From contig NZ_JABMKV010000003.1 of NCBI RefSeq assembly GCF_013204825.1, forward strand, positions 186,001 to 250,000: a DNA stretch of 64,000 nt, given 5' to 3'. Every line of letters starts with the position of its first letter. Positions within the stretch are counted from its first letter, which is position 1. Positions 1 through 64,000 of the stretch are shown here, one piece after another. Both the position numbers and the translations under genes were made by a program. The DNA is from Pedobacter boryungensis. Its GTDB lineage: Bacteria > Bacteroidota > Bacteroidia > Sphingobacteriales > Sphingobacteriaceae. Below the pieces are notes generated by a model, which saw only the letters and a list, made by a program, of their open reading frames with translations, did no database searches and was not told the DNA's origin.

Positions 1-68
1 AAAACCTATTAACCAAACTTTGTCTCTGACAAACAACTAACCAAATTCTCTAAACTAAACAAACACTA

Positions 69-3000
69 ATGAAATTAAAACTTTCCAAAATAGTTTTATT
101 TGCATGGGTATTTTTAATTACATCATTATTATCTATACCTAATGCATTTTCGCAAAATAAAATAACGGGAACAGTCCGCGACAAGGCAGGTGAAATTCCC
201 GGGGTGACAATCTTTTTAAAAAGCAATCCTAAAATTGCCGTAAATACTGATAAAGACGGTAAATTTCAAATTTCTGCACCAACAGATGAGGTACTAGTAT
301 TTAAAATGATTGGCTTCAAAACCAAAGAAGTTCCGGCATCTACCTCTCCCATGAACATTATATTGGTTGAATCTGAAAGTAATCTAAGTGAGATCATTGT
401 TACGGGATACATTAATATCGATCGTAAGAAAACCACTGGTGCTTTGGCAAGTATTTCTGGTAAAGAGATAGAAAATCTTCCCGCAGCAAGTGTTGATGTA
501 CTTTTGCAAGGTAAACTACCTGGCGTAAACGTTCAAAACTTTACTGGCCAACCTGGTGTAAAAACATCTCTTATTGTGCGTGGTAACACAAAAATATCAA
601 ATCCATCTACTGGTTTTAATGCTGATGATTTAAATAGTAATCCTCTTTATGTAATGGATGGAATACCGGTTTCTGAAGACGAGGTAAGTAATTTCGATGC
701 AACGGGAACTAACTTTTTAGCGAGTTTAAATCCTAATGACATCGAATCAATAGATGTTTTAAAAGATGCTGCCTCTGCAGCCTTATATGGATCAAGAGGT
801 GCAAATGGTGTAATTCTAATCAAAACCAAAAGAGGTAAAATTGGCGCACCAAGATTTAGTGTAAACTCCTATTATGGATATGTTACTAAACCAGAAAAGG
901 TTTCTACTTTAATTGGCGCTGCTGAACGTAGGCAAAAAATGGATTTGATTTATCTATATGGTAAAGGAAATCAACTCAAAAATAATGTACCGCAGATGCT
1001 TACTGATAGTTTAAACCCTGCATTTAACAACCATACAGATTATCAAGATTTGTTTTACCAACCGGGCGCTGTACAAAACTATGATGTTTCGGCAAGCGGA
1101 GGAACAGAAGTGATCAATTATAGAATATCTACTGGCTTGTACAATGAAAAAGGAGTTGTAATTAACACTGGTTATAAAAGATATTCATTCACTAGTAATA
1201 TCGGCATCAATTTCAGTAAAAAGCTAGAATTGGTAACAAGCTTAAGAGCATCAACCTCAAAAAGACTAGATGGTAAGAATAGTGGCTCAAGAACTTTTAG
1301 GGATGTTTTCTCAATCAACCCTGTAGATATGCCTTCTTCGCTACTAGGAATGTCTGATATTGATATTGAAAGCAATGTTAACCCATATGAATACGTTCGA
1401 AACGACAGGATTAACACCAATATTAGTGGAAGTGCAGAGTTACGTTATACTTTTTTAAATGATTTTAGAATAAGCACCAGAGGCTCGATTAATTATGAAA
1501 CCAACAAAATCGATTTCTCTTCTCCTTCTATTATCAATTCAGATGGTTTAGCATACGGATTATCCAATTACAATCAAAATCGTAAACAAATCATTACCAA
1601 TACCTTACAATGGTTCAAAACACTTAATTCTAAACATAACATAACAGCCAACGTAAGTCAAGAATATGAAAGCAGACGTAACGAAGGCTTATTTTTAGAA
1701 GGAAATGGTATACCAAATGATAATATTAAAGTTGTAGAGGCAGCAACTACGCTATATGGTAGTTCGGATTTATCAACTTATGCGAAATTATCATTCATAG
1801 GAGCAGCACATTATGATTATAACAACAAATATCTATTAGATGCAAGTTGGAGAGCTGATGCCTCTTCTAGGTTTGGAAAAAACAATAAATGGGGTTATTT
1901 CCCAGCAGTTTCTGCCGGCTGGTTATTATCTGAAGAAAACTTTATCAAAAATTTAGGCTGGGTAAATGAGCTAAAACTAAGAGGAAGTTGGGGTATTACC
2001 GGCGATGAAAGTAGTATTTCGGACAATAGCAGATATAACGCCTACATTGCAGGAAATGCTAATTATGCAGGTTCAACTGCAACCTCATATGGAGGGGTAA
2101 TTTCAGTTATTCCCAACTATAATGGAATTACCAATGATGATATTACTTGGCAACAATCTGAATCATGGAATGGAGGTATAGATTTAAGCTTATTTAAATA
2201 TCGGTTAACTGCAAGTGTAGATGCTTATACCCGTAGTACATCAGGTCAGATGCTTAACATCACCATTCCAGAATACACTGGTTACAGCAGTACTTTTACA
2301 AATGCAGCCTCAGTTAGAAACTCGGGTATTGAGCTTAGTATTAGTGGAAAAGTATTCTCTAGCGATAAAGCGTTTCAATGGAATCCATCAATTAACATCG
2401 CCTTTAACAAAAACATGGTTACTTCATTACCTAATGGAAATCGTGATTTGTATTTTGGGAATGCCGTTTATATTGTAGGGAAGCCACTAAATATGTATTA
2501 TGGATATATTACAGATGGTGTGATAAATTCTCCTGGAAATTTAATTGTAAATCCTTATACCGGTACAGTTGGTTCAACAAAATGGGGAACCCTAAAGCTT
2601 GGGATGCCAAATTGGCGAGATGTAAATGGTGATTATTACATCGGCGATAATATTGGTCAGGATGATAGAACCTTTTATGGTGATCCTAATCCACTTGCAA
2701 CAGGCGGTTTTACTAACCTTTTCACCTACAAGGATTTCTCTTTGCAAATATTTACAACATTTACTTTTGGTAGAGACATTATTAACAGCACATTAGCTCG
2801 TAGATTATCTAACGGATTATTTTACAGCAATACAGAAGATTTTGCCAATTCATCAATAACTGATGTTAGTCAATACAACTACTGGCGCCAAGCTGGAGAT
2901 AACGCTACTTTCCCTGCGCTTAGTCCTTTTATGGGTCTATATGCTTATAGAGCCGAACAATCAATATATAAAGAAAAAGGTTGGTACGTGAGAGTGAAAA

Positions 3001-3218
3001 ATATCTCTATGGGTTATAGGTTTAATCCACAAAAGCACCAGTGGTTAAAAAAGGCAGGATTGAGTAATCTAAGAATTTATAGCAATATAGATAACCTTCA
3101 TATTTTCCAAAAATTCTCTGGCATAGATGCCGAAAGAGTAGATGGCCAAGGTTACGATTATGGAGATGGCTACCCTTTACCAACTAAATACACTTTAGGT
3201 TTACAAATTGAATTTTAA
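69..3218 (+). CDS. SusC/RagA-family TonB-linked outer-membrane transporter
   Basis: Outer-membrane TonB-dependent channel that, with its SusD partner, imports glycans or other oligomers. The 1049-residue protein has a signal peptide (about residues 1-29, ending NAFSQ). A carboxypeptidase-like regulatory domain follows (about 32-90, starting ITGTVRDKAGE). The plug contains the family signatures LQGKLPGVNV, NPLYVMDGIP and LYGSRGANGVILIKTKRG. The rest is a long barrel ending in the aromatic tail LGLQIEF. Length and domain order match full SusC proteins. The SusD gene starts 10 nt after the stop codon. No glycoside hydrolase, SusE/F, sigma factor or FecR gene lies in view, so the substrate cannot be read from this window. 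Family assignment is very secure. Confidence 0.96.
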   Translation: MKLKLSKIVLFAWVFLITSLLSIPNAFSQNKITGTVRDKAGEIPGVTIFLKSNPKIAVNTDKDGKFQISAPTDEVLVFKMIGFKTKEVPASTSPMNIILVESESNLSEIIVTGYINIDRKKTTGALASISGKEIENLPAASVDVLLQGKLPGVNVQNFTGQPGVKTSLIVRGNTKISNPSTGFNADDLNSNPLYVMDGIPVSEDEVSNFDATGTNFLASLNPNDIESIDVLKDAASAALYGSRGANGVILIKTKRGKIGAPRFSVNSYYGYVTKPEKVSTLIGAAERRQKMDLIYLYGKGNQLKNNVPQMLTDSLNPAFNNHTDYQDLFYQPGAVQNYDVSASGGTEVINYRISTGLYNEKGVVINTGYKRYSFTSNIGINFSKKLELVTSLRASTSKRLDGKNSGSRTFRDVFSINPVDMPSSLLGMSDIDIESNVNPYEYVRNDRINTNISGSAELRYTFLNDFRISTRGSINYETNKIDFSSPSIINSDGLAYGLSNYNQNRKQIITNTLQWFKTLNSKHNITANVSQEYESRRNEGLFLEGNGIPNDNIKVVEAATTLYGSSDLSTYAKLSFIGAAHYDYNNKYLLDASWRADASSRFGKNNKWGYFPAVSAGWLLSEENFIKNLGWVNELKLRGSWGITGDESSISDNSRYNAYIAGNANYAGSTATSYGGVISVIPNYNGITNDDITWQQSESWNGGIDLSLFKYRLTASVDAYTRSTSGQMLNITIPEYTGYSSTFTNAASVRNSGIELSISGKVFSSDKAFQWNPSINIAFNKNMVTSLPNGNRDLYFGNAVYIVGKPLNMYYGYITDGVINSPGNLIVNPYTGTVGSTKWGTLKLGMPNWRDVNGDYYIGDNIGQDDRTFYGDPNPLATGGFTNLFTYKDFSLQIFTTFTFGRDIINSTLARRLSNGLFYSNTEDFANSSITDVSQYNYWRQAGDNATFPALSPFMGLYAYRAEQSIYKEKGWYVRVKNISMGYRFNPQKHQWLKKAGLSNLRIYSNIDNLHIFQKFSGIDAERVDGQGYDYGDGYPLPTKYTLGLQIEF

Positions 3219-3228
3219 CCTTAAAATC

Positions 3229-4710
3229 ATGAAAATCAAATCTTTAAAATACAAAATACTGGGGGTAATCTTAGTTTTTACCTTATCTTCTTCCATTGTT
3301 GGCTGTAAAAAAGAGCTAGATAATGAATTAAAGAATAAAACCTATGCCGATACTTTTTGGGAAAGCGAAAATGATGTGGATGGGGCATTATCTGGGGCTT
3401 ATGGTCTTTTAAGAAAAAGCTTAAATAATCAGAACAATTTTTTCATTTGGGGCGATTTAGCTACTGGTGTATTTGCAACAGATGACACAAACATACAAGG
3501 TGCTTACGGAAGTGGTGCTTTTGGGGTCCCTTATAGAGAAGATGGTGCACACAACTGGACAAACTGGTACCGTGTGGTAGATTTGAGCAACTTAGTTATT
3601 GAAAATGTAACTAAAATGTCTGATAGCAAGTTCGCACCTGGAAGAAAAAACTACTTTTTAGGCGAAGCTTATTTCTTAAGAGGTTTAGCTTATTTTTATA
3701 TGACAAGAGCTTGGGGCGATGTGCCCTTGCAACTTGAAGCCACAACTACCGCACAACAAGCACAATACAAGCCAGCAACTGCTGCAAGCAGCATTCTAAA
3801 ACAAGTGATAGCCGATGGGCAAAAAGCATCTGCATTATTAACGTGGGATGGAGGTCAGGAAAGAGTTAGAGCTAGTAAAGGCGCCGCTTTATCACTTTTA
3901 ACACATGCAACAGCATGGGATAATGACTATAGTAAAACACTACTTTATGCAGATTCTATCATAGCAAGCGGAAAGTTTCAGCTTCAAGATATTGATGATA
4001 TAAAGTTGGTTTTTAAAAATAGCAACGAGCCAGAAAACATATTCGTAATAACTCAAAAGCAAAGCGATAATGAGTCTACCAACACAGGCATTGCTTTTTC
4101 TACTGTTAGTAATGATATTATTAATGGTTTACCACGTTCAACACCAGAATATTATGTGCCAACAACGAAATTGTCTGTGCTATATAATGATCCAAATGAT
4201 AAAAGATTAGCACAATTTTACCTGCCAAGACCAAACGTAACACTTAACAGGGCATTAGGTAAATATGCAGTATTTCAGAATGTAGGTACAAGCAATAGCA
4301 TTGCATGGAGATCTGAAAACAACATCGTTATTTACAGATTAGCTGATATCATTTTATTAAAAAGTGAGGCGCTTAATGCTTTAAATAGAGACCCAGAAGC
4401 CCAAACAGCCTTAAACCTTATACGCACAAGAGCTGGAGCTGGGGCAATTAACACTACTGGGGTTGATCTTAAAAAAGACATCTTGTTAGAAAGACAAAGA
4501 GAACTTGCAGGAGAAGGTCAAAACTACTTTGATGTAGTAAGAAATAGCTACAAATCTCCAACAGGATATCTATTATTTGGGCAAGTATTATCATGGACAA
4601 TGGATCCAGGTCGTTTTGCAGCCAAAGGTTATTATTGGCCAATAAGCAATACTATTTTAAATGCCAATAAGCTTTTAAGTCAAATCCCTTGGTGGAGAGG
4701 AAAAATTTAA
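3229..4710 (+). CDS. SusD/RagB-family nutrient-binding lipoprotein
   Basis: Surface lipoprotein that caps the SusC barrel and binds substrate. I chose the ATG at 3229; an upstream in-frame TTG at 3208 would overlap the susC end and spoil the signal peptide. From 3229 the 493-residue product starts MKIKSLKYKI and has a lipobox ending at Cys26 (SSIVGC). The mature part begins KKELDNE and runs into a TPR-like helical region with FLGEAYFLRGLAYFYMTRAWGDVP. The SusD C-terminal signatures are ADIILLKSEALNAL, ALNLIRTRAGA and ERQRELAGEGQNYFDVVR. It is paired with the SusC gene immediately upstream, as is usual for the family. Confidence 0.95.
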   Translation: MKIKSLKYKILGVILVFTLSSSIVGCKKELDNELKNKTYADTFWESENDVDGALSGAYGLLRKSLNNQNNFFIWGDLATGVFATDDTNIQGAYGSGAFGVPYREDGAHNWTNWYRVVDLSNLVIENVTKMSDSKFAPGRKNYFLGEAYFLRGLAYFYMTRAWGDVPLQLEATTTAQQAQYKPATAASSILKQVIADGQKASALLTWDGGQERVRASKGAALSLLTHATAWDNDYSKTLLYADSIIASGKFQLQDIDDIKLVFKNSNEPENIFVITQKQSDNESTNTGIAFSTVSNDIINGLPRSTPEYYVPTTKLSVLYNDPNDKRLAQFYLPRPNVTLNRALGKYAVFQNVGTSNSIAWRSENNIVIYRLADIILLKSEALNALNRDPEAQTALNLIRTRAGAGAINTTGVDLKKDILLERQRELAGEGQNYFDVVRNSYKSPTGYLLFGQVLSWTMDPGRFAAKGYYWPISNTILNANKLLSQIPWWRGKI

Positions 4711-4732
4711 TTAAAACATTAAAGAAATTAAT

Positions 4733-5431
4733 ATGAAAAAGATTTTATACACCCTACTAAATATCAGTATCATACTTTTATTTTTTAGTGCCTGCAAAAA
4801 AGACGCAGTTATTGATGGGGGTTTAAGTGATCCCAATATCAACATGACAACCTACGATTGGATTAAAAGTAATCCACGAAGCATGTTCGATACTACATTA
4901 CGAGTTATTGATAAAGCGGGCATGAAAGATATCATTAATAATGCGGGTACTTTTTTTGTCCCTAATGATTATGTAATTGGCAATTATATTACTCTTAAAC
5001 AAACGGAGGTTAGAAAGAAAGATGAAAGATTGAACTTTACATTGGATTCATTATTAAACTATACTCCACAAATGTTAAGAGATTCTATGGGCATTTATTG
5101 CTTTAAGGACAAACTTACAAGAGATAAATTATCAAACCCTGGCGCTTTATATCAAAGTAATACAGCAAATGTAAGTTTATGGGTATCATTAATAGAGGCA
5201 TCTCAATACATTGTTGACGGGGTTATCTCTACCAAGCCTAAATATATCTACTTAACTAAAGTAATTGGCGACAAGGATATTGTGGAAAGTAGCGGCTTAA
5301 CCTACGACCCTACCAATGATCCTAAAAAATTAGATATCAAAGTTCTATGTCAAACAACAGGGTTGATTACTACCACAGGAATAGTACATGTGCTATCAAA
5401 CGCTCATAATTGGTCATTTAAACAACAATAA
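4733..5431 (+). CDS. Fasciclin-like lipoprotein of the SusCD locus
   Basis: Predicted lipoprotein of 232 residues with a hydrophobic leader and lipobox ending at Cys21 (FFSAC). The middle resembles a divergent fasciclin (FAS1) fold: a segment DTTLRVIDKAGMKDIINN is followed by GTFFVPNDYVI, like the start of FAS1 domains, and later VDGVISTKP. FAS1 domains usually serve adhesion or ligand binding. The gene follows SusD by 22 nt and precedes another lipoprotein by 11 nt, so all four are likely co-transcribed and these two probably sit in the SusE/SusF positions as surface-exposed accessory binders (inference). The fasciclin call rests on a short pattern seen by eye and is moderately secure. Confidence 0.7.
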   Translation: MKKILYTLLNISIILLFFSACKKDAVIDGGLSDPNINMTTYDWIKSNPRSMFDTTLRVIDKAGMKDIINNAGTFFVPNDYVIGNYITLKQTEVRKKDERLNFTLDSLLNYTPQMLRDSMGIYCFKDKLTRDKLSNPGALYQSNTANVSLWVSLIEASQYIVDGVISTKPKYIYLTKVIGDKDIVESSGLTYDPTNDPKKLDIKVLCQTTGLITTTGIVHVLSNAHNWSFKQQ

Positions 5432-5442
5432 ATTAAAATAAC

Positions 5443-6507
5443 ATGAAAAATAAAATCATAATTATAGCGTGTTCATGCTTATTATTATTCATTGGCATAT
5501 CAGGTTGCAAAAAAATCACCACTGGTTTTTTAAGTGATAATTTAAGATATACAGCAAATCCATTAACGGTTGGACAGGGGGTTTTTCTTATATCTACCGG
5601 AATTGCAAATGATGGATCAACTCCCCCATTTAAAATTACCCTATTAGATGTTCGTAATAAAGCTACAGGAAAACGTGAAGAAGCTTTTTTTAAGGATTAT
5701 GAAGTGGCCGTATGGAAAAAAGCTTACAATCCTTTAGTTGATACAACTTTAGCTTTGATCGATGCCAAAAGAGGATATGAAAAAAAGAAACCTTTGTATA
5801 TACTTGAATCTAGTGGTCAATTAATGTTTACCCAAGCTTCTGACAATGTACCTGCAGGCGAATACTTAGTAGATTTACAAATAGAAAACCCTAATGGTAC
5901 AAAGGTTTACAAAGGTATTTGTACAATTAACTTAACTGCAACTAAAGATTATGAGTATGTAAATAATCCTTATTTTCAAGCGCTTCCTGTTGGATCAGAA
6001 ACGGCAATACCATTTCCAATCAGTGAAAACCAGCCTATTGATCTTTCGATAGGACAAGCAGTTAATGCTACTTTAACAATTAAACGCTTAGCGGCAACGC
6101 CCAATCAAATTGTTTTTAAAGTTTTAGATAAAAACGGCGCAGTTTTTCCGGGAAAAGCACTGTCAGACAGACCAAGCGGAAATACTTATCTTAAAAACCT
6201 AAAAACCTTTGCTTATAAAACAACGGTTACAGATACCGCCATTTTATATGATTATGCACAAGCTCGTTTTCCTGACCCTTATTGGGATAATCAATCTAAT
6301 GCATTAAATTGTTATTATAGAATTTATGAAAACTATATTCAGTCTATAGACTATGCAGACCCGTTAAACTGGTCTCCACCGACAAAAATGCAATACTTAA
6401 CTTATACTACGCAGCCTGTTAAAGTTAATTTTAGAATTAATACAAAATTGAACAAACCAGGCAAGTATTTATATGAATTAAAATTAAGATTGACTAAGAA
6501 ACCTTAA
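5443..6507 (+). CDS. DUF5007-like lipoprotein of the SusCD locus
   Basis: Lipoprotein of 354 residues with a lipobox ending at Cys22 (GISGC). The mature N-terminus KKITTGFLSDNLRYTANPL, the phrase NPLVDTTLALIDAKRGYEKKKP and a SGQLMFT segment fit the family I remember as DUF5007, found in Bacteroidota next to SusCD-fasciclin genes; the accession is from memory. The body looks rich in beta strands (for example PAGEYLVDLQIENPNGTKVY). Its likely job is surface binding for the upstream transporter. No enzyme motif is visible. It is the last gene of the locus, and a strong terminator begins 20 nt after its stop codon. Confidence 0.65.
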   Translation: MKNKIIIIACSCLLLFIGISGCKKITTGFLSDNLRYTANPLTVGQGVFLISTGIANDGSTPPFKITLLDVRNKATGKREEAFFKDYEVAVWKKAYNPLVDTTLALIDAKRGYEKKKPLYILESSGQLMFTQASDNVPAGEYLVDLQIENPNGTKVYKGICTINLTATKDYEYVNNPYFQALPVGSETAIPFPISENQPIDLSIGQAVNATLTIKRLAATPNQIVFKVLDKNGAVFPGKALSDRPSGNTYLKNLKTFAYKTTVTDTAILYDYAQARFPDPYWDNQSNALNCYYRIYENYIQSIDYADPLNWSPPTKMQYLTYTTQPVKVNFRINTKLNKPGKYLYELKLRLTKKP

Positions 6508-6526
6508 TATTTGAATTATGAGTTAT

Positions 6527-6557
6527 AAAGCGGTTAAATATTTTAACCGCTTTTTTT
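6527..6557 (+). terminator. Intrinsic terminator of the SusCD locus
   Basis: A perfect 12-bp stem (6527-6538 with 6542-6553, core GCGGTTAAA) with a 3-nt loop leads into a T run at 6551-6557. It lies 20 nt after the DUF5007-like gene and would end the susC-susD transcript. Confidence 0.9.
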
Positions 6558-7072
6558 CAAACTTTCTTATCCCAACAGTAACAATTTGGAGGGCGGCTCA
6601 TTTGCAATATTTACTTATTCCTTAAAACTCATATTAGCGATGATGCTGAAGTTATATTTTATATACACTCATCCTTGTCTTGTTCGAGAAAAGGTGCTTT
6701 TTTAAAAAACGATATACCACAAAACCATCAGCGAACCTAAACAAAGGTAGAGCTAGACAGCAACTCTTCTAGGACATAAGTCGCGGTAAGGTCGCTATAA
6801 GGTCGCCTTATTGTCGCGGTAAGTATGAAGGAAATAATTAAGGGTTTTTAACGGAATGGTTGTTTAAGGAGTGGTTTTTAAATATACATTTAAAATTTGA
6901 CTTAAGGAAAACAGCAAAGATTAACAATTATGAAAGCTTCTATTGCAACCCATATTCTGCAACTGTTCCAGCATTTATAAGTTGGCAACAATTTAACCGT
7001 AAATATTGAACTTTAAGTGGTAAGAAAACGGTAATTTCGACCACTCAATTGTTTCACTAAGGTGATTAATAA
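6558..7072. other. Gene-free interval with a short tandem array
   Basis: This 515-nt stretch holds no credible coding sequence on either strand. Its only clear structure is the 11-bp repeat array at 6780-6823, annotated separately. I recognise no promoter for the downstream acetyltransferase gene. Confidence 0.6.
6780..6823. repeat. Four 11-bp tandem repeats (GTCGC-N6)
   Basis: Four contiguous 11-bp units at 6780-6790, 6791-6801, 6802-6812 and 6813-6823. Units 1 and 4 are identical (GTCGCGGTAAG). Units 2 and 3 keep GTCGC and vary in the last six bases. The 11-bp period is close to one helical turn, so the GTCGC cores would face the same side of the DNA. Confidence 0.85.
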
Positions 7073-7594
7073 ATGCAAAAATTTATACAAGTTATACCAA
7101 GTACATTAGCTGATTTTAATACCATATTCGAGTTTTACAATATGGCGATTGCTCATCAAAAAAAAGTTTTTCATCACCACTGGCAAGGCTTTAGTGGCGA
7201 TTTAATTACGCAAGAAATTGATGAAAAAAGACAATTCAAAATCCTTGTTGATGGACAGATCGCATGTATTTTTGCCGTCACATTTAGCGACCCTCAAATT
7301 TGGGAAGAAAGAAATGTTGATTCCGCAATTTACATTCATCGTATTGTTACGCATGCAGATTTTAGAGGTTTTGGCTTTGTAAATGTAATTATAGATTGGG
7401 CTAAGGCATACTCCAAAACCAATGATATTCAGTTTATACGAATGGATACTTGGGCAGATAATGAAAAACTACTAACTTATTATACGGGTTGTGGTTTTAA
7501 ACATGTGGGCATGATTAAAATTGCTCCAAACAGTGGCCTACCTAAACATTATGAAGGCATCAGTTTAAATCTTTTTGAAATAGCGTTAGATTAG
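7073..7594 (+). CDS. GNAT-family N-acetyltransferase
   Basis: A 173-residue stand-alone acetyltransferase of the GNAT fold, transferring an acetyl group from acetyl-CoA to an unidentified amine. The central block IHRIVTHADFRGFGFVNVII contains the acetyl-CoA loop (RGFGFV) in the usual place. The C-terminal part KLLTYYTGCGFKHVGM is the standard end of the fold. It has no signal peptide and is probably cytosolic. It sits alone, convergent with the threonine aldolase gene, with 40 nt between stops and no clear hairpin there. The substrate (metabolite, protein or antibiotic) cannot be inferred from context. Confidence 0.85.
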   Translation: MQKFIQVIPSTLADFNTIFEFYNMAIAHQKKVFHHHWQGFSGDLITQEIDEKRQFKILVDGQIACIFAVTFSDPQIWEERNVDSAIYIHRIVTHADFRGFGFVNVIIDWAKAYSKTNDIQFIRMDTWADNEKLLTYYTGCGFKHVGMIKIAPNSGLPKHYEGISLNLFEIALD

Positions 7595-7634
7595 GAATTA
7601 GCTCTCTGAAAGCCGGAAAATCCTAAGTTTGAAA

Positions 7635-8666
7635 TTAAGAGTTTGAAGTCAAGCTGTGAATTTCTTCATTAAGAATTTCTACGAACTTCTTAATTTCTGC
7701 TAGCGTATTGCTGAATGAAAAAACCAATCTTGCTTCTTCCCTTTGTTCGTCCCAGTAATAGAAACTAGCATAACTTTGCATTTTCAAGTAGAGGGATTTA
7801 GACATCTTGAGAAATACCACATTACTTTGTACTGGATAAATGATTTGAATGTTGTTAAGCTTTTTAATTTCCTTTTCAAAACATTTTGCCAAGTGGTTGG
7901 TATAATTTGCTAATTGTAGCCATAGCTTTTCTCTAAGTATTGCTTGAAACTGAACCGAGATGTACCTGTTTTTAGAAGCTAACTGCATACTTCTTTTATG
8001 GGTAAACTTGAGACTTGAACTAAGTGTTGAAGCGAAAAAAATAACAGCTTCACCATACATCATTCCTAACTTTGTTCCACCTAATGTCAACACATCCACT
8101 CCTTCGCTTAGTTCTTTTAAACTAACGTTTAAAGCCGCAGCTGCATTAAAAAACCGAGCGCCATCTACATGTAACAACAGCCCATTGCTTACACAAAATG
8201 CTTTGATTGCTCGCAACTCCTCCAAACTATATATCGTACCATATTCGGTAGGCTGGGTTAAGGTTACCACATTAGCTTGTGGATGATGAACATCTCCTTT
8301 ACGCTTTAATTGAGTCTGTAATCCGTCTAAGGTTATTTTTCCATTTACAGTTGTTATGGGATATAATCTACAGCCACTAAAAGCTTCTGGGGCAGTTGCC
8401 TCATCGACATAACAATGAGCTATATCAGCACAAAAAATAGATTGGTAACTTTCTGTGATAGCTGCGAGTGCGAAATTATTAGCTCCAGTACCATTAAAAG
8501 TGAAGTAAACCGCTATCTCTTCACCAAATTCTTCCTTAAAAAGCTTAGTGGCAGCTAAGGTATAAGAATCCTTTCCATAAGAAGACTCAAAACCTGTATT
8601 AGCATCAACGAGCGCTTGCATCATTGCAGGATGAACTGCATCAAAATTTTCACTTGAAAAATTCAT
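7635..8666 (-). CDS. Threonine aldolase-family PLP lyase
   Basis: PLP-dependent beta-eliminating lyase/threonine aldolase family, probably cleaving L-threonine or allo-threonine to glycine and acetaldehyde. The PLP lysine is Lys199 in LGGTKLGMMYGEA. Asp168 in HVDGARFFNA would contact the pyridine nitrogen. The N-terminal NFSSENFDAVHPAMMQAL and the glycine loop FNGTGANNFAL are typical. At 343 residues it has the usual family length. The start codon lies 2 nt after the stop of the upstream S41 protease gene, so the two are probably co-transcribed. The exact stereospecificity is not readable from sequence. Confidence 0.88.
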   Translation of the reverse strand: MNFSSENFDAVHPAMMQALVDANTGFESSYGKDSYTLAATKLFKEEFGEEIAVYFTFNGTGANNFALAAITESYQSIFCADIAHCYVDEATAPEAFSGCRLYPITTVNGKITLDGLQTQLKRKGDVHHPQANVVTLTQPTEYGTIYSLEELRAIKAFCVSNGLLLHVDGARFFNAAAALNVSLKELSEGVDVLTLGGTKLGMMYGEAVIFFASTLSSSLKFTHKRSMQLASKNRYISVQFQAILREKLWLQLANYTNHLAKCFEKEIKKLNNIQIIYPVQSNVVFLKMSKSLYLKMQSYASFYYWDEQREEARLVFSFSNTLAEIKKFVEILNEEIHSLTSNS

Positions 8667-8668
8667 TC

Positions 8669-9904
8669 CTACTTAATTTTTTGGTTCAAATAATTAACAG
8701 CAGTCTGCAGAATTAAATCTTCACCCATTTGCTGTCTACTTAGCTCTACTTTAATTGTCGGATTGTATAACTCCCTTGCCAAACCATTTACATGATATAA
8801 TCTTTCTGTTGTGAAATTAAAACCAATTTTGGTGTTAGGCATTTTAAAACTCTCTACTGCACCATTTAATCTGGCTAATTGAGTACCAATTACGGTAGCT
8901 CTCTTCATCCCATCAAATGCAATCGTAATTCCTTCGGCAATACTGCCAGTCCAATGATCACCTAAAACAACCACTGGCTTAGTATATGTAATACCTCTTG
9001 GCGATACAATTTCTACCCAGCTTCGTTTAATACCAGTCTCTTTTTCTTCAGCAAAATACTCATGCTTTTGATAAAACTGATCTCTATTAGTAAAACGACC
9101 TAAAATAGCTCGGGCTACACTAGTATTACCCCCACTTGCAGTTTCCCTTAAATCTATAATGATTGCCTTTGTTTGTAGCATGGCATTCAAAACACTATCA
9201 AACTTGGGGATAAGCGCATTATCATATAGAAAATTATTGATTTTGATATAACCTATATTTTTAATGTTGGATGATTGAACCATATCTGGATAATTGATAT
9301 GTTCTAACATCAACCCTTCTTGATCTGGGAAGAAATCTTGAATTCCTTTTGAGGTTTTTAGTGTAATTTTCCGAGGGGTAAAATGATCTCCTGCAAGCAA
9401 AAGGCGTAAGGCAAAACTCTTTGATTCTGCATTAACAGTATGAGCCAAAAATGGTAAAATAGCTTCGTTTACATTTACATCATTTACTGCTACTACTTCC
9501 ATTCCTGAATGGATGCCTACTTTTTCAGCACCCATGCCTTTTCTCACCTCGACTATAATTGCTTTATTGTTCTGATATTCGGCCCAAATGTCTGCACTAG
9601 TAGGAACCAATCTGCGAGAAAATTTGGTATTGGTACCGAGCGAACAATGATGATCGTACAATTCATATAATGCTTTTTCTAGAATGCTTACAAAAGCATC
9701 TCTACTGCTAACAGTATCAATTTGTTTTTGATAAATAGGTTTTAAGCTATTCCAGTCGATACCTTTTTTATCAAAATAACAATATTGATCATTGATACTA
9801 TTCCAAAAATAAGTGAAATCTTCTTGATATTGTTTGGTAGTAAATACTTGAGAGAAAACAGGTAAAGCAGAAAAACAAAGTAAAAAACAGATTAATTTTT
9901 TCAT
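8669..9904 (-). CDS. Secreted S41-family peptidase
   Basis: Exported serine protease-like protein of the S41 (C-terminal processing/tricorn) family. I chose the ATG at 9904, which starts MKKLICFLLCFSALPVFSQ, a clean signal peptide; an in-frame ATG 7 codons upstream would spoil it. The product is 411 residues. An N-terminal helical part is followed by a short PDZ-like segment (VEVRKGMGAEKVGIHSGMEV) and the S41 core: IIIDLRETASGGNTSVARAI and VVVLGDHWTGSIAEG, where the Ser of TGSIAEG is the predicted nucleophile. It may act on periplasmic peptides. It lies directly upstream of the threonine aldolase gene. Confidence 0.85.
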   Translation of the reverse strand: MKKLICFLLCFSALPVFSQVFTTKQYQEDFTYFWNSINDQYCYFDKKGIDWNSLKPIYQKQIDTVSSRDAFVSILEKALYELYDHHCSLGTNTKFSRRLVPTSADIWAEYQNNKAIIVEVRKGMGAEKVGIHSGMEVVAVNDVNVNEAILPFLAHTVNAESKSFALRLLLAGDHFTPRKITLKTSKGIQDFFPDQEGLMLEHINYPDMVQSSNIKNIGYIKINNFLYDNALIPKFDSVLNAMLQTKAIIIDLRETASGGNTSVARAILGRFTNRDQFYQKHEYFAEEKETGIKRSWVEIVSPRGITYTKPVVVLGDHWTGSIAEGITIAFDGMKRATVIGTQLARLNGAVESFKMPNTKIGFNFTTERLYHVNGLARELYNPTIKVELSRQQMGEDLILQTAVNYLNQKIK

Positions 9905-9990
9905 GATTGTGGTAAAGTGAAACATGGAGGTTAATTATAATGTTGTAAAATTAAACCTTAGGTGTTCAAAAGGCTTGGAAGATATTGCAA

Positions 9991-10779
9991 CTAAATATTG
10001 GTACTATAAGCAATAGGAGAAATTCCTGTGAATTTCTTAAAATGGTTGCAGTAATGAGCAGTATCGTAAAAACCAAGATCAATTGCGATGCTTAACAAGT
10101 CTTTCCCTTCAGCTAGCATGGTTTTACTTTTTTCTATGCGTTTAAGAATAAAATAATTATTCGGTGTTAAGCCTGTTTGAGATTTAAAAAGCCTAATGAA
10201 TTTGTATTTATCGATACCAAATCGACTAGCAGCGACATCCAAGGAAAACTTAGTGATACTTTCTTCAGCCATGAAATCATCAAATAATGATTTAAATTGA
10301 AGATCTTGAGGTTCATTGTGGTTGTCGCCATAATTAAGCGCAAGGGTATGCAATGCTTTTTTAAGCTCATCTTCATAAGTTGAACCTAGTTGAGGATGAT
10401 TAATGGTTGTGGCTAATTGGTGTAAAGCGCTAAATAGATCATCATCATTAATTACTTTATTGTTAAAAACCACAGACTGCCCACCATTGCAGTACTCCAT
10501 AAAATCCTGACTTACATAAAAGGTAAAAAATGAAACTTTGTTGTCCTTTTCGAAAGGGTTGGCGTGAATTTCTTGTGGATTTGTGATGAGAATGCTTCCT
10601 GTGGGTGCAATCAATAATTGATTATGCAACTGCGTGTTAAAGGAACCAAGGTACACCAAGGTAATGTTATAAGTTGGATGAAAGTGAAATGGAAAAGAAT
10701 GATTATAATCTTTTGCCAATAACGCTTCTAACCCTTCGCCAATAGCTAATTTATAATATTTTGACGGTGTACCGCTCAT
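9991..10779 (-). CDS. AraC-family transcriptional regulator
   Basis: A 262-residue regulator with a cupin-like N-terminal sensor domain (HSFPFHFHPTYNITLVYLG, about 25-60) and a C-terminal double helix-turn-helix of AraC type. Recognisable parts are SLDVAASRFGIDKYKFIRLFK followed by the signature SIAIDLGFYDTAHYCNHFKKF and TGISPIAY. It begins 3 nt after the DUF4242 gene ends, so the two are co-transcribed and the regulator may control that gene or itself (inference). The effector is unknown. Confidence 0.93.
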   Translation of the reverse strand: MSGTPSKYYKLAIGEGLEALLAKDYNHSFPFHFHPTYNITLVYLGSFNTQLHNQLLIAPTGSILITNPQEIHANPFEKDNKVSFFTFYVSQDFMEYCNGGQSVVFNNKVINDDDLFSALHQLATTINHPQLGSTYEDELKKALHTLALNYGDNHNEPQDLQFKSLFDDFMAEESITKFSLDVAASRFGIDKYKFIRLFKSQTGLTPNNYFILKRIEKSKTMLAEGKDLLSIAIDLGFYDTAHYCNHFKKFTGISPIAYSTNI

Positions 10780-10782
10780 GGT

Positions 10783-11055
10783 TTAAATCGTTGTAGGATC
10801 GATTACATTTTTAACTTCATAAACTGCAGTAACTGGAAAATTACCCCTACTCGCATGTTCACGCACTACCTCTTCACTCTCAGCGATGTGTATGCAAAAT
10901 ATCTTATCAGCTGTTACGAATGATTCTATCCAATGATAAGGTTCATTTAAGTTAGCTACTACGTTGCAAGAGGTAGCCGTTATCTCTGCCAATGCTGTTG
11001 GCGATAGTTTTCCTGCACCTGGCAAGTCTCTTTCAATTACAAATTTTTTCATCAT
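10783..11055 (-). CDS. DUF4242 small protein
   Basis: A 90-residue protein matching DUF4242, a ferredoxin-like fold group that includes nickel-binding SCO4226 (family knowledge from memory). Visible signatures are KKFVIERDLPGAGKLS at the start, HWIESFVTADKIFCIHIAE in the middle and the tail AVYEVKNVIDPTT. Two start codons are adjacent (Met1 and Met2), and either could be used. It lies immediately upstream of the AraC regulator and probably shares its promoter. Function is unknown; proposed roles in this family are metal or small-ligand binding. Confidence 0.85.
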   Translation of the reverse strand: MMKKFVIERDLPGAGKLSPTALAEITATSCNVVANLNEPYHWIESFVTADKIFCIHIAESEEVVREHASRGNFPVTAVYEVKNVIDPTTI

Positions 11056-11183
11056 TTTATGGCTATTTAAATTTACATAGTTTAATGTAAGTATAGCACA
11101 AAATTAAAGTGATTAAACAAGACGCTATTGGAAGATATTGCAATCTTATTTACAAAACTAGAAAATACAGGCGGTAAGAAATT

Positions 11184-12788
11184 CTATTGCAAGCTAACTA
11201 AAGCCTGCTTAACCACATTATCTGTTAAGTTGTGAGCTTTATAATAACCAACATCTCCTAAATGATATTTACACAACATTACTTTTAGATCGTTGTAAAT
11301 AATGGACTTAGATGCGGTGAGTTGTTTTGCATCAATCGCAACATTTTTAGATTGAATGTAGTTTACTAAATCCCTATAGTCGGTATCGTTAATGGTAAAT
11401 GTATTTAAGGTTTGAGCTAAATATGATGGCGTATATCGATCAGCCAATACATCAAATACAAAATCAATTAATATTTTTTTATTAATCAATGTAGCATATA
11501 GTTTCGTGTAGCCTGTAGTGTCTAATTTCACATAAACATCTGGTTGAATACCACCACCACCAAAAACCTTCTTTCCGCTTTGTGTCACAAACGCACCGGT
11601 TTTCTGCAAACTATCTTTAGTTTTTGCATTTTTAGCTGTTAATTCCCCATCATTTAAACGATCTTCCAACTCATGTTGATAAGCTGCATATCCTTTTTTA
11701 TATGATTTTTGTATACTTCTACCAAGTGGGGTGTAATATCTTGCAATAGTTAAATTTAGGGCAGAACCATCTTCAAATGCGAATTGTTCTTGCACTAAAC
11801 CTTTCCCAAAAGAACGTCTACCCACAATAATACCTCTATCTAAATCTTGTATAGCTCCTGCAAAAATCTCACTTGCCGAGGCAGAGTTTTCATTAATTAA
11901 TACAGCTAATTTTCCTTGCTCAAATTCCCCACCGCCAGTCGCAAAATAATCCGTACGCGGCTCGTGTTTACCTTGGGTATACACAATCAATTTATTTTCT
12001 GGCAAAAACTGATTTGCTAAACCTGTTGCAGCATTCAAATAACCGCCACCATTATCTCGAAGATCAAGCACTAACTTTTTCATCCCTTTGGTTTTAAGCG
12101 ATTTTACAGCCTCTACAAAATCATTATCTGTATTTGCTCCAAATTTACTGATGCGAATGTAAGCGGTTTCTGGTGTAATCATATAAGCAGCATCAATGCT
12201 ACTTACTTCTACCTTACCTCTTTTTATTGTTAAAATAGCTGGTGAAACAGTTCCATAATGTAATAAAGTAAGTTGTACAGGGGTACCCTTTCTGCCTTTA
12301 ATTTTACCTATCATTTCAGAACGTGGTAATCCTCTACCACTCACATTCGTACTATCTACTTTAAGTATTTTATCGCCCTGCTTTACACCTGCTAAATATG
12401 CCGGACCATCTTTAAGTACATTAGTTACCAATAATGTATCGTTTAGGATATAGTATTCTACACCAATTCCTTCGAAGTTACCTTCTAAATTTTCTGCCAG
12501 TTCAAATGCCTTAGTCGCTGGTAAATACATACTATGCGGATCTAATTGATGCAGTAAACTGTCTATTGGTAAATGATGAAGGCTATCTGCATTCACATCA
12601 TCAACGTAGTTTTTATTAATGATATGAATAATATCTTCTACTTTTTGATTGTTATCAGCATAGCGAGTACTTTTTTCGACTTTAAATCCTTGATCTTTTA
12701 AAAATTTAAAACCTAAATACATTCCACCTATTAAAGTTATGGAATAGGTTAAGGCAAGAAGAAGGTTAAATCTCGTACTTTTTTTCAT
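11184..12788 (-). CDS. Carboxyl-terminal processing protease (CtpA/Prc type, S41)
   Basis: Periplasmic, membrane-anchored protease that trims or degrades proteins from the C-terminus. An N-terminal transmembrane anchor (about 8-28) precedes a PDZ domain (about 107-190, with GIGVEYYILNDTLLVTNV and KQGDKILKVDSTNVSG). The peptidase core follows. The Ser-Lys dyad lies in NSASASE (301-307) and FGKG (Lys329), and LVLDLRDNGGGYLNAA supports the oxyanion region. The extended C-terminus (about 370-534) is common in Bacteroidota copies. It is 534 residues and monocistronic, with its own promoter just upstream. It is distinct from the shorter S41 protein encoded at 8669-9904. Confidence 0.94.
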   Translation of the reverse strand: MKKSTRFNLLLALTYSITLIGGMYLGFKFLKDQGFKVEKSTRYADNNQKVEDIIHIINKNYVDDVNADSLHHLPIDSLLHQLDPHSMYLPATKAFELAENLEGNFEGIGVEYYILNDTLLVTNVLKDGPAYLAGVKQGDKILKVDSTNVSGRGLPRSEMIGKIKGRKGTPVQLTLLHYGTVSPAILTIKRGKVEVSSIDAAYMITPETAYIRISKFGANTDNDFVEAVKSLKTKGMKKLVLDLRDNGGGYLNAATGLANQFLPENKLIVYTQGKHEPRTDYFATGGGEFEQGKLAVLINENSASASEIFAGAIQDLDRGIIVGRRSFGKGLVQEQFAFEDGSALNLTIARYYTPLGRSIQKSYKKGYAAYQHELEDRLNDGELTAKNAKTKDSLQKTGAFVTQSGKKVFGGGGIQPDVYVKLDTTGYTKLYATLINKKILIDFVFDVLADRYTPSYLAQTLNTFTINDTDYRDLVNYIQSKNVAIDAKQLTASKSIIYNDLKVMLCKYHLGDVGYYKAHNLTDNVVKQALVSLQ

Positions 12789-12804
12789 TAGGGAAGTGAC
12801 TTTA

Positions 12805-12835
12805 CAAAGTTATGAAACAGCCATGATTTTACCAA
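12805..12835 (-). promoter_or_regulatory. Bacteroidota-type promoter of the CtpA-type protease gene
   Basis: Read on the minus strand, a -33 TTGG (12832-12835) and a perfect -7 TAACTTTG (12805-12812) are 19 nt apart. The box ends 17 nt before the ATG at 12788, implying a 5' leader of about 10-12 nt. Confidence 0.6.
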
Positions 12836-13064
12836 GCTCATAACTATATGAATATCAAAAACATGGGTGCCTCATCACAAATAAAAAAAACAAATTACAA
12901 ACAGGTGAGAATTAGCCTGTTATTAAATAACAAGGTTAAAACATTTTAGTTTTTTGATTTTTTTAAAGTAAATATTTGCAAGGGAGTAATCTTCTCTATA
13001 AAATTGTAGGGTTTTATGCATAATATTTCCTGTTAATTGATAAATTGACGAACTTTAACCTTTA

Positions 13065-13880
13065 ATGAAATCCATGAATAGAGTAACAGAGCAAGAATCT
13101 AAATACAACGACATTGATAAAATGTCTGTTTTAGAAATTTTGACAGGCATCAATAACGAAGACAAGACTGTACCACTAGCTGTTGAACAGGCTTTACCAC
13201 AAATTGAAAAATTAGCATCGGCAATTGCTGATAGAATGATTAAAGGAGGAAGATTGTTTTACATAGGCGCAGGTACCAGTGGCCGTTTAGGAGTAGTTGA
13301 CGCTTCTGAATGCCCTCCTACATTTGGTGTCTCTTTTGATACGGTTGTTGGTATTATAGCCGGTGGAGATACCGCAATACGTAAAGCAGTTGAATTTGCA
13401 GAAGATAACATTACTCAAGCTTGGGAAGATTTACAAGAGTATCAAATTAATGCTAACGATTGTTTAGTTGGACTAGCTGCTTCTGGAACTACACCTTATG
13501 TAATTGGTGGTTTAAATACAGCTCGTAAACACGGCGTATTAACTGGTTGTATTGTTTGTAATGAAGGCGGACCAATTGTTGCTGAATCTGATTTTCCTGT
13601 AGAAGTAGTAGTAGGCCCTGAATTTTTAACTGGTTCAACTCGAATGAAATCGGGAACTGCTCAGAAATTGGTTTTAAATATGTTAAGTACTACCGTGATG
13701 ATTAGAATGGGACGTGTGAAAGGGAATAAAATGGTAGATATGCAATTAACTAACCATAAGTTGGTAGATCGTGGCACACAAATGGTAATGGATGAACTAC
13801 ATATTGACCACGACCAAGCTGCAGATTTATTAAACAAATATGGTAGTGTGCGTAAAGCTGTGGAGGCTTCAAAGGGATAG
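13065..13880 (+). CDS. murQ: N-acetylmuramic acid 6-phosphate etherase
   Basis: Cleaves the lactyl ether of MurNAc-6-phosphate to GlcNAc-6-phosphate and D-lactate, in peptidoglycan recycling or scavenging. It is a SIS-fold protein of 271 residues, slightly shorter than the usual 300. It has the family motifs GAGTSGRLGVVDASECPPTFG in the sugar-phosphate site, LAASGTTPYVIGGL, and LTGSTRMKSGTAQKLVLNML. The ATG at 13065 is used; Met4 is an alternative start. No MurNAc transporter or anhydro-MurNAc kinase gene is adjacent, so upstream steps are encoded elsewhere. Confidence 0.95.
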   Translation: MKSMNRVTEQESKYNDIDKMSVLEILTGINNEDKTVPLAVEQALPQIEKLASAIADRMIKGGRLFYIGAGTSGRLGVVDASECPPTFGVSFDTVVGIIAGGDTAIRKAVEFAEDNITQAWEDLQEYQINANDCLVGLAASGTTPYVIGGLNTARKHGVLTGCIVCNEGGPIVAESDFPVEVVVGPEFLTGSTRMKSGTAQKLVLNMLSTTVMIRMGRVKGNKMVDMQLTNHKLVDRGTQMVMDELHIDHDQAADLLNKYGSVRKAVEASKG

Positions 13881-13962
13881 TTTTTTCGTTGGTTAGTTGT
13901 TAGTTGGTTAGTCCTCCAATTTCCAAAGAAACTAAACATCCAAAAAACCAAATAACTAACAG

Positions 13963-14529
13963 ATGCACGAAATTGAACCTTTTTATCTTTGGAGAGACGA
14001 TTATATCGCTGCAGAAGATGAGCGTTCGCCATTTTTTAACACCGAATATTCTGAGTTCTATTACGATAAGCAACTCTATAATTTTCTAATTCATCCGCAA
14101 TGGGATACGTTTGGATCTGCTACACTGTACATTAAAGTATTGTTTGTAGATTATGAAAAGCAATATGCCATTATTGAACTGATGGGTGAATGGAATGATG
14201 CGATTAATAACGATATCATGATGTTAAAAAGAGAAATCTTAGAGCTAATGATAGATGAAGGAATTAATAAATTTATCCTTATAGGAGAAAATGTATTGAA
14301 TTTTCATGCTTCAGATGATAGTTATTATGAAGAATGGTTTCAAGACGTAGAAGATGGATGGATTGCAGGGGTTAATTTCAATGAACATGTTATTCGTGAA
14401 TTTCGCGATAATAGTATAGATTATTACATCAACTTTGGAGGTGAGCTAGATGATTTGCATTGGCGAAAGCTTAAACCACGACAGTTCTTTAAAAAAGTTG
14501 AAGAACTCCTGACAAAAAGATTAAATTAA
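13963..14529 (+). CDS. Conserved hypothetical protein, acidic
   Basis: I do not recognise a named family. The 188-residue product starts MHEIEPFYLWRDDYIAAEDE and has no signal peptide or membrane segment, so it is probably cytosolic. It is rich in acidic and aromatic residues (YYEEWFQDVEDGW). The central part (YAIIELMGEWNDAINNDIMMLKREILELMIDEGINKFILIGENVLNFHASD) reads like alternating strands and helices of a compact alpha/beta domain; only its pattern is described here. The C-terminus FFKKVEELLTKRL is a basic helix. It follows murQ by 82 nt and may be co-transcribed. My impression is that similar proteins occur after murQ in related bacteria; this is unverified. Confidence 0.75.
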   Translation: MHEIEPFYLWRDDYIAAEDERSPFFNTEYSEFYYDKQLYNFLIHPQWDTFGSATLYIKVLFVDYEKQYAIIELMGEWNDAINNDIMMLKREILELMIDEGINKFILIGENVLNFHASDDSYYEEWFQDVEDGWIAGVNFNEHVIREFRDNSIDYYINFGGELDDLHWRKLKPRQFFKKVEELLTKRLN

Positions 14530-14545
14530 ACGCTTATTTTTACTA

Positions 14546-14785
14546 ATGCCTACACTATTTATAATTTTTGGACTTCGGTTCTTTTTCTATTCCAACGAAC
14601 ACTTGCCCATCCATATTGATGTAAGAAATGCTGATGGAGAGGCAAAGTTTGAGGTGGAAGAAATTAAATTGGTTAGTAATAGAGGGCTTAAGAATAAAGA
14701 TATTAATCTTGCACAATCTTTGATAGAAGAAAACAAAGAAATTATTATTGCAAAATGGAATGAATATCATGGAAAACAAAATTAA
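14546..14785 (+). CDS. DUF4160 small protein (possible toxin-antitoxin partner)
   Basis: A 79-residue protein matching DUF4160: the opening MPTLFIIFGLRFFFYSNEH followed by LPIHIDVRNADGEAKFEVE is the family signature, and IIIAKWNEYHG closes the domain. It starts 16 nt after the unknown protein gene and overlaps the next gene by 17 nt. DUF4160 and DUF2442 genes are very often adjacent and have been suspected to form toxin-antitoxin-like pairs (from memory; biochemical role not established to my knowledge). No catalytic motif can be named. The assignment to the family is firm; the function is not. Confidence 0.87.
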   Translation: MPTLFIIFGLRFFFYSNEHLPIHIDVRNADGEAKFEVEEIKLVSNRGLKNKDINLAQSLIEENKEIIIAKWNEYHGKQN

Positions 14786-14984
14786 AGTCTGGTTTGAAGA
14801 CAATCGCATCTATATAAAAAATGCGTTGGGCGAGAAAAGAAGCCACCCACTAAGTTGGTTTCCAAAGTTATTGAATGCTAGTGATGAAGAAAGAAATAAT
14901 TTTAGCATATCTCCTTTCGGAATTCATTGGGAAAAAATTGACGAAGATTTAAGCTTTGATGGTTTTAATTCTTTCAGCAAATAA
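14769..14984 (+). CDS. DUF2442 small protein (possible partner of DUF4160)
   Basis: The ATG at 14769 (MENKIKVWFED) is the likely start; a further in-frame ATG at 14748 would deepen the overlap and lengthen the protein without family support. The 71-residue product matches DUF2442: an N-terminal strand pair (KVWFEDNRIYIKN), SHPLSWFPKLLNASDEER and the conserved end GIHWEKIDEDLSFDG. Its start lies inside the 3' end of the DUF4160 gene (17-nt overlap), which suggests translational coupling as in toxin-antitoxin operons. DUF2442 members are thought to be DNA- or partner-binding, but this is not settled. Confidence 0.87.
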   Translation: MENKIKVWFEDNRIYIKNALGEKRSHPLSWFPKLLNASDEERNNFSISPFGIHWEKIDEDLSFDGFNSFSK

Positions 14985-15013
14985 AAAACATAACATAAAC
15001 AGAAATAAATCAA

Positions 15014-15757
15014 ATGGAACAACAAAATTATCAATATCAGAATGACAGCGTTTTTGTACAAGAAGGCTCAATTTCTAAAAAATTCTTTGCAAATGTTTTT
15101 TTGTGGATGTTTGTAGCTTTAACTGTTTCTACTGCAGCTGCAATATTCACAAATCAAATACCTGGCATTAAAGATTTAATCAGAGATCCACTAACATTTA
15201 AACCTACTACTCTTGGTTATATCACAACATTTGCTCCTTTAGGTCTTGTTCTATTAATGGGAGCTGGATTTAATAAACTTTCTTTCAATGCTTTACTTGG
15301 TGTGTTTATCCTTTTTTCTACCCTATTGGGTGTTAGTCTAAGCTCTATACTTATATTTTATGAGTTAGGTTCAGTAGTAGGTTGTTTTATCGCTGCAGCA
15401 GGTATTTTTGGCATTATGGCATTCTTAGGATATACTACCGAAGTTGACTTAAGTAAATTTGGGCCAATATTAATGGTGGGCGTTGTAGGCCTTGTCATCG
15501 CAAGCTTGGTAAATATGTTTATAGGGAGCGAAAGAGTTGACTATATCATGAGCTTTTTTGGTGTAGCAATTTTTACAGCTTTAACAGCTTATGATGTTCA
15601 AAAAATTAAAAGAATAGGTTTAGGAATTGAAGAAAGCGGGGAACAAATGGTGGCTACCGATTCTAAAAAACTGGCTATTATGGCAGCTTTATCATTGTAT
15701 TTAGATTTTATTAATATTTTTCTCTTCCTATTACGCATTTTTGGAAGCAGAAAGTAA
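15014..15757 (+). CDS. Bax inhibitor-1/YccA-family membrane protein
   Basis: Inner-membrane protein of 247 residues with about seven transmembrane helices, separated by short polar loops. Family features are the N-terminal SKKFFANVFLWMFVALTVSTAAA, the small-residue-rich core (GCFIAAAGIFGIMAFLGY) and the C-terminal helix with AIFTALTAYDVQKIKRIG, whose Asp residue is typical. The end LYLDFINIFLFLLRIFGSRK is the canonical BI-1 tail. Members are proposed calcium leak channels or protease-associated factors; the role in this organism is unknown. A terminator follows 23 nt after the stop codon. Confidence 0.93.
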   Translation: MEQQNYQYQNDSVFVQEGSISKKFFANVFLWMFVALTVSTAAAIFTNQIPGIKDLIRDPLTFKPTTLGYITTFAPLGLVLLMGAGFNKLSFNALLGVFILFSTLLGVSLSSILIFYELGSVVGCFIAAAGIFGIMAFLGYTTEVDLSKFGPILMVGVVGLVIASLVNMFIGSERVDYIMSFFGVAIFTALTAYDVQKIKRIGLGIEESGEQMVATDSKKLAIMAALSLYLDFINIFLFLLRIFGSRK

Positions 15758-15780
15758 TTTCCAAAAACAGAACAATATTT

Positions 15781-15815
15781 CAAAAGCCTCGCAAATTTGT
15801 GGGGCTTTTGTTATT
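15781..15815 (+). terminator. Intrinsic terminator after the BI-1 gene
   Basis: CAAAAGCC (15781-15788) pairs with GGCTTTTG (15803-15810), and the hairpin is followed by TTATTT. It separates the BI-1 gene from the riboswitch-controlled metH unit. Confidence 0.75.
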
Positions 15816-15875
15816 TAATTCGGTAAACATTGCAATTATTTGGAATTGATAATGCTTTGTTGCATTTTTGTAGTG

Positions 15876-15975
15876 CTTATTAAGAAAGACGGAGGGACTA
15901 GACCCAACGAAGTCTTAGCAACCTGTGCCAACAAGGTGCTAATTTCTAATCTCAGCAGTGGCGAGAGAAGATAAG
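15876..15975 (+). ncRNA. SAM-I (S-box) riboswitch upstream of metH
   Basis: The aptamer core is visible: GGAGGGACTAGACCC (15891-15905), GCAACC (15918-15923) and AAGGTGCTAATTTC (15933-15946), followed by GAGAGAAGATAAG. CTTAT at 15876-15880 can pair with ATAAG at 15971-15975 to close helix P1. This is the S-box layout, sensing S-adenosylmethionine. It lies 135 nt upstream of metH, exactly where methionine synthesis should be controlled. A small hairpin (AGAATA 15981-15986 with TATTCT 15990-15995) follows and may be part of the expression platform. No strong terminator is seen, so control may be translational or weakly transcriptional. Confidence 0.9.
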
Positions 15976-16019
15976 TTTAAAGAATAATCTATTCTGACTT
16001 TTGAATAAGCCAATAATAG

Positions 16020-16101
16020 CGTCATTGCGAGGAGGTACGACAAAGCAATCTCATCGATAAAACAAATTGCCAGACTTTAAACCATAAAGTTCGCAACGAC
16101 G
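16020..16101. repeat. Dispersed REP-like palindromic repeat in the metH leader
   Basis: CGTCATTGCGA (16020-16030) is matched near the other end by TCGCAACGACG (16091-16101). The ends are inverted repeats with one mismatch that a G-U pair would tolerate. The interior contains AGGAGGTACGACAAAGCAA. The motif CGTCATTGCGAGGA...CGAAGCAATCTC is, from memory, a very common dispersed repeat in Bacteroidota chromosomes. It lies between the riboswitch and the metH start codon, whose ATG follows 10 nt after the right arm. Confidence 0.7.
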
Positions 16102-16110
16102 AGGTAGAAT

Positions 16111-19100
16111 ATGAGTATTAGAGAAGAATTAGAGAAACGTATTTTAATTATAGATGGTGCAATGGGTACCATGATTCAACGCTATACGCTAACTGAAGAA
16201 GATTTTAGAGGAGAGCGTTTTAAGAATCACCCATGTGATGTAAAAGGCAATAACGATTTGCTCAACATTACACGTCCTGATATTATAAAGGAAATTCATT
16301 TAGAATATTTAAAAGCAGGTGCTGATATTATAGAAACCAACACCTTTAGTACGCAACGTATTTCCATGGCAGATTACCAAATGGAAGATTTGTCGTACGA
16401 GTTAAGTTTTGAAGGAGCAAGAGTAGCTAAGGAAGCGGTAACAGAATTCATGGCCGCAAATCCAGATAGGAAATGTTTTGTAGCTGGAGCCGTTGGCCCA
16501 ACAAACCGAACACTGTCTATGTCGCCAGATGTAAATGACCCAGGTTTTAGAGCTATTTATTTCGATGAATTAGAAGCCGCTTATTACGAACAAGTTCGCG
16601 GCTTAGTTGATGGTGGAGCTGATGTATTATTGATCGAAACCATATTTGACACATTAAATTGTAAAGCAGCAATTGTTGCTATTAAAAAATACGAGGAAGT
16701 TATTGGCAGAAAACTGGAAATTATGATTTCTGGAACTATTACTGATGCTTCTGGCAGAACATTATCTGGACAAACAGCTGAAGCTTTTTTAAACTCGGTA
16801 ATACACGCTAATCCTCTGAGTATTGGCTTTAATTGTGCATTGGGAGCAAAAGAAATGCGTCCGCATATTGAAGAATTGGCTGAAAAAGCAGGTTGTTATA
16901 TTTCTGCTTATCCAAACGCTGGTTTACCAAATGAATTTGGTGCTTACGATGAATTACCCCATGAAACCGCACACTTGGTAGATGATTTCATCGCATCTGG
17001 TTTTGTAAATATTGTAGGTGGTTGTTGCGGTACAACGCCAGATCATATCGGCTGTATTACCGAAAAAGCAAAAAAAGCAAGTCCAAGAAAAATTCCTACA
17101 GTTGAACCTTATTTGCGCTTAAGCGGATTAGAACCTGTTACCATCACTCCCGAAAGTATATTTGTAAACATTGGTGAAAGAACCAATATTACAGGATCTC
17201 CAAAATTTTCTAAACTAATTTTAGGTGGCGATTATGAAGCTGCTCTTGCTGTTGCATTACAGCAAGTAGAAGGTGGTGCGCAAATCATTGATGTAAATAT
17301 GGATGAGGGCATGATTGATTCGGAAGCTGCAATGACTAAGTTTTTGAATTTAATTGCTTCAGAACCTGATATTGCAAAATTACCCATTATGGTAGATTCA
17401 TCTAAATGGTCGGTAATAGAAAATGGTTTAAAATGTTTACAAGGCAAAGGGATTGTAAACTCTATATCCTTAAAAGAAGGAGAAGAAAAATTTAGAGAAA
17501 GTGCCAAAAAAATTATGCAATATGGCGCAGCGGTTGTGGTAATGGCTTTTGACGAACAAGGTCAAGCAGATAATTACAATCGTAGAACTGAAATTTGCAA
17601 AAGAAGTTATGACATCTTGGTAAATGAAATTGGTTTTCCTCCTCAAGATATTATTTTCGACCCTAATATTTTAACGGTAGCTACAGGTTTAGAAGAGCAC
17701 AACAATTACGCAGTAGATTTTATCAATGCTGCACGTTGGATTAAACAAAACCTGCCTTACGCTAAAGTAAGTGGTGGTGTTTCTAATATTTCATTCTCAT
17801 TTAGAGGAAATAATACAGTTCGCGAAGCCATGCACTCTGCATTTTTGTACCATGCTATTCAGGCTGGTTTAGACATGGGGATTGTGAATGCAGGAATGTT
17901 GGAGGTTTATCAAGAAATTCCACCTGAATTATTGGAACGTGTAGAAGACGTATTATTGAATCGTAGGGATGATGCAACCGAACGTTTGGTAGAATATGCT
18001 GATACCATTAAAAGTAAGGGAAAAGAAATAGTTCGAGATGAGGAATGGCGCAAGGGCACAGTAGAAGAACGCTTATCCCACTCTTTGGTAAAAGGTATTG
18101 TAGAATATTTAGATGATGATGTTGAAGAAGCTCGACAAAAATACCCTCGCCCTATTCAAGTAATTGAAGGTCCGTTAATGGATGGGATGAACATTGTTGG
18201 TGATTTATTCGGCGCCGGAAAAATGTTTTTACCACAAGTTGTAAAATCTGCTAGGGTAATGAAAAAAGCCGTAGCCTATCTCCTACCATTTATTGAGCAA
18301 GAAAAATTAGAAAATCCAGATCAGGATCAAAATTCTTCTGCTGGAAAAGTATTAATGGCAACCGTAAAAGGCGATGTACATGATATCGGAAAAAACATTG
18401 TAGGTGTAGTTTTAGCCTGTAATAACTTCGAAATTGTGGATATGGGCGTAATGGTTCCTGCACAAGATATCATTAAAAAAGCTAAAGAAATTAATGCAGA
18501 TATTATTGGTTTAAGTGGCTTAATTACCCCATCATTAGATGAAATGGTTCATTTTGCGAAGGAAATGGAACGCGAAGGGTTTACTATTCCATTAATTATT
18601 GGTGGCGCTACCACTTCACGTATTCACGCTGCGGTAAAAGTTGCACCTAACTATTCGGGACCGGCAATTCATGTTTTAGATGCATCTCGAAGTGTTACTG
18701 TATGTAGCACATTGATGAACCCAGAAACAAAAGACGAATACGTTGCTGGCATTAGGGCAGAATATGATAAAGCTCGTGAAGCACATTTAAATAAACGTTC
18801 TGATAAACGCTATAAAACAATTGAGGAAGCAAGAACGAATAAATTTAAGTTAGACCTTGAAAAAATTGCGCCAGCGCCAAGTTTCACCGGAACTAAAATA
18901 CTGGAGGACTATCCTTTAACAGAGCTTGTCCCTTATATAGATTGGACACCCTTTTTCCATACATGGGAACTACGAGGAAGTTATCCTAAAATATTTGATG
19001 ATAAATTTGTAGGTACTGAAGCTAAAAAATTATTTGACGATGCTCAAGTACTCTTAAACAAAATTGTAAATGAGAAGTTATTAACTGCCAAAGCAGTATT

Positions 19101-19812
19101 TGGTTTCTGGCCTGCAAATGCCATAGGTGATGATATTGAACTTGAAGTGCAAAGCAATACGCTAAAAGTAGATGAGAAACTGAAAAATGGCAAAGCTGAA
19201 AAGGTACGAATTCACACGTTACGTCAACAAGCCGAAAAAGTAGATGGACAACCCTATTATGCTTTATCCGATTTCATTGCTGATAAAGACAGTGGCATTC
19301 AGGATTATTTTGGTGGTTTTGCAGTTACAACTGGGATAGGCTGTGATGAATTAGTTGCCGATTTCGAAAAGAACCACGACGACTATAATAGTATTATGGT
19401 AAAAGCATTGGCTGATAGATTAGCAGAAGCTTTTGCAGAAAAACTACATGAACTTGTTCGCAAGGATTATTGGGGTTATGCGAAAGAAGAAGTTTTAACC
19501 AATGAACAATTAATCAAGGAAGAATATAAAGGAATCCGTCCGGCGCCTGGTTATCCGGCTTGTCCAGAACATACCGAAAAAGGAACCTTGTTTGCATTAT
19601 TAGATGCCGAAGAAAAGATTGGTTTAAAAATTACCGAAAGTTATGCCATGTACCCAACTGCAGCTGTTAGTGGTTTTTATTTCTCCCATCCCGATTCTCG
19701 CTATTTTGGATTAGGAAAAATTACCAAGGAACAAGTTCAAGATTATGCTCTTAGAAAAGAAATGGATCTGGAAGATGCAGAGCGATGGCTGAGCCCGAAC
19801 CTTGCATACTAG
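16111..19812 (+). CDS. metH: Cobalamin-dependent methionine synthase, full length
   Basis: Transfers the methyl group of methyl-tetrahydrofolate through cobalamin to homocysteine, forming methionine. All four modules are present in 1233 residues: the homocysteine/zinc domain (about 1-330, zinc cysteines in FNCALGA and [11 protein letters not shown]), the pterin-binding domain (about 350-620, starting [13 protein letters not shown]), the cobalamin domain (about 650-900, DVHDIGKN with axial His757) and the C-terminal SAM-dependent reactivation domain ([16 protein letters not shown]). The ATG at 16111 gives the start [21 protein letters not shown]. It is controlled by the SAM riboswitch, and metF downstream supplies its substrate. 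Confidence 0.97.
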
Positions 19813-19879
19813 TTTGTTGGATGTTTCGTTGTTTCGTTTTTTAGATAGTGCAGTTTAAATAATTTACTGGTTAAGTAAA

Positions 19880-20275
19880 ATGGCATATAATAAGTATACA
19901 GAATTAGAGGTGTGGAAAAAGGCAAGAGCATTTGCATCTCATATTTATTTGCTTACATCCAAATTTCCGAAAGAAGAAGTTTATGGTTTAACTTCCCAAA
20001 TTAGGAGATGTGCAATTTCTGTTCCTTCGAATATTGCAGAAGGTAGTGGTAGACAACATGCCAAAGAAACTATCCAGTTTTTAACTATAGCTCGAGGATC
20101 ACTTTACGAACTTGAAACCCAACTTTATATTTCAAAGGACATTTCAATTATTTCTGATGAACAATTGAATAGTTGTATTATAGAAATTGAGATTTTAGGC
20201 AAGCTAATAAATGGCTACATAAGATACATTAGCTCAACTATTCAGAAACCAAATAACAAACTACCAACCAACTAA
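19880..20275 (+). CDS. Four-helix-bundle (23S rRNA intervening-sequence type) protein
   Basis: A 131-residue protein of the four-helix-bundle family first known from rRNA intervening sequences. Signatures are YTELEVWKKARAFASHIY, FPKEEVYGLTSQIRRCAISVPSNIAEGSGR and FLTIARGSLYELETQLYIS. It has no catalytic motif and its function is unknown; these genes occur singly in many Bacteroidota. Here it lies between metH and metF, 67 nt after metH and 9 nt before metF, splitting an otherwise sensible pair. The flanks at 19814-19845 and 20245-20281 are TTG/CAA-rich simple sequence, which may mark an insertion. Confidence 0.9.
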   Translation: MAYNKYTELEVWKKARAFASHIYLLTSKFPKEEVYGLTSQIRRCAISVPSNIAEGSGRQHAKETIQFLTIARGSLYELETQLYISKDISIISDEQLNSCIIEIEILGKLINGYIRYISSTIQKPNNKLPTN

Positions 20276-20284
20276 TCAACTAGA

Positions 20285-21238
20285 ATGAAGATTACAGATC
20301 ATATAAAAAACGCAAAGGGTAAAACCTTATTCTCATTTGAGCTTTTACCACCAGTAAAAGGTAAAAGCATTCAAGCTATTTACAATGCTATTGATCCATT
20401 AATGGAATTCAATCCACCGTTTATTGATGTAACTTATCATCGTGAAGATTATATTTATAAGCAGCATGAAACTGGTCTGTTAGAAAAAATATCGTACAGA
20501 AAAAGACCAGGTACAGTTGCTATTTGTGCAGCAATTATTAATAAATATAAAGTTGATGCTGTTCCACATTTAATTTGTGGTGGATTTACCAAAGAAGAAA
20601 CTGAGAATGCATTAATCGATTTGCAATTTTTAGGAATTGATAATGTACTAGTTTTACGTGGAGATGCTCGTCATGCAGATTCTAGTTTTATTCCAACCCC
20701 AGGTGGTCATGCGTATGCAACAGATCTTTTGGAGCAAGTAATGAACATGAATAATGGCCGCTATTTACATGAAGATCATGATGCTTTTAAAACAGACTTT
20801 TGTATTGGTGTTGCTGGATATCCTGAAAAGCATTTTGAAGCACCTAATCTAAAAACTGACTTCAAATATTTGAAAAAGAAAGTAGATATGGGCGCAGAGT
20901 TTATCGTAACTCAAATGTTTTTTGATAATTCTAAATATGTCGATTTCGTAAAAAAATGTCGCGAAAATGGAATTAATGTGCCCATCATCCCTGGTTTGAA
21001 GCCAATCACCTCATCTAAACAATTAATCAGTTTACCAAAAGTATTTCATATAGATTTACCTGAAGACTTGAGCGAAGCTATCCATAATTGCAAAAGCGAA
21101 GCAGAGGTTAAAGAAGTTGGTATAGAATTTATGATTACCCAGTGCAAAGAGTTGGTTAAAATTGGAGCTCCTGTACTACACTTTTATACGATGAGTAATC
21201 CAGAACCAACTAAGAGAATAGCACAAGCAATATTTTAA
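20285..21238 (+). CDS. metF: Methylenetetrahydrofolate reductase
   Basis: Reduces 5,10-methylene-tetrahydrofolate to 5-methyl-tetrahydrofolate, the methyl donor for MetH. The 317-residue TIM-barrel flavoprotein opens with the family catalytic strand KTLFSFELLPPVKG, then has VDAVPHLICGGFTKEETENAL, NVLVLRGDARHADSSF with the flavin-site Asp, and EFIVTQMFFDNSKYVDFVKKCR. It ends with PVLHFYTMSNPEPTKRI. The gene is last in the metH unit, and a symmetrical hairpin separates it from the convergent thr operon. Confidence 0.95.
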   Translation: MKITDHIKNAKGKTLFSFELLPPVKGKSIQAIYNAIDPLMEFNPPFIDVTYHREDYIYKQHETGLLEKISYRKRPGTVAICAAIINKYKVDAVPHLICGGFTKEETENALIDLQFLGIDNVLVLRGDARHADSSFIPTPGGHAYATDLLEQVMNMNNGRYLHEDHDAFKTDFCIGVAGYPEKHFEAPNLKTDFKYLKKKVDMGAEFIVTQMFFDNSKYVDFVKKCRENGINVPIIPGLKPITSSKQLISLPKVFHIDLPEDLSEAIHNCKSEAEVKEVGIEFMITQCKELVKIGAPVLHFYTMSNPEPTKRIAQAIF

Positions 21239-21245
21239 CACAATA

Positions 21246-21299
21246 ACACATACAAACATAGACATACATCTAAATTATGTTCTCTATGTTTCTATGTGT
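21246..21299. terminator. Bidirectional hairpin between metF and thrC
   Basis: The arm at 21246-21262 is the reverse complement of 21283-21299 over 17 bp with one mismatch. It sits between two convergent operons and can act on both strands. T runs are short, so efficiency is uncertain. Confidence 0.65.
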
Positions 21300-21308
21300 A
21301 TAATTAGT

Positions 21309-22622
21309 TTATTGATCTCCCATTAACAAATATTCCTTAAACCCTTCAAAATCCTTACCCAATTCACTATACAGTTCTACCTTGTTTTTTAAGGTTTCTA
21401 CTTGCGCTGGCAACTCGATTTTAGATTGCATTTCTGCTGAAAAAACTTCAGGAAATTTACATGCATGAGCAGTGGATAAAAACACTTTAACACCTTTATC
21501 TGTAGGATTTTTTTCAGCATAAGCTTTAGTTGCTAGATAAGCAATTGCGGTATGCGGACAGGCAATGTAGTTGAATTTATCAAAGATCTCTTTTATACCT
21601 GCTAAGGTTTCCTCGTCTGTAAAACGATAGGCTTTTACTAATTCTTGAATCACTTTTCTATCGGTATTAAACAAATCCATGATGCGTACCCAATTACTTG
21701 GCGCACCGACATCCATGGCGTTGGCATAAGTTTGTACAGATGGTTTAGTTTCATAAATTCCACTCTCTAAAAAGCGTGGAACCGTATCATTTGCATTAGT
21801 TGCTGCAATAAACTGATGCACTGGTAAACCCATTTTATAGGCTAATAATCCTGCACCTATGTTTCCGAAATTTCCACTAGGCACCGAAAAAACCACCTCT
21901 TTAAATCCTTTTCTTTTCAATTGCGCATACGCATTGAAATAATAAAAAGTCTGCGGAATTAGTCTTGCTATATTAATTGAATTAGCAGAAGTTAATCGGA
22001 ACTTAGCCTTCAACTCCTCATCTGCAAAAGCTTGTTTCACTAAGGCCTGGCAATCATCAAAAGTTCCATCAATTGCAATTGCCCTAACGTTTTTGCCATT
22101 AGTGGTAAGTTGCAAACGTTGCACTTCGCTTACCTTTCCCTTCGGAAACAGAATAGTAACCCTAGTATTAGGCACACCTAAAAAGCCCAAAGCAACTGCT
22201 CCGCCAGTATCACCTGAAGTAGCCACTAAAACATCTAATAACAATTCGCCATCTTTTAAGAAATAAGCCATTACTCTACTCATAAATCGAGCACCAAAAT
22301 CTTTAAAAGCTAAAGAAGGGCCATGAAACAATTCGAGCACAAATGTATCTTCATCCAATTTGACAAGAGGTGCATCAAAATTTACGGCATCTTCTACTAA
22401 AGCTTTCAAATCAGCGGTAGGAATTTCATCTTTCAACAAGGTTGATGCGATTTGATACGCAATTTCTGGCAAGGAATATTTCTCGATGTGATCGAGAAAT
22501 TCTTTTTCTAATTGAGGAATGTTCAAGGGCATGTATAGGCCTTTATCTAGTGGCATGCTATTAAAAACTGCCTCTTGAAAGGAAACACGTAAATCTTTAT
22601 TGTTGGTTGAGTATAGTTTCAT
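21309..22622 (-). CDS. thrC: Threonine synthase
   Basis: PLP enzyme converting O-phosphohomoserine to threonine. The 437-residue protein carries the PLP lysine Lys107 in HGPSLAFKDFGARFM, the phosphate-binding segment VATSGDTGGAVALGF and SVPSGNFGNIGAGLLA. Its N-terminus (MKLYSTNNKDLRVSFQEAVF) matches the class that includes E. coli ThrC. It lies last in thrA-thrB-thrC, 25 nt after thrB. Regulation is via the attenuator upstream of thrA. Confidence 0.96.
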   Translation of the reverse strand: MKLYSTNNKDLRVSFQEAVFNSMPLDKGLYMPLNIPQLEKEFLDHIEKYSLPEIAYQIASTLLKDEIPTADLKALVEDAVNFDAPLVKLDEDTFVLELFHGPSLAFKDFGARFMSRVMAYFLKDGELLLDVLVATSGDTGGAVALGFLGVPNTRVTILFPKGKVSEVQRLQLTTNGKNVRAIAIDGTFDDCQALVKQAFADEELKAKFRLTSANSINIARLIPQTFYYFNAYAQLKRKGFKEVVFSVPSGNFGNIGAGLLAYKMGLPVHQFIAATNANDTVPRFLESGIYETKPSVQTYANAMDVGAPSNWVRIMDLFNTDRKVIQELVKAYRFTDEETLAGIKEIFDKFNYIACPHTAIAYLATKAYAEKNPTDKGVKVFLSTAHACKFPEVFSAEMQSKIELPAQVETLKNKVELYSELGKDFEGFKEYLLMGDQ

Positions 22623-22647
22623 TTAATTTATTGATTGCAGTATCCAA

Positions 22648-23577
22648 TTATATTGCTCTTGGTCCCTCAGCATTTACTGAAGAAACATAAGCGTTACTAT
22701 TGATATTTAATTTTGTTAAATGTTTTTGTTGGGCAGTTGTTATTTTCCTAGCGGTTGTTTCATCTTTGGCTAATGCAAAAACAGACGGACCAGAGCCTGA
22801 AATCCCGAAACCTACAGCTCCATTTTCCATAGCAAGTGCTCTCAAAGTTTCGAACCCTGGAATTAGGATAGAGCGAGTTGGTTCTATCAAAACATCCTTC
22901 ATACTTCTACCTACCAGATCGATATCGTTTAAGAACAAGCCACTCACCAAACCAGCCACATTTCCCCATTGCGTAACCGCATCTTTCAATAAAACTTTAG
23001 CACGTATCATTTGTCGAGCATCTTTAGTAGGCACTTCCACTTCTGGATAAACAATGGCCGCGAATAAGTCCTTGGGTGTTGGCAAAGCAATTAAATCCAA
23101 TGGTTCATAGCTGCGAACCAAAACAAAACCACCTATTAATGCTGGTGCCACATTATCTGCATGACCATAGCCACAAGCCAGTTCCTCACCCTTCATTGCG
23201 AATGGAACCAATTCTTTTGCGGTCAGCGAGTTGCCCATTAGCTGATTAATAGCATATAAACCCGCAACCGTACTTGCCGAACTAGAACCTAATCCGCTAC
23301 CTATTGGCATCTTTTTATGTAGTTCAATTTCTACCCCAATATCTTCTCTATTTAAGTGTCTTAGATAATGTTGTACACTTGCACTCACCGTATTTTTTGC
23401 AGAATCTAATGGTAAACGGCCATCATCTCCTGTAATTTTCAATAAACGAACACCAGGTTCATCAACCAAGCGCATCACTACTTCATCTCCAGGTTCATTC
23501 ACAGCAAACCCTAGAACATCAAATCCACAAACTACGTTGGCAACAGTGGCAGGAGCGAAAACTTTTATTTCTTTCAT
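22648..23577 (-). CDS. thrB: Homoserine kinase
   Basis: GHMP-family kinase phosphorylating L-homoserine with ATP. In 309 residues it has the start MKEIKVFAPATVANVVCGFD, the ATP loop MPIGSGLGSSSASTVAGL and the C-terminal GHMP motif VGFGISGSGPSVFALAKD. It starts 2 nt after the thrA stop codon, which is consistent with coupled translation in the operon. Confidence 0.95.
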   Translation of the reverse strand: MKEIKVFAPATVANVVCGFDVLGFAVNEPGDEVVMRLVDEPGVRLLKITGDDGRLPLDSAKNTVSASVQHYLRHLNREDIGVEIELHKKMPIGSGLGSSSASTVAGLYAINQLMGNSLTAKELVPFAMKGEELACGYGHADNVAPALIGGFVLVRSYEPLDLIALPTPKDLFAAIVYPEVEVPTKDARQMIRAKVLLKDAVTQWGNVAGLVSGLFLNDIDLVGRSMKDVLIEPTRSILIPGFETLRALAMENGAVGFGISGSGPSVFALAKDETTARKITTAQQKHLTKLNINSNAYVSSVNAEGPRAI

Positions 23578-23579
23578 AT

Positions 23580-26039
23580 TTATGCTTTTTCGCCTCCTAC
23601 ATTTATAATATCGGCAAACACTCCTGCAGCAGTAACCTCTGCGCCAGCACCTGGCCCTTTTACCACTAACGGACGTTCTTTATATCGATCTGTAGTGAAA
23701 GAAATAATATTATCACTTCCCGAGAGCATATAAAATGGATGGTTTTCATCTACCATTTGTAAAGTGATCGATGCTTTACCATCTTCCAATTTCCCTATAT
23801 ATCTAAGCACTTTTTTGCTCGCCTCTGCTTCTTGCTTCAGCTTAGTGAAATAAGCTGCATTCAGTTCTAATTGATGATAAAACTCTTCCACAGTTGGAGC
23901 TTGTAAGCAAGCATCTGGCAACATATTCTGAATACTCACATCAGATTCTTCGAAAGCATAACCAGCATCGCGGGCAAGAATCAACATCTTACGCATAAAG
24001 TCTTTCCCATTCAAATCATCTCTTGGATCTGGCTCTGTGTAACCCAATTCTTGTGCTTCTTTTACTACATCATGGAAAGCAGCATCACCTTTAAAATGAT
24101 TAAAGATATAAGAGATTGTTCCTGATAAAATCGCTTCAATCCGAGCTATTTTATCCCCGCTCATCATTAAATCTTTTAAAGTTCTAATAATTGGTAAACC
24201 TGCACCCACATTCGTTTCATAATAAAAGTCGACGCCAAATTTGCGAGCTGTATTTTTAAACATTTCATACTGCGCAAAACTGGCCGAATTCCCAATTTTA
24301 TTACAGGTAACCACAGAAATACTTGACTCGAAAATACCTTGGTAAAAAGGTACCGGTTGCGGACTTGCCGTATTATCTACAAATACACAGTTTGGTAAGT
24401 TCATGGCTTTCATTTTTGCAACAAACTCTTCCAAATTAGCACTTTCCCCTCCTGTATTAAGTGTTTCTTCCCAGTTTTCTAAAGCAATGCCATTGGGCGA
24501 TAAAAGCATTTTTCGGGTGTTACTAATCCCCATTATTTTTACTTGCAAATCATTATTTTTAGCCAAGAAAGGCATTTGAACCTGTAACTGTTTAAATAAT
24601 GTTTTACTAATATTGCCAGTTCCCAAACAGAAAACATGCAGTGTTTTATTCAATGAAGTATAAAAAGCATCATGTACTGCATTTACCGCTTTAGATAAAT
24701 CTGCTTTTGCAATAATTACCGAGATGTTATATTCTGATGATCCTTGTGCAATAGCATGAACATTCACTCCGTTTCTACCCAATGCATGAAACAATTTGCC
24801 CGAAATACCAGGTGTGTGTTTCATGTTTTCACCCACAATAGCTAAAACTGCTAAACCATTTTCTACTTCTGGTTGCTCTAGTTTTTTGGCTTGTAATTCT
24901 AAATCGAATTCCTTAGAAATCAGTTTTACGGCCTTAATCGCATCAGACGGTTTTACCGCGAAAGTAATACTATGTTCTGAAGATGATTGAGTAATTAGCA
25001 CCACATTAATTTGCTCTCGAGATAGCAATGAAAATAATCTTCCACTAAAACCAGCTTTACCCACCATTCCGCTTCCAGCCAAGTTTACAATACTTATTTC
25101 ATCTATAGAAGAGATACCCTTTATAGGCAAAGCCGATGCTTTTGCGCCATGACGAATGTAAGTTCCTTCAAAAGCTACATCAAATGTATTTTTAATAACA
25201 ATAGGAATTTGCTTTAAAAAAGCAGGCGTCATAGTAGGTGGATAAATAACTTTTGCACCAAAATAAGACAGCTCCATGGCTTCAATATAACTTAATTCTG
25301 GTAATGAAAATGCTTTCTTCACTATACGTGGATCGGCAGTCATCATTCCATTTACATCAGTCCAAATTTGTATTTCATTGGCATTTAAAGCCGATCCTAA
25401 AATCGCTGCAGTATAATCGCTACCGCCCCTACCCAACGTAGTCACACGATTAGCATCATTACTAGCAATAAAACCAGTTACAAAAAGCATTTTACCTGCA
25501 TTGCTTTGGTAAAAATCTTTAACCAAAAAATCAGTTAATTGCGTGTCTACTTTAGCCTGCCCAAAATTGCTATCAGTTTTAATAAATTGAGTTGCATCTG
25601 CAAAAACTGCTTCAGAGAATTTCTGCTTTGCAATATGGCTAATCATTAAAGTCGAGCAGCGCTCACCGTAACTTAGTACCAAATCTTTTGCCTGTAAACT
25701 TATCTCTTGCAAGTTATAAATGGCTTGCAGTAATTCTTCCAATTCGTTAAAGTACAATTTCAACTTCGTTAAAACTGGGTTTTGAGCAGCAGCAGGCAGT
25801 AATGCCCTAATCACATCAAAATGTCTTTGTTCTATTAACTTTAACTCTTCGCTGTAATCTTGTCCCAAAGCAGCTTTTTCTGCCATTGCTGTAAGCAAAT
25901 TAGTAACGCCACTCATTGCCGATAAAACCACTATTGGTTTTTCCTGTTGTTGATTTTCCTTTGTTAAGATGTTCAATAAAGCACTAATGCTTTCTACTGA
26001 ACCTACTGAAGTACCGCCAAATTTTAAAATGTTCATCAT
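23580..26039 (-). CDS. thrA: Bifunctional aspartokinase/homoserine dehydrogenase
   Basis: Catalyses the first step (aspartate to aspartyl phosphate) and the third step (semialdehyde to homoserine) of the threonine branch. The N-terminal aspartokinase has NILKFGGTSVGS and GRGGSDYTAAILG. Two ACT regulatory domains follow at about 315-460 (SIVNLAGSGMVGKAG and VLAIVGENMKHTPG). The C-terminal homoserine dehydrogenase (about 465-815) has VFCLGTGNISKTLFKQL and YYETNVGAGLPIIRTL. At 819 residues it is full length. Two adjacent ATGs (26039 and 26036) are possible starts. The start lies just past an intrinsic terminator, which makes it the controlled gene of the attenuator. Confidence 0.96.
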   Translation of the reverse strand: MMNILKFGGTSVGSVESISALLNILTKENQQQEKPIVVLSAMSGVTNLLTAMAEKAALGQDYSEELKLIEQRHFDVIRALLPAAAQNPVLTKLKLYFNELEELLQAIYNLQEISLQAKDLVLSYGERCSTLMISHIAKQKFSEAVFADATQFIKTDSNFGQAKVDTQLTDFLVKDFYQSNAGKMLFVTGFIASNDANRVTTLGRGGSDYTAAILGSALNANEIQIWTDVNGMMTADPRIVKKAFSLPELSYIEAMELSYFGAKVIYPPTMTPAFLKQIPIVIKNTFDVAFEGTYIRHGAKASALPIKGISSIDEISIVNLAGSGMVGKAGFSGRLFSLLSREQINVVLITQSSSEHSITFAVKPSDAIKAVKLISKEFDLELQAKKLEQPEVENGLAVLAIVGENMKHTPGISGKLFHALGRNGVNVHAIAQGSSEYNISVIIAKADLSKAVNAVHDAFYTSLNKTLHVFCLGTGNISKTLFKQLQVQMPFLAKNNDLQVKIMGISNTRKMLLSPNGIALENWEETLNTGGESANLEEFVAKMKAMNLPNCVFVDNTASPQPVPFYQGIFESSISVVTCNKIGNSASFAQYEMFKNTARKFGVDFYYETNVGAGLPIIRTLKDLMMSGDKIARIEAILSGTISYIFNHFKGDAAFHDVVKEAQELGYTEPDPRDDLNGKDFMRKMLILARDAGYAFEESDVSIQNMLPDACLQAPTVEEFYHQLELNAAYFTKLKQEAEASKKVLRYIGKLEDGKASITLQMVDENHPFYMLSGSDNIISFTTDRYKERPLVVKGPGAGAEVTAAGVFADIINVGGEKA

Positions 26040-26045
26040 AATGGG

Positions 26046-26084
26046 TTAAAAAAAAAGCGCTCCCGATTTTCTCGGGAGCGCTTT
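26046..26084 (-). terminator. thr attenuator (intrinsic terminator before thrA)
   Basis: On the minus strand, a perfect 13-bp stem (arms 26072-26084 and 26054-26066, core GCGCTCCCGA) with a 5-nt loop is followed by a run of T residues ending about 8 nt before the thrA ATG. It is a strong terminator sitting between leader peptide and operon, not at an operon end, so it should act as an attenuator. Confidence 0.92.
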
Positions 26085-26108
26085 ATATGTTGTGTTTCAA
26101 TTATACCA

Positions 26109-26180
26109 CTAGCGTTTCCCCATCAGGCATTGGCCTGTTGTTGATGTAATAATGGTAATAATCGTGTTGTTAAAAATCAT
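26109..26180 (-). CDS. thrL: thr operon leader peptide (23 aa, Thr/Ile-rich)
   Basis: A 23-codon reading frame from ATG at 26180 to TAG at 26109-26111. Residues 4-15 are N-N-T-I-I-T-I-I-T-S-T-T, and the whole peptide has five Thr and five Ile. This mirrors the Thr/Ile-rich thrL of E. coli in composition, but the gene is too short for usual gene finders. It precedes the terminator by 24 nt. A ribosome stalling on uncharged Thr- or Ile-tRNA would leave the terminator unformed and let thrABC be read. After the peptide, AGGC...GCCT (26125-26136) offers a competing short hairpin. I did not work out the antiterminator in full. Confidence 0.85.
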   Translation of the reverse strand: MIFNNTIITIITSTTGQCLMGKR

Positions 26181-26569
26181 TTCTTTTTCTTAGTGTATTT
26201 TCTACACCGCTAAGTAGATAATTATTTTTTACAATGTCAAGAGTTCATCTTAAATAAATTCATTTTTTTATCAAATCTTTTAAAGATTTACGAAATTCAT
26301 AAAAATGCACCCCTTTTTTTATCTTATTTTTAATGAATTTAAAAAAGTACCGCAGTTAAAATCGGAGCGGTTTTGCAATTCTCTTTATTTGCTAAACCTG
26401 ATTGCAACGAAAATCATTTTGAGCTTAATCCTGAGCTTGTGGGAGGAAGCTAAAAAGATTGTAGTGTAAAGCAGGACTTGCTTGAATTGAAATACTGAAA
26501 CTGCTTTTCAAAATACCCATCTCACATTTTCTATCTTACCTCTTTACATTTTATTTACATTTGTGCTTT
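26181..26569. other. Intergenic region between thr leader and rsgA
   Basis: Divergent promoter region without a credible gene. On the thr side there is a TTGACA at about 26233-26238 (minus strand), but no clear -7 box could be fixed. At 26401-26470 the sequence resembles worn dispersed-repeat DNA. The rsgA -7 box is annotated separately. Confidence 0.5.
26556..26563 (+). promoter_or_regulatory. -7 promoter box of rsgA
   Basis: TACATTTG is a perfect TAnnTTTG match. Its last base is 7 nt before the rsgA ATG, so transcription would begin at or within 1-2 nt of the start codon. No TTTG -33 box is obvious. Confidence 0.5.
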
Positions 26570-27490
26570 ATGCAAGGATTAGTTATAAAATCTACAGGAA
26601 GTTGGTATCAGGTTTATGCCGAAGACGGTAAAAATTACGATTGCCGTATTAAGGGGAAATTTAGGATTAAGGGTATTCAAACTACAAATCCTATTGCTGT
26701 TGGCGATAAAGTTGGTTTCGAATTAGAACCCAATGCATCAACAGGTGTAATTGATACCTTAGAAGACAGAAAAAATTATATCATCCGCAAATCGATAAAC
26801 CTAAGTAAGCAAGCGCAAATTATTGCCGCTAATTTAGATCAAGCTTTTTTAATTGTTACCTTAGCATCACCACGAACTTCTCTAGGGTTTATTGATCGTT
26901 TTTTGGTTACTTCTGAAGCATACAGCATTCCGACTTGCCTAATATTTAATAAACTTGATTTATTTAGTAACCAAGGCTTAGAAATTTTAGCCGAATACAA
27001 AGCCATTTATGAGAAAATTGGTTATCCATGCTACGAGGTTTCTGCCTTAAAAGGAACCAACATTGAGCAAATTAAAGCCTTATTAAAAGATAAAACTACT
27101 TTATTTTCTGGGCACTCTGGCGTAGGAAAATCGAGTTTAATTAACGCCTTATTACCAGGTTTCGAAATTAAAACAGGCGAAGTTTCTGAATGGAGTGACA
27201 AAGGACAACACACCACAACCTTTGCAGAAATGCATACCCTACCTTTTGGCGGCTACTTAATTGATACTCCTGGAATTAGAGAATTAGGCGTTTTTGACAT
27301 TAAGCCAGAAGAATTAAGTCACTTTTTTGTAGAGATGAGAGAACGTTTAAATCAATGTAGATTTAATAATTGTAGACACGTAAATGAGCCAGGTTGTGCT
27401 GTAATTAAAGCAGTAGAAAACGGTGAAATTGAAGTAAGCAGGTACGAGAGTTATTTAAGTATTTTTCATAATAACGATACAAGAGCATAA
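26570..27490 (+). CDS. rsgA: Ribosome small-subunit-dependent GTPase A
   Basis: Circularly permuted GTPase acting late in 30S ribosomal subunit assembly. I chose the ATG at 26570 (MQGLVIKSTGSWYQV); a TTG 9 nt upstream lies in the promoter box. The 306-residue product has an OB-fold start, then G4 NKLD, G5 VSALKG, the P-loop GHSGVGKS at 181-188 and DTPGIRELG, in permuted order. It ends with the zinc domain CRFNNCRHVNEPGCAV. It is first in a run with dtd and a MazG-like gene, 1 and 10 nt apart, suggesting one transcript. Confidence 0.95.
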   Translation: MQGLVIKSTGSWYQVYAEDGKNYDCRIKGKFRIKGIQTTNPIAVGDKVGFELEPNASTGVIDTLEDRKNYIIRKSINLSKQAQIIAANLDQAFLIVTLASPRTSLGFIDRFLVTSEAYSIPTCLIFNKLDLFSNQGLEILAEYKAIYEKIGYPCYEVSALKGTNIEQIKALLKDKTTLFSGHSGVGKSSLINALLPGFEIKTGEVSEWSDKGQHTTTFAEMHTLPFGGYLIDTPGIRELGVFDIKPEELSHFFVEMRERLNQCRFNNCRHVNEPGCAVIKAVENGEIEVSRYESYLSIFHNNDTRA

Positions 27491-27491
27491 A

Positions 27492-27950
27492 ATGAGAGCA
27501 GTTTTACAAAGGGTTACACAGGCTAGTTGCACAGTAGATGGAAAAGTTACCGGAGCAATTGGCGCCGGATTTTTAGTGCTTTTAGGTATTGAAGATGCAG
27601 ATACACATGAAGATTTAGAATGGCTGGCTCAAAAAATTGCTAACATGCGGGTTTTTAGTGATGAAAATGACTTGATGAATAAATCTTTAGCCGATATTAA
27701 TGGGAATATTTTATTAATTAGTCAATTTACTTTATTTGCCGCAACTAAAAAAGGAAACAGACCTGGCTTTACAAAAGCTGCAAGACCGGATAAAGCTATT
27801 CCTATGTATGAAGACATGATCAAAACTTTATCAGCCTTGCTAAATAAGGAAATAGCTTGTGGTGTTTTTGGAGCAGATATGAAAATTAGCTTGGTAAATG
27901 ATGGACCTGTGACGATTTTAATGGATACAAAAGATAAAGACAACCACTAA
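27492..27950 (+). CDS. dtd: D-aminoacyl-tRNA deacylase
   Basis: Hydrolyses D-amino acids from mischarged tRNA, protecting translation. The 152-residue protein has the usual length and both active-site signatures: SQFTLFAATKKGNRPGF and the Gly-cis-Pro region SLVNDGPVTI. The start MRAVLQRVTQASCTVDGKV is canonical. It begins 1 nt after the rsgA stop codon, so the two are probably coupled. Confidence 0.96.
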   Translation: MRAVLQRVTQASCTVDGKVTGAIGAGFLVLLGIEDADTHEDLEWLAQKIANMRVFSDENDLMNKSLADINGNILLISQFTLFAATKKGNRPGFTKAARPDKAIPMYEDMIKTLSALLNKEIACGVFGADMKISLVNDGPVTILMDTKDKDNH

Positions 27951-27960
27951 CTAAATAACT

Positions 27961-28287
27961 ATGACCATTGAACAAGCACAAGAAACTGTAGATAATTGGA
28001 TTAAATCTACGGGCATTCGTTATTTTAATGAATTAACAAATACTGCTATTCTGATGGAGGAAGTTGGTGAAGTTGCCCGCATCATGTCTAGAAAATACGG
28101 TGAGCAATCATTTAAAAAAAGTGACGAAGAAGTAAACTTAGCAGATGAAATGGCGGATGTTTTATTTGTGCTAATCTGTCTTGCCAACCAAACAGGCATT
28201 GATTTGAATGAAGCACTGGTTAAAAATCTAGAAAAGAAAACTATCCGTGATGCAGATCGGCATAAGAATAACGAAAAGTTAAGATAG
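27961..28287 (+). CDS. MazG-like nucleotide pyrophosphohydrolase
   Basis: A small 108-residue MazG/dCTPase-type all-alpha enzyme that probably hydrolyses non-canonical nucleoside triphosphates. The metal-binding EExxE appears as LMEEVGEVARIM (residues about 30-41) and the second half as NLADEMADVLFVLICLANQTGID. It is last in the rsgA-dtd run, 10 nt after dtd. The substrate is unknown, and housekeeping nucleotide-pool cleaning is likely. Confidence 0.87.
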   Translation: MTIEQAQETVDNWIKSTGIRYFNELTNTAILMEEVGEVARIMSRKYGEQSFKKSDEEVNLADEMADVLFVLICLANQTGIDLNEALVKNLEKKTIRDADRHKNNEKLR

Positions 28288-28342
28288 TTAATGTTATGAG
28301 TTTAGTCTGCATCCAAACCTAAACTCACAACTAGCAACAAGA

Positions 28343-28732
28343 TTAAAGCTCTGCTTTTATTTTAACGGCTGCCTCAGCAAGTTCTTCTTGAGAAGGCTTT
28401 AATTTTTCTTTGGCAAAGTTCATATCACTTACATTATTCATAGGTATTAAATGAATATGTGTGTGTGGAACTTCTAACCCAATAACAGCTACTCCAACTT
28501 TTTTACACGGAAATGCTGCTTTAACTGCTTTAGCTACTTGCTTTGCAAACAAAGTTAAGCCAGTATATAATTCATCATCCATATCGAAAATATAATCTAT
28601 TTCCTTTTTTGGAATAACCAACACATGCCCCATCACTAATGGATTTACATCTAAAAAAGCCATAAAGTCTGCATTCTCTGCAACTATGTGTGCAGGAATT
28701 TCTCCATTTACAATTTTTGAAAATATGCTCAT
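28343..28732 (-). CDS. HIT-family nucleotide-binding hydrolase
   Basis: A 129-residue histidine-triad protein hydrolysing nucleotide phosphoramidates or similar compounds. The triad is VPHTHIHLIPM, with His90, His92 (nucleophile) and His94. The start SIFSKIVNGEIPAHIVAEN and MGHVLVIPKKEID are typical. It lies 73 nt downstream of greA and may share its transcript. The gap between them holds two copies of a 14-bp sequence. Confidence 0.94.
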   Translation of the reverse strand: MSIFSKIVNGEIPAHIVAENADFMAFLDVNPLVMGHVLVIPKKEIDYIFDMDDELYTGLTLFAKQVAKAVKAAFPCKKVGVAVIGLEVPHTHIHLIPMNNVSDMNFAKEKLKPSQEELAEAAVKIKAEL

Positions 28733-28739
28733 TTTTTAA

Positions 28740-28767
28740 GGTTAAAGGTGGAAGGTTAAAGGTGGAA
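28740..28767. repeat. Two tandem 14-bp repeats between greA and the HIT gene
   Basis: GGTTAAAGGTGGAA occurs twice back to back at 28740-28753 and 28754-28767. It lies between two minus-strand genes and has no obvious function. Confidence 0.8.
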
Positions 28768-28805
28768 GGCAAGACCCTAAGCCTTATACCTTACGCCCAA
28801 GACCT

Positions 28806-29279
28806 CTACCTAGATATTTCTAAGATTTCAAATTCCATTTTACCAGCAGGCACTTGAATTTCGGTAGTATCGCCAACAGATTTACCTAATAAACCTTGTG
28901 CAATTGGAGATTTAACTGAAATCTTTCCAGTTTTTAAATCAGCTTCACTTTCTGCAACCAATTGGTAAGTCATTGTAGCCCCGTTTTTTACATTTTTAAT
29001 TTTAACAATGGATAAGGCTAAAACTTTTGATGTATCTAATTTACTCTCATCCAATAAACGTGAGTTGGCCAATGTATTTTCTAGTTTAGCAATTTTGCTT
29101 TCATGATGTCCTTGCGCTTCTTTCGCTGCATCGTATTCCGCATTTTCCGACAAATCACCTTTATCTCTAGCTTCGGCAATTGCCTTTGCAATATTTGCTC
29201 TTCCTTCTGTTTTCAAATAATGAAGCTCTTCTTTCAGCTTCTCTAATCCTTCTTTTGTGTAATATGTAATTTCTGCCAT
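28806..29279 (-). CDS. greA: Transcription elongation factor GreA
   Basis: Rescues backtracked RNA polymerase by stimulating transcript cleavage. The 157-residue protein has the coiled-coil start YYTKEGLEKLKEELHYLK, the tip acidic residues in ARDKGDLSENAEYDAAKE, and the C-terminal FKBP-like end with SPIAQGLLGKSVGD and AGKMEFEILEI. A Bacteroidota promoter lies about 90 nt upstream. The leader in between contains a terminator-like hairpin, suggesting control by premature termination. Confidence 0.96.
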   Translation of the reverse strand: MAEITYYTKEGLEKLKEELHYLKTEGRANIAKAIAEARDKGDLSENAEYDAAKEAQGHHESKIAKLENTLANSRLLDESKLDTSKVLALSIVKIKNVKNGATMTYQLVAESEADLKTGKISVKSPIAQGLLGKSVGDTTEIQVPAGKMEFEILEISR

Positions 29280-29304
29280 AGCACTAAATCATTTACTTGG
29301 TTCT

Positions 29305-29353
29305 CTATAAAAAACAAACAAGACTACATCGGCCATTAGCCTACATAGTCTTG
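29305..29353 (-). terminator. Terminator-like hairpin in the greA leader
   Basis: On the minus strand, CAAGACTA (29346-29353) pairs with TAGTCTTG (29319-29326), with inner GGC/GCC pairs at 29339-29341 and 29331-29333. A T-rich tail TTTGTTTTTT follows before greA starts at 29279. It begins close to the predicted transcription start. Confidence 0.75.
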
Positions 29354-29366
29354 CTTTGAATTAAAA

Positions 29367-29398
29367 CGAAGATATAAGGCAATTTTTACAAAAGCAAA
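29367..29398 (-). promoter_or_regulatory. Predicted greA promoter
   Basis: On the minus strand, TTTG (29395-29398), a 20-nt spacer and TATCTTCG (29367-29374; one mismatch to TAnnTTTG). Predicted transcription start is about 29360, only about 7 nt before the leader hairpin. Confidence 0.55.
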
Positions 29399-29582
29399 TA
29401 TTTTGGTTTAAAAAACAATTCGATAACATTTGTAGCCCTGTAAAAATAATTGATGTATAGAGGTACCTTTAATTTCGCTAATTTAGCTTTCAAATAAAAA
29501 TTACATGAAACCATCACGATTTTCAAACCCCAGTAGGTTATAAATCTGATAGCTTCATCACAGTTAAAACAAATTTAAATAG

Positions 29583-31457
29583 ATGAAAAAATTTATTCTC
29601 ACACTAGTCGTGCTTACCTGTACAACTACATTGTTTGCACAAGAGTTATATATGCCTAGAAATATTAAGGCAGCTTATCAAAAAGGGACGCGATCTTTAG
29701 ATGGGAAACCGGGTAAAAATTACTGGCAAAACCATGGTAAATACAACATGGAAATCACAGTTAATACCGATACAAAAGTTGTAAGTGGAACAGAAAGTAT
29801 CGATTATTCGAATAATAGCACAGATACATTAAAAACGATTACAATTCGCTTTGTAAACAATTTGCATAAACCAACATCACCGAGAGGCGGTAGTGTGAGC
29901 GATGATTTTTTATCAGCCGGATTAACCATTACTTCCTTGAAGATTAATGGCGAAGTATACAATGTAAATACTAAGGGTTGGGGCACCACAGGTGATATAA
30001 GATTAAAATCTCCGTTATTACCTGGTAAAAAGGCGCTTTTAAATATCGATTGGAATTATCCATTATCAAAAGAAAGTGGCCGCGAAGGGCAAATAGATCC
30101 AACAACCATGTACGTGGCGTATAGTTATCCACGAGTTTCTGTTTACGATGATTACAATGGTTGGGATAGATTACCACATACCGATCGTCAGGAATTTTAT
30201 AACGATTTTAACGATTATGTTTTTTCTATCAAAGCTCCTAAAAACTTTGTAGTGTATGCCACAGGCGATTTATTAAATCCTGATGAAGTTTTACAACCAG
30301 AATTTGCTGCTCGACTGAAAAAATCATACACAAGTGATGAAGTAATTCACGTAGCTACTGAACAGGAAATGAAAAGTGGTAAAGTTACCTTACAAAACGA
30401 TTGGAACACATGGAAATTTTCTGTAAATAACATAGTTGATGTTTGCTTTGGTTTAAGTAGCACTTATTTATGGGACGCTGGAAGTGTAGTTGTAGATAAT
30501 AAAACCAATCGCAGAGTAAGCACTCAGGCAGCATACGATGTTAAAGGAACTGACTTTGTCAACTCTGTTAAAAACAACAATTACGCATTAGCTTGGTTCT
30601 CGAATAATTGGCCAGGAGTCCCTTATCCATTCTCAAAAATGACAGCTTTCCAAGGTTTTGCTGACATGGAATATCCTGGAATGGTAAATGATTCTCAAAC
30701 TGGAGATGCAACTTTCGCACAATTAGTACAAGATCATGAAATTGCACATACTTATTTCCCTTTTTATATGGGCATAAATGAAACTCGTTATGCATTTATG
30801 GATGAAGGATGGGCAACTACGTTAGAATATTTAATTGGTATTGCAGAGCATGGTAAAGATGCTGCAGATAAATTCTATAAATCTTTTAGGGTTAACAGTT
30901 ACATAAAAGATAAATCTACTGAAGAAGATCAACCAATTATTTCTATGTCGAGCCAGTTATCAGGTTCTGGATATGGAAACAACTCTTATGGAAAAGCTTC
31001 TTTATCATACTTAGCCTTAAAGGATATGTTAGGCGATAATTTATTTAAAACCGCTTTACACACTTATATGGACAATTGGAACGGCAAGCATCCAATCCCA
31101 TGGGATTATTTTAATTCTATGAATAGCGGTGCTAAACAAAACTTAAATTGGTTTTTTAACAATTGGTTTTTCAGCAATAATTACATTGATTTAGCTTTAA
31201 CTAAAGTTTCAGCTGCTGCTGGAAAAAATAGTGTTTCCATTAAAAACGAAGGTGGTTTTGCTATTCCTTTTGATATAAATATTACTTACGCAGATGGTTC
31301 TAAACAGACTTTACATCAAACACCATCGGTATGGAAAGCAAATCAGAAAATGGCAACAATTAGTTTTAACAGTACTAAAAAAGTAAAATCTGTTGTACTA
31401 GATGGAGGCATCTTTATGGACGCTACTCCTAAAGATAATGCTTGGGAAGGGAAATAG
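29583..31457 (+). CDS. Secreted M1-family metallopeptidase
   Basis: Zinc aminopeptidase of the M1 (gluzincin) family, exported by the signal peptide MKKFILTLVVLTCTTTLFAQ. The 624-residue protein has an N-terminal beta domain (about 45-250) and the catalytic site H385-E386-x-x-H389 in DHEIAHTYFP, with the third zinc ligand Glu408 in AFMDEGWATTLEYL at the standard distance. The GxMEN-like motif appears as FADMEYPGMVN. It probably degrades peptides in the periplasm or outside. It is monocistronic, with a strong terminator after it. Confidence 0.93.
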   Translation: MKKFILTLVVLTCTTTLFAQELYMPRNIKAAYQKGTRSLDGKPGKNYWQNHGKYNMEITVNTDTKVVSGTESIDYSNNSTDTLKTITIRFVNNLHKPTSPRGGSVSDDFLSAGLTITSLKINGEVYNVNTKGWGTTGDIRLKSPLLPGKKALLNIDWNYPLSKESGREGQIDPTTMYVAYSYPRVSVYDDYNGWDRLPHTDRQEFYNDFNDYVFSIKAPKNFVVYATGDLLNPDEVLQPEFAARLKKSYTSDEVIHVATEQEMKSGKVTLQNDWNTWKFSVNNIVDVCFGLSSTYLWDAGSVVVDNKTNRRVSTQAAYDVKGTDFVNSVKNNNYALAWFSNNWPGVPYPFSKMTAFQGFADMEYPGMVNDSQTGDATFAQLVQDHEIAHTYFPFYMGINETRYAFMDEGWATTLEYLIGIAEHGKDAADKFYKSFRVNSYIKDKSTEEDQPIISMSSQLSGSGYGNNSYGKASLSYLALKDMLGDNLFKTALHTYMDNWNGKHPIPWDYFNSMNSGAKQNLNWFFNNWFFSNNYIDLALTKVSAAAGKNSVSIKNEGGFAIPFDINITYADGSKQTLHQTPSVWKANQKMATISFNSTKKVKSVVLDGGIFMDATPKDNAWEGK

Positions 31458-31469
31458 TATTAAATAAAT

Positions 31470-31516
31470 AAGCCACAGATTAGCAATAAGGTCAGCTAAT
31501 CTGTGGCTTTTCTTTA
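31470..31516 (+). terminator. Intrinsic terminator after the M1 peptidase gene
   Basis: A perfect 15-bp stem (31470-31484 with 31495-31509, core GCCACAGATTAGC), a 10-nt loop and TTTCTTT follow the stop codon. Confidence 0.9.
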
Positions 31517-31550
31517 TTTAATCATCATTCTGATGACATCTTTACCCTTA

Positions 31551-32078
31551 TTATATTACCTCATCTCCTTCTCCACTTTGTCTACATATAAATTTAGCTA
31601 ACAATTTACTATTCGTCATCAGTAAATAACTAATACTAATTTTTAAAAAATGGAAAATAATCCAAGCTGAAGTTGGATTATCACCAAATACATTTTTTTG
31701 TTGAAAGTAAATAAATATTTCTTTGCAAAGTATTGGTAAACTATCTACAAACATAAGTCCGCCAATAACCATAATTACAATAGCTAAAGTCGTTGAGGCT
31801 TTAATATTAAATGAAATCCTTTCTTCTATAAATCCCTTTTCTAAATGGAGTTTATCTATTAGCCAAAAGGTTTTAAAAACAAACAACCATAAAATGAAAA
31901 TGTAACTTGCGAAAGTTAACACAATAGGCACAATTACAATTCCAAAAGAACTTTCTACTTGTCTTAATCTAAAAACAGATAAGGTTGTTAAAAATTGCGG
32001 TATAACTGTTATGCTGCTAAAAACAATCAAAATCCCTAATATTTTAATCAAGATTGCCCAAAAGGTTCTAATAGTCAT
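31551..32078 (-). CDS. Hypothetical membrane protein, four predicted helices
   Basis: A 175-residue integral membrane protein with about four hydrophobic helices (about residues 8-32, 48-72, 93-115 and 136-160); the third includes TTLAIVIMVIGGLMFV. The layout resembles DUF2975-type proteins, but the match is not strong enough to name. There is no signal peptide beyond the first helix. The start lies 2 nt after the OsmC gene, so it is the last gene of the rsmA-to-OsmC block. Function unknown. Confidence 0.7.
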   Translation of the reverse strand: MTIRTFWAILIKILGILIVFSSITVIPQFLTTLSVFRLRQVESSFGIVIVPIVLTFASYIFILWLFVFKTFWLIDKLHLEKGFIEERISFNIKASTTLAIVIMVIGGLMFVDSLPILCKEIFIYFQQKNVFGDNPTSAWIIFHFLKISISYLLMTNSKLLAKFICRQSGEGDEVI

Positions 32079-32080
32079 AT

Positions 32081-32557
32081 TTACTCATTAATTGCTGAGC
32101 AACTTGCTGTATGCTTAACTGGGAAATTTAAGGAATTAGCAATGAAACACATTTTATTCGCTTCTTCATGAAGTGAGTTTGCTAAATCTTTTTGCTCTTT
32201 CTTAGAAATAACGACTTCTGGCTGTAATAATATTTCTTTAAACTGACCACTTCCATCAGTCTTTTCTTCCATAATGCCAATTGCGTTGTCTTTGTATTCC
32301 ATCACAACGATTTCATTTTTAGAACATAAATGCAAATACCATAACATGTGACAAGAAGAAACTGAAGAAAGTAGTAAATCTTCTGGATTATACTTTGTTT
32401 TATCTCCTAAAAATACAGAATCGGATGAACCTGAAATTGGTGCTTTATTTTCAATAGACACTACAAAATCGCGATCGTATGAACGATAATCCATTGTACC
32501 TGAACCTTTGTTACCCGCCCAAACCAAATTGGTTTTATATTGATGTTCCTTTGCCAT
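32081..32557 (-). CDS. OsmC-family peroxidase-like protein
   Basis: A 158-residue OsmC/Ohr-family protein, usually a thiol peroxidase reducing organic hydroperoxides. Two conserved cysteine positions are visible: SSVSSCHMLWYLHLC and, near the end, EANKMCFIANSLNFPV. The start KTNLVWAGNKGSG and the loop TKYNPEDLLLSSVSSC are typical of the YhfA/OsmC type. It follows the dehydrogenase gene by 40 nt and precedes the membrane protein gene by 2 nt. The cofactor is cytosolic thiol, and the natural substrate is unknown. Confidence 0.9.
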   Translation of the reverse strand: MAKEHQYKTNLVWAGNKGSGTMDYRSYDRDFVVSIENKAPISGSSDSVFLGDKTKYNPEDLLLSSVSSCHMLWYLHLCSKNEIVVMEYKDNAIGIMEEKTDGSGQFKEILLQPEVVISKKEQKDLANSLHEEANKMCFIANSLNFPVKHTASCSAINE

Positions 32558-32597
32558 AAGATATTTGATGTTTTGTTCTTATGAGCAATTTAGGGAT

Positions 32598-33527
32598 TTA
32601 TAATTTGATTTCCTCTAGTTTTTGAGCCAAAACTTCAGAAATTTTGCGATATGAATCAAATGTCCATCCACCCACATGAGGCGTTAAAATTACCTTGCCC
32701 GATTTTTTCAAATCATCAAACCAAGACTGTTCATTCAAAGCTGGAAATTTTTCAGTTTCTAATACATCTAAACCAGCACCTAAAATTTTACCTTCTTTTA
32801 TTTTATTTATTACAGCTGATGTATTTACAATTTCACCCCTGGCTGAATTGATAAAAAAGATTGGTTTTTTGAAATGGTATAAATATTCTTCGTTTACCAT
32901 CTGCTTGGTTTCTTTGGTTAATGGTATATGTAAACTCAAAACATCACTATGTTTTACAATTTCTTCCATGCTCACCTCTCGAGCGTAAGCATCACTAAAG
33001 CCAGTTTTATATTTATCGTAGGCTAATACATTTACGTCAAATCCCGAAAGTTTCTTTGCAAAACTTTGCCCCATAAACCCATAACCAATTATACCAACGG
33101 TTTTGCCCTTTAATTCGTAACCTCGATTGGCTTCCCTATCCCAAATACCATTTCTAATTTCTGAATCCGCTTTGCGAAAATTATTCATTAACGAAAGCAA
33201 AAGACCAATAGCGTGTTCACCAACTGCATCTCTATTTCCTTCTGGGGCATTAATTAATTGAATATTCCTTTCGGCAGCAATCGTTTCATCAATATTATCT
33301 AAACCTGCTCCTGCCCTTGCTACAAACTTTAAATTCGGCGCTAAATCGAACAACTCTTTATTAATTCTAAATTTAGTACGCACCGCGATGCCTATATAAT
33401 CTTTAATTACAGCCAAAGTTTCTGCCCTCGTAATTAAAGGCAAATCATCTACTTCAAAACCTAAAGCAATTGCTTTTTCTTTAAATGTTGGATGAAGATC
33501 GTCTATAATTAAAATCTTTTTGTTCAT
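32598..33527 (-). CDS. D-2-hydroxyacid dehydrogenase (phosphoglycerate dehydrogenase-like)
   Basis: NAD-dependent 2-hydroxyacid dehydrogenase of 309 residues. It has the NAD fold (VGIIGYGFMGQSFAKKL), catalytic Arg in NSARGEIVNTS, Glu in ETEKFPAL and His in LTPHVGG. The short length and lack of a C-terminal ACT domain argue against being the full-length SerA of serine synthesis. 3-phosphoglycerate, glyoxylate/hydroxypyruvate or another 2-oxoacid may be the substrate. It starts 2 nt after rsmA, so the two are probably co-transcribed. Confidence 0.9.
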   Translation of the reverse strand: MNKKILIIDDLHPTFKEKAIALGFEVDDLPLITRAETLAVIKDYIGIAVRTKFRINKELFDLAPNLKFVARAGAGLDNIDETIAAERNIQLINAPEGNRDAVGEHAIGLLLSLMNNFRKADSEIRNGIWDREANRGYELKGKTVGIIGYGFMGQSFAKKLSGFDVNVLAYDKYKTGFSDAYAREVSMEEIVKHSDVLSLHIPLTKETKQMVNEEYLYHFKKPIFFINSARGEIVNTSAVINKIKEGKILGAGLDVLETEKFPALNEQSWFDDLKKSGKVILTPHVGGWTFDSYRKISEVLAQKLEEIKL

Positions 33528-33529
33528 TG

Positions 33530-34315
33530 TTATTGACTCATTAAAAAGCTAAGATGTTGTGTTAATGTAATAAAATCTTCCACACTTAATTGCTCCGCTC
33601 GTTTATCAAAAAACGGATGATTATCCATTTTATCTTTTGCAATTGTACCCGACAACGCATTACGCAACGTTTTACGACGCTGATTAAATCCACCTTTTAC
33701 TGTTCGCCAAAACAGTTTTTCATCGCATGGCAAAGTCTCCATGCTATTTCTACTTAAGCGAATAACTCCAGAATTTACCTTTGGTGGTGGATTAAAAGTT
33801 CCTGGTTTTACCGTAAATAAGTATTCTATATCGTAATATGCTTGAATTAAAACGCTTAAAATTCCATATTCTTTAGTACCAGATTTTGATGCGCAACGTT
33901 CTGCAACTTCTTTCTGAAACATACCCACCATTTCAACAATATGATTTTTATGCTCTAAAATTTTAAATAAAATTTGTGATGAAATATTATATGGGAAATT
34001 GCCTATAACAGCAAATTTGCCTGGAAAAATAGAAGTTAAGTCTAGTTTCAAAAAGTCTCCACTAATTAATCTCTCTCCCAATTGGGGATATTTTTCGGCT
34101 AAAAAAGCAACTGACTCTACATCAATATCAATCAAAAAAGTTTCTAAATCTTCTCTAGCCAATAAAATATCTGAAAGAATTCCCATTCCTGGTCCAACTT
34201 CCAAAACCTGATGGTATTGATCGGCATGAATTAAACCATTTACAATTTTCTCCGCAATTTTCTTATCGGTTAAAAAATGCTGACCTAAATGTTTTTTCGC
34301 TTTTACTAAACTCAT
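33530..34315 (-). CDS. rsmA: 16S rRNA dimethyladenosine transferase (KsgA)
   Basis: Dimethylates the two adjacent adenosines near the 3' end of 16S rRNA, a checkpoint in 30S assembly. The 261-residue protein has KKHLGQHFLTDKKIAEKIV, the SAM motif LEVGPGMGILSDIL, the catalytic NFPYNISSQIL and the C-terminal FNQRRKTLRNAL. A perfect -7 box lies immediately upstream, so the message is probably leaderless. It heads the rsmA-dehydrogenase-OsmC block. Confidence 0.97.
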   Translation of the reverse strand: MSLVKAKKHLGQHFLTDKKIAEKIVNGLIHADQYHQVLEVGPGMGILSDILLAREDLETFLIDIDVESVAFLAEKYPQLGERLISGDFLKLDLTSIFPGKFAVIGNFPYNISSQILFKILEHKNHIVEMVGMFQKEVAERCASKSGTKEYGILSVLIQAYYDIEYLFTVKPGTFNPPPKVNSGVIRLSRNSMETLPCDEKLFWRTVKGGFNQRRKTLRNALSGTIAKDKMDNHPFFDKRAEQLSVEDFITLTQHLSFLMSQ

Positions 34316-34320
34316 TGTTG

Positions 34321-34328
34321 CAAAGTTA
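34321..34328 (-). promoter_or_regulatory. -7 promoter box of rsmA
   Basis: TAACTTTG on the minus strand is a perfect TAnnTTTG. Its last base is 6 nt before the ATG at 34315, predicting a transcript that starts at the start codon. No TTTG or TTGG -33 box is visible. Confidence 0.5.
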
Positions 34329-34483
34329 AGGTTTTTATCTGTTCATCAGTTCATTCGCCATTAGTTCATTTCGACCATATATCTATTGAGCTAGTGAACA
34401 AATGACACTATTGAACTTCTCTATTATTTTTAGCAAGGTTTAATTCAAAATCGTTAATTTGCGCTAAAATCTTTTAATATAGC

Positions 34484-35563
34484 ATGAGCGATAAAGTTAA
34501 AATAGGTATAAGCATTGGTGATATAAATGGCGTTGGGTTAGAGGTTATTTTAAAAACTTTGGCCGAAAGTAAAATACTTGACTATTGTACACCTATCGTG
34601 TATGGACATACAAAAGTGGCATCTTTTCATAGAAAAGCTTTGCATATGAGCGATTTCGTTTTTAATGTAATCAATAAAGCTGCTGATGCAAATCCACGTA
34701 AAGCAAACATGATCAATTGTTGGGAAGAAGATGTAAAAATTGATTTAGGTGTAGCTAATGAAACTGGCGGAAAATATGCTTTACTATCGTTACAAAAAGC
34801 AACAGATGATTTGGTAAGCGGTGCAATTGATGCTTTAGTTACAGCTCCAATTAATAAAAACAATATTCAGTCTGAGCATTTTAGTTTTCCCGGTCATACT
34901 GAATATTTACAAGAACGCAGCGAAAGCAATGATGTGCTCATGTTTTTAATTAGCGAATCTTTACGTGTTGGTGTAGTGACTGGTCATATTCCTGTTTTAG
35001 AAGTGCCAACCGCAATTAATCGTGAAAAAATTGTTAAAAAACTTCAGTTAATTAACGATAGTTTGAAAAAAGATTTCTGGATAGAAAAACCAAAAATTGC
35101 TGTTTTAGGATTAAATCCTCATGCTAGCGATAATGGATTATTAGGCAAAGAGGAAGCAGAAATTATTTCGCCAGCTATACAAGAAGCATTCGATAAAGGC
35201 ATTATTTGTTTTGGTCCTTATCCTGCAGACGGCTTTTTTGGTAATGGCACTTACAAACAATTCGATGCTGTTTTAGCCATGTACCACGATCAAGGTTTAA
35301 TTCCTTTTAAAACTATAGCTTTTAGTACTGGTGTAAATTATACCGCAGGTTTAAAATTTGTGCGCACTTCTCCAGATCATGGAACTGGGTACGATATTGC
35401 TGGTAAAAATGTTGCAGACCCTACTTCATTTATGGAAGCCGTTTTTGCAGCAGTTCATATTGTCCAACATCGCAGAGAACAAGAAAGTCTGTTAAAAAAC
35501 CAATTGCGCAGCGGAGGTAAATTAATAGAAACAGCTACCGATGTTAAAGACGATGCAAATTAA
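34484..35563 (+). CDS. pdxA: 4-hydroxythreonine-4-phosphate dehydrogenase
   Basis: Oxidises 4-hydroxy-threonine phosphate in pyridoxal 5'-phosphate synthesis. The 359-residue protein shows GISIGDINGVGLEVILKT, ALVTAPINKNNI, FPGHTEYLQERS, the metal ligand region YHDQGLIPFK and DHGTGYDIAGK. The C-terminus MEAVFAAVHIVQHRR is typical. It is divergent from rsmA and followed 48 nt later by a sulfurtransferase gene. Confidence 0.96.
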   Translation: MSDKVKIGISIGDINGVGLEVILKTLAESKILDYCTPIVYGHTKVASFHRKALHMSDFVFNVINKAADANPRKANMINCWEEDVKIDLGVANETGGKYALLSLQKATDDLVSGAIDALVTAPINKNNIQSEHFSFPGHTEYLQERSESNDVLMFLISESLRVGVVTGHIPVLEVPTAINREKIVKKLQLINDSLKKDFWIEKPKIAVLGLNPHASDNGLLGKEEAEIISPAIQEAFDKGIICFGPYPADGFFGNGTYKQFDAVLAMYHDQGLIPFKTIAFSTGVNYTAGLKFVRTSPDHGTGYDIAGKNVADPTSFMEAVFAAVHIVQHRREQESLLKNQLRSGGKLIETATDVKDDAN

Positions 35564-35611
35564 GATTTACTTTTTGTGATTCAGAGAGGGATAAAGAATT
35601 AGCTATTCGCC

Positions 35612-36451
35612 ATGGAAAAAATACCTTCAATAATACAAGCAGAAGATTTACTAAACCTTGATTCATCAACATACGTGTTAATTGATGCAAGCGCAGGTTC
35701 AAAAGCAAGATTTGATGACATTCATTTGGCTGGAGCTTTGTATATTGATTTGAATACTGATTTAGCAGATGTCAATGATTTCGCTAAGGGCGGAAGACAT
35801 CCTTTACCAACACTTGAACAATTTGCAGCAGTTTTAGAAAAATTCGGAATTGATAAAAATAGTCACGTTATTATTTATGATGATAAAAATGGAAGTAATG
35901 CTGCAGGCCGTTTTTGGTGGATGTTAAAATCAATTGGTCATGAAAAAGTTCAGGTTGTAAATGGAGGTTTTGCTGCAGCCATTAAAGCTGGTTTTCCTTC
36001 AAATAATGTTATCGAAAACCCGAAAAAAGTAGGTAATTACGAAATAATTAATTGGAAATTGCGAATGGTTGATATTGATGAGGTAGAAAAAGCAAGTAAA
36101 ACCGGCAACCAAACCATTGTTGATGTTAGGGACGCCAATCGGTTTGCAGGCTTAACCGAACCAATAGATTTAATTGCAGGCCATATTATAAACGCCATAA
36201 ATATTCCTTTCACAGAAAACTTAGATGACAACGGTTTATTTCTATCTCCAGCTATTTTAAAAGAAAAATATACTAAAGCGCTGTCGAATAAAAAACCAGA
36301 AGATATAATAGTGCATTGTGGTTCGGGTGTAACTGCTTGCCATACACTTCTAGCGCTGGATTACGCAGGATTGAAAATTCCAAAATTGTATGTGGGTTCT
36401 TGGAGTGAATGGAGTAGAAATAATAAGAAAATGATTTTAGCAGAAAACTAA
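35612..36451 (+). CDS. Two-domain sulfurtransferase (rhodanese/mercaptopyruvate type)
   Basis: A 279-residue protein with two tandem rhodanese domains. The first (about 20-130) is the inactive regulator half. The second (about 165-275) has the catalytic Cys236 in VHCGSGVTACHTLLALD. That six-residue loop, CGSGVT, suggests 3-mercaptopyruvate as sulfur donor over thiosulfate. It has no signal peptide and is probably cytosolic. It follows pdxA and is convergent with a small hypothetical gene. The exact donor and acceptor need biochemistry. Confidence 0.9.
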   Translation: MEKIPSIIQAEDLLNLDSSTYVLIDASAGSKARFDDIHLAGALYIDLNTDLADVNDFAKGGRHPLPTLEQFAAVLEKFGIDKNSHVIIYDDKNGSNAAGRFWWMLKSIGHEKVQVVNGGFAAAIKAGFPSNNVIENPKKVGNYEIINWKLRMVDIDEVEKASKTGNQTIVDVRDANRFAGLTEPIDLIAGHIINAINIPFTENLDDNGLFLSPAILKEKYTKALSNKKPEDIIVHCGSGVTACHTLLALDYAGLKIPKLYVGSWSEWSRNNKKMILAEN

Positions 36452-36453
36452 TT

Positions 36454-36645
36454 CTACCAATTTTCTTCTAAAAATTTTCGCCCCCAAGGAGTGATTACAG
36501 CAGACCATTGTACAGAACTTCTATCAATTTTAATATAGCCCTCATTTTCTAAAGCCGTATAATCTGCTTCTTCTCCTCCAAGAATAGAAGAACTTACTTG
36601 TTCGTTAATAATTTTTAACAAATCAATTTTTTCTTGTGTTTCCAT
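36454..36645 (-). CDS. Small hypothetical protein (63 aa)
   Basis: A 63-residue reading frame starting METQEKIDLLKIINEQVSSS and ending ITPWGRKFLEENW. The pattern of a short helix pair followed by a hairpin-like TPWGRKFL segment recalls a partial winged-helix domain, but no family is recognised. It ends 2 nt from the sulfurtransferase stop codon on the other strand. It is probably a real gene because its codon use is ordinary and the C-terminus looks structured; function unknown. Confidence 0.5.
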   Translation of the reverse strand: METQEKIDLLKIINEQVSSSILGGEEADYTALENEGYIKIDRSSVQWSAVITPWGRKFLEENW

Positions 36646-36745
36646 TTTGAATATATTTTTACATAAAACAATTAAAAAGCGATAAAGTTGTGAGGATTAG
36701 CAAGTTTTAATTCTAAAAAACATTTCATTTAATAAAAATATTTTC

Positions 36746-36753
36746 TACCTTTG
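36746..36753 (+). promoter_or_regulatory. -7 promoter box of the DUF177-rpmF unit
   Basis: TACCTTTG is a perfect TAnnTTTG, 21 nt before the TTG start at 36775. It gives a leader of about 15 nt. Confidence 0.5.
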
Positions 36754-36774
36754 CAGGCTAAAATTTAGTTACAA

Positions 36775-37308
36775 TTGAAGGCATTAAAACAATTTTCAAT
36801 CCCGTTTACAGGCTTAAAATTGGGCAAACATCAATTTGATTTTGAAATTGATAGAAGCTTTTTTGATGCATTTGAGTACTCTTTAGTAAAAGACGGGGCA
36901 CTTAAAGTTGAAGTTGAATTAGATAAACAAGAAACAATGTTGATTTTGCATTTCCATATTTGGGGAACAATTCAACTTAATTGCGATAAATGTTTAGCTG
37001 AATTTTCACAACCAATTGATATTAATGAAAGGCAAATTGTAAAATTTGCTGAAGACGATTTAGAAAGTGATGATTTAGAAATTATCATGCTAAATAAAAA
37101 GGAAAGTGCATTGGATGTTTCGGAAATGATTTACGAATTTATCAACGTATCTGTACCTTATATTAACAACTGCGAGCAAGCAGGTCAAGGTCAAAAATGC
37201 GATCCGGAAATGATTGCAACTTTAGAAAAATTGGCAAGCGGAACAGCAGAAAAAGAAGAAGAACAAAATGACGACCCACGTTGGGCAGCATTAAAAAAAT
37301 TAAAATAA
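36775..37308 (+). CDS. DUF177/YceD-family protein
   Basis: A 177-residue protein of the DUF177 (YceD) family, known for its linkage to rpmF and to 23S rRNA processing or ribosome assembly in bacteria and plastids. Signatures are IPFTGLKLGKHQFDFEID, then LNCDKCLAEFSQPI in the middle and PYINNCEQAGQGQKCDPEM near the end, with four cysteines that could bind a metal. The start is TTG at 36775, since no ATG occurs in frame for over 50 codons and the N-terminus is family-like. It is followed 17 nt later by rpmF. Confidence 0.88.
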   Translation: MKALKQFSIPFTGLKLGKHQFDFEIDRSFFDAFEYSLVKDGALKVEVELDKQETMLILHFHIWGTIQLNCDKCLAEFSQPIDINERQIVKFAEDDLESDDLEIIMLNKKESALDVSEMIYEFINVSVPYINNCEQAGQGQKCDPEMIATLEKLASGTAEKEEEQNDDPRWAALKKLK

Positions 37309-37325
37309 TAATTAAATAAAGCACA

Positions 37326-37517
37326 ATGGCACATCCAAAACGCAAAATTTCTAAACAAAGAAGAGATAAAAGAAGAACTCACTATAAAGCTGTAGCTCCT
37401 TCTTTGGCAACATGCCAAACTACTGGTGCTATACACGTTCCTCACCATGCTTACAATGTTGATGGTAACTTGTACTACAACGGTAAATTAGTTATAGAAA
37501 ACACTTCAATAGGTTAA
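37326..37517 (+). CDS. rpmF: 50S ribosomal protein L32
   Basis: A small basic ribosomal protein of 63 residues, starting [20 protein letters not shown] and containing [18 protein letters not shown]. Only one cysteine is visible, so this is the zinc-free form of L32. Its position between DUF177 and plsX is the widespread rpmF-plsX arrangement. Confidence 0.96.
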
Positions 37518-37532
37518 TTTTCTAAGAAAATT

Positions 37533-37565
37533 TTTGTGTTTTACATTGGTTTAAGTTTACCTTAG
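37533..37565 (+). promoter_or_regulatory. Predicted promoter of plsX
   Basis: TTTG (37533-37536), a 21-nt spacer and TACCTTAG (37558-37565; one mismatch to TAnnTTTG). It lies 50 nt before plsX and after the rpmF stop, so plsX may be transcribed separately from rpmF as well as by read-through. Confidence 0.45.
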
Positions 37566-37615
37566 ATTAATGAAATAATAAAGCGATTTAGCTTAAACAC
37601 AAAAGATTTTTTACT

Positions 37616-38554
37616 ATGAAAATAGGTCTCGATATTATGGGCGGAGACTATGCTCCCAAAGCAATTGTTTTGGGAGCAATAGCAGCTCATCAATCCCTAG
37701 CTCCCGATCAGCATTTAGTGCTTATTGGAGATACTCAGCAGATTAAACCTCTACTCCAAGAGAACGGATTCAACCCCGATCACTTTGAATACGTACATAC
37801 CGAAGAAGTTATTGGTATGGGCGAACATCCCACAAAGGCTATTCTTCAAAAGCCAAGCTCGAGCATTGCTGTAGGCTTTCAATTATTAAAAGAAGGCAAA
37901 TTAGATTCTTTTGCAAGTGCAGGAAACTCTGGCGCTATGTTAGTTGGCGCTGTTTTTAGCGTAAAACCAATAGCAGGAATTTCTAGGCCTTGTTTATGTA
38001 CTATTGTACCTAAATTAAAAGGTGGTACCGGACTACTATTAGATGTAGGCGCTAACGCAGATTGTAAACCAGATAATTTAATGGATTTTGGCGTTTTAGG
38101 CAGTTTATATGCCGAAAATGTGATGCAGATTAATAATCCAAAGGTAGCCTTGATGAATATTGGTGAAGAAGATGAGAAAGGTAACATGATTGCTTTATCT
38201 AGCCATCGATTGATGAAGGAAACCAAACTTTTTAATTTTGTGGGTAACGTTGAAGGACGAGATTTATTTAATGATAAAGCCGATGTAATTGTATGTGATG
38301 GTTTTACTGGCAATGTGATGCTTAAATTAGCGGAATCATTTTATGTATTAACCATTAAAAAAGGATTAAAAGATGAATTCTTTGATCGTTTTAATTACGA
38401 AAACTATGGTGGTAGCCCAGTTTTAGGAGTAAATGCACCAGTATTAATTGGTCATGGAATTTCTAGTCCTGAAGCAATTAAAAATATGATTTTCCAGTCA
38501 AGAGATATGATTACATCTGACTTAATTGGAAAGATACAAGCTGCATTCCAATAA
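37616..38554 (+). CDS. plsX: Phosphate acyltransferase PlsX
   Basis: Converts acyl-ACP to acyl-phosphate for phospholipid synthesis. The 312-residue protein starts MKIGLDIMGGDYAPKAIVLGA and has FASAGNSGAMLVGAVF and VCDGFTGNVMLKLAE, all standard PlsX signatures. It sits in the rpmF-plsX-fabH cluster. The 68-nt gap to fabH contains two hairpins. Confidence 0.97.
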   Translation: MKIGLDIMGGDYAPKAIVLGAIAAHQSLAPDQHLVLIGDTQQIKPLLQENGFNPDHFEYVHTEEVIGMGEHPTKAILQKPSSSIAVGFQLLKEGKLDSFASAGNSGAMLVGAVFSVKPIAGISRPCLCTIVPKLKGGTGLLLDVGANADCKPDNLMDFGVLGSLYAENVMQINNPKVALMNIGEEDEKGNMIALSSHRLMKETKLFNFVGNVEGRDLFNDKADVIVCDGFTGNVMLKLAESFYVLTIKKGLKDEFFDRFNYENYGGSPVLGVNAPVLIGHGISSPEAIKNMIFQSRDMITSDLIGKIQAAFQ

Positions 38555-38564
38555 TTTAAAACAA

Positions 38565-38607
38565 CTATCATGATTACATAATCATGGTAGCTTCATTACA
38601 ACTGAAG
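38565..38607. promoter_or_regulatory. Palindrome and second hairpin between plsX and fabH
   Basis: A 12-bp inverted repeat (38565-38576 with 38579-38590, including CTATCATGATTA) is separated by only 2 nt. A second short hairpin (CTTCA 38591-38595 with TGAAG 38603-38607) follows directly. Neither is followed by a T run. The near-perfect symmetry fits a DNA-binding site or an RNA-processing structure. Confidence 0.5.
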
Positions 38608-38622
38608 ACACATTATAAATAA

Positions 38623-39624
38623 ATGAAAATGAACAAAATTCACGCTGCTATTACTGCCGTTCATGGTTACGTTCCAGATTACATTTTAACAAATAAAGAA
38701 CTGGAAACTATTGTCGATACATCAGACGAATGGATAACTTCAAGAACAGGTATTAAAGAGCGAAGAATATTAAAAGGTGAAGGCTTAGGTACATCTGATA
38801 TGGCTGTTGAGGCTGTAAATGGATTACTTAAAAAGAGAGGTATTGGAGCAGAAGAAATTGACTTAATTATTTTTTGTACCACTACTCCCGATTTTCCTTT
38901 TCCCGCATCTGCAAATATTTTAGCTGATAAAATCGGCGCCAAAAATGCTTGGGGATATGATTTACAAGCTGCTTGTTCAGGTTTTATTTATGGTTTATCG
39001 ACAGGATCTCAATTTATTGAATCTGGTAAACATAAAAAAGTATTAGTAGTTGGTGGCGATAAAATGTCATCTATTATCAATTACCAAGACCGCACCACTT
39101 GTATAATTTTTGGAGATGGGTGTGGCGCTGTATTATTAGAACCAAATGAAGAAGGATTAGGCGTACAAGATTCTATTTTACGCAGCGATGGTTCTGGAAG
39201 AAATTATTTAGGCCAAAAAGCAGGTGGTTCTGCTCGTCCTGCTACTGCAGAAACTGTGGCCAATAATGAACACGTTGTTCATCAAGAAGGTCAGGCAGTA
39301 TTTAAGTTCGCTGTGACTAACATGGCAGATGTTGCTGCCGAAATTATGGAACGCAATAGTTTATCATCAGATGATGTTGCATGGCTAGTTCCTCATCAGG
39401 CAAACAAACGTATTATCGACGCAACTGCCTCGAGAATGGGCGTTAGTACTGATAAAGTAATGATCAATATTGAACGTTATGGTAACACAACCAATGGTAC
39501 AATTCCGTTGTGCTTATGGGAATGGGAAAGTAAACTTAAAAAAGGAGATAATCTTATTTTAGCCGCATTTGGTGGAGGTTTCACATGGGGATCTGTTTAC
39601 TTAAAGTGGGCATACAATAGTTAA
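38623..39624 (+). CDS. fabH: Beta-ketoacyl-ACP synthase III
   Basis: Starts fatty-acid chains by condensing an acyl-CoA with malonyl-ACP. The 333-residue thiolase-fold protein has the catalytic Cys118 in [12 protein letters not shown], His258 in VPHQANKR and Asn288 in [11 protein letters not shown]. The branched-chain E1 gene further along could supply iso- or anteiso-acyl-CoA primers, which this organism group commonly uses (inference). Confidence 0.96.
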
Positions 39625-39758
39625 TTTGTTATTTAGCTCATGTGGCTGTAACCAGTCATCCAATGAACTATTGAACTACTGACTATATTTTAAAACAAAA
39701 AAACTATAACTTAGTTAATTCATAAAGACACCAATTTTTTTAACATAACAACAAAAGA

Positions 39759-40244
39759 ATGGATATCAAACAAATTCAGGAACTCATTAAATTTGTTTCT
39801 CGGTCGGGGGTAAATGAAGTTGCTATAGAGCAAGAGAACTTCAAAATTACCATAAAAACTAACCAAGCGCCGGTTTATGTAAATGCGGCTATACCTGCGC
39901 CAGTTGCAGCACAACCAGCGGCGGCTCCCGCAGCAGCAGCAGCAACTCAACAAGTAGCAGAAACTAAAGTGGCAAGTACTCCAGCAGCGGAAGACACATC
40001 AAAATACATTACTATAAAATCACCAATGATCGGTACATTCTACCGTTCATCTAGCCCTGATAAACCTTCATTTGCAAATGTTGGCGATGAGGTTGCTGTT
40101 GGTAAAGTAGTTTGCATTATTGAGGCGATGAAATTATTTAACGAGATTGAAAGTGAAGTTGCTGGCCGTATTGTTAAAGTATTAGTTGACAATGCATCAC
40201 CAGTTGAGTACGATCAACCATTATTCTTAGTAGAACCTATTTAA
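39759..40244 (+). CDS. accB: Biotin carboxyl carrier protein of acetyl-CoA carboxylase
   Basis: A 161-residue carrier that is biotinylated on Lys125 in the motif [12 protein letters not shown]. An N-terminal ordered segment ([21 protein letters not shown]) is followed by a flexible Ala/Pro-rich linker (about 48-90) and the C-terminal biotinyl domain (about 90-160). It works with AccC, encoded 82 nt downstream. A palindromic repeat element lies in the gap between the two genes. Confidence 0.96.
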
Positions 40245-40248
40245 TATC

Positions 40249-40312
40249 CGTCATGCTGAATTTAGTTCAGCATCTCAATTTTGAAAGGCCTTGAACTAAA
40301 TTCTGGGTGACG
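40249..40312. repeat. Palindromic dispersed-repeat element between accB and accC
   Basis: The arm at 40249-40269 (CGTCATGCTGAATTTAGTTC) matches the reverse complement of 40292-40312 at 18 of 21 positions. Ends begin CGTCA/TGACG as in the element at 16020-16101, and the sequence looks like a known Bacteroidota REP-type repeat (from memory). It lies within an operon gap, 15 nt before the accC start codon. Confidence 0.75.
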
Positions 40313-40326
40313 AAAAGGAAAAAATT

Positions 40327-41667
40327 ATGTTTAAAAAAATATTAATTGCCAACAGGGGCGAAATCGCTTTGCGTATTATACGTACCTGTAAAGAAATGGG
40401 TATAAAAACGGTTGCTGTTTACTCTACTGCAGATAGAGAGAGTTTACATGTGCGTTTCGCCGATGAGGCTGTTTGTATAGGTCCTCCTCCTAGTAAAGAT
40501 TCTTATTTAAGTATTCCAAATATCATATCAGCTGCAGAATTAACAAATGCTGATGCAATTCATCCTGGTTACGGTTTCCTTTCAGAAAATGCTAAATTTT
40601 CTTCTGTTTGCCGCGATTATGGAATTAAATTTATTGGTGCTACTCCTGAGCAAATCAATGGCATGGGCGATAAAGCCTCTGCTAAAGAGACGATGAAAAT
40701 TGCTGGAGTTCCTACAATTCCAGGTTCGGAGGGTTTGTTATCGAGTGTAAAAGAAGGAATAGAAATTGCCAAAGGCATGGGCTACCCTGTAATTTTAAAG
40801 GCTACTGCTGGTGGTGGTGGTCGTGGGATGCGCATTGTTTGGAAAGATGAAGACTTTGAAAATGCTTGGGATAGTGCCCGTCAGGAATCTGGTGCTGCTT
40901 TTGGTAACGATGGTCTTTATTTAGAAAAATATATCGAAGATCCTCGACACATTGAAATCCAAATAATTGGTGATCAATATGGAAAAGCTTGCCATTTATC
41001 AGAGAGAGATTGCTCAATTCAGCGTCGTCACCAAAAATTGGTTGAAGAAGCTCCATCTCCATTTATGACTCCAGAATTACGTGAGAAAATGGGTGAAGCT
41101 GCAATTAAAGGCGCACTTGCTGTTAATTATGAAGGTGCTGGTACAGTAGAATTTTTGGTGGATAAACACCGTAATTTCTATTTTATGGAGATGAATACAC
41201 GTATCCAAGTAGAGCATCCAGTAACTGAAGAAGTAATTAACTTCGATTTAATTAAAGAACAAATCAAAGTTGCGGCTGGCATTCCTATTTCAGGAAATAA
41301 TTATGTGCCAAACATGCATGCAATTGAGTGTCGTATCAACGCGGAAGATCCATTTAATAATTTCAGACCATCACCTGGAAAAATTACAAACTTCCATTCA
41401 CCTGGTGGTCATGGTGTACGGGTTGATACCCATGTATATGCAGGTTATGCTATTCCTTCGAATTACGATTCAATGATTGCAAAGCTGATTTGTGTAGCAC
41501 AAACACGTGAAGAGGCAATTTGTACAATGGAACGTGCCCTAAGTGAATTTGTGATTGAAGGGGTAAAAACAACTATCCCTTTTCACTTACAGTTAATGAA
41601 AGACCCTAACTTTAGAGCAGGTAATTTTACCACAAAGTTTATGGAAACTTTCGAATTTTCAGAATAG
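40327..41667 (+). CDS. accC: Biotin carboxylase subunit of acetyl-CoA carboxylase
   Basis: ATP-grasp enzyme carboxylating the biotin on AccB. The 446-residue protein has [34 protein letters not shown], the glycine-rich ATP loop [14 protein letters not shown] and [17 protein letters not shown]. It is the third acc/fab gene in the row and ends at a terminator. Confidence 0.97.
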
Positions 41668-41728
41668 TTTCGAACCATTAAAATATATTGTGTCCAAATA
41701 AAATAATCTTTTTATAGATTTAAATCGT

Positions 41729-41766
41729 AAATACCATTCTATCTTAAAAGAATGGTATTTTTGTTT
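41729..41766 (+). terminator. Intrinsic terminator after accC
   Basis: A perfect 12-bp stem (41729-41740 with 41749-41760, core ATACCATTCT) and a T-rich tail TTTTTGTTT close the fatty-acid cluster before tatC. Confidence 0.88.
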
Positions 41767-41780
41767 ACTAACTTATTTCA

Positions 41781-42662
41781 ATGAGCGACAATAAAACTAA
41801 GGATCTAATTGAATCCATAAAAAATAAAGGAAAAAGTTTAGAGGCAGAAATGTCCTTTTTTGATCATATTGATGTATTACGTAAGCATTTATTAAGAGGA
41901 TTAGCCGTAGTAACTTTACTTACCTGTGTTGCTTTTTATTACTCTGATTTTATTTGGGGCAAGATTATTATGGGTCCAAAAGATCCAACTTTCTGGACTT
42001 ATAGAATGGGATGTAAGATTGCAGCAATGTTTCCTTCTATTGGACAAGACTTTTGTATCACAAAAATTGATGCAAAAATTATCAATACTGAAATGTCAGG
42101 TCAGTTTACATTACAAATGACTTCATGTGTAACAGCTGGATTAATTTTAGGCGTTCCTTATCTTTTATTCGAAATCTGGTTATTCATTAAACCAGCCTTG
42201 TTAGAAACAGAAAGAAAATCATCACAAGGATTTGTATTTTTTGCCTCTATATTATTTTTAACAGGTGTATTATTTGGCTATTACTTTATTGCACCTTGGT
42301 CTATCAATTTCTTAATCAACTTCACAGTAGATCCGAGCATTCAAAACACCTTCACAATTGATTCATATCTTTCAACTGTACTTACCTTAACATTAGGAAC
42401 TGGCATTATATTTCAATTACCCGTTGTAATTTTTGTTCTTTCTAAACTTGGTGTAATGACACCTCAATTTATGAGGAAAAATAGAAGATATGCAGCAATA
42501 TTAATTTTGATAGTTGCGGCAGTTGTTACCCCTACTGCAGATCCTTTTACTATGATGATTGTTGCAATGCCATTATTCTTATTGTACGAATTGAGTATCA
42601 TGATTTCAGCTAACATCCAAAGGAAAAAACTAAAGGCCGAAGCATTATTCTTTAAAAATTAA
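41781..42662 (+). CDS. tatC: Twin-arginine translocase subunit TatC
   Basis: Inner-membrane receptor of the Tat pathway for folded proteins. The 293-residue protein has about six membrane helices, the N-terminal AEMSFFDHIDVLRKHLLRGL signature and FIKPALLETERKSSQGFVFFASILFL. A hydrophobic insert region extends the first periplasmic loop (MGPKDPTFWTYRMGCKIAAM), a common Bacteroidota variant. It is likely transcribed on its own after the accC terminator. TatA is not in this window. Confidence 0.95.
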   Translation: MSDNKTKDLIESIKNKGKSLEAEMSFFDHIDVLRKHLLRGLAVVTLLTCVAFYYSDFIWGKIIMGPKDPTFWTYRMGCKIAAMFPSIGQDFCITKIDAKIINTEMSGQFTLQMTSCVTAGLILGVPYLLFEIWLFIKPALLETERKSSQGFVFFASILFLTGVLFGYYFIAPWSINFLINFTVDPSIQNTFTIDSYLSTVLTLTLGTGIIFQLPVVIFVLSKLGVMTPQFMRKNRRYAAILILIVAAVVTPTADPFTMMIVAMPLFLLYELSIMISANIQRKKLKAEALFFKN

Positions 42663-42730
42663 GGGTTTTCAGTAAATAAGCGCAACAAAAAATTTACGCA
42701 TAAGCTGTATAATTCTATTTAAATTTGAAA

Positions 42731-43171
42731 ATGCCTACAGAAGATAAATTGAAAATTGCTATTGGATCAGATCATGCTGGCTTTGAATATAAAGAAATCT
42801 TAAAAGACTATTTATCAGCACATGAGTTAAAAGATTTCGGAACATATACTGCAGATTCTGTTGATTATGCTGATTTTGCACATCCTGTGGCTTCAGCTGT
42901 AGAAAGTAAAGAGTTTGATTTCGGCATATTAATTTGTGGCAGTGCAAATGGTATTGCAATGACTGCCAATAAACATCAGCAAATTAGAGCGGCAATTTGC
43001 TGGGAAAATGAAATAGCAGCACTAGCTAGACAACATAATAACGCTAATATTTTATGTATTCCCGCTAGGTTTGTATCTTCAGGTCTGGCAAAAGAAATAG
43101 CTACAACTTTTCTGAATACTGCTTTTGAAGGTGGCAGACATGAAAAAAGAGTTGAAAAAATATCGTGTTAA
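42731..43171 (+). CDS. rpiB: Ribose 5-phosphate isomerase B
   Basis: Interconverts ribulose 5-phosphate and ribose 5-phosphate in the pentose phosphate pathway. I chose the ATG at 42731 over the TTG at 42725. The 146-residue product has IGSDHAGFEYKEILKDYL and the active-site Cys region LICGSANGIAMTANKHQQIRAA. It follows tatC by 68 nt. Confidence 0.94.
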   Translation: MPTEDKLKIAIGSDHAGFEYKEILKDYLSAHELKDFGTYTADSVDYADFAHPVASAVESKEFDFGILICGSANGIAMTANKHQQIRAAICWENEIAALARQHNNANILCIPARFVSSGLAKEIATTFLNTAFEGGRHEKRVEKISC

Positions 43172-43236
43172 CTAATCTTATAACTTATAAACTGATGAAA
43201 CGCTAGTTTCATGACCATTAAAACAATATATAACTG

Positions 43237-44883
43237 ATGAAAAAACAATTTCTATACACCGGCTTGGCATTATTCCTGAGTTTGAGTGCGGCAGCTCAGA
43301 AAGATCCTGTAGCTGTAAAATTTAGCGAATCTATCAATAAAAATAGAGCGTACAGTCACCTTTCAATCTTAGCATCTGATGAATATGAAGGAAGAGAGAC
43401 TGGTAAAAAAGGCGCATGGATGGCTGCTGAATACATTAAAAAGCAATTTAAAAGCTTTGGATTAGTTGGTCCGGTAAAAGATGGAACTGACCCTTATTTC
43501 CAAAAGGTTGGTCTAGTTACTAATGATGTTTCTGGTGCTACACTTTCTATTAATGGAAAAGCCAGACAATTGTACAAGGATTTTGTAATTCCAAGCAACA
43601 GTGTTTCTAATACTGGTCTAGATCTAAATGCTAGCGAAGTTATTTTTGCAGGTTATGGAATGACTAAAGAAGGAGGATATAATGATTTCGACGGCATTAA
43701 CGCCGAAGGAAAAGTAATTATGATTTTCTCTACTGGTGACCCAACAGTTAAACCTGGAGATAGTGTACCAACTGGTCGTGCAGCTATGATGGCAGCAAGA
43801 CAAAGAATGACCAATTTAATGAAAAGCAAACCAAAAGCTATTTTATTAATTGACATGAACTTCGATAAACTACCTGAATCTTCAAAAATTGCTTCAACAT
43901 TAGGTAGAATTATGCTTAAAAAGGATGCACCTGCTACAGCTGCTCCGCAAAGAGCAACTCCAATAATTACACTAACTATTTCGCCAGCTACTGCGAACGA
44001 AATTTTAAAAGCTAGCAACACAACAGTTGAAGCTTTATCTAAAAAAATTATGGAAAGCGGTAAGCCTTCTTCACTAACAGCAACAACATCATTAGTTGCA
44101 AGTGCTAAGAAATCAGAAACTCCACAACGTGGAGAAAATGTTTTAGGTTTCTTAGAAGGTTCTGATCCCAAATTAAAAAATGAAATTCTAGTAATTACAG
44201 GTCACTATGACCACATTGGTCTAAATCCTGATCCAAATGCAAAAGATAAAGTTTACAATGGAGCTGATGATGACGGTTCAGGTACAACTGGAGTTTTATT
44301 AATGGCTGAAGCTTTTTCAAAAGCAAAAAAAGCAGGTAAAGGTCCTAAAAGAAGTATTTTATTTATGACTGTAGTTGGTGAAGAAAAAGGTTTATTAGGT
44401 TCTGAGTGGTATTCAGAACATCCAGTATTCCCTCTAGCAAACACAATTGCAGATTTAAACACAGATATGATTGGTCGTATTGGCGAAGAATATCTAGGTA
44501 AAGCAGATAGTGCAAATTATATCTATTCTGTAGGTTCATCTATGTTGAGTACAGAACTTGGTCAAATTCAAGAAAAAATAAACAATACTTACACTAAAAT
44601 GAAATTGGACTTCAAATATGATGATCCAAAAGATCCAGAAAGAATTTATTACCGTTCAGACCACTATAATTTCGCTAAAAACAACATTCCAATTATTTTC
44701 TTTTATGATGGTATGTTAGGTAAAGATTACCATGGTTTAGGCGACGAAGTAAGCAAAATCAATTTTGATTTATTAGCAAAAAGAGCACACTTAACTTACT
44801 ACATTGGTTGGGAACTTGCAAACAGACCTAATAGACCTGTTGTAGATAAAAATCAAAACGGTACGCCTAAAACTACCAACTAG
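43237..44883 (+). CDS. Secreted M28-family zinc peptidase
   Basis: A 548-residue exported metallopeptidase, probably an aminopeptidase. It has a signal peptide (MKKQFLYTGLALFLSLSAAAQ). A PA-like segment at about 90-290 contains FAGYGMTKEGGYNDFDG. The binuclear zinc site follows: GHYDHIG, GADDDGSGTTGVLLMAE, GEEKGLLGSEWYSEH, NTDMIGR and SDHYNFAKNNIP. It is monocistronic with a clear terminator. It may act with the M1 peptidase in peptide breakdown. Confidence 0.93.
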   Translation: MKKQFLYTGLALFLSLSAAAQKDPVAVKFSESINKNRAYSHLSILASDEYEGRETGKKGAWMAAEYIKKQFKSFGLVGPVKDGTDPYFQKVGLVTNDVSGATLSINGKARQLYKDFVIPSNSVSNTGLDLNASEVIFAGYGMTKEGGYNDFDGINAEGKVIMIFSTGDPTVKPGDSVPTGRAAMMAARQRMTNLMKSKPKAILLIDMNFDKLPESSKIASTLGRIMLKKDAPATAAPQRATPIITLTISPATANEILKASNTTVEALSKKIMESGKPSSLTATTSLVASAKKSETPQRGENVLGFLEGSDPKLKNEILVITGHYDHIGLNPDPNAKDKVYNGADDDGSGTTGVLLMAEAFSKAKKAGKGPKRSILFMTVVGEEKGLLGSEWYSEHPVFPLANTIADLNTDMIGRIGEEYLGKADSANYIYSVGSSMLSTELGQIQEKINNTYTKMKLDFKYDDPKDPERIYYRSDHYNFAKNNIPIIFFYDGMLGKDYHGLGDEVSKINFDLLAKRAHLTYYIGWELANRPNRPVVDKNQNGTPKTTN

Positions 44884-44903
44884 ATTTAAATCATAATATC
44901 TTT

Positions 44904-44952
44904 AAGCCGCAGACTAGCAGATTTCAATAATCTGTTAATCTGCGGTTTTTTT
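44904..44952 (+). terminator. Intrinsic terminator after the M28 peptidase gene
   Basis: CCGCAGA (44907-44913) pairs with TCTGCGG (44939-44945), with further inner pairs, followed by TTTTTTTATT. Confidence 0.85.
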
Positions 44953-44984
44953 ATTCCATAATAAGCTAAGTATGGTCTTTCTTC

Positions 44985-45016
44985 TTTGGTCTTTTAGCTT
45001 TCTGCTTGTATATTTG
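44985..45016 (+). promoter_or_regulatory. Consensus Bacteroidota promoter of lutB
   Basis: TTTG (44985-44988), a 20-nt spacer and TATATTTG (45009-45016, a perfect TAnnTTTG). The box ends 4 nt before the lutB ATG at 45020, so the mRNA is predicted to be leaderless. Confidence 0.65.
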
Positions 45017-45019
45017 AAC

Positions 45020-46408
45020 ATGATCAATACTGCAGAAGAATTCTTAGTAAAAGCTGATGAAAAAGCTTTTGACTTACCACATCGTAAAACCATTAATCAT
45101 AATATTGGAAAATACAATGCCGCAGTAGAAAGAGGTCTTTCGAAATTCGAAAATCTAGAAGCTTCAAAAAGAAAAGCACATGTAACTAAGTGGCGTGTGA
45201 TAGAGAATTTAGACAAATTTTTACCAGAATTTGAAGCAAATTTCCAGAAAAGAGGTGGTAAGGTAATTTGGGCAAATGACGTTGAAGAAGCACAGAAAGA
45301 AATCTTAAATATCATTCAAAAGAATAACGGTAAAACTGTTATCAAATCTAAATCAATGACTACTGAAGAAATTCACTTAAACGAATTTCTAGAACATCAC
45401 AACATCGAATCATTAGAAAGCGATTTAGGCGAATATATTGTACAATTACTAGGGCAAACGCCTTATCACATCGTAACACCAGCAATGCACTTGAGCAAAG
45501 AGGAAATTGCAGAGCTATTTCACGAAAAATTTGGAACACCCATTGATGCTACTCCGCCTCAATTAGTTCAAAAAGCTAGAGAATTATTGCGTGAAAAATA
45601 TTTACAAGCAGATATAGGTATTTCTGGCGGAAATTTTTTAATCGCTGATACTGGTAGTATAGCTTTAACAGAAAACGAAGGTAATGCCCGTTTGTGCACT
45701 ACATTCCCTAAAATACATATAGCAATTGTTGGTATAGAAAAAGTAATTCCATCCATTGCAGATCTCGACTTATTTTGGCCTTTATTGGCAAGTCACGGTA
45801 CAGGACAAAATTTAACTGTATATAACACCATTTTAAGTGGACCACGACAAGCCAATGAAACCGATGGTCCAGAAGAAATGTATGTTATCCTTTTAGATAA
45901 CGGACGTACAAATCTCCTAGCACAAAAAGATCAACGTCAGGCATTATACTGTATTCGCTGCGGCGCATGCTTAAATGCATGTCCGGTATATAAAAATATT
46001 GGTGGCCACACCTATAACACAACCTATAGCGGACCAATCGGTTCCATTATCACCCCTCATTTTAAAGGGATGAAAGAATTTAAACATTTAAGCTATGCTT
46101 CTAGCCTATGCGGAAAATGTTCCGAAGTATGCCCAGTTAAAATAGATATTCACAAAATGCTCCTCTTAAATAGAAGAGATGCAGCCGCCGAACATATAAA
46201 CACCAAAACCGAAGAAATTGGCTGGAGTTTATGGAAAAAAGGAATGCAAAAACGTTCTTTAATGGATATGGTAAGTGGGAAAATGAAAAATTTCTTCCTT
46301 AAACAATTCTTTAAAAAGAGTTGGGGTAAATACCGTTCCATGCCAGAAATTGCTCCAAAATCATTCGCCAAACAATGGGAAGAGCAGAAGAAAAACCCAG
46401 AGTTATAA
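45020..46408 (+). CDS. lutB: LutB-type iron-sulfur lactate oxidation protein
   Basis: An LldF/LutB-family iron-sulfur subunit for L-lactate oxidation. I chose the ATG at 45020 because the extra 16 codons upstream of it are hydrophobic and overlap the promoter box. The 462-residue product has an N-terminal LUD domain (with DIGISGGNFLIADTGS) and two 4Fe-4S clusters: Cys311-x2-Cys314-x2-Cys317-x3-Cys321 in CIRCGACLNACP, and Cys364-x2-Cys367-x3-Cys371 in CGKCSEVCPV. No lutA or lutC is beside it in this window, so partners must be elsewhere. Confidence 0.9.
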   Translation: MINTAEEFLVKADEKAFDLPHRKTINHNIGKYNAAVERGLSKFENLEASKRKAHVTKWRVIENLDKFLPEFEANFQKRGGKVIWANDVEEAQKEILNIIQKNNGKTVIKSKSMTTEEIHLNEFLEHHNIESLESDLGEYIVQLLGQTPYHIVTPAMHLSKEEIAELFHEKFGTPIDATPPQLVQKARELLREKYLQADIGISGGNFLIADTGSIALTENEGNARLCTTFPKIHIAIVGIEKVIPSIADLDLFWPLLASHGTGQNLTVYNTILSGPRQANETDGPEEMYVILLDNGRTNLLAQKDQRQALYCIRCGACLNACPVYKNIGGHTYNTTYSGPIGSIITPHFKGMKEFKHLSYASSLCGKCSEVCPVKIDIHKMLLLNRRDAAAEHINTKTEEIGWSLWKKGMQKRSLMDMVSGKMKNFFLKQFFKKSWGKYRSMPEIAPKSFAKQWEEQKKNPEL

Positions 46409-46467
46409 GTCAAAAGTCTAAGTCCTCTAATATTCAACTACTATATTCTAACCACATATACTAAACT

Positions 46468-48444
46468 ATGCAATTCGATAGAAAAGATAAAGACGATGCT
46501 CAACTCTTAAAACTATATAAAACATTACTTTATCCCCGCATGGTAGAAGAAAAAATGCTTATTCTTCTCCGCCAAGGGCGAATTGGCAAATGGTTTTCAG
46601 GTATCGGACAAGAAGCCATTGCAGTTGGCAGTGCCTTAGCCATGCAGCCTGAAGAATATATCTTACCAATGCACCGAAACTTAGGTGTATTTACAAGCAG
46701 AAATATTCCACTTAAAAAATTAATGGCGCAGTGGCAAGGTAAAATATCGGGGTTCACAAAAGGTCGCGACCGTTCCTTCCATTTTGGCACACAAGACTAT
46801 AAAATCATTGGCATGATTTCTCATTTAGGCCCTCAAATGGCATTGGCCGATGGAATCGCACTAGCCGATTTAATTGCGAACAAACAACATGCAACTCTAG
46901 TTTTTACAGGAGAAGGTGCAACCAGCGAAGGCGATTTTCATGAAGCCATCAACGTAGCATCGGTATGGAATTTACCAGTTATCTTTTTAATAGAAAATAA
47001 CGGTTACGGCCTATCAACACCAATAAACGAACAATTTAACTGCAAGCATTTAGTAGATAAAGCAATCGGTTACGGAATTGAAGGTATTCAGTTAGACGGA
47101 AATAACATACTCGAGGTATACGATACAATAAATGAAGTTGCTTCGAGTATTAGGCAAAATCCTCGTCCTGTATTAATTGAATGCTTAACCTTTAGAATGC
47201 GTGGTCATGAAGAAGCTTCTGGTACAAAATATGTTCCTCAACACCTGTTTGATGAATGGACAAAAAAAGATCCTGTTAAAAATTTCGAAGAATATTTAGT
47301 AGCCCAAAATATATTAAACGACGAGTTAATCGCTACTATAAAAAGCAGCTTTAAAACCGAAATTGAGCAAGAAGTTGAAGCTGCATTTAACGAGCAAGAA
47401 CCTACAGCAAGCTCTAAAATAGAGTTAGATGATATGTATGCACCATACATTCAAAATGTAATCGCTCCCTCATCAACACAAACAGAAAAAAGATATTTAG
47501 ATGCAATAACCGATGGTTTAAAAGAAGGAATGCAACGCTATGAAAACTTGGTAATCATGGGACAAGATATTGCAGAATACGGTGGCGCCTTCAAAATTAC
47601 TGATGGTTTTGTTGCCGAATTTGGCAAAGCCAGAGTACGCAACACTCCTATTTGCGAATCCGCAATTGTAGGCACGGGTTTAGGTCTTTCAATTAACGGT
47701 TATAAAGCTGTGGTAGAAATGCAATTTGCAGATTTCGTAACCTGTGGTTTTAATCAAATTATAAACAATTTAGCCAAAACCCATTACCGTTGGGGCGAAA
47801 AAGCAGATGTTGTAGTGCGTATGCCAACTGGTGCAGGCACTGGAGCTGGTCCATTTCATTCACAAAGTAACGAAGCTTGGTTCACCAAAACTCCCGGATT
47901 AAAAGTTGTTTATCCAGCTTTCCCTTACGATGCAAAAGGTTTATTAATCGCTGCAATTGAAGATCCAAATCCAGTAATTTATTTCGAACATAAATATTTA
48001 TACCGCAGCCTAACTGGCCTTGTACCTAATGGTTATTATACTGTTGAAATAGGCAAAGCAAACGTTTTAAAACAAGGCAACCAGTTAACCATCATTACCT
48101 ATGGCTTGGGTGTACATTGGGCGTTAGAGTATCTCAACAATCACCCAGAAGTTTCTGCCACATTGGTAGATTTAGTTAGCCTACAACCTTGGGATAAAGA
48201 AACTGTTGCGGCTGCAGTAAAAGCTACAGGCAGAGTAATTATCCTACACGAAGACACTTTGAGCAGTGGTTTTGGTGCCGAAATAGCTGCATGGATAGGC
48301 GAAAATTGCTTCACAGATCTCGATGCTCCTGTCCTACGTTGCGCAAGTTTAGATACCGCCATACCAATGAGCAAAGTATTAGAGGACGATTTTTTACCTA
48401 AAAACCGACTAGCTAGCACCATCACAAAATTATTAGCCTACTAA
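46468..48444 (+). CDS. Fused alpha/beta E1 of a 2-oxoacid dehydrogenase (branched-chain type)
   Basis: Thiamine diphosphate enzyme decarboxylating a 2-oxoacid and passing the acyl group to E2. In 658 residues the alpha half (about 1-330) holds the ThDP motif TGEGATSEGDFHEAINVASV ending near ENNGYGLSTP. The beta half (about 340-658) has GQDIAEYGGAFKITDGF, EMQFADFVTCGFNQIINN and GTGAGPFHSQSNEAW. Alpha/beta fusion is common in Bacteroidota. Branched-chain 2-oxoacids are the likely substrates, feeding iso-fatty-acid primers, although pyruvate is not excluded. It follows lutB by 59 nt. Confidence 0.9.
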   Translation: MQFDRKDKDDAQLLKLYKTLLYPRMVEEKMLILLRQGRIGKWFSGIGQEAIAVGSALAMQPEEYILPMHRNLGVFTSRNIPLKKLMAQWQGKISGFTKGRDRSFHFGTQDYKIIGMISHLGPQMALADGIALADLIANKQHATLVFTGEGATSEGDFHEAINVASVWNLPVIFLIENNGYGLSTPINEQFNCKHLVDKAIGYGIEGIQLDGNNILEVYDTINEVASSIRQNPRPVLIECLTFRMRGHEEASGTKYVPQHLFDEWTKKDPVKNFEEYLVAQNILNDELIATIKSSFKTEIEQEVEAAFNEQEPTASSKIELDDMYAPYIQNVIAPSSTQTEKRYLDAITDGLKEGMQRYENLVIMGQDIAEYGGAFKITDGFVAEFGKARVRNTPICESAIVGTGLGLSINGYKAVVEMQFADFVTCGFNQIINNLAKTHYRWGEKADVVVRMPTGAGTGAGPFHSQSNEAWFTKTPGLKVVYPAFPYDAKGLLIAAIEDPNPVIYFEHKYLYRSLTGLVPNGYYTVEIGKANVLKQGNQLTIITYGLGVHWALEYLNNHPEVSATLVDLVSLQPWDKETVAAAVKATGRVIILHEDTLSSGFGAEIAAWIGENCFTDLDAPVLRCASLDTAIPMSKVLEDDFLPKNRLASTITKLLAY

Positions 48445-48792
48445 CATACCCATTCGTATTCGAGCAGTAACGACATCAGCAGTCTTTAGACTTCAATAAA
48501 AAAGTATTAGAAAAGCAATTCCTAACACCTATCAATGTTAGTCCCGCTATACACTGCAATCTTTTTGCATAAACATTGTTGGCTAAGTCAAAGCACCTTC
48601 ACCAAAAAGTATTTCCGTTGCTATCAGGTTTAACAAACTTAAAACAATACATTAAGCAAAACACTATACTAACAACTGCGAATTTGTAGCTAGCAAATGC
48701 AAGCTTGTACCTAACAACTGCGAGATCATACAAACTACCTTGGCACGATAATAGCCTAAACTCATGGAGAGAATTTAATTTAAAGATACAAC
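48445..48792. other. Gene-free interval with a 21-bp tandem array
   Basis: The 348-nt stretch between the E1 gene and the lipoprotein gene contains the 21-bp repeat array at 48669-48731 and no credible gene on the plus strand. A 76-codon minus-strand frame (48599-48829) overlaps the array and the next gene and looks spurious. Confidence 0.55.
48669..48731. repeat. Three tandem 21-bp repeats
   Basis: Units at 48669-48689, 48690-48710 and 48711-48731 begin CTAACAACTGCGA, CTAGCAAATGCAA and CTAACAACTGCGA. They share a common frame and differ more in the last eight bases. They end 62 nt before the lipoprotein start. At 21 bp the period is close to two helical turns. Confidence 0.8.
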
Positions 48793-49608
48793 ATGAAAAG
48801 TGTATATTATTTGGTTTTAATTTGCACATTTAGTGCACTATTTGGCTGTAATTATATTAAGTCCGATCATCCACAAGCAGAGTTAACAGATGAAAACGCT
48901 ACAAATCTAACTGCTCAATCAATTATTAATTACGCCAACTCCATAGATAAAAACCTAACACAATTCTCGAAAAACACAAGTTTAGTTTACATGCTGGGAG
49001 ATTTATCATTCTATGTAGAAAAATATACCCAAAATAATCAAACTGTTCTACTCATAGAACATTCTTATAATGGAGGTACAAGTAATAGTTTAAAGAAATA
49101 TTATTTCAAAAATGATAGCTTAATTCTAGAAACAGATAAAAATGAGTTAGTTAACGAAGATGGAACTGTTTTTAAAGATGCACGGACTTACTTACGTAAT
49201 AATACAGTCTTTAAAATAGAGAATAAAACTGCCTCTACGCAAGCTGCATTAACTTCATTACCTTATATTGGACTACCATTAAGCAACAATAATAAGCCAG
49301 ACCAAAGTTATCTTGAAAACGTAAATTCATTAAATAATGTAGTAAACGGAAACGATAAATTCGATGTGGTATTTGAAAGTATTACTACCTACCCAGATTC
49401 AAGGTATATTATTTTGAGAAGTAAAATTCAAAACAGCTACAGTGCAAGTGTTTTGGTCAAAGAACGAGATGCATTAATTGATAGCCTTTTAAATGATCCA
49501 ATTAATTTTAAAGATCAAAAACTAAAGTTTAAATGGGTTGTAAAAGACAAAGAAGCCGTTTATGTACCTGTAGCAAGCAATACCTCTGCAAGCGGGTTAA
49601 ATAAATAG
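48793..49608 (+). CDS. Hypothetical lipoprotein
   Basis: A 271-residue predicted lipoprotein with a signal peptide and lipobox ending at Cys19 (SALFGC). I do not recognise a family. The mature region has a long polar head, then repeated beta-like stretches (DLSFYVEKYTQNNQTVLLIEH, NSLKKYYFKNDSLILETDKN), suggesting a compact secreted domain. Its last 49 nt overlap the SprT-like gene on the other strand. The 21-bp repeats upstream could be its regulatory region. Function unknown. Confidence 0.8.
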   Translation: MKSVYYLVLICTFSALFGCNYIKSDHPQAELTDENATNLTAQSIINYANSIDKNLTQFSKNTSLVYMLGDLSFYVEKYTQNNQTVLLIEHSYNGGTSNSLKKYYFKNDSLILETDKNELVNEDGTVFKDARTYLRNNTVFKIENKTASTQAALTSLPYIGLPLSNNNKPDQSYLENVNSLNNVVNGNDKFDVVFESITTYPDSRYIILRSKIQNSYSASVLVKERDALIDSLLNDPINFKDQKLKFKWVVKDKEAVYVPVASNTSASGLNK

Positions 49609-50171
49609 GTATTTCCATTATCTAAGCAAACGCATCTATATCGTTTTCGTATACGTTCTCCCTTAGTAAATTTCCTGCCGTCTTTTAGGGTAAACACCGT
49701 GTTCAACGGTAATTCTTCAATTCTAGTAGTAGATAAATGTGTATCGTATTTTTTTAACGCCCTTGCCAATCTTAAATCCGTACAGCTTGAAGCGGCTGGG
49801 TTATTTAAATAGTTGATAATAGTTTGATGAATATCCGCAGGAAAAACGTGAAGATCAAAAAATGGATTCATCATTCGCTTAAAATTATGCTTCCACTCTG
49901 TGCCGTGAGGTTTAGCTTTATGTTTATGATCATTCCAAGTTAATAAATGAGCAAACTCATGTACGGTAGTTACCAAAAAAGCATAAGGATTTAGATCATT
50001 ATTTACAGAAATTTTATGCCCCTTATCTTTAAACGGATGTCGGTAATCGCCAAGTTTAGTTGTTCTATTTTTAGAAATTTTAAACTCACACTGAAAATAA
50101 TCAATCCATTTGGCAATGATCGGAGCTGCTGGCGCAGGCATATACTGTGCTAAAACATCAACTTTATCCAC
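49560..50171 (-). CDS. SprT-like zinc metalloprotease-domain protein
   Basis: A 203-residue SprT-like protein with the zinc motif H71-E-F-A-H75 in VTTVHEFAHLLTW and a probable third ligand in KPHGTEWK (His89). A C-terminal segment has RYRCVCLDNGNTYLFNP. The family includes DNA-protein crosslink proteases (SPRTN) in eukaryotes; the role of the bacterial members is not known. It begins 16 nt after feoB, making it the last gene of the feo transcript. Its 3' end overlaps the convergent lipoprotein gene by 49 nt. Confidence 0.85.
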   Translation of the reverse strand: MDKVDVLAQYMPAPAAPIIAKWIDYFQCEFKISKNRTTKLGDYRHPFKDKGHKISVNNDLNPYAFLVTTVHEFAHLLTWNDHKHKAKPHGTEWKHNFKRMMNPFFDLHVFPADIHQTIINYLNNPAASSCTDLRLARALKKYDTHLSTTRIEELPLNTVFTLKDGRKFTKGERIRKRYRCVCLDNGNTYLFNPLAEVLLATGT

Positions 50172-50187
50172 GAAGTAAATTTACTAA

Positions 50188-52305
50188 TTATTTTAAGAAT
50201 TGATAAGCAATCAAACTAGCTACATAGGCCATTGCTGTCATATAAACCAATTGAATAACTGGCCATTTCCAAGATTTTGTTTCCCTGTAAACTACCGCAA
50301 CAGTACTCATACATTGCATCGCGAAAGCATAAAATAACATTAAAGATAAGGATGTAGCAAAAGTAAATACGGGCAAACCAGTTTCAGGGTTTTTAGCATC
50401 TCTCATTTTATTCCTTATAGTTGCTGTTTGTTCATCTCCATTATCCACGCTATAAATAGTAGACATTGTGCCCACAAAAGCTTCACGAGCGGCAAAAGAA
50501 GTAATCAAGGCAATACCTATTTTCCAATCAAAACCCAAAGGTTTTATTGCTGGTTCTATCGTCTGACCTAAAATACCAGCGTAAGAATTTTCTAGTTTTT
50601 CTGCTGCCTTATCTCTTTCTAAAGATGCTAATTGTACGCTATCTGTAGAATTTGCTTCAATGGCTGTATACTTTTTTTCTATAGCATCAAATCGTTTGCT
50701 TGGTCCGTAGGTAGCTAATACCCATAACACAATTGAAATCGCAATAATAACCTTACCCGCCTCAAGTACAAAAGTTTTAGATTTTTCGTACATAGTGTAT
50801 ATCACATTGCTCCATCTCGGCATACGATAAACAGGCAATTCCATAATGAAATAAGACTTTTCTTTTGCCTTAATAATAAATTTCATTACAAAAGCTACTA
50901 ATATTGCAGCCATAATACTAATCACATACATTGCCATTAGCGTTAAGCCTTGCAAACTTAAAAATCCTAATATCATCTTATTAGGTACAACAAGCGATAT
51001 TAACAAGGTATAAACTGGTAATCTTGCCGAGCAACTTACTAATGGTGTAACCATAATAGTAATAATGCGATCTTTCCAGTTTTCAATATTCCGAGCACTC
51101 ATAATTGAAGGTACTGCACAGGCAATTCCACCAATCATTGGCACAACAGATTTACCACTTAAACCAAACTTACGCATTATCTTATCCATCATAAAAGTAA
51201 CTCTGGCCATATAGCCAGTATCTTCCAAAATGGAAATCAAAGCAAATAGAATAGCAATTTGCGGTATAAATATGATAATTCCTCCTAATCCTGCAACTAC
51301 ACCATCTAATAAAAGATTGGTTAATACTCCAGAAGGTAAATGTGCATGACCAAATTCAGTTAGCCAAACAAAACCATTTTCAATGAGTGTCATTGGATAA
51401 GAAGACCAGGAGAAAATTGCATTAAAAACGAAGAATAAAATGAGGATAAAAATTAGAAATCCCCAAAAACGATTAGTTAGAATTGAATCTAATCTATCAG
51501 TAACCTTAAACTTCTTTTCTGCTCCTGTATCAAAAATAAGATCTGTTAAAACCGTACTCAAATAGCGATATCTCGCTATAGTTTCTGCGCCTTGTATTTT
51601 AGAAGATTCGAATTGATGTGCTTTTTCAATAGCCTCAATTTCTTGTTGTTCTTTTTCAGTAAAAAATGCCAAATGCTCATGCTGATGCAAAACCTGCAAT
51701 GCATAATAATCATTTTCTGTTTTGATTTTTTCTTTTACTTCAGTGATTGCTTCTGGAGCAAAAATAGTTACATCTATACCTGTAACCTGAGTGCTAACCC
51801 AAGTCGTATGAGAAATGGCTTTTTTAAGTGTATCTAACCCATCACTCTTTCTAGCAGACATGGCTACCACTTGTATACCTAATCGTTCTGCTAATTTATT
51901 TACGTTAATATGGATACCTTCTTTACGGGCCATATCTGTCATATTGAGCACTAACAGCATTGGCAAACCTAAATCTGCAACCTGTGAACACAATAAAAGA
52001 TTACGGCGTAAATTAGTAGCATCAGCAACTAAAACTACAACATCGGGGTGGCTTGGGTTACTTTTATCGGCTAATACTTGTAAAACGATACTTTCGTCCT
52101 TACTTTTTGGATATAAGCTGTAGGTCCCTGGTAAATCAATAATTTCTGCATTTTGATTAGCTGAAAGTTTACAAAAGCCAATTTTCTTATCAACAGTAAT
52201 ACCGGGAAAGTTTCCAATTTTCTGATTTAATCCAGTTAAAAGATTAAAGAGAGTAGATTTTCCAGTATTCGGATTACCAACTAATGCAACTTTAATATCT
52301 GCCAA
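50188..52305 (-). CDS. feoB: Ferrous iron transporter FeoB
   Basis: Inner-membrane Fe(II) transporter with a cytosolic G-protein domain. The 705-residue protein has the P-loop GNPNTGKSTLFNLLTG, switch FPGITVDKKIG, DLPGTYSLYPKS and NMTD. Membrane helices start at about residue 280, with Gate motifs including GGIACAVPSIMSARN and VTPLVSCSARLPVYTLLI, and cysteines at CAVPS and CSARLP. FeoA is encoded separately, 4 nt upstream. Confidence 0.96.
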   Translation of the reverse strand: MADIKVALVGNPNTGKSTLFNLLTGLNQKIGNFPGITVDKKIGFCKLSANQNAEIIDLPGTYSLYPKSKDESIVLQVLADKSNPSHPDVVVLVADATNLRRNLLLCSQVADLGLPMLLVLNMTDMARKEGIHINVNKLAERLGIQVVAMSARKSDGLDTLKKAISHTTWVSTQVTGIDVTIFAPEAITEVKEKIKTENDYYALQVLHQHEHLAFFTEKEQQEIEAIEKAHQFESSKIQGAETIARYRYLSTVLTDLIFDTGAEKKFKVTDRLDSILTNRFWGFLIFILILFFVFNAIFSWSSYPMTLIENGFVWLTEFGHAHLPSGVLTNLLLDGVVAGLGGIIIFIPQIAILFALISILEDTGYMARVTFMMDKIMRKFGLSGKSVVPMIGGIACAVPSIMSARNIENWKDRIITIMVTPLVSCSARLPVYTLLISLVVPNKMILGFLSLQGLTLMAMYVISIMAAILVAFVMKFIIKAKEKSYFIMELPVYRMPRWSNVIYTMYEKSKTFVLEAGKVIIAISIVLWVLATYGPSKRFDAIEKKYTAIEANSTDSVQLASLERDKAAEKLENSYAGILGQTIEPAIKPLGFDWKIGIALITSFAAREAFVGTMSTIYSVDNGDEQTATIRNKMRDAKNPETGLPVFTFATSLSLMLFYAFAMQCMSTVAVVYRETKSWKWPVIQLVYMTAMAYVASLIAYQFLK

Positions 52306-52309
52306 TGTA

Positions 52310-52525
52310 TTACTGAATTATAATTACCGAAGCTTCGCTTTTACGTAAACAAAGTTGATATCCCGCAACGCGGATAGCTATAGGATCTCCAAGTGGAGCA
52401 AAGCGCTCTACTTCTACAACTTCACCTGGCAAGCAGCCCATTTCCATCAATTTCACAGACATTTCTAAATCTGTAAATGATACGATTGTTCCTTGTTCTC
52501 CTGGGTTTAACTGTGAAAGCTTCAT
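52310..52525 (-). CDS. feoA: FeoA-family protein
   Basis: A 71-residue SH3-like FeoA domain protein with SQLNPGEQGTIVSF, MGCLPGEVVEVERFAPLGDP and AIRVAGYQLCLRKSEA. It starts the feoA-feoB-SprT unit, overlapping none and lying 4 nt before feoB. FeoA is thought to help regulate FeoB activity. No clear Fur site could be identified upstream. Confidence 0.95.
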   Translation of the reverse strand: MKLSQLNPGEQGTIVSFTDLEMSVKLMEMGCLPGEVVEVERFAPLGDPIAIRVAGYQLCLRKSEASVIIIQ

Positions 52526-52606
52526 AATGAAATATTGCGCAATTTACCCTTTATTTATATTAAATCCAAATAACAAAACATAAATAAAAGGTCACTTTTA
52601 GGCAAA

Positions 52607-52640
52607 AAAAATCGCCATCAAATTAATGATGACGATTTTT
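52607..52640 (-). terminator. Hairpin between the outer-membrane barrel gene and feoA
   Basis: AAAAATCG (52607-52614) with CATCA pairs with TGATG and CGATTTTT (52627-52640). It lies 17 nt after the barrel gene stop (minus strand) and is T-rich on both sides, so it may terminate that gene and shield feoA. Confidence 0.7.
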
Positions 52641-52657
52641 TATTTATTCGGATAAGC

Positions 52658-55435
52658 TTACATTCCGCCCATTCTCATTCTTTGACCACCTTGTTGCCCA
52701 GAATTTCCATTTAAACCAGCAATCTTGCTTAATGAATAAGTAACTGAAAACATATAATAGCGTTTTAATACATTATAATTCAAATCCTGAATAGTGTTTG
52801 CACCGCCATTACGTTCAATACCTGTATTCTGATTTAATAAATCGTTAACAGAAGCTTTAAGGGTAATTCTGCTCTTAGTAAATAAGTGACTTACGTAAGC
52901 ATTTATCAATGTATAATCAGTATTATAACCAGCTCTACCTGTTAGCTTATTATATGTTAAATCTGATTGTATACGAATACTGCCTGGAAGCAAGTAACTA
53001 ATATCTATATTAGGAGACAATGTATAATACTTTGTATTGTTATTTGAATTTGCAGAATATTTATCACGGTACATTGTTCCTGAAATCCCTGCAATTAAAT
53101 CGAGTTTATCTAAATTTGAAACTAATTTATAACCATTAGTAATTGAATAACTATTGGTAATATTCTCTACGTTCCCTGAGAAACCTGTTGTTTTTGAATA
53201 GCCCCCTCTTAAATCAATTTGTAAATTTAATTTATTTCCTTTAATAATTGGCTGGCTAATTGAACCAAATACATTGGCGCTAAAATTACCATCAACGTTT
53301 ACACTTTTTTGTTGGATTTTACCATTGTTTTCAGGATTAATCACATCATTTTGAATTAGAGTAGATTGGGTTGAAAACGCATTAAACTGCTGATTGATGA
53401 AAGCTCCAAAAAACATAGAGCGATAACTTGCAAAATCAAAATTATTATAAAAAATATTTAAGCTATTGGTAAATGATGGTTTTAGATCTGGATTACCAAT
53501 TGGCAATGTTTGCGTATTTGTTTCATCCAAAATTGGTGCAATCTGACTAATAGATGGCTGAGATGTACGTCCATTGTAACTAATTCTTAAACGCTTACTA
53601 TTACTAAAATTATATCTGAATTGCGCAGATGGAGTTAGGTTAACGAAGTTACGGTCATAAGTATCATTTTCGGTAACATTGAATCTTTTTTGATCTATAT
53701 TTTGAACAGCTAAACCAATCTGCCAATTGTATTTCTTCTCATTTTTATTAAAGCTGAAACCAAGTGCATTTGTATAAGCAGTATTTTCAAAATTATTACT
53801 GTATCTAGCATTAATTAAATCATACTGTCCAGTAATTGCATTAAAATCATAAACCTGTCTCTCTTGGTTATCAAATGAATATACGTTTTGATAATTTAAT
53901 TCTAAATTTAAAGTTTTTGATAAAGGTTCAGTATAAACCAACCTAGCTGTATTTGATATAGATTTAGAATCTTGATCATTTAATCGGTCTGTATTTTTAG
54001 AAGAAGGAGCTCCACCATTTAAGGAATTTTCTGAAACCTTATTAAAGGTATTTCCATCACTATTGTTATAGTTTGTATTAATATTTAATGATAATGTTCT
54101 ACCCCTACGTTGAAATTTCTTTCTAAATAGTACACTATTACTTAATGAAGGAGAAGTAGAATTAGTTAGGTTTGTTTGATTACCAATTGTAGTACTATTC
54201 GTATATTCTCTGGTATAATTATTCAAACTATTTCCATTGTTCTTAGAATATGTAAAACTAGGCTGCCATCTTACCGAAATCGAAGAGTCAATTTTGGTAT
54301 CTAAAGTTGCATTAAACCTATGGTTTAAACGTTCAGTTGTACTTACAGCGTCTGACGAATTTGTAGTTATAATACTGCCTAGCAAGTTTTTAGTTAAGCT
54401 ATTTTGATCGAGAAATAATGATGTTTTATTTAAATTATAACTTGCGTTAAAAATAGTTCCGTTTTTGTAGACGTTAGCATAGTTAAATCCGCCCATATTA
54501 GTAGTAGTAATGCCTTTTTGAGGACCACCATTAAAACCACCAAATCTCATTCCGCCTCCACCGCCAATTCCACCACCAAAGTTTTGCTTATTAACATTGT
54601 TAAATTGCCCTATAAGCGACATTTGTTCACTTTGATTAAATCTCGATACACTTAGATTTACATCATATCTATCATCTGTACCATAACCTACGGTATTATT
54701 CCCTACAAAACCTTTGTTTTTAACACCGCCCTTTGTGGTAATGTTAATGATCTTTTCACGATTACCATCATCAACTCCTGAGAATTTTGATTGTTCAGAC
54801 ATGTCATCAATAATCTGAATTTTATCAACCATATCAGCAGCTAAGTTTCTTGTAGCCATTAATGGATCACTACCCATAAAATCTTTACCATCTACTCTTA
54901 CCTTTTTGATGGTTTCACCTTGCGTTGTAATTGTACCATCTTTAGCTACCTCTACTCCTGGTACTTTCTTTAATAAATCTTCTACAACTGCATTTTCTTT
55001 TACTTTTAAAGTAGATGCGTTAAATTCTAATGTATCTTTTTTAACCACTACAGGAGGAGTTTCTCCTTTAATTTCTACTGCGTTTAATGTAACACCAGTA
55101 TCTTCCATATTTAAATTACCAAAGTTGATACCTGGGTTTGCAGCCGTAAGTTCGAAATCTTTAGTAATTGTTTTAAAACCTAAATATGCTACATACAATT
55201 TGTATTTACCTAGTGCTAATCCGTTAATTGTAAACGTTCCGGTTGCACTTGTATTTGTACCACCCACGGTACTTGAATCACTTAGTCTTTTAATAGCTAT
55301 TGATGCATAATCAACTGGTGATTTATCTTTGCCATTTAGCACTTTACCAGTAGCTGTACCACTAGTTTGAGCGTTTGCAAAATAACTCACGAATAAGAGA
55401 GCAATGAGTATGGATCTTTGTAAAAAATTCTTCAT
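52658..55435 (-). CDS. TonB-dependent outer-membrane barrel protein (OMP_b-brl_3 type)
   Basis: A 925-residue outer-membrane protein with a signal peptide (about 1-22, ending NAQ) and a carboxypeptidase-like domain (about 28-115, ATGKVLNGKDKSPVDYASIAIKR). A plug-like segment with VRVDGKDFMGSDPLMATRNLAADMV follows, then a large barrel. It lacks the SusC signatures, so it is a separate type. Residues 286-308 are a Gly-rich loop (FGGGIGGGGGMRFGGFNGG), and the C-terminal tail GQRMRMGGM is Met/Gly-rich. Ligand unknown; the position next to feoAB could hint at iron or peptide uptake, but a terminator separates them. Confidence 0.9.
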   Translation of the reverse strand: MKNFLQRSILIALLFVSYFANAQTSGTATGKVLNGKDKSPVDYASIAIKRLSDSSTVGGTNTSATGTFTINGLALGKYKLYVAYLGFKTITKDFELTAANPGINFGNLNMEDTGVTLNAVEIKGETPPVVVKKDTLEFNASTLKVKENAVVEDLLKKVPGVEVAKDGTITTQGETIKKVRVDGKDFMGSDPLMATRNLAADMVDKIQIIDDMSEQSKFSGVDDGNREKIINITTKGGVKNKGFVGNNTVGYGTDDRYDVNLSVSRFNQSEQMSLIGQFNNVNKQNFGGGIGGGGGMRFGGFNGGPQKGITTTNMGGFNYANVYKNGTIFNASYNLNKTSLFLDQNSLTKNLLGSIITTNSSDAVSTTERLNHRFNATLDTKIDSSISVRWQPSFTYSKNNGNSLNNYTREYTNSTTIGNQTNLTNSTSPSLSNSVLFRKKFQRRGRTLSLNINTNYNNSDGNTFNKVSENSLNGGAPSSKNTDRLNDQDSKSISNTARLVYTEPLSKTLNLELNYQNVYSFDNQERQVYDFNAITGQYDLINARYSNNFENTAYTNALGFSFNKNEKKYNWQIGLAVQNIDQKRFNVTENDTYDRNFVNLTPSAQFRYNFSNSKRLRISYNGRTSQPSISQIAPILDETNTQTLPIGNPDLKPSFTNSLNIFYNNFDFASYRSMFFGAFINQQFNAFSTQSTLIQNDVINPENNGKIQQKSVNVDGNFSANVFGSISQPIIKGNKLNLQIDLRGGYSKTTGFSGNVENITNSYSITNGYKLVSNLDKLDLIAGISGTMYRDKYSANSNNNTKYYTLSPNIDISYLLPGSIRIQSDLTYNKLTGRAGYNTDYTLINAYVSHLFTKSRITLKASVNDLLNQNTGIERNGGANTIQDLNYNVLKRYYMFSVTYSLSKIAGLNGNSGQQGGQRMRMGGM

Positions 55436-55456
55436 TTCTATTTTTATATTTTTTTG

Positions 55457-55490
55457 TAAAGTTACCTATCAGACTACTGCAAGCCGCAAA
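55457..55490 (-). promoter_or_regulatory. Predicted promoter of the barrel gene
   Basis: On the minus strand, TTTG (55487-55490), a 22-nt spacer and TAACTTTA (55457-55464; one mismatch to TAnnTTTG), about 20 nt before the ATG at 55435. Confidence 0.45.
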
Positions 55491-55685
55491 AGTTTGTTAA
55501 GAAGTGTTAAAATGTGGGTAACATTTTAAATACAACTAACTTTATCGTTACAAAATCAAGATAAACGGCTTTTTGATAATTTAGAGAGGGTAAGTAAAAT
55601 TGCTAATTAATAGAAATAATTAGCGTAGAGAATTAGACAAACGATAAAAAAGGTAAGATTTAATTTTAATTATAATCTAATAAGA

Positions 55686-56096
55686 TTAAACATTTTTCTC
55701 ATTATAATTGGATAGATGCAATAGAACATAACTAAAAACTCCCATAAAGGATCCGATCATATCACTTCCTAAATCCCACCATTCAGCTGATCTATAAGTA
55801 AACACCTTCCATTGCAATAATTCTATTCCTCCTCCTAGCAAAAAACAAATAAGAACTATTTTGAAGATGGTTAATGAGCGAAAAGCATAATTATGTTGAT
55901 ATTTAATTTTGCCGTAAAAAAGTAGGATGGTTAGTACATAAAAAAAACCTAAATGCGCTACTTTATCAAATCCTTCAAAAAAGAAACTTGATGAGCCATC
56001 ACTTTCTGGCATCCTAATATTACAAAGCACTAAAACAATAATAGCCCAAATTATAGACCAACGTTGGTGTTTTAGTGCTTTGAAAGTAGCATTCAT
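55686..56096 (-). CDS. VanZ-family membrane protein
   Basis: A 136-residue integral membrane protein of the VanZ-like family with four predicted helices, including WSIIWAIIVLVLC, KVAHLGFFYVLTILLFYG, IVLICFLLGGGIELLQW and the terminal MIGSFMGVFSYVLL. Signature residues KVAHLGFF and GGGIELLQ are seen. Function is unknown in most bacteria. It lies 3 nt after gcvH, so the two are co-transcribed. Confidence 0.9.
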   Translation of the reverse strand: MNATFKALKHQRWSIIWAIIVLVLCNIRMPESDGSSSFFFEGFDKVAHLGFFYVLTILLFYGKIKYQHNYAFRSLTIFKIVLICFLLGGGIELLQWKVFTYRSAEWWDLGSDMIGSFMGVFSYVLLHLSNYNEKNV

Positions 56097-56099
56097 TAA

Positions 56100-56480
56100 T
56101 TAAGCGCCTACTAAAGCTTTATATTCGTCAGCACTTAATAATCCATCAACCTCAGCAGCATCTGTTAATGAAACTTTAACCATCCATCCTTTACCATAAG
56201 CATCAGAATTTACTAATTCAGGGTTATCGTTCAAGTCGCTATTTACTTCTAAAACAGTGGCAGTTACAGGCATAAATAAATCTGAAACTGTTTTTACAGC
56301 TTCTACTGTACCAAAAACTTCATCTTTACTTACTTCAGAGCCAACGCTATTAATGTCGATATAAACAATATCACCTAACTCACGCTGAGCGAAATCTGTA
56401 ATACCTATAAAAGCTTCATTACCCGACACTCTTAGCCATTCGTGATCTTTTGTGTATTTTAATTCTGATGGAAAATTCAT
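56100..56480 (-). CDS. gcvH: Glycine cleavage system H protein
   Basis: Lipoylated carrier of the glycine cleavage complex. The 126-residue protein has the lipoyl Lys63 in [15 protein letters not shown] and the start [25 protein letters not shown]. It follows sprA by 91 nt with its own promoter in between and precedes vanZ. Other gcv genes are not in this window. The sprA-gcvH neighbourhood is conserved in Bacteroidota (from memory). Confidence 0.96.
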
Positions 56481-56537
56481 TGTTTTTATATTAGTTTTTT
56501 AATCAATCTATTTTATAAAGCTTGGCTCTATTCACAT

Positions 56538-56568
56538 CAAAGATAATTATTAAACGCGTTTATACCAA
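56538..56568 (-). promoter_or_regulatory. Promoter of gcvH-vanZ
   Basis: On the minus strand, TTGG (56565-56568), a 19-nt spacer and TATCTTTG (56538-56545, perfect TAnnTTTG). It begins directly after the sprA stop codon at 56572. Confidence 0.65.
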
Positions 56569-56571
56569 TTA

Positions 56572-59500
56572 CTAATTAAGAGTTATACGTAGGCTAAATC
56601 CGAAATTACTAAATGAAGTATTGAATGATTGAGAAGTATAAGGCTTAGTGATGTTAGAATCGTAGAAAAGTTTAAGGTTAAAGCGTTGGTTTAATACATA
56701 ATCTACGCTTGGTCTAAGTGTAATATTTTTCGCACCAGATGAAACCTCCGCTTCAGTAACATCTGCTCTATAAATTACTGTTTTATTATCTCTTACCGCT
56801 ACATCTAACTTAAAATCCATATTATTATTCATTTTCATTTGGCTAAACCAACCAAAAGGGAATCTAAATTTAGTGGTGCGATAACCTAAACCGAATACTA
56901 GATTATTTTCTGATAATTGGGCCAACTGACTATTTGATAAACTCAACGCCATTATCCGTGTTTTATTAATTTCGAAGTTAGCGGTTAAGTTATTTTTTAA
57001 TCTGGTATCAATTCCAATTAAAGGTGCAAATTGTTCTGAAATACTTACTTGCGCAAATTGATATAGTGGCAAGAAATTCTGATTTACATCTCTACTACTC
57101 ACAAACCCATCTGTCTCTTGATATTTCAACAAGCTATTAAACCCATTCACGCTATAAGTAGAACGATATCCATGCCTTAAACCAAGTTCAGAAAATTTTT
57201 CTGCTAAGAAAGGGATTTTCGTTAACCCACCATATGTAATTCTCCAGTTAGGCAAAGGTATTTTAGGCAAGTTATTTAAACTTATTGTATTAGCATTTTT
57301 ACCAGTATAGGCAGCTATAAATGAAGATATTACAACATCCTGAGCATTTTTATCATAACCATCTGCATATCCATTTGTACTACCTGCAGAATTTGGATTT
57401 TCATTTCCTAAACGACGAGAAATAGTTTGTCTATTAGCCATAAAGTCGTTAAATAAACTCGAAACAATACTTCCATTCTTATCTTTAAAAGCAGTACCTA
57501 ATGTGATAATAGACACACTATAATCTCCTGTTGTAGTTGGACTAAGATTTCTAAAAGAACCAATGTTATTATCATACTTAAAGTTTGTAGAAAAATTTAG
57601 TGTTCTACTTCTTGTTGCGTTTAAGGTGACTTTAAAATCTTTAAGGGGTTCAATTGTACTGGTTAATTGAAAGTCTTCACGCAAGGTATTAATGTATAAC
57701 TGCGTTTGAAGCTCGTCTGTTGACAGCCATCCATTGTTTAGCGCCATTTCCCTAATATCTCTTTGGCTACCGAATACAAAACCTAAACCTGGGGCTCCCG
57801 TAGCATCATCAATTCCAAAATATTTGGTTTTTGGTAAATATCCTGGTAAAAATGTTCCTTTTGTTTGAGTAAAAGCCACATTTACATTTTTAACACTGGT
57901 TAATAAACCCACTAGGATATCAGAAAATTTATGAACTGAATCTATTTTATTTATACTCCTTTTTACAAACCCTAATTTGTTATATAAAGTAGTCATGCTT
58001 AAGGTTGGATTTACCTGTATTGTTCTTGAGTTCTGAATCGTATTGCCCAAATTAACATTTGGATCTCTTAACGTAGCCAATGGCTCAGTTTGCCAATTAA
58101 AGTTAGTGCCATAGATTGTTGCCACATTAATCCAATCCAAACCAGGTATTTTATTAATTGGCAAATTGTATCTGATATTTAAATTGTGATTGTAATCTGT
58201 TGTACGACCTAATGTTTTTAGGTTTTGCCACAATGTATCTCTTTTTAAACCTTCAATTTTTCCATCTGGCTCGTCTATGATCGAGTAATTTGTAGCATCA
58301 AAATCCAAACTCAAGGAGTTGGTTAAATCCCAAGCTATTCCATAAACTCTCGAAACTAAAAAGTTTTTATTGAATGTAGTATTAATTGGGATAAAATTAT
58401 TAGGGTCATTGTTTCTCAATGTATTTTCTGAGTAGAAACGATCAACATCGATTCTAAAGTTGATAGAACTTGGCAATAAAGTGAAATTAAAATCCTTCAA
58501 TAATTTTAACGTATTCGATTTAATTAATTTATCAAATGGCAAATAGCTTTTAGGTGTACTTGCATAATTATATCCTAAAGAAGCTCTATATGTATTTTGA
58601 ATACTTGTTTCATTGATAAAATCACGGTGTGAAAATTTACTTTGAGCGTAAGAAACATTAAAGTTTTCTATATCCCATAGCCTTACTTTCTTTTCTGTAT
58701 TAACTCGTTCTTTACGTACATTAGTAAAATTAATGCTGCTCCTAGTTGTATAATCCTGCGCAAAATTCAAAATAGAATCACGTTGAACCTTTGACGCTCC
58801 GTTTAGTGCATTCTTCAATTCGATATCTGGTGTACGAGGATCGTATTGCGGAGTAAGCACTTGTTTAGAATAACTAATATACATTGGTATTTTAACACCC
58901 GATTTTTGCGGCAAGAATTTACCTAATTCTAAACTTGAGGACACATCAAAGAAAGTGTTGTCTGATCTATTTCGTTCGCTCACTTTCTTTTCTAACGATC
59001 CAAAACCTATAGTAGATTTACTGCCAGAGATATTTAAATCTGCAAAATCAGCTAATTTCGCATTCATTCTAGCCGTTGCAGCCCAACCGCCACGTTCATC
59101 AAATTCTGTTAATCGAAGTTCGTTAAACCAAACCTGTGCATTTTTCTCCATTCCATCATCGCCTGCTGGCGAAGCTGGATTACGCAATGGATTTTTAAGC
59201 CCCAACATGTAAACTCTAACTTTACTCATATCTGGCTGGCCTTTTACAATGATAGTATTCCCTTTATCTATGTAGGTAAAAGGTACGTTTATTGGCCAAG
59301 GTAATCCACCAGTAGTTCTAGCATTATTTCTAGCTGTTTTGGCTTTTTGAAATAACTCTAAATCGATATCCATTTTATTTTGATCTGGCCAAATTGAATA
59401 TGGATCACTTGTGCCCGGTAATGTAACTTTTAAAGGCTGGTTATATTCGTAGTAATTATCTTGATTATCGGTACCGATACGTAGAAATGCACTTAAATCA

Positions 59501-62500
59501 TTATCGTTCAAATTGGAACCACTAATTGCTTCTAAGTGGATATACATTTCTAATCGCTTGTACGATCTAAAATCGTTTATCGCAGTTTTAAATGCTGCTC
59601 TTCCATAGCCATCTCTTAATCTTTTGATAATTACAGCAAGTGATTGTTCATTTTGACGAGTATCTCCTCTATAATTGCTAAAATCACGTTCCCGCTCAAT
59701 TCCTGGAGGCACTACGTAAGGTATTGGTGTGCGTTTACCGTTCTCTTCTATATTTACAGTAGCAACTTCTAAAGTAGAATTATCAGGACTTGCAGGCAAT
59801 AATGAAGGATCGGCAATTACTTGAAGAGTCTCATTTTTAGCATTATATTGTCGCCATTCGCCCCTTACTAATTGAATTTTTGCAAATCTTAAAACTGCTG
59901 TATCAGCAAAATTGGTCATAAACATTCTAATAAATCGTATCGATTTAAAATCCTGAATTCCGCCTACTTTTTGTTGGTATTGTGCTAATGGAATACGAAT
60001 TTGATACCAAGTTGAATTTTGTGTTTGTCCATTAGCAAGTTTCACTTGTGAGACTACTTTATCGGTTACAAAATTTTGGCCAACAATTAAATCGCCAGGG
60101 CGCATAGACACTTTGTACTGAAAATATTCATCAGACTGCGTCATGTTATTATCCCTATTAATGTCTTCACCGTCTGGCAACGAGGTTGATGCCGAATTTT
60201 CTAAACCTAACTCTTCTGCAGACTGTTGCGAAGTTTTAGAATTCCCTTCTGTTCCATTGTAATTTTGGTACCGCTTTAAAATACCTGCATTACTATTATC
60301 AAAGTTAGTTCCTCTAAAATAAGAGTAATCATCAGATGATGGATCGTCTTCAAAATCTTGTGCTGCATCAGGATTCAATTGTGATTTGATTTGATTAATC
60401 AATGCAGCAAATTTTACTTTTTCATTCGAATTTGATAACCCATCTAAACCAACATCCTGTGCTTTTCTGGCAGCTGGATCATTGTCAAAAGCCTGCACAA
60501 CTGGTTGTAACTTCGCTACACGGCCCCAATTGGTCTCATCGTATTTAGTTGGATCTCCATTTGATGGCAACCCATTTTCTAACGCCTTCCTTCCATCTTT
60601 TAAAATGTCTTCCGAAATATTTCCAATGTTAAAATACAAATCTCCACCTTGCGATGTAGGTTTGTACATATATGGATCCATCACCCAAAGTTCGATATAT
60701 TCAATATTATTGGCTTCAAAATCATTAATATCTACTCTTCTAGTAATACCTCCCCATCTTGATTTAGGGTTAGTTAATAAGCCATTAGAAGAAAAACCGG
60801 TTGTCGCATAGTTATAAGGCCCACGAATGTTAGGATAATAAGCCAAATCTAAAGTAGGCAAATTAAGAGCCTGCCCAGTGCTTATTTCTTTAAATGGAAA
60901 AACTTCTTGTTCTATAATTTCTCTCACATAATGATTAGACAATTCGGCTCTATTGTTCCTTAAACTCGAAGGTATTGTGGTAGAATTTTTATTGTAAAAT
61001 GTAGGGTCGATATTATAGAAAGCTAATTTTGCTCTATTGTAACCATAAGCCAAATTATCTACCAATTGCGATTCTGGAAAAAGTTGAGGTGTCCCTGCTA
61101 TTTGCCAAGGCACTGAACTTTTAAGATCAATAATAGAACGCGATGCCTCGAAATCATCTAAATAACTTGCCCCACCCTTTTCTCCACTAGCATTAATAGC
61201 ACTAGGATGCCCTGGAATTAACTGCGCATATTCTCCGCCAAATGTAATACTAGATGGAGCTTTCGTAGATATAAATGGAATTTTATCAACTAATTTGGTT
61301 AAAAACCTTGATGGAGAACTATAATTCATATCGAACCCGAATATGGTATTTGATATTGGCTCTTCTAAATAATTCACTTTTTGAGTGAGTGGTTTTTCCG
61401 TGAGGTTCATAAAAGTACCTCCTAAAGTCAATTTATTATTTACGTGATAATCTAAACGTGTACCGAAGAGCGAGCGTTGTTGCAGCCCAAAAAGCTCATT
61501 ATTTTCTGTAGTAATTCTTATAGGCTGACCAGAAGTTAACAATGCTGTATTAACAATTTTAACGCGTCCACCTTGATAGTCTACTGTAAAATCAGAGCCT
61601 TCTTGCAATGGAATTGTTCCTGCAAAAACCTTTACCGAACCTTCAGTTACATTGATAGAGTTTAAAGAAAATTCTGATGCGATTTCAGATTGATAAGCTC
61701 CCTTTATAACGTAAAGATTTTTGTTGCTAAATTGTTGTTGAGCAGCAACCTTTGTTGAATCATAGAGCTGCTGGTAGGTGTATTTGTCAGCTAAAGCTTG
61801 TTCTGCTGGGAGATTAAATTTCGCCGCTAAATCGCTTCCAAATGGTTCAACCAAAGGAAATATTACTCTTCCATTTAAAGGATCTATAGTAACATAGCCA
61901 CTATTTGTATTGTTAATTAAGCTACTCAACCCTGCTCCGGTTGGCGAGTAATTACTTTGACTATTTTGTTGATTTTGATTATTTACAAAAGGTTTATCCT
62001 CAGCTTCAAAGTCAAAAACGCCATCTGGTTTACGTTCCTTTTGCTGATTTAGTTGATCTAAATTGGTTAAAGTAATATATTGTTTTAACGCAGTTTTTGT
62101 ACCTTCTCTTATTAAAGGTGTTTCTATTCCGGTCTTATCATCAATCCTAAAAATATCAAGTTTAAAGTTTTGATTACTAATTTGATAACCTCCAATTGAA
62201 TAGATGTTTTTCATCATCAAATCCCAAGTTGGCAAGTTAGTTTTTATCGTTTCATTCTTTAATAATTTCGAGTATAATACTTTAGGTGTTGCCTGATCAA
62301 AAGCTACGTCAGTAGAAAACTCTCCTACTTGATACTCTACTCCATTATAAGTATAACGATAAGAAACAGCTAAGACTTCATCTGCATTTAACGCATTATT
62401 TAAGGAAATATAACCCAATTGAGGTTGAAAGTTATATTCCCTATCGGTCAATTTTCTAGCATACGTTAGCTTGGCAAAATTATCAGTTGCACCATTTGCC

Positions 62501-63729
62501 GCAAAATAAGAAATTACACTATTGCTATTTGTTTGTCTAGAATCTGCTGGAATATTCGCTAATAAATTATTGGATTGAGCAGGAAAAGTTGGGTTAGTAA
62601 AAGCTGAAGGTAAAACCGATGAGCCACCTATTACTTGTGCAGTATTATAAGGCTGATTTTCTCCTAAATCAAGAAAAGCTAATACATCTCGAGAATCTTG
62701 TGTGTTACCAGTTTTATTGGTAATCCAAACCTCAATTTTTGTAATTAAAACTCCAGAAGTAATTGTTGGCGGATTTGATAAAGACTTATTGTAATTATCT
62801 CGAAAATATTTAGCTAAAAAGTAGTGCTTATTTGCTTCATAATCACTCCCACTAATTCTATACTCATTTTGCTGGGCACCATTATTTATTTGTATCTCTT
62901 TAGATTGAGATTTCTGCTGAGTAAATACAGCTGCTACATCTAGTTTGCCAAATTGCAATTGAGTTTTAACTCCAAATAAGGCTTGTGTTCCATTAATTAA
63001 TGTACTATTTAAAGGTAAGCTTACATTTCCTGCTTCAATTTTTTTAATAATATCATCTTTGCCACCCGTGTAATCTAATTTAACCTGATTTTCAAAATCA
63101 AATTGAGCTTCAGTATTGTAGTTCATTTTGATTTTCATCTTCGTTCCAATATCTCCAACAACATCCATTTGAATGCGCTGATTAAAATCGAAATTACTTT
63201 GAACCCTTTGTCGTTCGTTAAATAAAGGATTCTCATTTTTATTTACACGGCCCAAAAATGTAAGTTCAGCATCTCCACGAGGTTGAATATCAATCGTTGT
63301 TCCGCCAAATATTTTTTCAAAAACACGACTATTAATTTTTACCTGAGGAATAATTCCTGTCCTACGGACATCAGCAATTTCTGCATTCGATAAAACACGC
63401 CAGTTGTCCCGTTTAATCTCACTGTTTACTAATCGTAAATATTGCTCGATAGTTAAGTATTGCGGAGGCGAGTATAGCCTATCTCCAATACGTTCAGTAA
63501 TTACATATCGTTTATTTTGTGCGTCGTATTCAACTTCCCTTTTGATATTTTGGGGTAAAGTCTGAAATGGATTGGTAAAGGTTCTGAGGCCTAAATATTG
63601 CTTTTCACGTAAATTGAAAGAGTTTTTTGACGAATCAGCTCTCGATTGTGAGGGCGTAACCTGAGAAAAGGAACTCTTACCAACAAAAATAAAAAACAAG
63701 AAAATACTTAGAATAAGTGCGTTTCTCAA
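56572..63729 (-). CDS. sprA: Type IX secretion outer-membrane translocon SprA
   Basis: The giant outer-membrane barrel through which the type IX secretion system exports proteins, required for gliding and secretion in relatives. The 2385-residue length equals known SprA/SOV proteins (about 2400 in Flavobacterium). It has a signal peptide (about 1-22, FVGKSSFSQ) and repeated beta-rich domains, with GGEYAQLIPGHPSAINASGEKGGASYLDDFEAS and YVREIIEQEVFPFKEISTGQ as conserved stretches I recognise. It ends with the barrel strand FGFSLRITLN. It starts 10 nt after ruvA. Confidence 0.95.
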   Translation of the reverse strand: MRNALILSIFLFFIFVGKSSFSQVTPSQSRADSSKNSFNLREKQYLGLRTFTNPFQTLPQNIKREVEYDAQNKRYVITERIGDRLYSPPQYLTIEQYLRLVNSEIKRDNWRVLSNAEIADVRRTGIIPQVKINSRVFEKIFGGTTIDIQPRGDAELTFLGRVNKNENPLFNERQRVQSNFDFNQRIQMDVVGDIGTKMKIKMNYNTEAQFDFENQVKLDYTGGKDDIIKKIEAGNVSLPLNSTLINGTQALFGVKTQLQFGKLDVAAVFTQQKSQSKEIQINNGAQQNEYRISGSDYEANKHYFLAKYFRDNYNKSLSNPPTITSGVLITKIEVWITNKTGNTQDSRDVLAFLDLGENQPYNTAQVIGGSSVLPSAFTNPTFPAQSNNLLANIPADSRQTNSNSVISYFAANGATDNFAKLTYARKLTDREYNFQPQLGYISLNNALNADEVLAVSYRYTYNGVEYQVGEFSTDVAFDQATPKVLYSKLLKNETIKTNLPTWDLMMKNIYSIGGYQISNQNFKLDIFRIDDKTGIETPLIREGTKTALKQYITLTNLDQLNQQKERKPDGVFDFEAEDKPFVNNQNQQNSQSNYSPTGAGLSSLINNTNSGYVTIDPLNGRVIFPLVEPFGSDLAAKFNLPAEQALADKYTYQQLYDSTKVAAQQQFSNKNLYVIKGAYQSEIASEFSLNSINVTEGSVKVFAGTIPLQEGSDFTVDYQGGRVKIVNTALLTSGQPIRITTENNELFGLQQRSLFGTRLDYHVNNKLTLGGTFMNLTEKPLTQKVNYLEEPISNTIFGFDMNYSSPSRFLTKLVDKIPFISTKAPSSITFGGEYAQLIPGHPSAINASGEKGGASYLDDFEASRSIIDLKSSVPWQIAGTPQLFPESQLVDNLAYGYNRAKLAFYNIDPTFYNKNSTTIPSSLRNNRAELSNHYVREIIEQEVFPFKEISTGQALNLPTLDLAYYPNIRGPYNYATTGFSSNGLLTNPKSRWGGITRRVDINDFEANNIEYIELWVMDPYMYKPTSQGGDLYFNIGNISEDILKDGRKALENGLPSNGDPTKYDETNWGRVAKLQPVVQAFDNDPAARKAQDVGLDGLSNSNEKVKFAALINQIKSQLNPDAAQDFEDDPSSDDYSYFRGTNFDNSNAGILKRYQNYNGTEGNSKTSQQSAEELGLENSASTSLPDGEDINRDNNMTQSDEYFQYKVSMRPGDLIVGQNFVTDKVVSQVKLANGQTQNSTWYQIRIPLAQYQQKVGGIQDFKSIRFIRMFMTNFADTAVLRFAKIQLVRGEWRQYNAKNETLQVIADPSLLPASPDNSTLEVATVNIEENGKRTPIPYVVPPGIERERDFSNYRGDTRQNEQSLAVIIKRLRDGYGRAAFKTAINDFRSYKRLEMYIHLEAISGSNLNDNDLSAFLRIGTDNQDNYYEYNQPLKVTLPGTSDPYSIWPDQNKMDIDLELFQKAKTARNNARTTGGLPWPINVPFTYIDKGNTIIVKGQPDMSKVRVYMLGLKNPLRNPASPAGDDGMEKNAQVWFNELRLTEFDERGGWAATARMNAKLADFADLNISGSKSTIGFGSLEKKVSERNRSDNTFFDVSSSLELGKFLPQKSGVKIPMYISYSKQVLTPQYDPRTPDIELKNALNGASKVQRDSILNFAQDYTTRSSINFTNVRKERVNTEKKVRLWDIENFNVSYAQSKFSHRDFINETSIQNTYRASLGYNYASTPKSYLPFDKLIKSNTLKLLKDFNFTLLPSSINFRIDVDRFYSENTLRNNDPNNFIPINTTFNKNFLVSRVYGIAWDLTNSLSLDFDATNYSIIDEPDGKIEGLKRDTLWQNLKTLGRTTDYNHNLNIRYNLPINKIPGLDWINVATIYGTNFNWQTEPLATLRDPNVNLGNTIQNSRTIQVNPTLSMTTLYNKLGFVKRSINKIDSVHKFSDILVGLLTSVKNVNVAFTQTKGTFLPGYLPKTKYFGIDDATGAPGLGFVFGSQRDIREMALNNGWLSTDELQTQLYINTLREDFQLTSTIEPLKDFKVTLNATRSRTLNFSTNFKYDNNIGSFRNLSPTTTGDYSVSIITLGTAFKDKNGSIVSSLFNDFMANRQTISRRLGNENPNSAGSTNGYADGYDKNAQDVVISSFIAAYTGKNANTISLNNLPKIPLPNWRITYGGLTKIPFLAEKFSELGLRHGYRSTYSVNGFNSLLKYQETDGFVSSRDVNQNFLPLYQFAQVSISEQFAPLIGIDTRLKNNLTANFEINKTRIMALSLSNSQLAQLSENNLVFGLGYRTTKFRFPFGWFSQMKMNNNMDFKLDVAVRDNKTVIYRADVTEAEVSSGAKNITLRPSVDYVLNQRFNLKLFYDSNITKPYTSQSFNTSFSNFGFSLRITLN

Positions 63730-63739
63730 GCGAAATAAA

Positions 63740-64000
63740 TTATAAATTTTTTAAAGCTATTTTAATCATTTGCTCAACAGTTAAATCCTGATCTGCCTTT
63801 TTAAGAGCATTATCAATGGCTTTTTCTGCAACTTGTTTCCCAAATCCGAGCATAATTAATGCAGATAACGCCTCATCTCTAGTTGTATTATGTAGCGGCA
63901 TAGAAATTAAAGTATCTGGCCCTTCTTTCTTTAATTTATCTTGTAATTCCAATACAATTCTTTGGGCAGATTTTGCACCTATCCCCTTAATTTGCTGTAT
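63740..64000 (-). CDS. ruvA: Holliday junction branch-migration protein RuvA (3' part)
   Basis: Only the C-terminal 86 codons are inside the window; the gene continues past position 64000. Reading in from the edge gives a helix-hairpin-helix segment, IKGIGAKSAQRIVLELQDKL, which is the RuvA DNA-binding HhH. The acidic-linker and C-terminal domain III follow, ALSALIMLGFGKQVAEKAI and VEQMIKIALKNL, which contacts RuvB. RuvA binds Holliday junctions in recombination repair. It lies 10 nt before sprA and is probably co-transcribed. Confidence 0.93.
   Translation of the reverse strand: MQQIKGIGAKSAQRIVLELQDKLKKEGPDTLISMPLHNTTRDEALSALIMLGFGKQVAEKAIDNALKKADQDLTVEQMIKIALKNL

Follow-up and report, generated by a model that had tools for sequence, protein, structure and literature searches.

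Introduction

Candidate attenuators have reportedly also been described in the Bacteroidetes/Chlorobi by Vitreschak et al. 2004 (FEMS Microbiol Lett), with whom priority may lie. The authors of a 2010 study knew of no leader-peptide system beyond the Proteobacteria and Actinobacteria, their own Firmicutes case and the atypical ermC aside (PMC2965389, accessible portion). Clues to leader peptides ahead of amino-acid operons have been given for Flavobacterium psychrophilum, a member of the same phylum as the bacterium considered here, where the conserved structured 5' elements named in the accessible text are those of pheA and hisG, not thr, and neither 'threonine' nor 'thrA' appears in the main text (PMC9723704). 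Putative leader-like sORFs are on record for Bacteroides thetaiotaomicron (PMC7366714, accessible portion), and Bacteroid-trp figures among the candidate cis-regulatory RNAs of Bacteroidetes in a work that tabulates Flavo-1 as well (PMC2864571, accessible portion). For the Sphingobacteriaceae, no description of a thr attenuator was found in the literature searched, including the accessible portion of PMC4833913; most of these searches came back nearly empty, and subscription papers lay largely outside their scope.

The locus set beside these systems here lies in a 64-kb stretch of Pedobacter boryungensis DNA, which is referred to in its entirety as the window. It offers a complete and testable anatomy for amino-acid attenuation in the Sphingobacteriaceae, at a site where no Rfam family reaches threshold and where the encoded peptide is short enough to be easily missed by gene callers. 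Since the start of translation in Bacteroidota is generally thought to use little Shine-Dalgarno pairing, a switch coupling ribosome and RNA polymerase in that phylum would test the generality of such coupling.

The leader and its genomic setting

The elements of the locus, in the direction of transcription, are as follows.

26238-26240, minus strand: candidate -33 element TTG, 21 nt before TACTTAGC, following a -33/-7 consensus that we take to be of Bacteroidota type
26209-26216, minus strand: candidate -7 element TACTTAGC, with TACTTTAC at the equivalent site in many relatives
26109-26180, minus strand: leader ORF of 23 codons, MIFNNTIITIITSTTGQCLMGKR and a stop codon, with the Thr/Ile run in codons 6-15
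26124-26137, minus strand: 1:2-type hairpin CAGGC-CAAT-GCCTG, inside the ORF and right behind the last Thr codon
26111-26121, minus strand: region 2, GGGGAAACGCT, 5' strand of the antiterminator at the end of the ORF, pairing with AGCG-C-UCCC of region 3 and covarying with it
26085-26108, minus strand: spacer from stop codon to terminator, paired with the Thr/Ile codons in the ribosome-free fold of the window
26072-26084, minus strand: region 3, AAAGCGCTCCCGA, common to antiterminator and terminator
26048-26066, minus strand: region 4, TCGGGAGCGCTTT with the U-tract, 3' half of an intrinsic terminator read from the sequence, with hairpin and U-tract also in relatives
23580-26039, minus strand: thrA, bifunctional aspartate kinase / homoserine dehydrogenase I (NF006959, PRK09436.1; 1025.3 bits, cutoff 726)
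22648-23577, minus strand: thrB, homoserine kinase (NF002288; 381.2 bits, cutoff 194)
21309-22622, minus strand: thrC, threonine synthase (TIGR00260; 294.9 bits, cutoff 167.1)

The first-pass annotation of this DNA had described a 23-codon ORF at 26109-26180 with five Thr and five Ile codons in a dense block, and a perfect 13-bp GC-rich stem 24 nt past it with a T run just before thrA; both descriptions are confirmed by the sequence. The Thr codons are ACG, ACC, ACA, ACA and ACA, the Ile codons are all ATT, and the block reads TIITIITSTT; Thr is the precursor of Ile. The terminator hairpin (AAAGCGCTCCCGA-GAAAA-TCGGGAGCGCTTT, 26084-26054), which begins 24 nt past the leader stop codon, has eight G-C among its 13 perfect pairs and is backed by a run of nine T (26056-26048) whose first three bases are paired with AAA. 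Short ORFs of 15-40 codons begin at 1582 start codons in the window, counted on both strands and with nested starts; of these, the leader ORF alone contains a 10-codon block with at least nine Thr/Ile codons, the runner-up having eight, and it alone among the 13 short-ORF starts with at least 6/10 Thr/Ile has a strong hairpin with a U-tract behind it. Thirty dinucleotide-shuffled windows yielded no 9-of-10 block, and a mean of 0.17 blocks with at least eight Thr/Ile.

Translation of thrA starts at ATG 26039, and thrA, thrB and thrC follow in that order, all above their NCBIfam equivalog cutoffs; ThrA shares 94% identity with that of Pedobacter planticolens and 93% with that of P. cryotolerans. 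Since the nearest gene upstream, rsgA (26561 onwards, plus strand), is transcribed away from the hairpin, the latter is assigned to the thr leader and not to rsgA. The candidate promoter elements place a probable transcription start near 26205. The pattern TTG, 17-23 nt, TAnnTT is present in 63 of the 75 aligned leaders described below, with a 21-nt spacing in 14 of the 15 matches listed; the 12 leaders that miss it include the window, which has TACTTA, and four near relatives. Known RNA families were also seen elsewhere in the window: a SAM riboswitch (RF00162, 65.5 bits) at 15874-15977 on the plus strand, and Flavo-1 RNA (RF01705) at 26390-26482 on the plus strand (60.3 bits) and at 48536-48635 on the minus strand (49.9 bits). 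The former Flavo-1 match sits between thrA and rsgA, and two relatives (L072 and L058) have weak, sub-threshold Flavo-1 matches near thrA too.

Conservation among Sphingobacteriaceae

The family search took in 301 genomes, 281 of them with a ThrA match at the chosen cutoff; the region upstream of thrA was examined in 108 of the 301. Conservation of the Thr/Ile codons in aligned relatives, which the first-pass annotation had put forward as a check, was found throughout: a Thr/Ile leader precedes thrA in all 103 examined genomes whose ThrA is at least 64% identical (70/70 with the own genome included, 8/8 and 25/25 in three sets), a count obtained with scripts that choose the ORF richest in Thr/Ile and so favour finding one. 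A hairpin with a U-tract was detected by script in 94 of these 103 genomes (66/70, 7/8 and, with a slightly looser U-tract cutoff, 21/25), and several of the nine misses show visible imperfect hairpins. Loss of the run or the stem in close relatives would, according to the same annotation, have spoken against an attenuator; the run is lost in none of the 103, and the nine genomes missed by the script are the part of the evidence that points the other way. Among 80 named loci, which overlap with the 103 genomes and are not additional to them, three had too little upstream sequence and were left out, and the remainder gave a leader in 77/77 and a hairpin in 72/77.

The remaining five family genomes, with ThrA 46-49% identical, are without the Pedobacter-type layout. 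These belong to two genera with divergent ThrA: genus g5 (L319-L321, 3/3 examined) has a different Thr/Ile leader layout, and in genus g8 (L317-L318, 2/2 examined) no Thr/Ile leader was found. Variation also occurs among the leaders of the Pedobacter type. Small deletions shorten the peptide to 16 codons in L049, and in the five genomes examined of genus g18 the stop codon precedes the purine-rich region 2; these leaders fit a ribosome that covers region 2, but less simply. Outside the family, the leader of L084 (ThrA 59% identical) is altered: it reads MTTIMSIMGDVQSWR, has Met codons within its run, and its hairpin lacks a U-tract.

Terminator and antiterminator

For structural comparison, 75 leaders were aligned with MAFFT. 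Four of the original 79 (L055, L064, L082 and L084) were left out because the script found no terminator in them, although a hairpin is visible by eye in all four, imperfect or (in L084) without a U-tract. With no structure supplied, RNAalifold predicted the antiterminator from this alignment: six pairs join the ORF end to the 5' arm of the terminator, and three inner pairs join UGG/UGU to CCA/ACA before region 3, with 95.1% of the cells of this inner helix paired. Overall, 93.6% of 673 cells are paired, 132 cells are altered on both sides, and seven of the nine pairs show double changes. The covariation score is 0.482, compared with a shuffled mean of 0.215 (0/500 as high) and at most 0.154 with a slid partner, scores taken from an alignment that was not fitted to the structure, yet from which the structure was predicted, and inflated by kinship among the rows. 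Covariation of the stem had been suggested as a check by the first-pass annotation, and it is the antiterminator that covaries; RNAalifold predicted no terminator stem on the 75-row alignment, nor from the terminator columns alone. The terminator arms are split by MAFFT between two principal registers (45 rows and 26 rows), for which reason terminator covariation was not counted and terminator stems were judged sequence by sequence instead of by alignment.

Exchange of arms between leaders gave a further measure of the antiterminator. The mean energy of the region 2:3 duplex is -15.5 kcal/mol with cognate arms, -10.6 with arms of other classes and -12.4 with all foreign arms, and the cognate arm is best in 4/4 arm classes, one of them by a margin of just 0.01; the difference is mainly one between the CCTTCC arm class (35 rows) and the others, and among the remaining three classes it is small. 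The antiterminator that the first-pass annotation expected from folding the leader is therefore present, covaries, and pairs best with its cognate arms. In the window, the 2:3 duplex by itself gains only modestly over base shuffles (z -1.09). Antiterminator and terminator share region 3 and are mutually exclusive folds, and in the full-length RNA the antiterminator is by far the less stable of the two, which makes the switch dependent on kinetics.

Two further helices involve the run and its surroundings. The hairpin directly behind the run has undergone a compensatory change to CAGGT-AAAT-ACCTG in L006 and L007 and beats base shuffles by more than 1 kcal/mol in 51 of 75 rows. A helix between the Thr/Ile codons and the post-stop spacer, termed the protector helix, is present in the ribosome-free fold of the window, with a cognate energy of -11.4 against a non-cognate -9.7 and a median z of -2.6 (below -2 in 47/75 rows); RNAalifold run on the 75 rows without the region 3 and 4 columns predicted no structure. 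The protector helix is retained only as a possible extra element of the leader.

The strong 13-bp stem with its U-tract would also be expected of a constitutive terminator that lowers thrABC expression with fixed efficiency and no regulation. Such a terminator leaves both the conserved Thr/Ile leader and the covarying antiterminator unexplained, and we regard it as extremely unlikely compared with a ribosome-mediated attenuator.

Coding constraint on the Thr/Ile run

In the 75-row alignment, the codon columns of the run (positions 61-82 of the first row) are 88-100% Thr or Ile. Within these codons, the first base is nearly fixed as A, the second is C or T in almost every case, and the third is variable. 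Thr and Ile have been exchanged by several base changes in close relatives (e.g., TIITIITSTT in the window, TIITTTTSTT in L006, and TITTTTTSTT in L008). This codon periodicity supports translation of the leader ORF, as judged from the alignment. Outside the run, the peptide is kept within clades (e.g., TTGINQRG), and its C-terminal part is very different from clade to clade, changing together with the antiterminator that it encodes.

These patterns bear on two other explanations. If the terminator were regulated by a metabolite, an uncharged tRNA or an RNA-binding protein and the ORF were incidental, a terminator with a competing antiterminator would likewise be expected; however, the Thr/Ile codons would not then be strongly constrained in one frame with Thr and Ile interchanging, and no Rfam family, riboswitches and T-boxes included, attains its gathering score on the leader. 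A sensor other than the ribosome is accordingly judged very unlikely. Alternatively, the leader could encode a functional small peptide that works in trans, with the terminator being secondary. There is precedent in peTrpL of Sinorhizobium, a leader peptide with a trans role (PMC7298713, accessible portion), and the sequence kept outside the run within clades would suit such a function, but a C-terminal part that differs between clades together with the antiterminator it encodes, and a run in which Thr and Ile interchange, make this explanation highly improbable. Attenuation by a ribosome translating the leader remains the preferred reading.

Ribosome position and the proposed mechanism

The effect of ribosome position was modelled by setting an assumed ribosome edge and folding the RNA beyond it at a stage when region 4 has yet to be transcribed, a treatment that considers partial transcripts at equilibrium without kinetics. 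The maximum 2:3 pair probability in the window, given by zero-based codon index of the A site, is 0.32 with the ribosome at index 3, ahead of the run, 0.98-1.00 at indices 5-16, 0.62-0.78 at indices 17-18, and 0.00 from index 19 on. The E. coli thrL leader, used as a positive control, gave 1.00 up to index 15, 0.28 at index 16 and at most 0.01 from index 17; it is already at 1.00 at index 3, where the window is at 0.32, and the two are alike over the run. At equilibrium, the antiterminator can form while the ribosome stands on the run, whereas only the terminator is left once the ribosome is near the stop codon.

The locus combines an ORF in codons for the products of the operon, a terminator before the first gene, an exclusive antiterminator and, in equilibrium folding only, a dependence on the position of the ribosome. 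It is very probably a ribosome-mediated transcription attenuator of the thrABC operon, whose action in the cell is a prediction from these features. Initiation at the presumed transcription start site, translation of the leader, stalling, and regulated termination in the cell would then proceed as follows. RNA polymerase would begin near 26205, and a ribosome would translate the 23-codon peptide while the leader is being transcribed. When charged Thr- and Ile-tRNA are ample, the ribosome would reach the stop codon and cover region 2 (26121-26111), allowing hairpin 3:4 (26084-26054) to fold and ending transcription just before thrA. When either Thr- or Ile-tRNA is scarce, the ribosome would stall within codons 6-15, where it could open the small post-run hairpin while region 2 stays free. 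Region 2 would pair with region 3 once the latter is made, no terminator would form, and thrABC would be transcribed.

Leaders of other amino-acid operons

Product-matched leaders also precede the his, ilv and trp operons of the same genome (three operons read in this single genome), and together with the thr leader their sequences suggest that attenuation is routine in this bacterium. The earlier remark that ribosome-mediated attenuation has been only sparsely described in the phylum holds for the literature, but not for the biology, given the his, ilv and trp leaders and the Thr/Ile leaders of other families described below. A pattern search with CCCCTTWGGGGT..CATAT returned one match in each of 6/15 genomes, all within known thrA leader stretches; the pattern is narrow, and variants at other operons could escape it.

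The three leaders differ in detail. At hisG (L285), a His-rich leader, MIQVLNHHVHLHHRHCGDR, has the hairpin TCGCCA-TTG-TGGCGA directly behind its His run. At the ilv operon (L288, reverse strand, about 982-1200 of the reverse complement), the leader contains YVILIAIILLL, and GGGGTCGCT at the end of the ORF is accompanied by a terminator, AAAGCGTCCC...GGGACGCTTTTTTT, in the same layout as the thr attenuator. At trpE (L289), the leader MINNNLHTWQWRDTQKSFVVALCTL is followed by a GC hairpin and T-run.

A second thr leader layout in other families

A survey of 94 thrA loci in other families of Bacteroidota, conducted with a related ORF-picking rule, found a Thr/Ile run near the ORF end at 29, including two that look spurious. 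A GC hairpin is overlapped by the end of the ORF at 22 of the 29, as opposed to 15 among the 332 remaining ORF ends of those regions. In 32 hand-picked loci (e.g., L092, L105, L239, and L250), a GC hairpin was observed right behind the last Thr codon, or nearly so. The hairpins of this second layout (ACCCC/GGGGT, ACGGG/CCCGT, AACCC/GGGTT or similar) touch or straddle the stop codon. By script, none of the 32 hand-picked loci has a further hairpin with U-tract before thrA; the stop-codon hairpin is trailed by a loosely U-rich stretch in 9/32 and has CATAT within 30 nt in 21/32, and may bring about weak intrinsic termination. Both layouts place a short Thr/Ile ORF ahead of thrA and a hairpin immediately after the run, but the second has its hairpin at the stop codon with no further terminator by script, whereas the Pedobacter leader has a separate terminator before thrA. 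This second layout provides a natural comparison for the origin of attenuators.

From the sequences compared, the type of leader seems to follow the lineage of ThrA, genus g5 combining the second layout with a divergent ThrA. In Hymenobacter sp. CRA2 (L211) and Solirubrum puertoriconensis (L217), ThrA is nested among those of the Sphingobacteriaceae, and the leader and terminator are of the Pedobacter type. Their sequences are consistent with a joint transfer of operon and attenuator. A wider reading, tentative and on balance rather unlikely, is that the two Bacteroidota thr layouts track the lineage of ThrA and not the species, and that the ancestral leader was a run with a small stop-codon GC hairpin that usually lacked a U-tract; the chance of weak intrinsic termination at this hairpin makes the reading slightly less probable. 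Such a leader might act without a classical 2:3:4 terminator (e.g., through a hairpin that is covered by a stalled ribosome and otherwise causes pausing or factor-dependent termination), and the Pedobacter type would have added the antiterminator and terminator behind the hairpin, converging on the E. coli design.

Comparison with known systems

Searches with the known families of leader RNAs placed the locus near, but not within, the enteric thr leaders. The window gave a full-length match to the Rfam family Thr_leader (RF00506) at 26.0 bits (E 0.012), below the gathering threshold of 55, and 18 of 20 relatives were listed at E of at most 0.5 with 24.8-48.8 bits, all sub-threshold. Bacteroid-trp (RF01692) has no match to the thr leader even at E up to 10, and none at the trpE locus of the same genome at E up to 0.5, despite the WQW leader there. 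Local nucleotide scores against enteric thrL exceed all 60 shuffles in just 31 of 75 leaders. Of the four thrL alignments listed, two are ACC/ATT repeats, that of the window is a T-tract, and the best (L009) is a gapped terminator region. ThrA is 38% identical to that of E. coli, and the Sphingobacteriaceae proteins fall within Bacteroidota in a quick tree that has E. coli as its sole outsider, on a very long branch. A common origin with enteric thrL is not claimed, because the similarity is mostly of low complexity and ThrA groups with Bacteroidota in this quick tree; both convergence and ancient descent are therefore possible.

The first-pass annotation had likened the arrangement to the E. 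coli thr attenuator, and leader conservation, the antiterminator and ribosome-position folding all support the likeness. The two have in common a leader peptide with a Thr/Ile run, an antiterminator at the end of the ORF and a terminator before thrA, and differ in the sequences of their arms, nucleotide similarity being confined mostly to low-complexity stretches. On the folding model, the window leader would work like the enteric thr attenuator, yet it stands outside RF00506 by the score criterion of that family. The probable thr attenuator of Pedobacter is new as a member, but not new as a kind.
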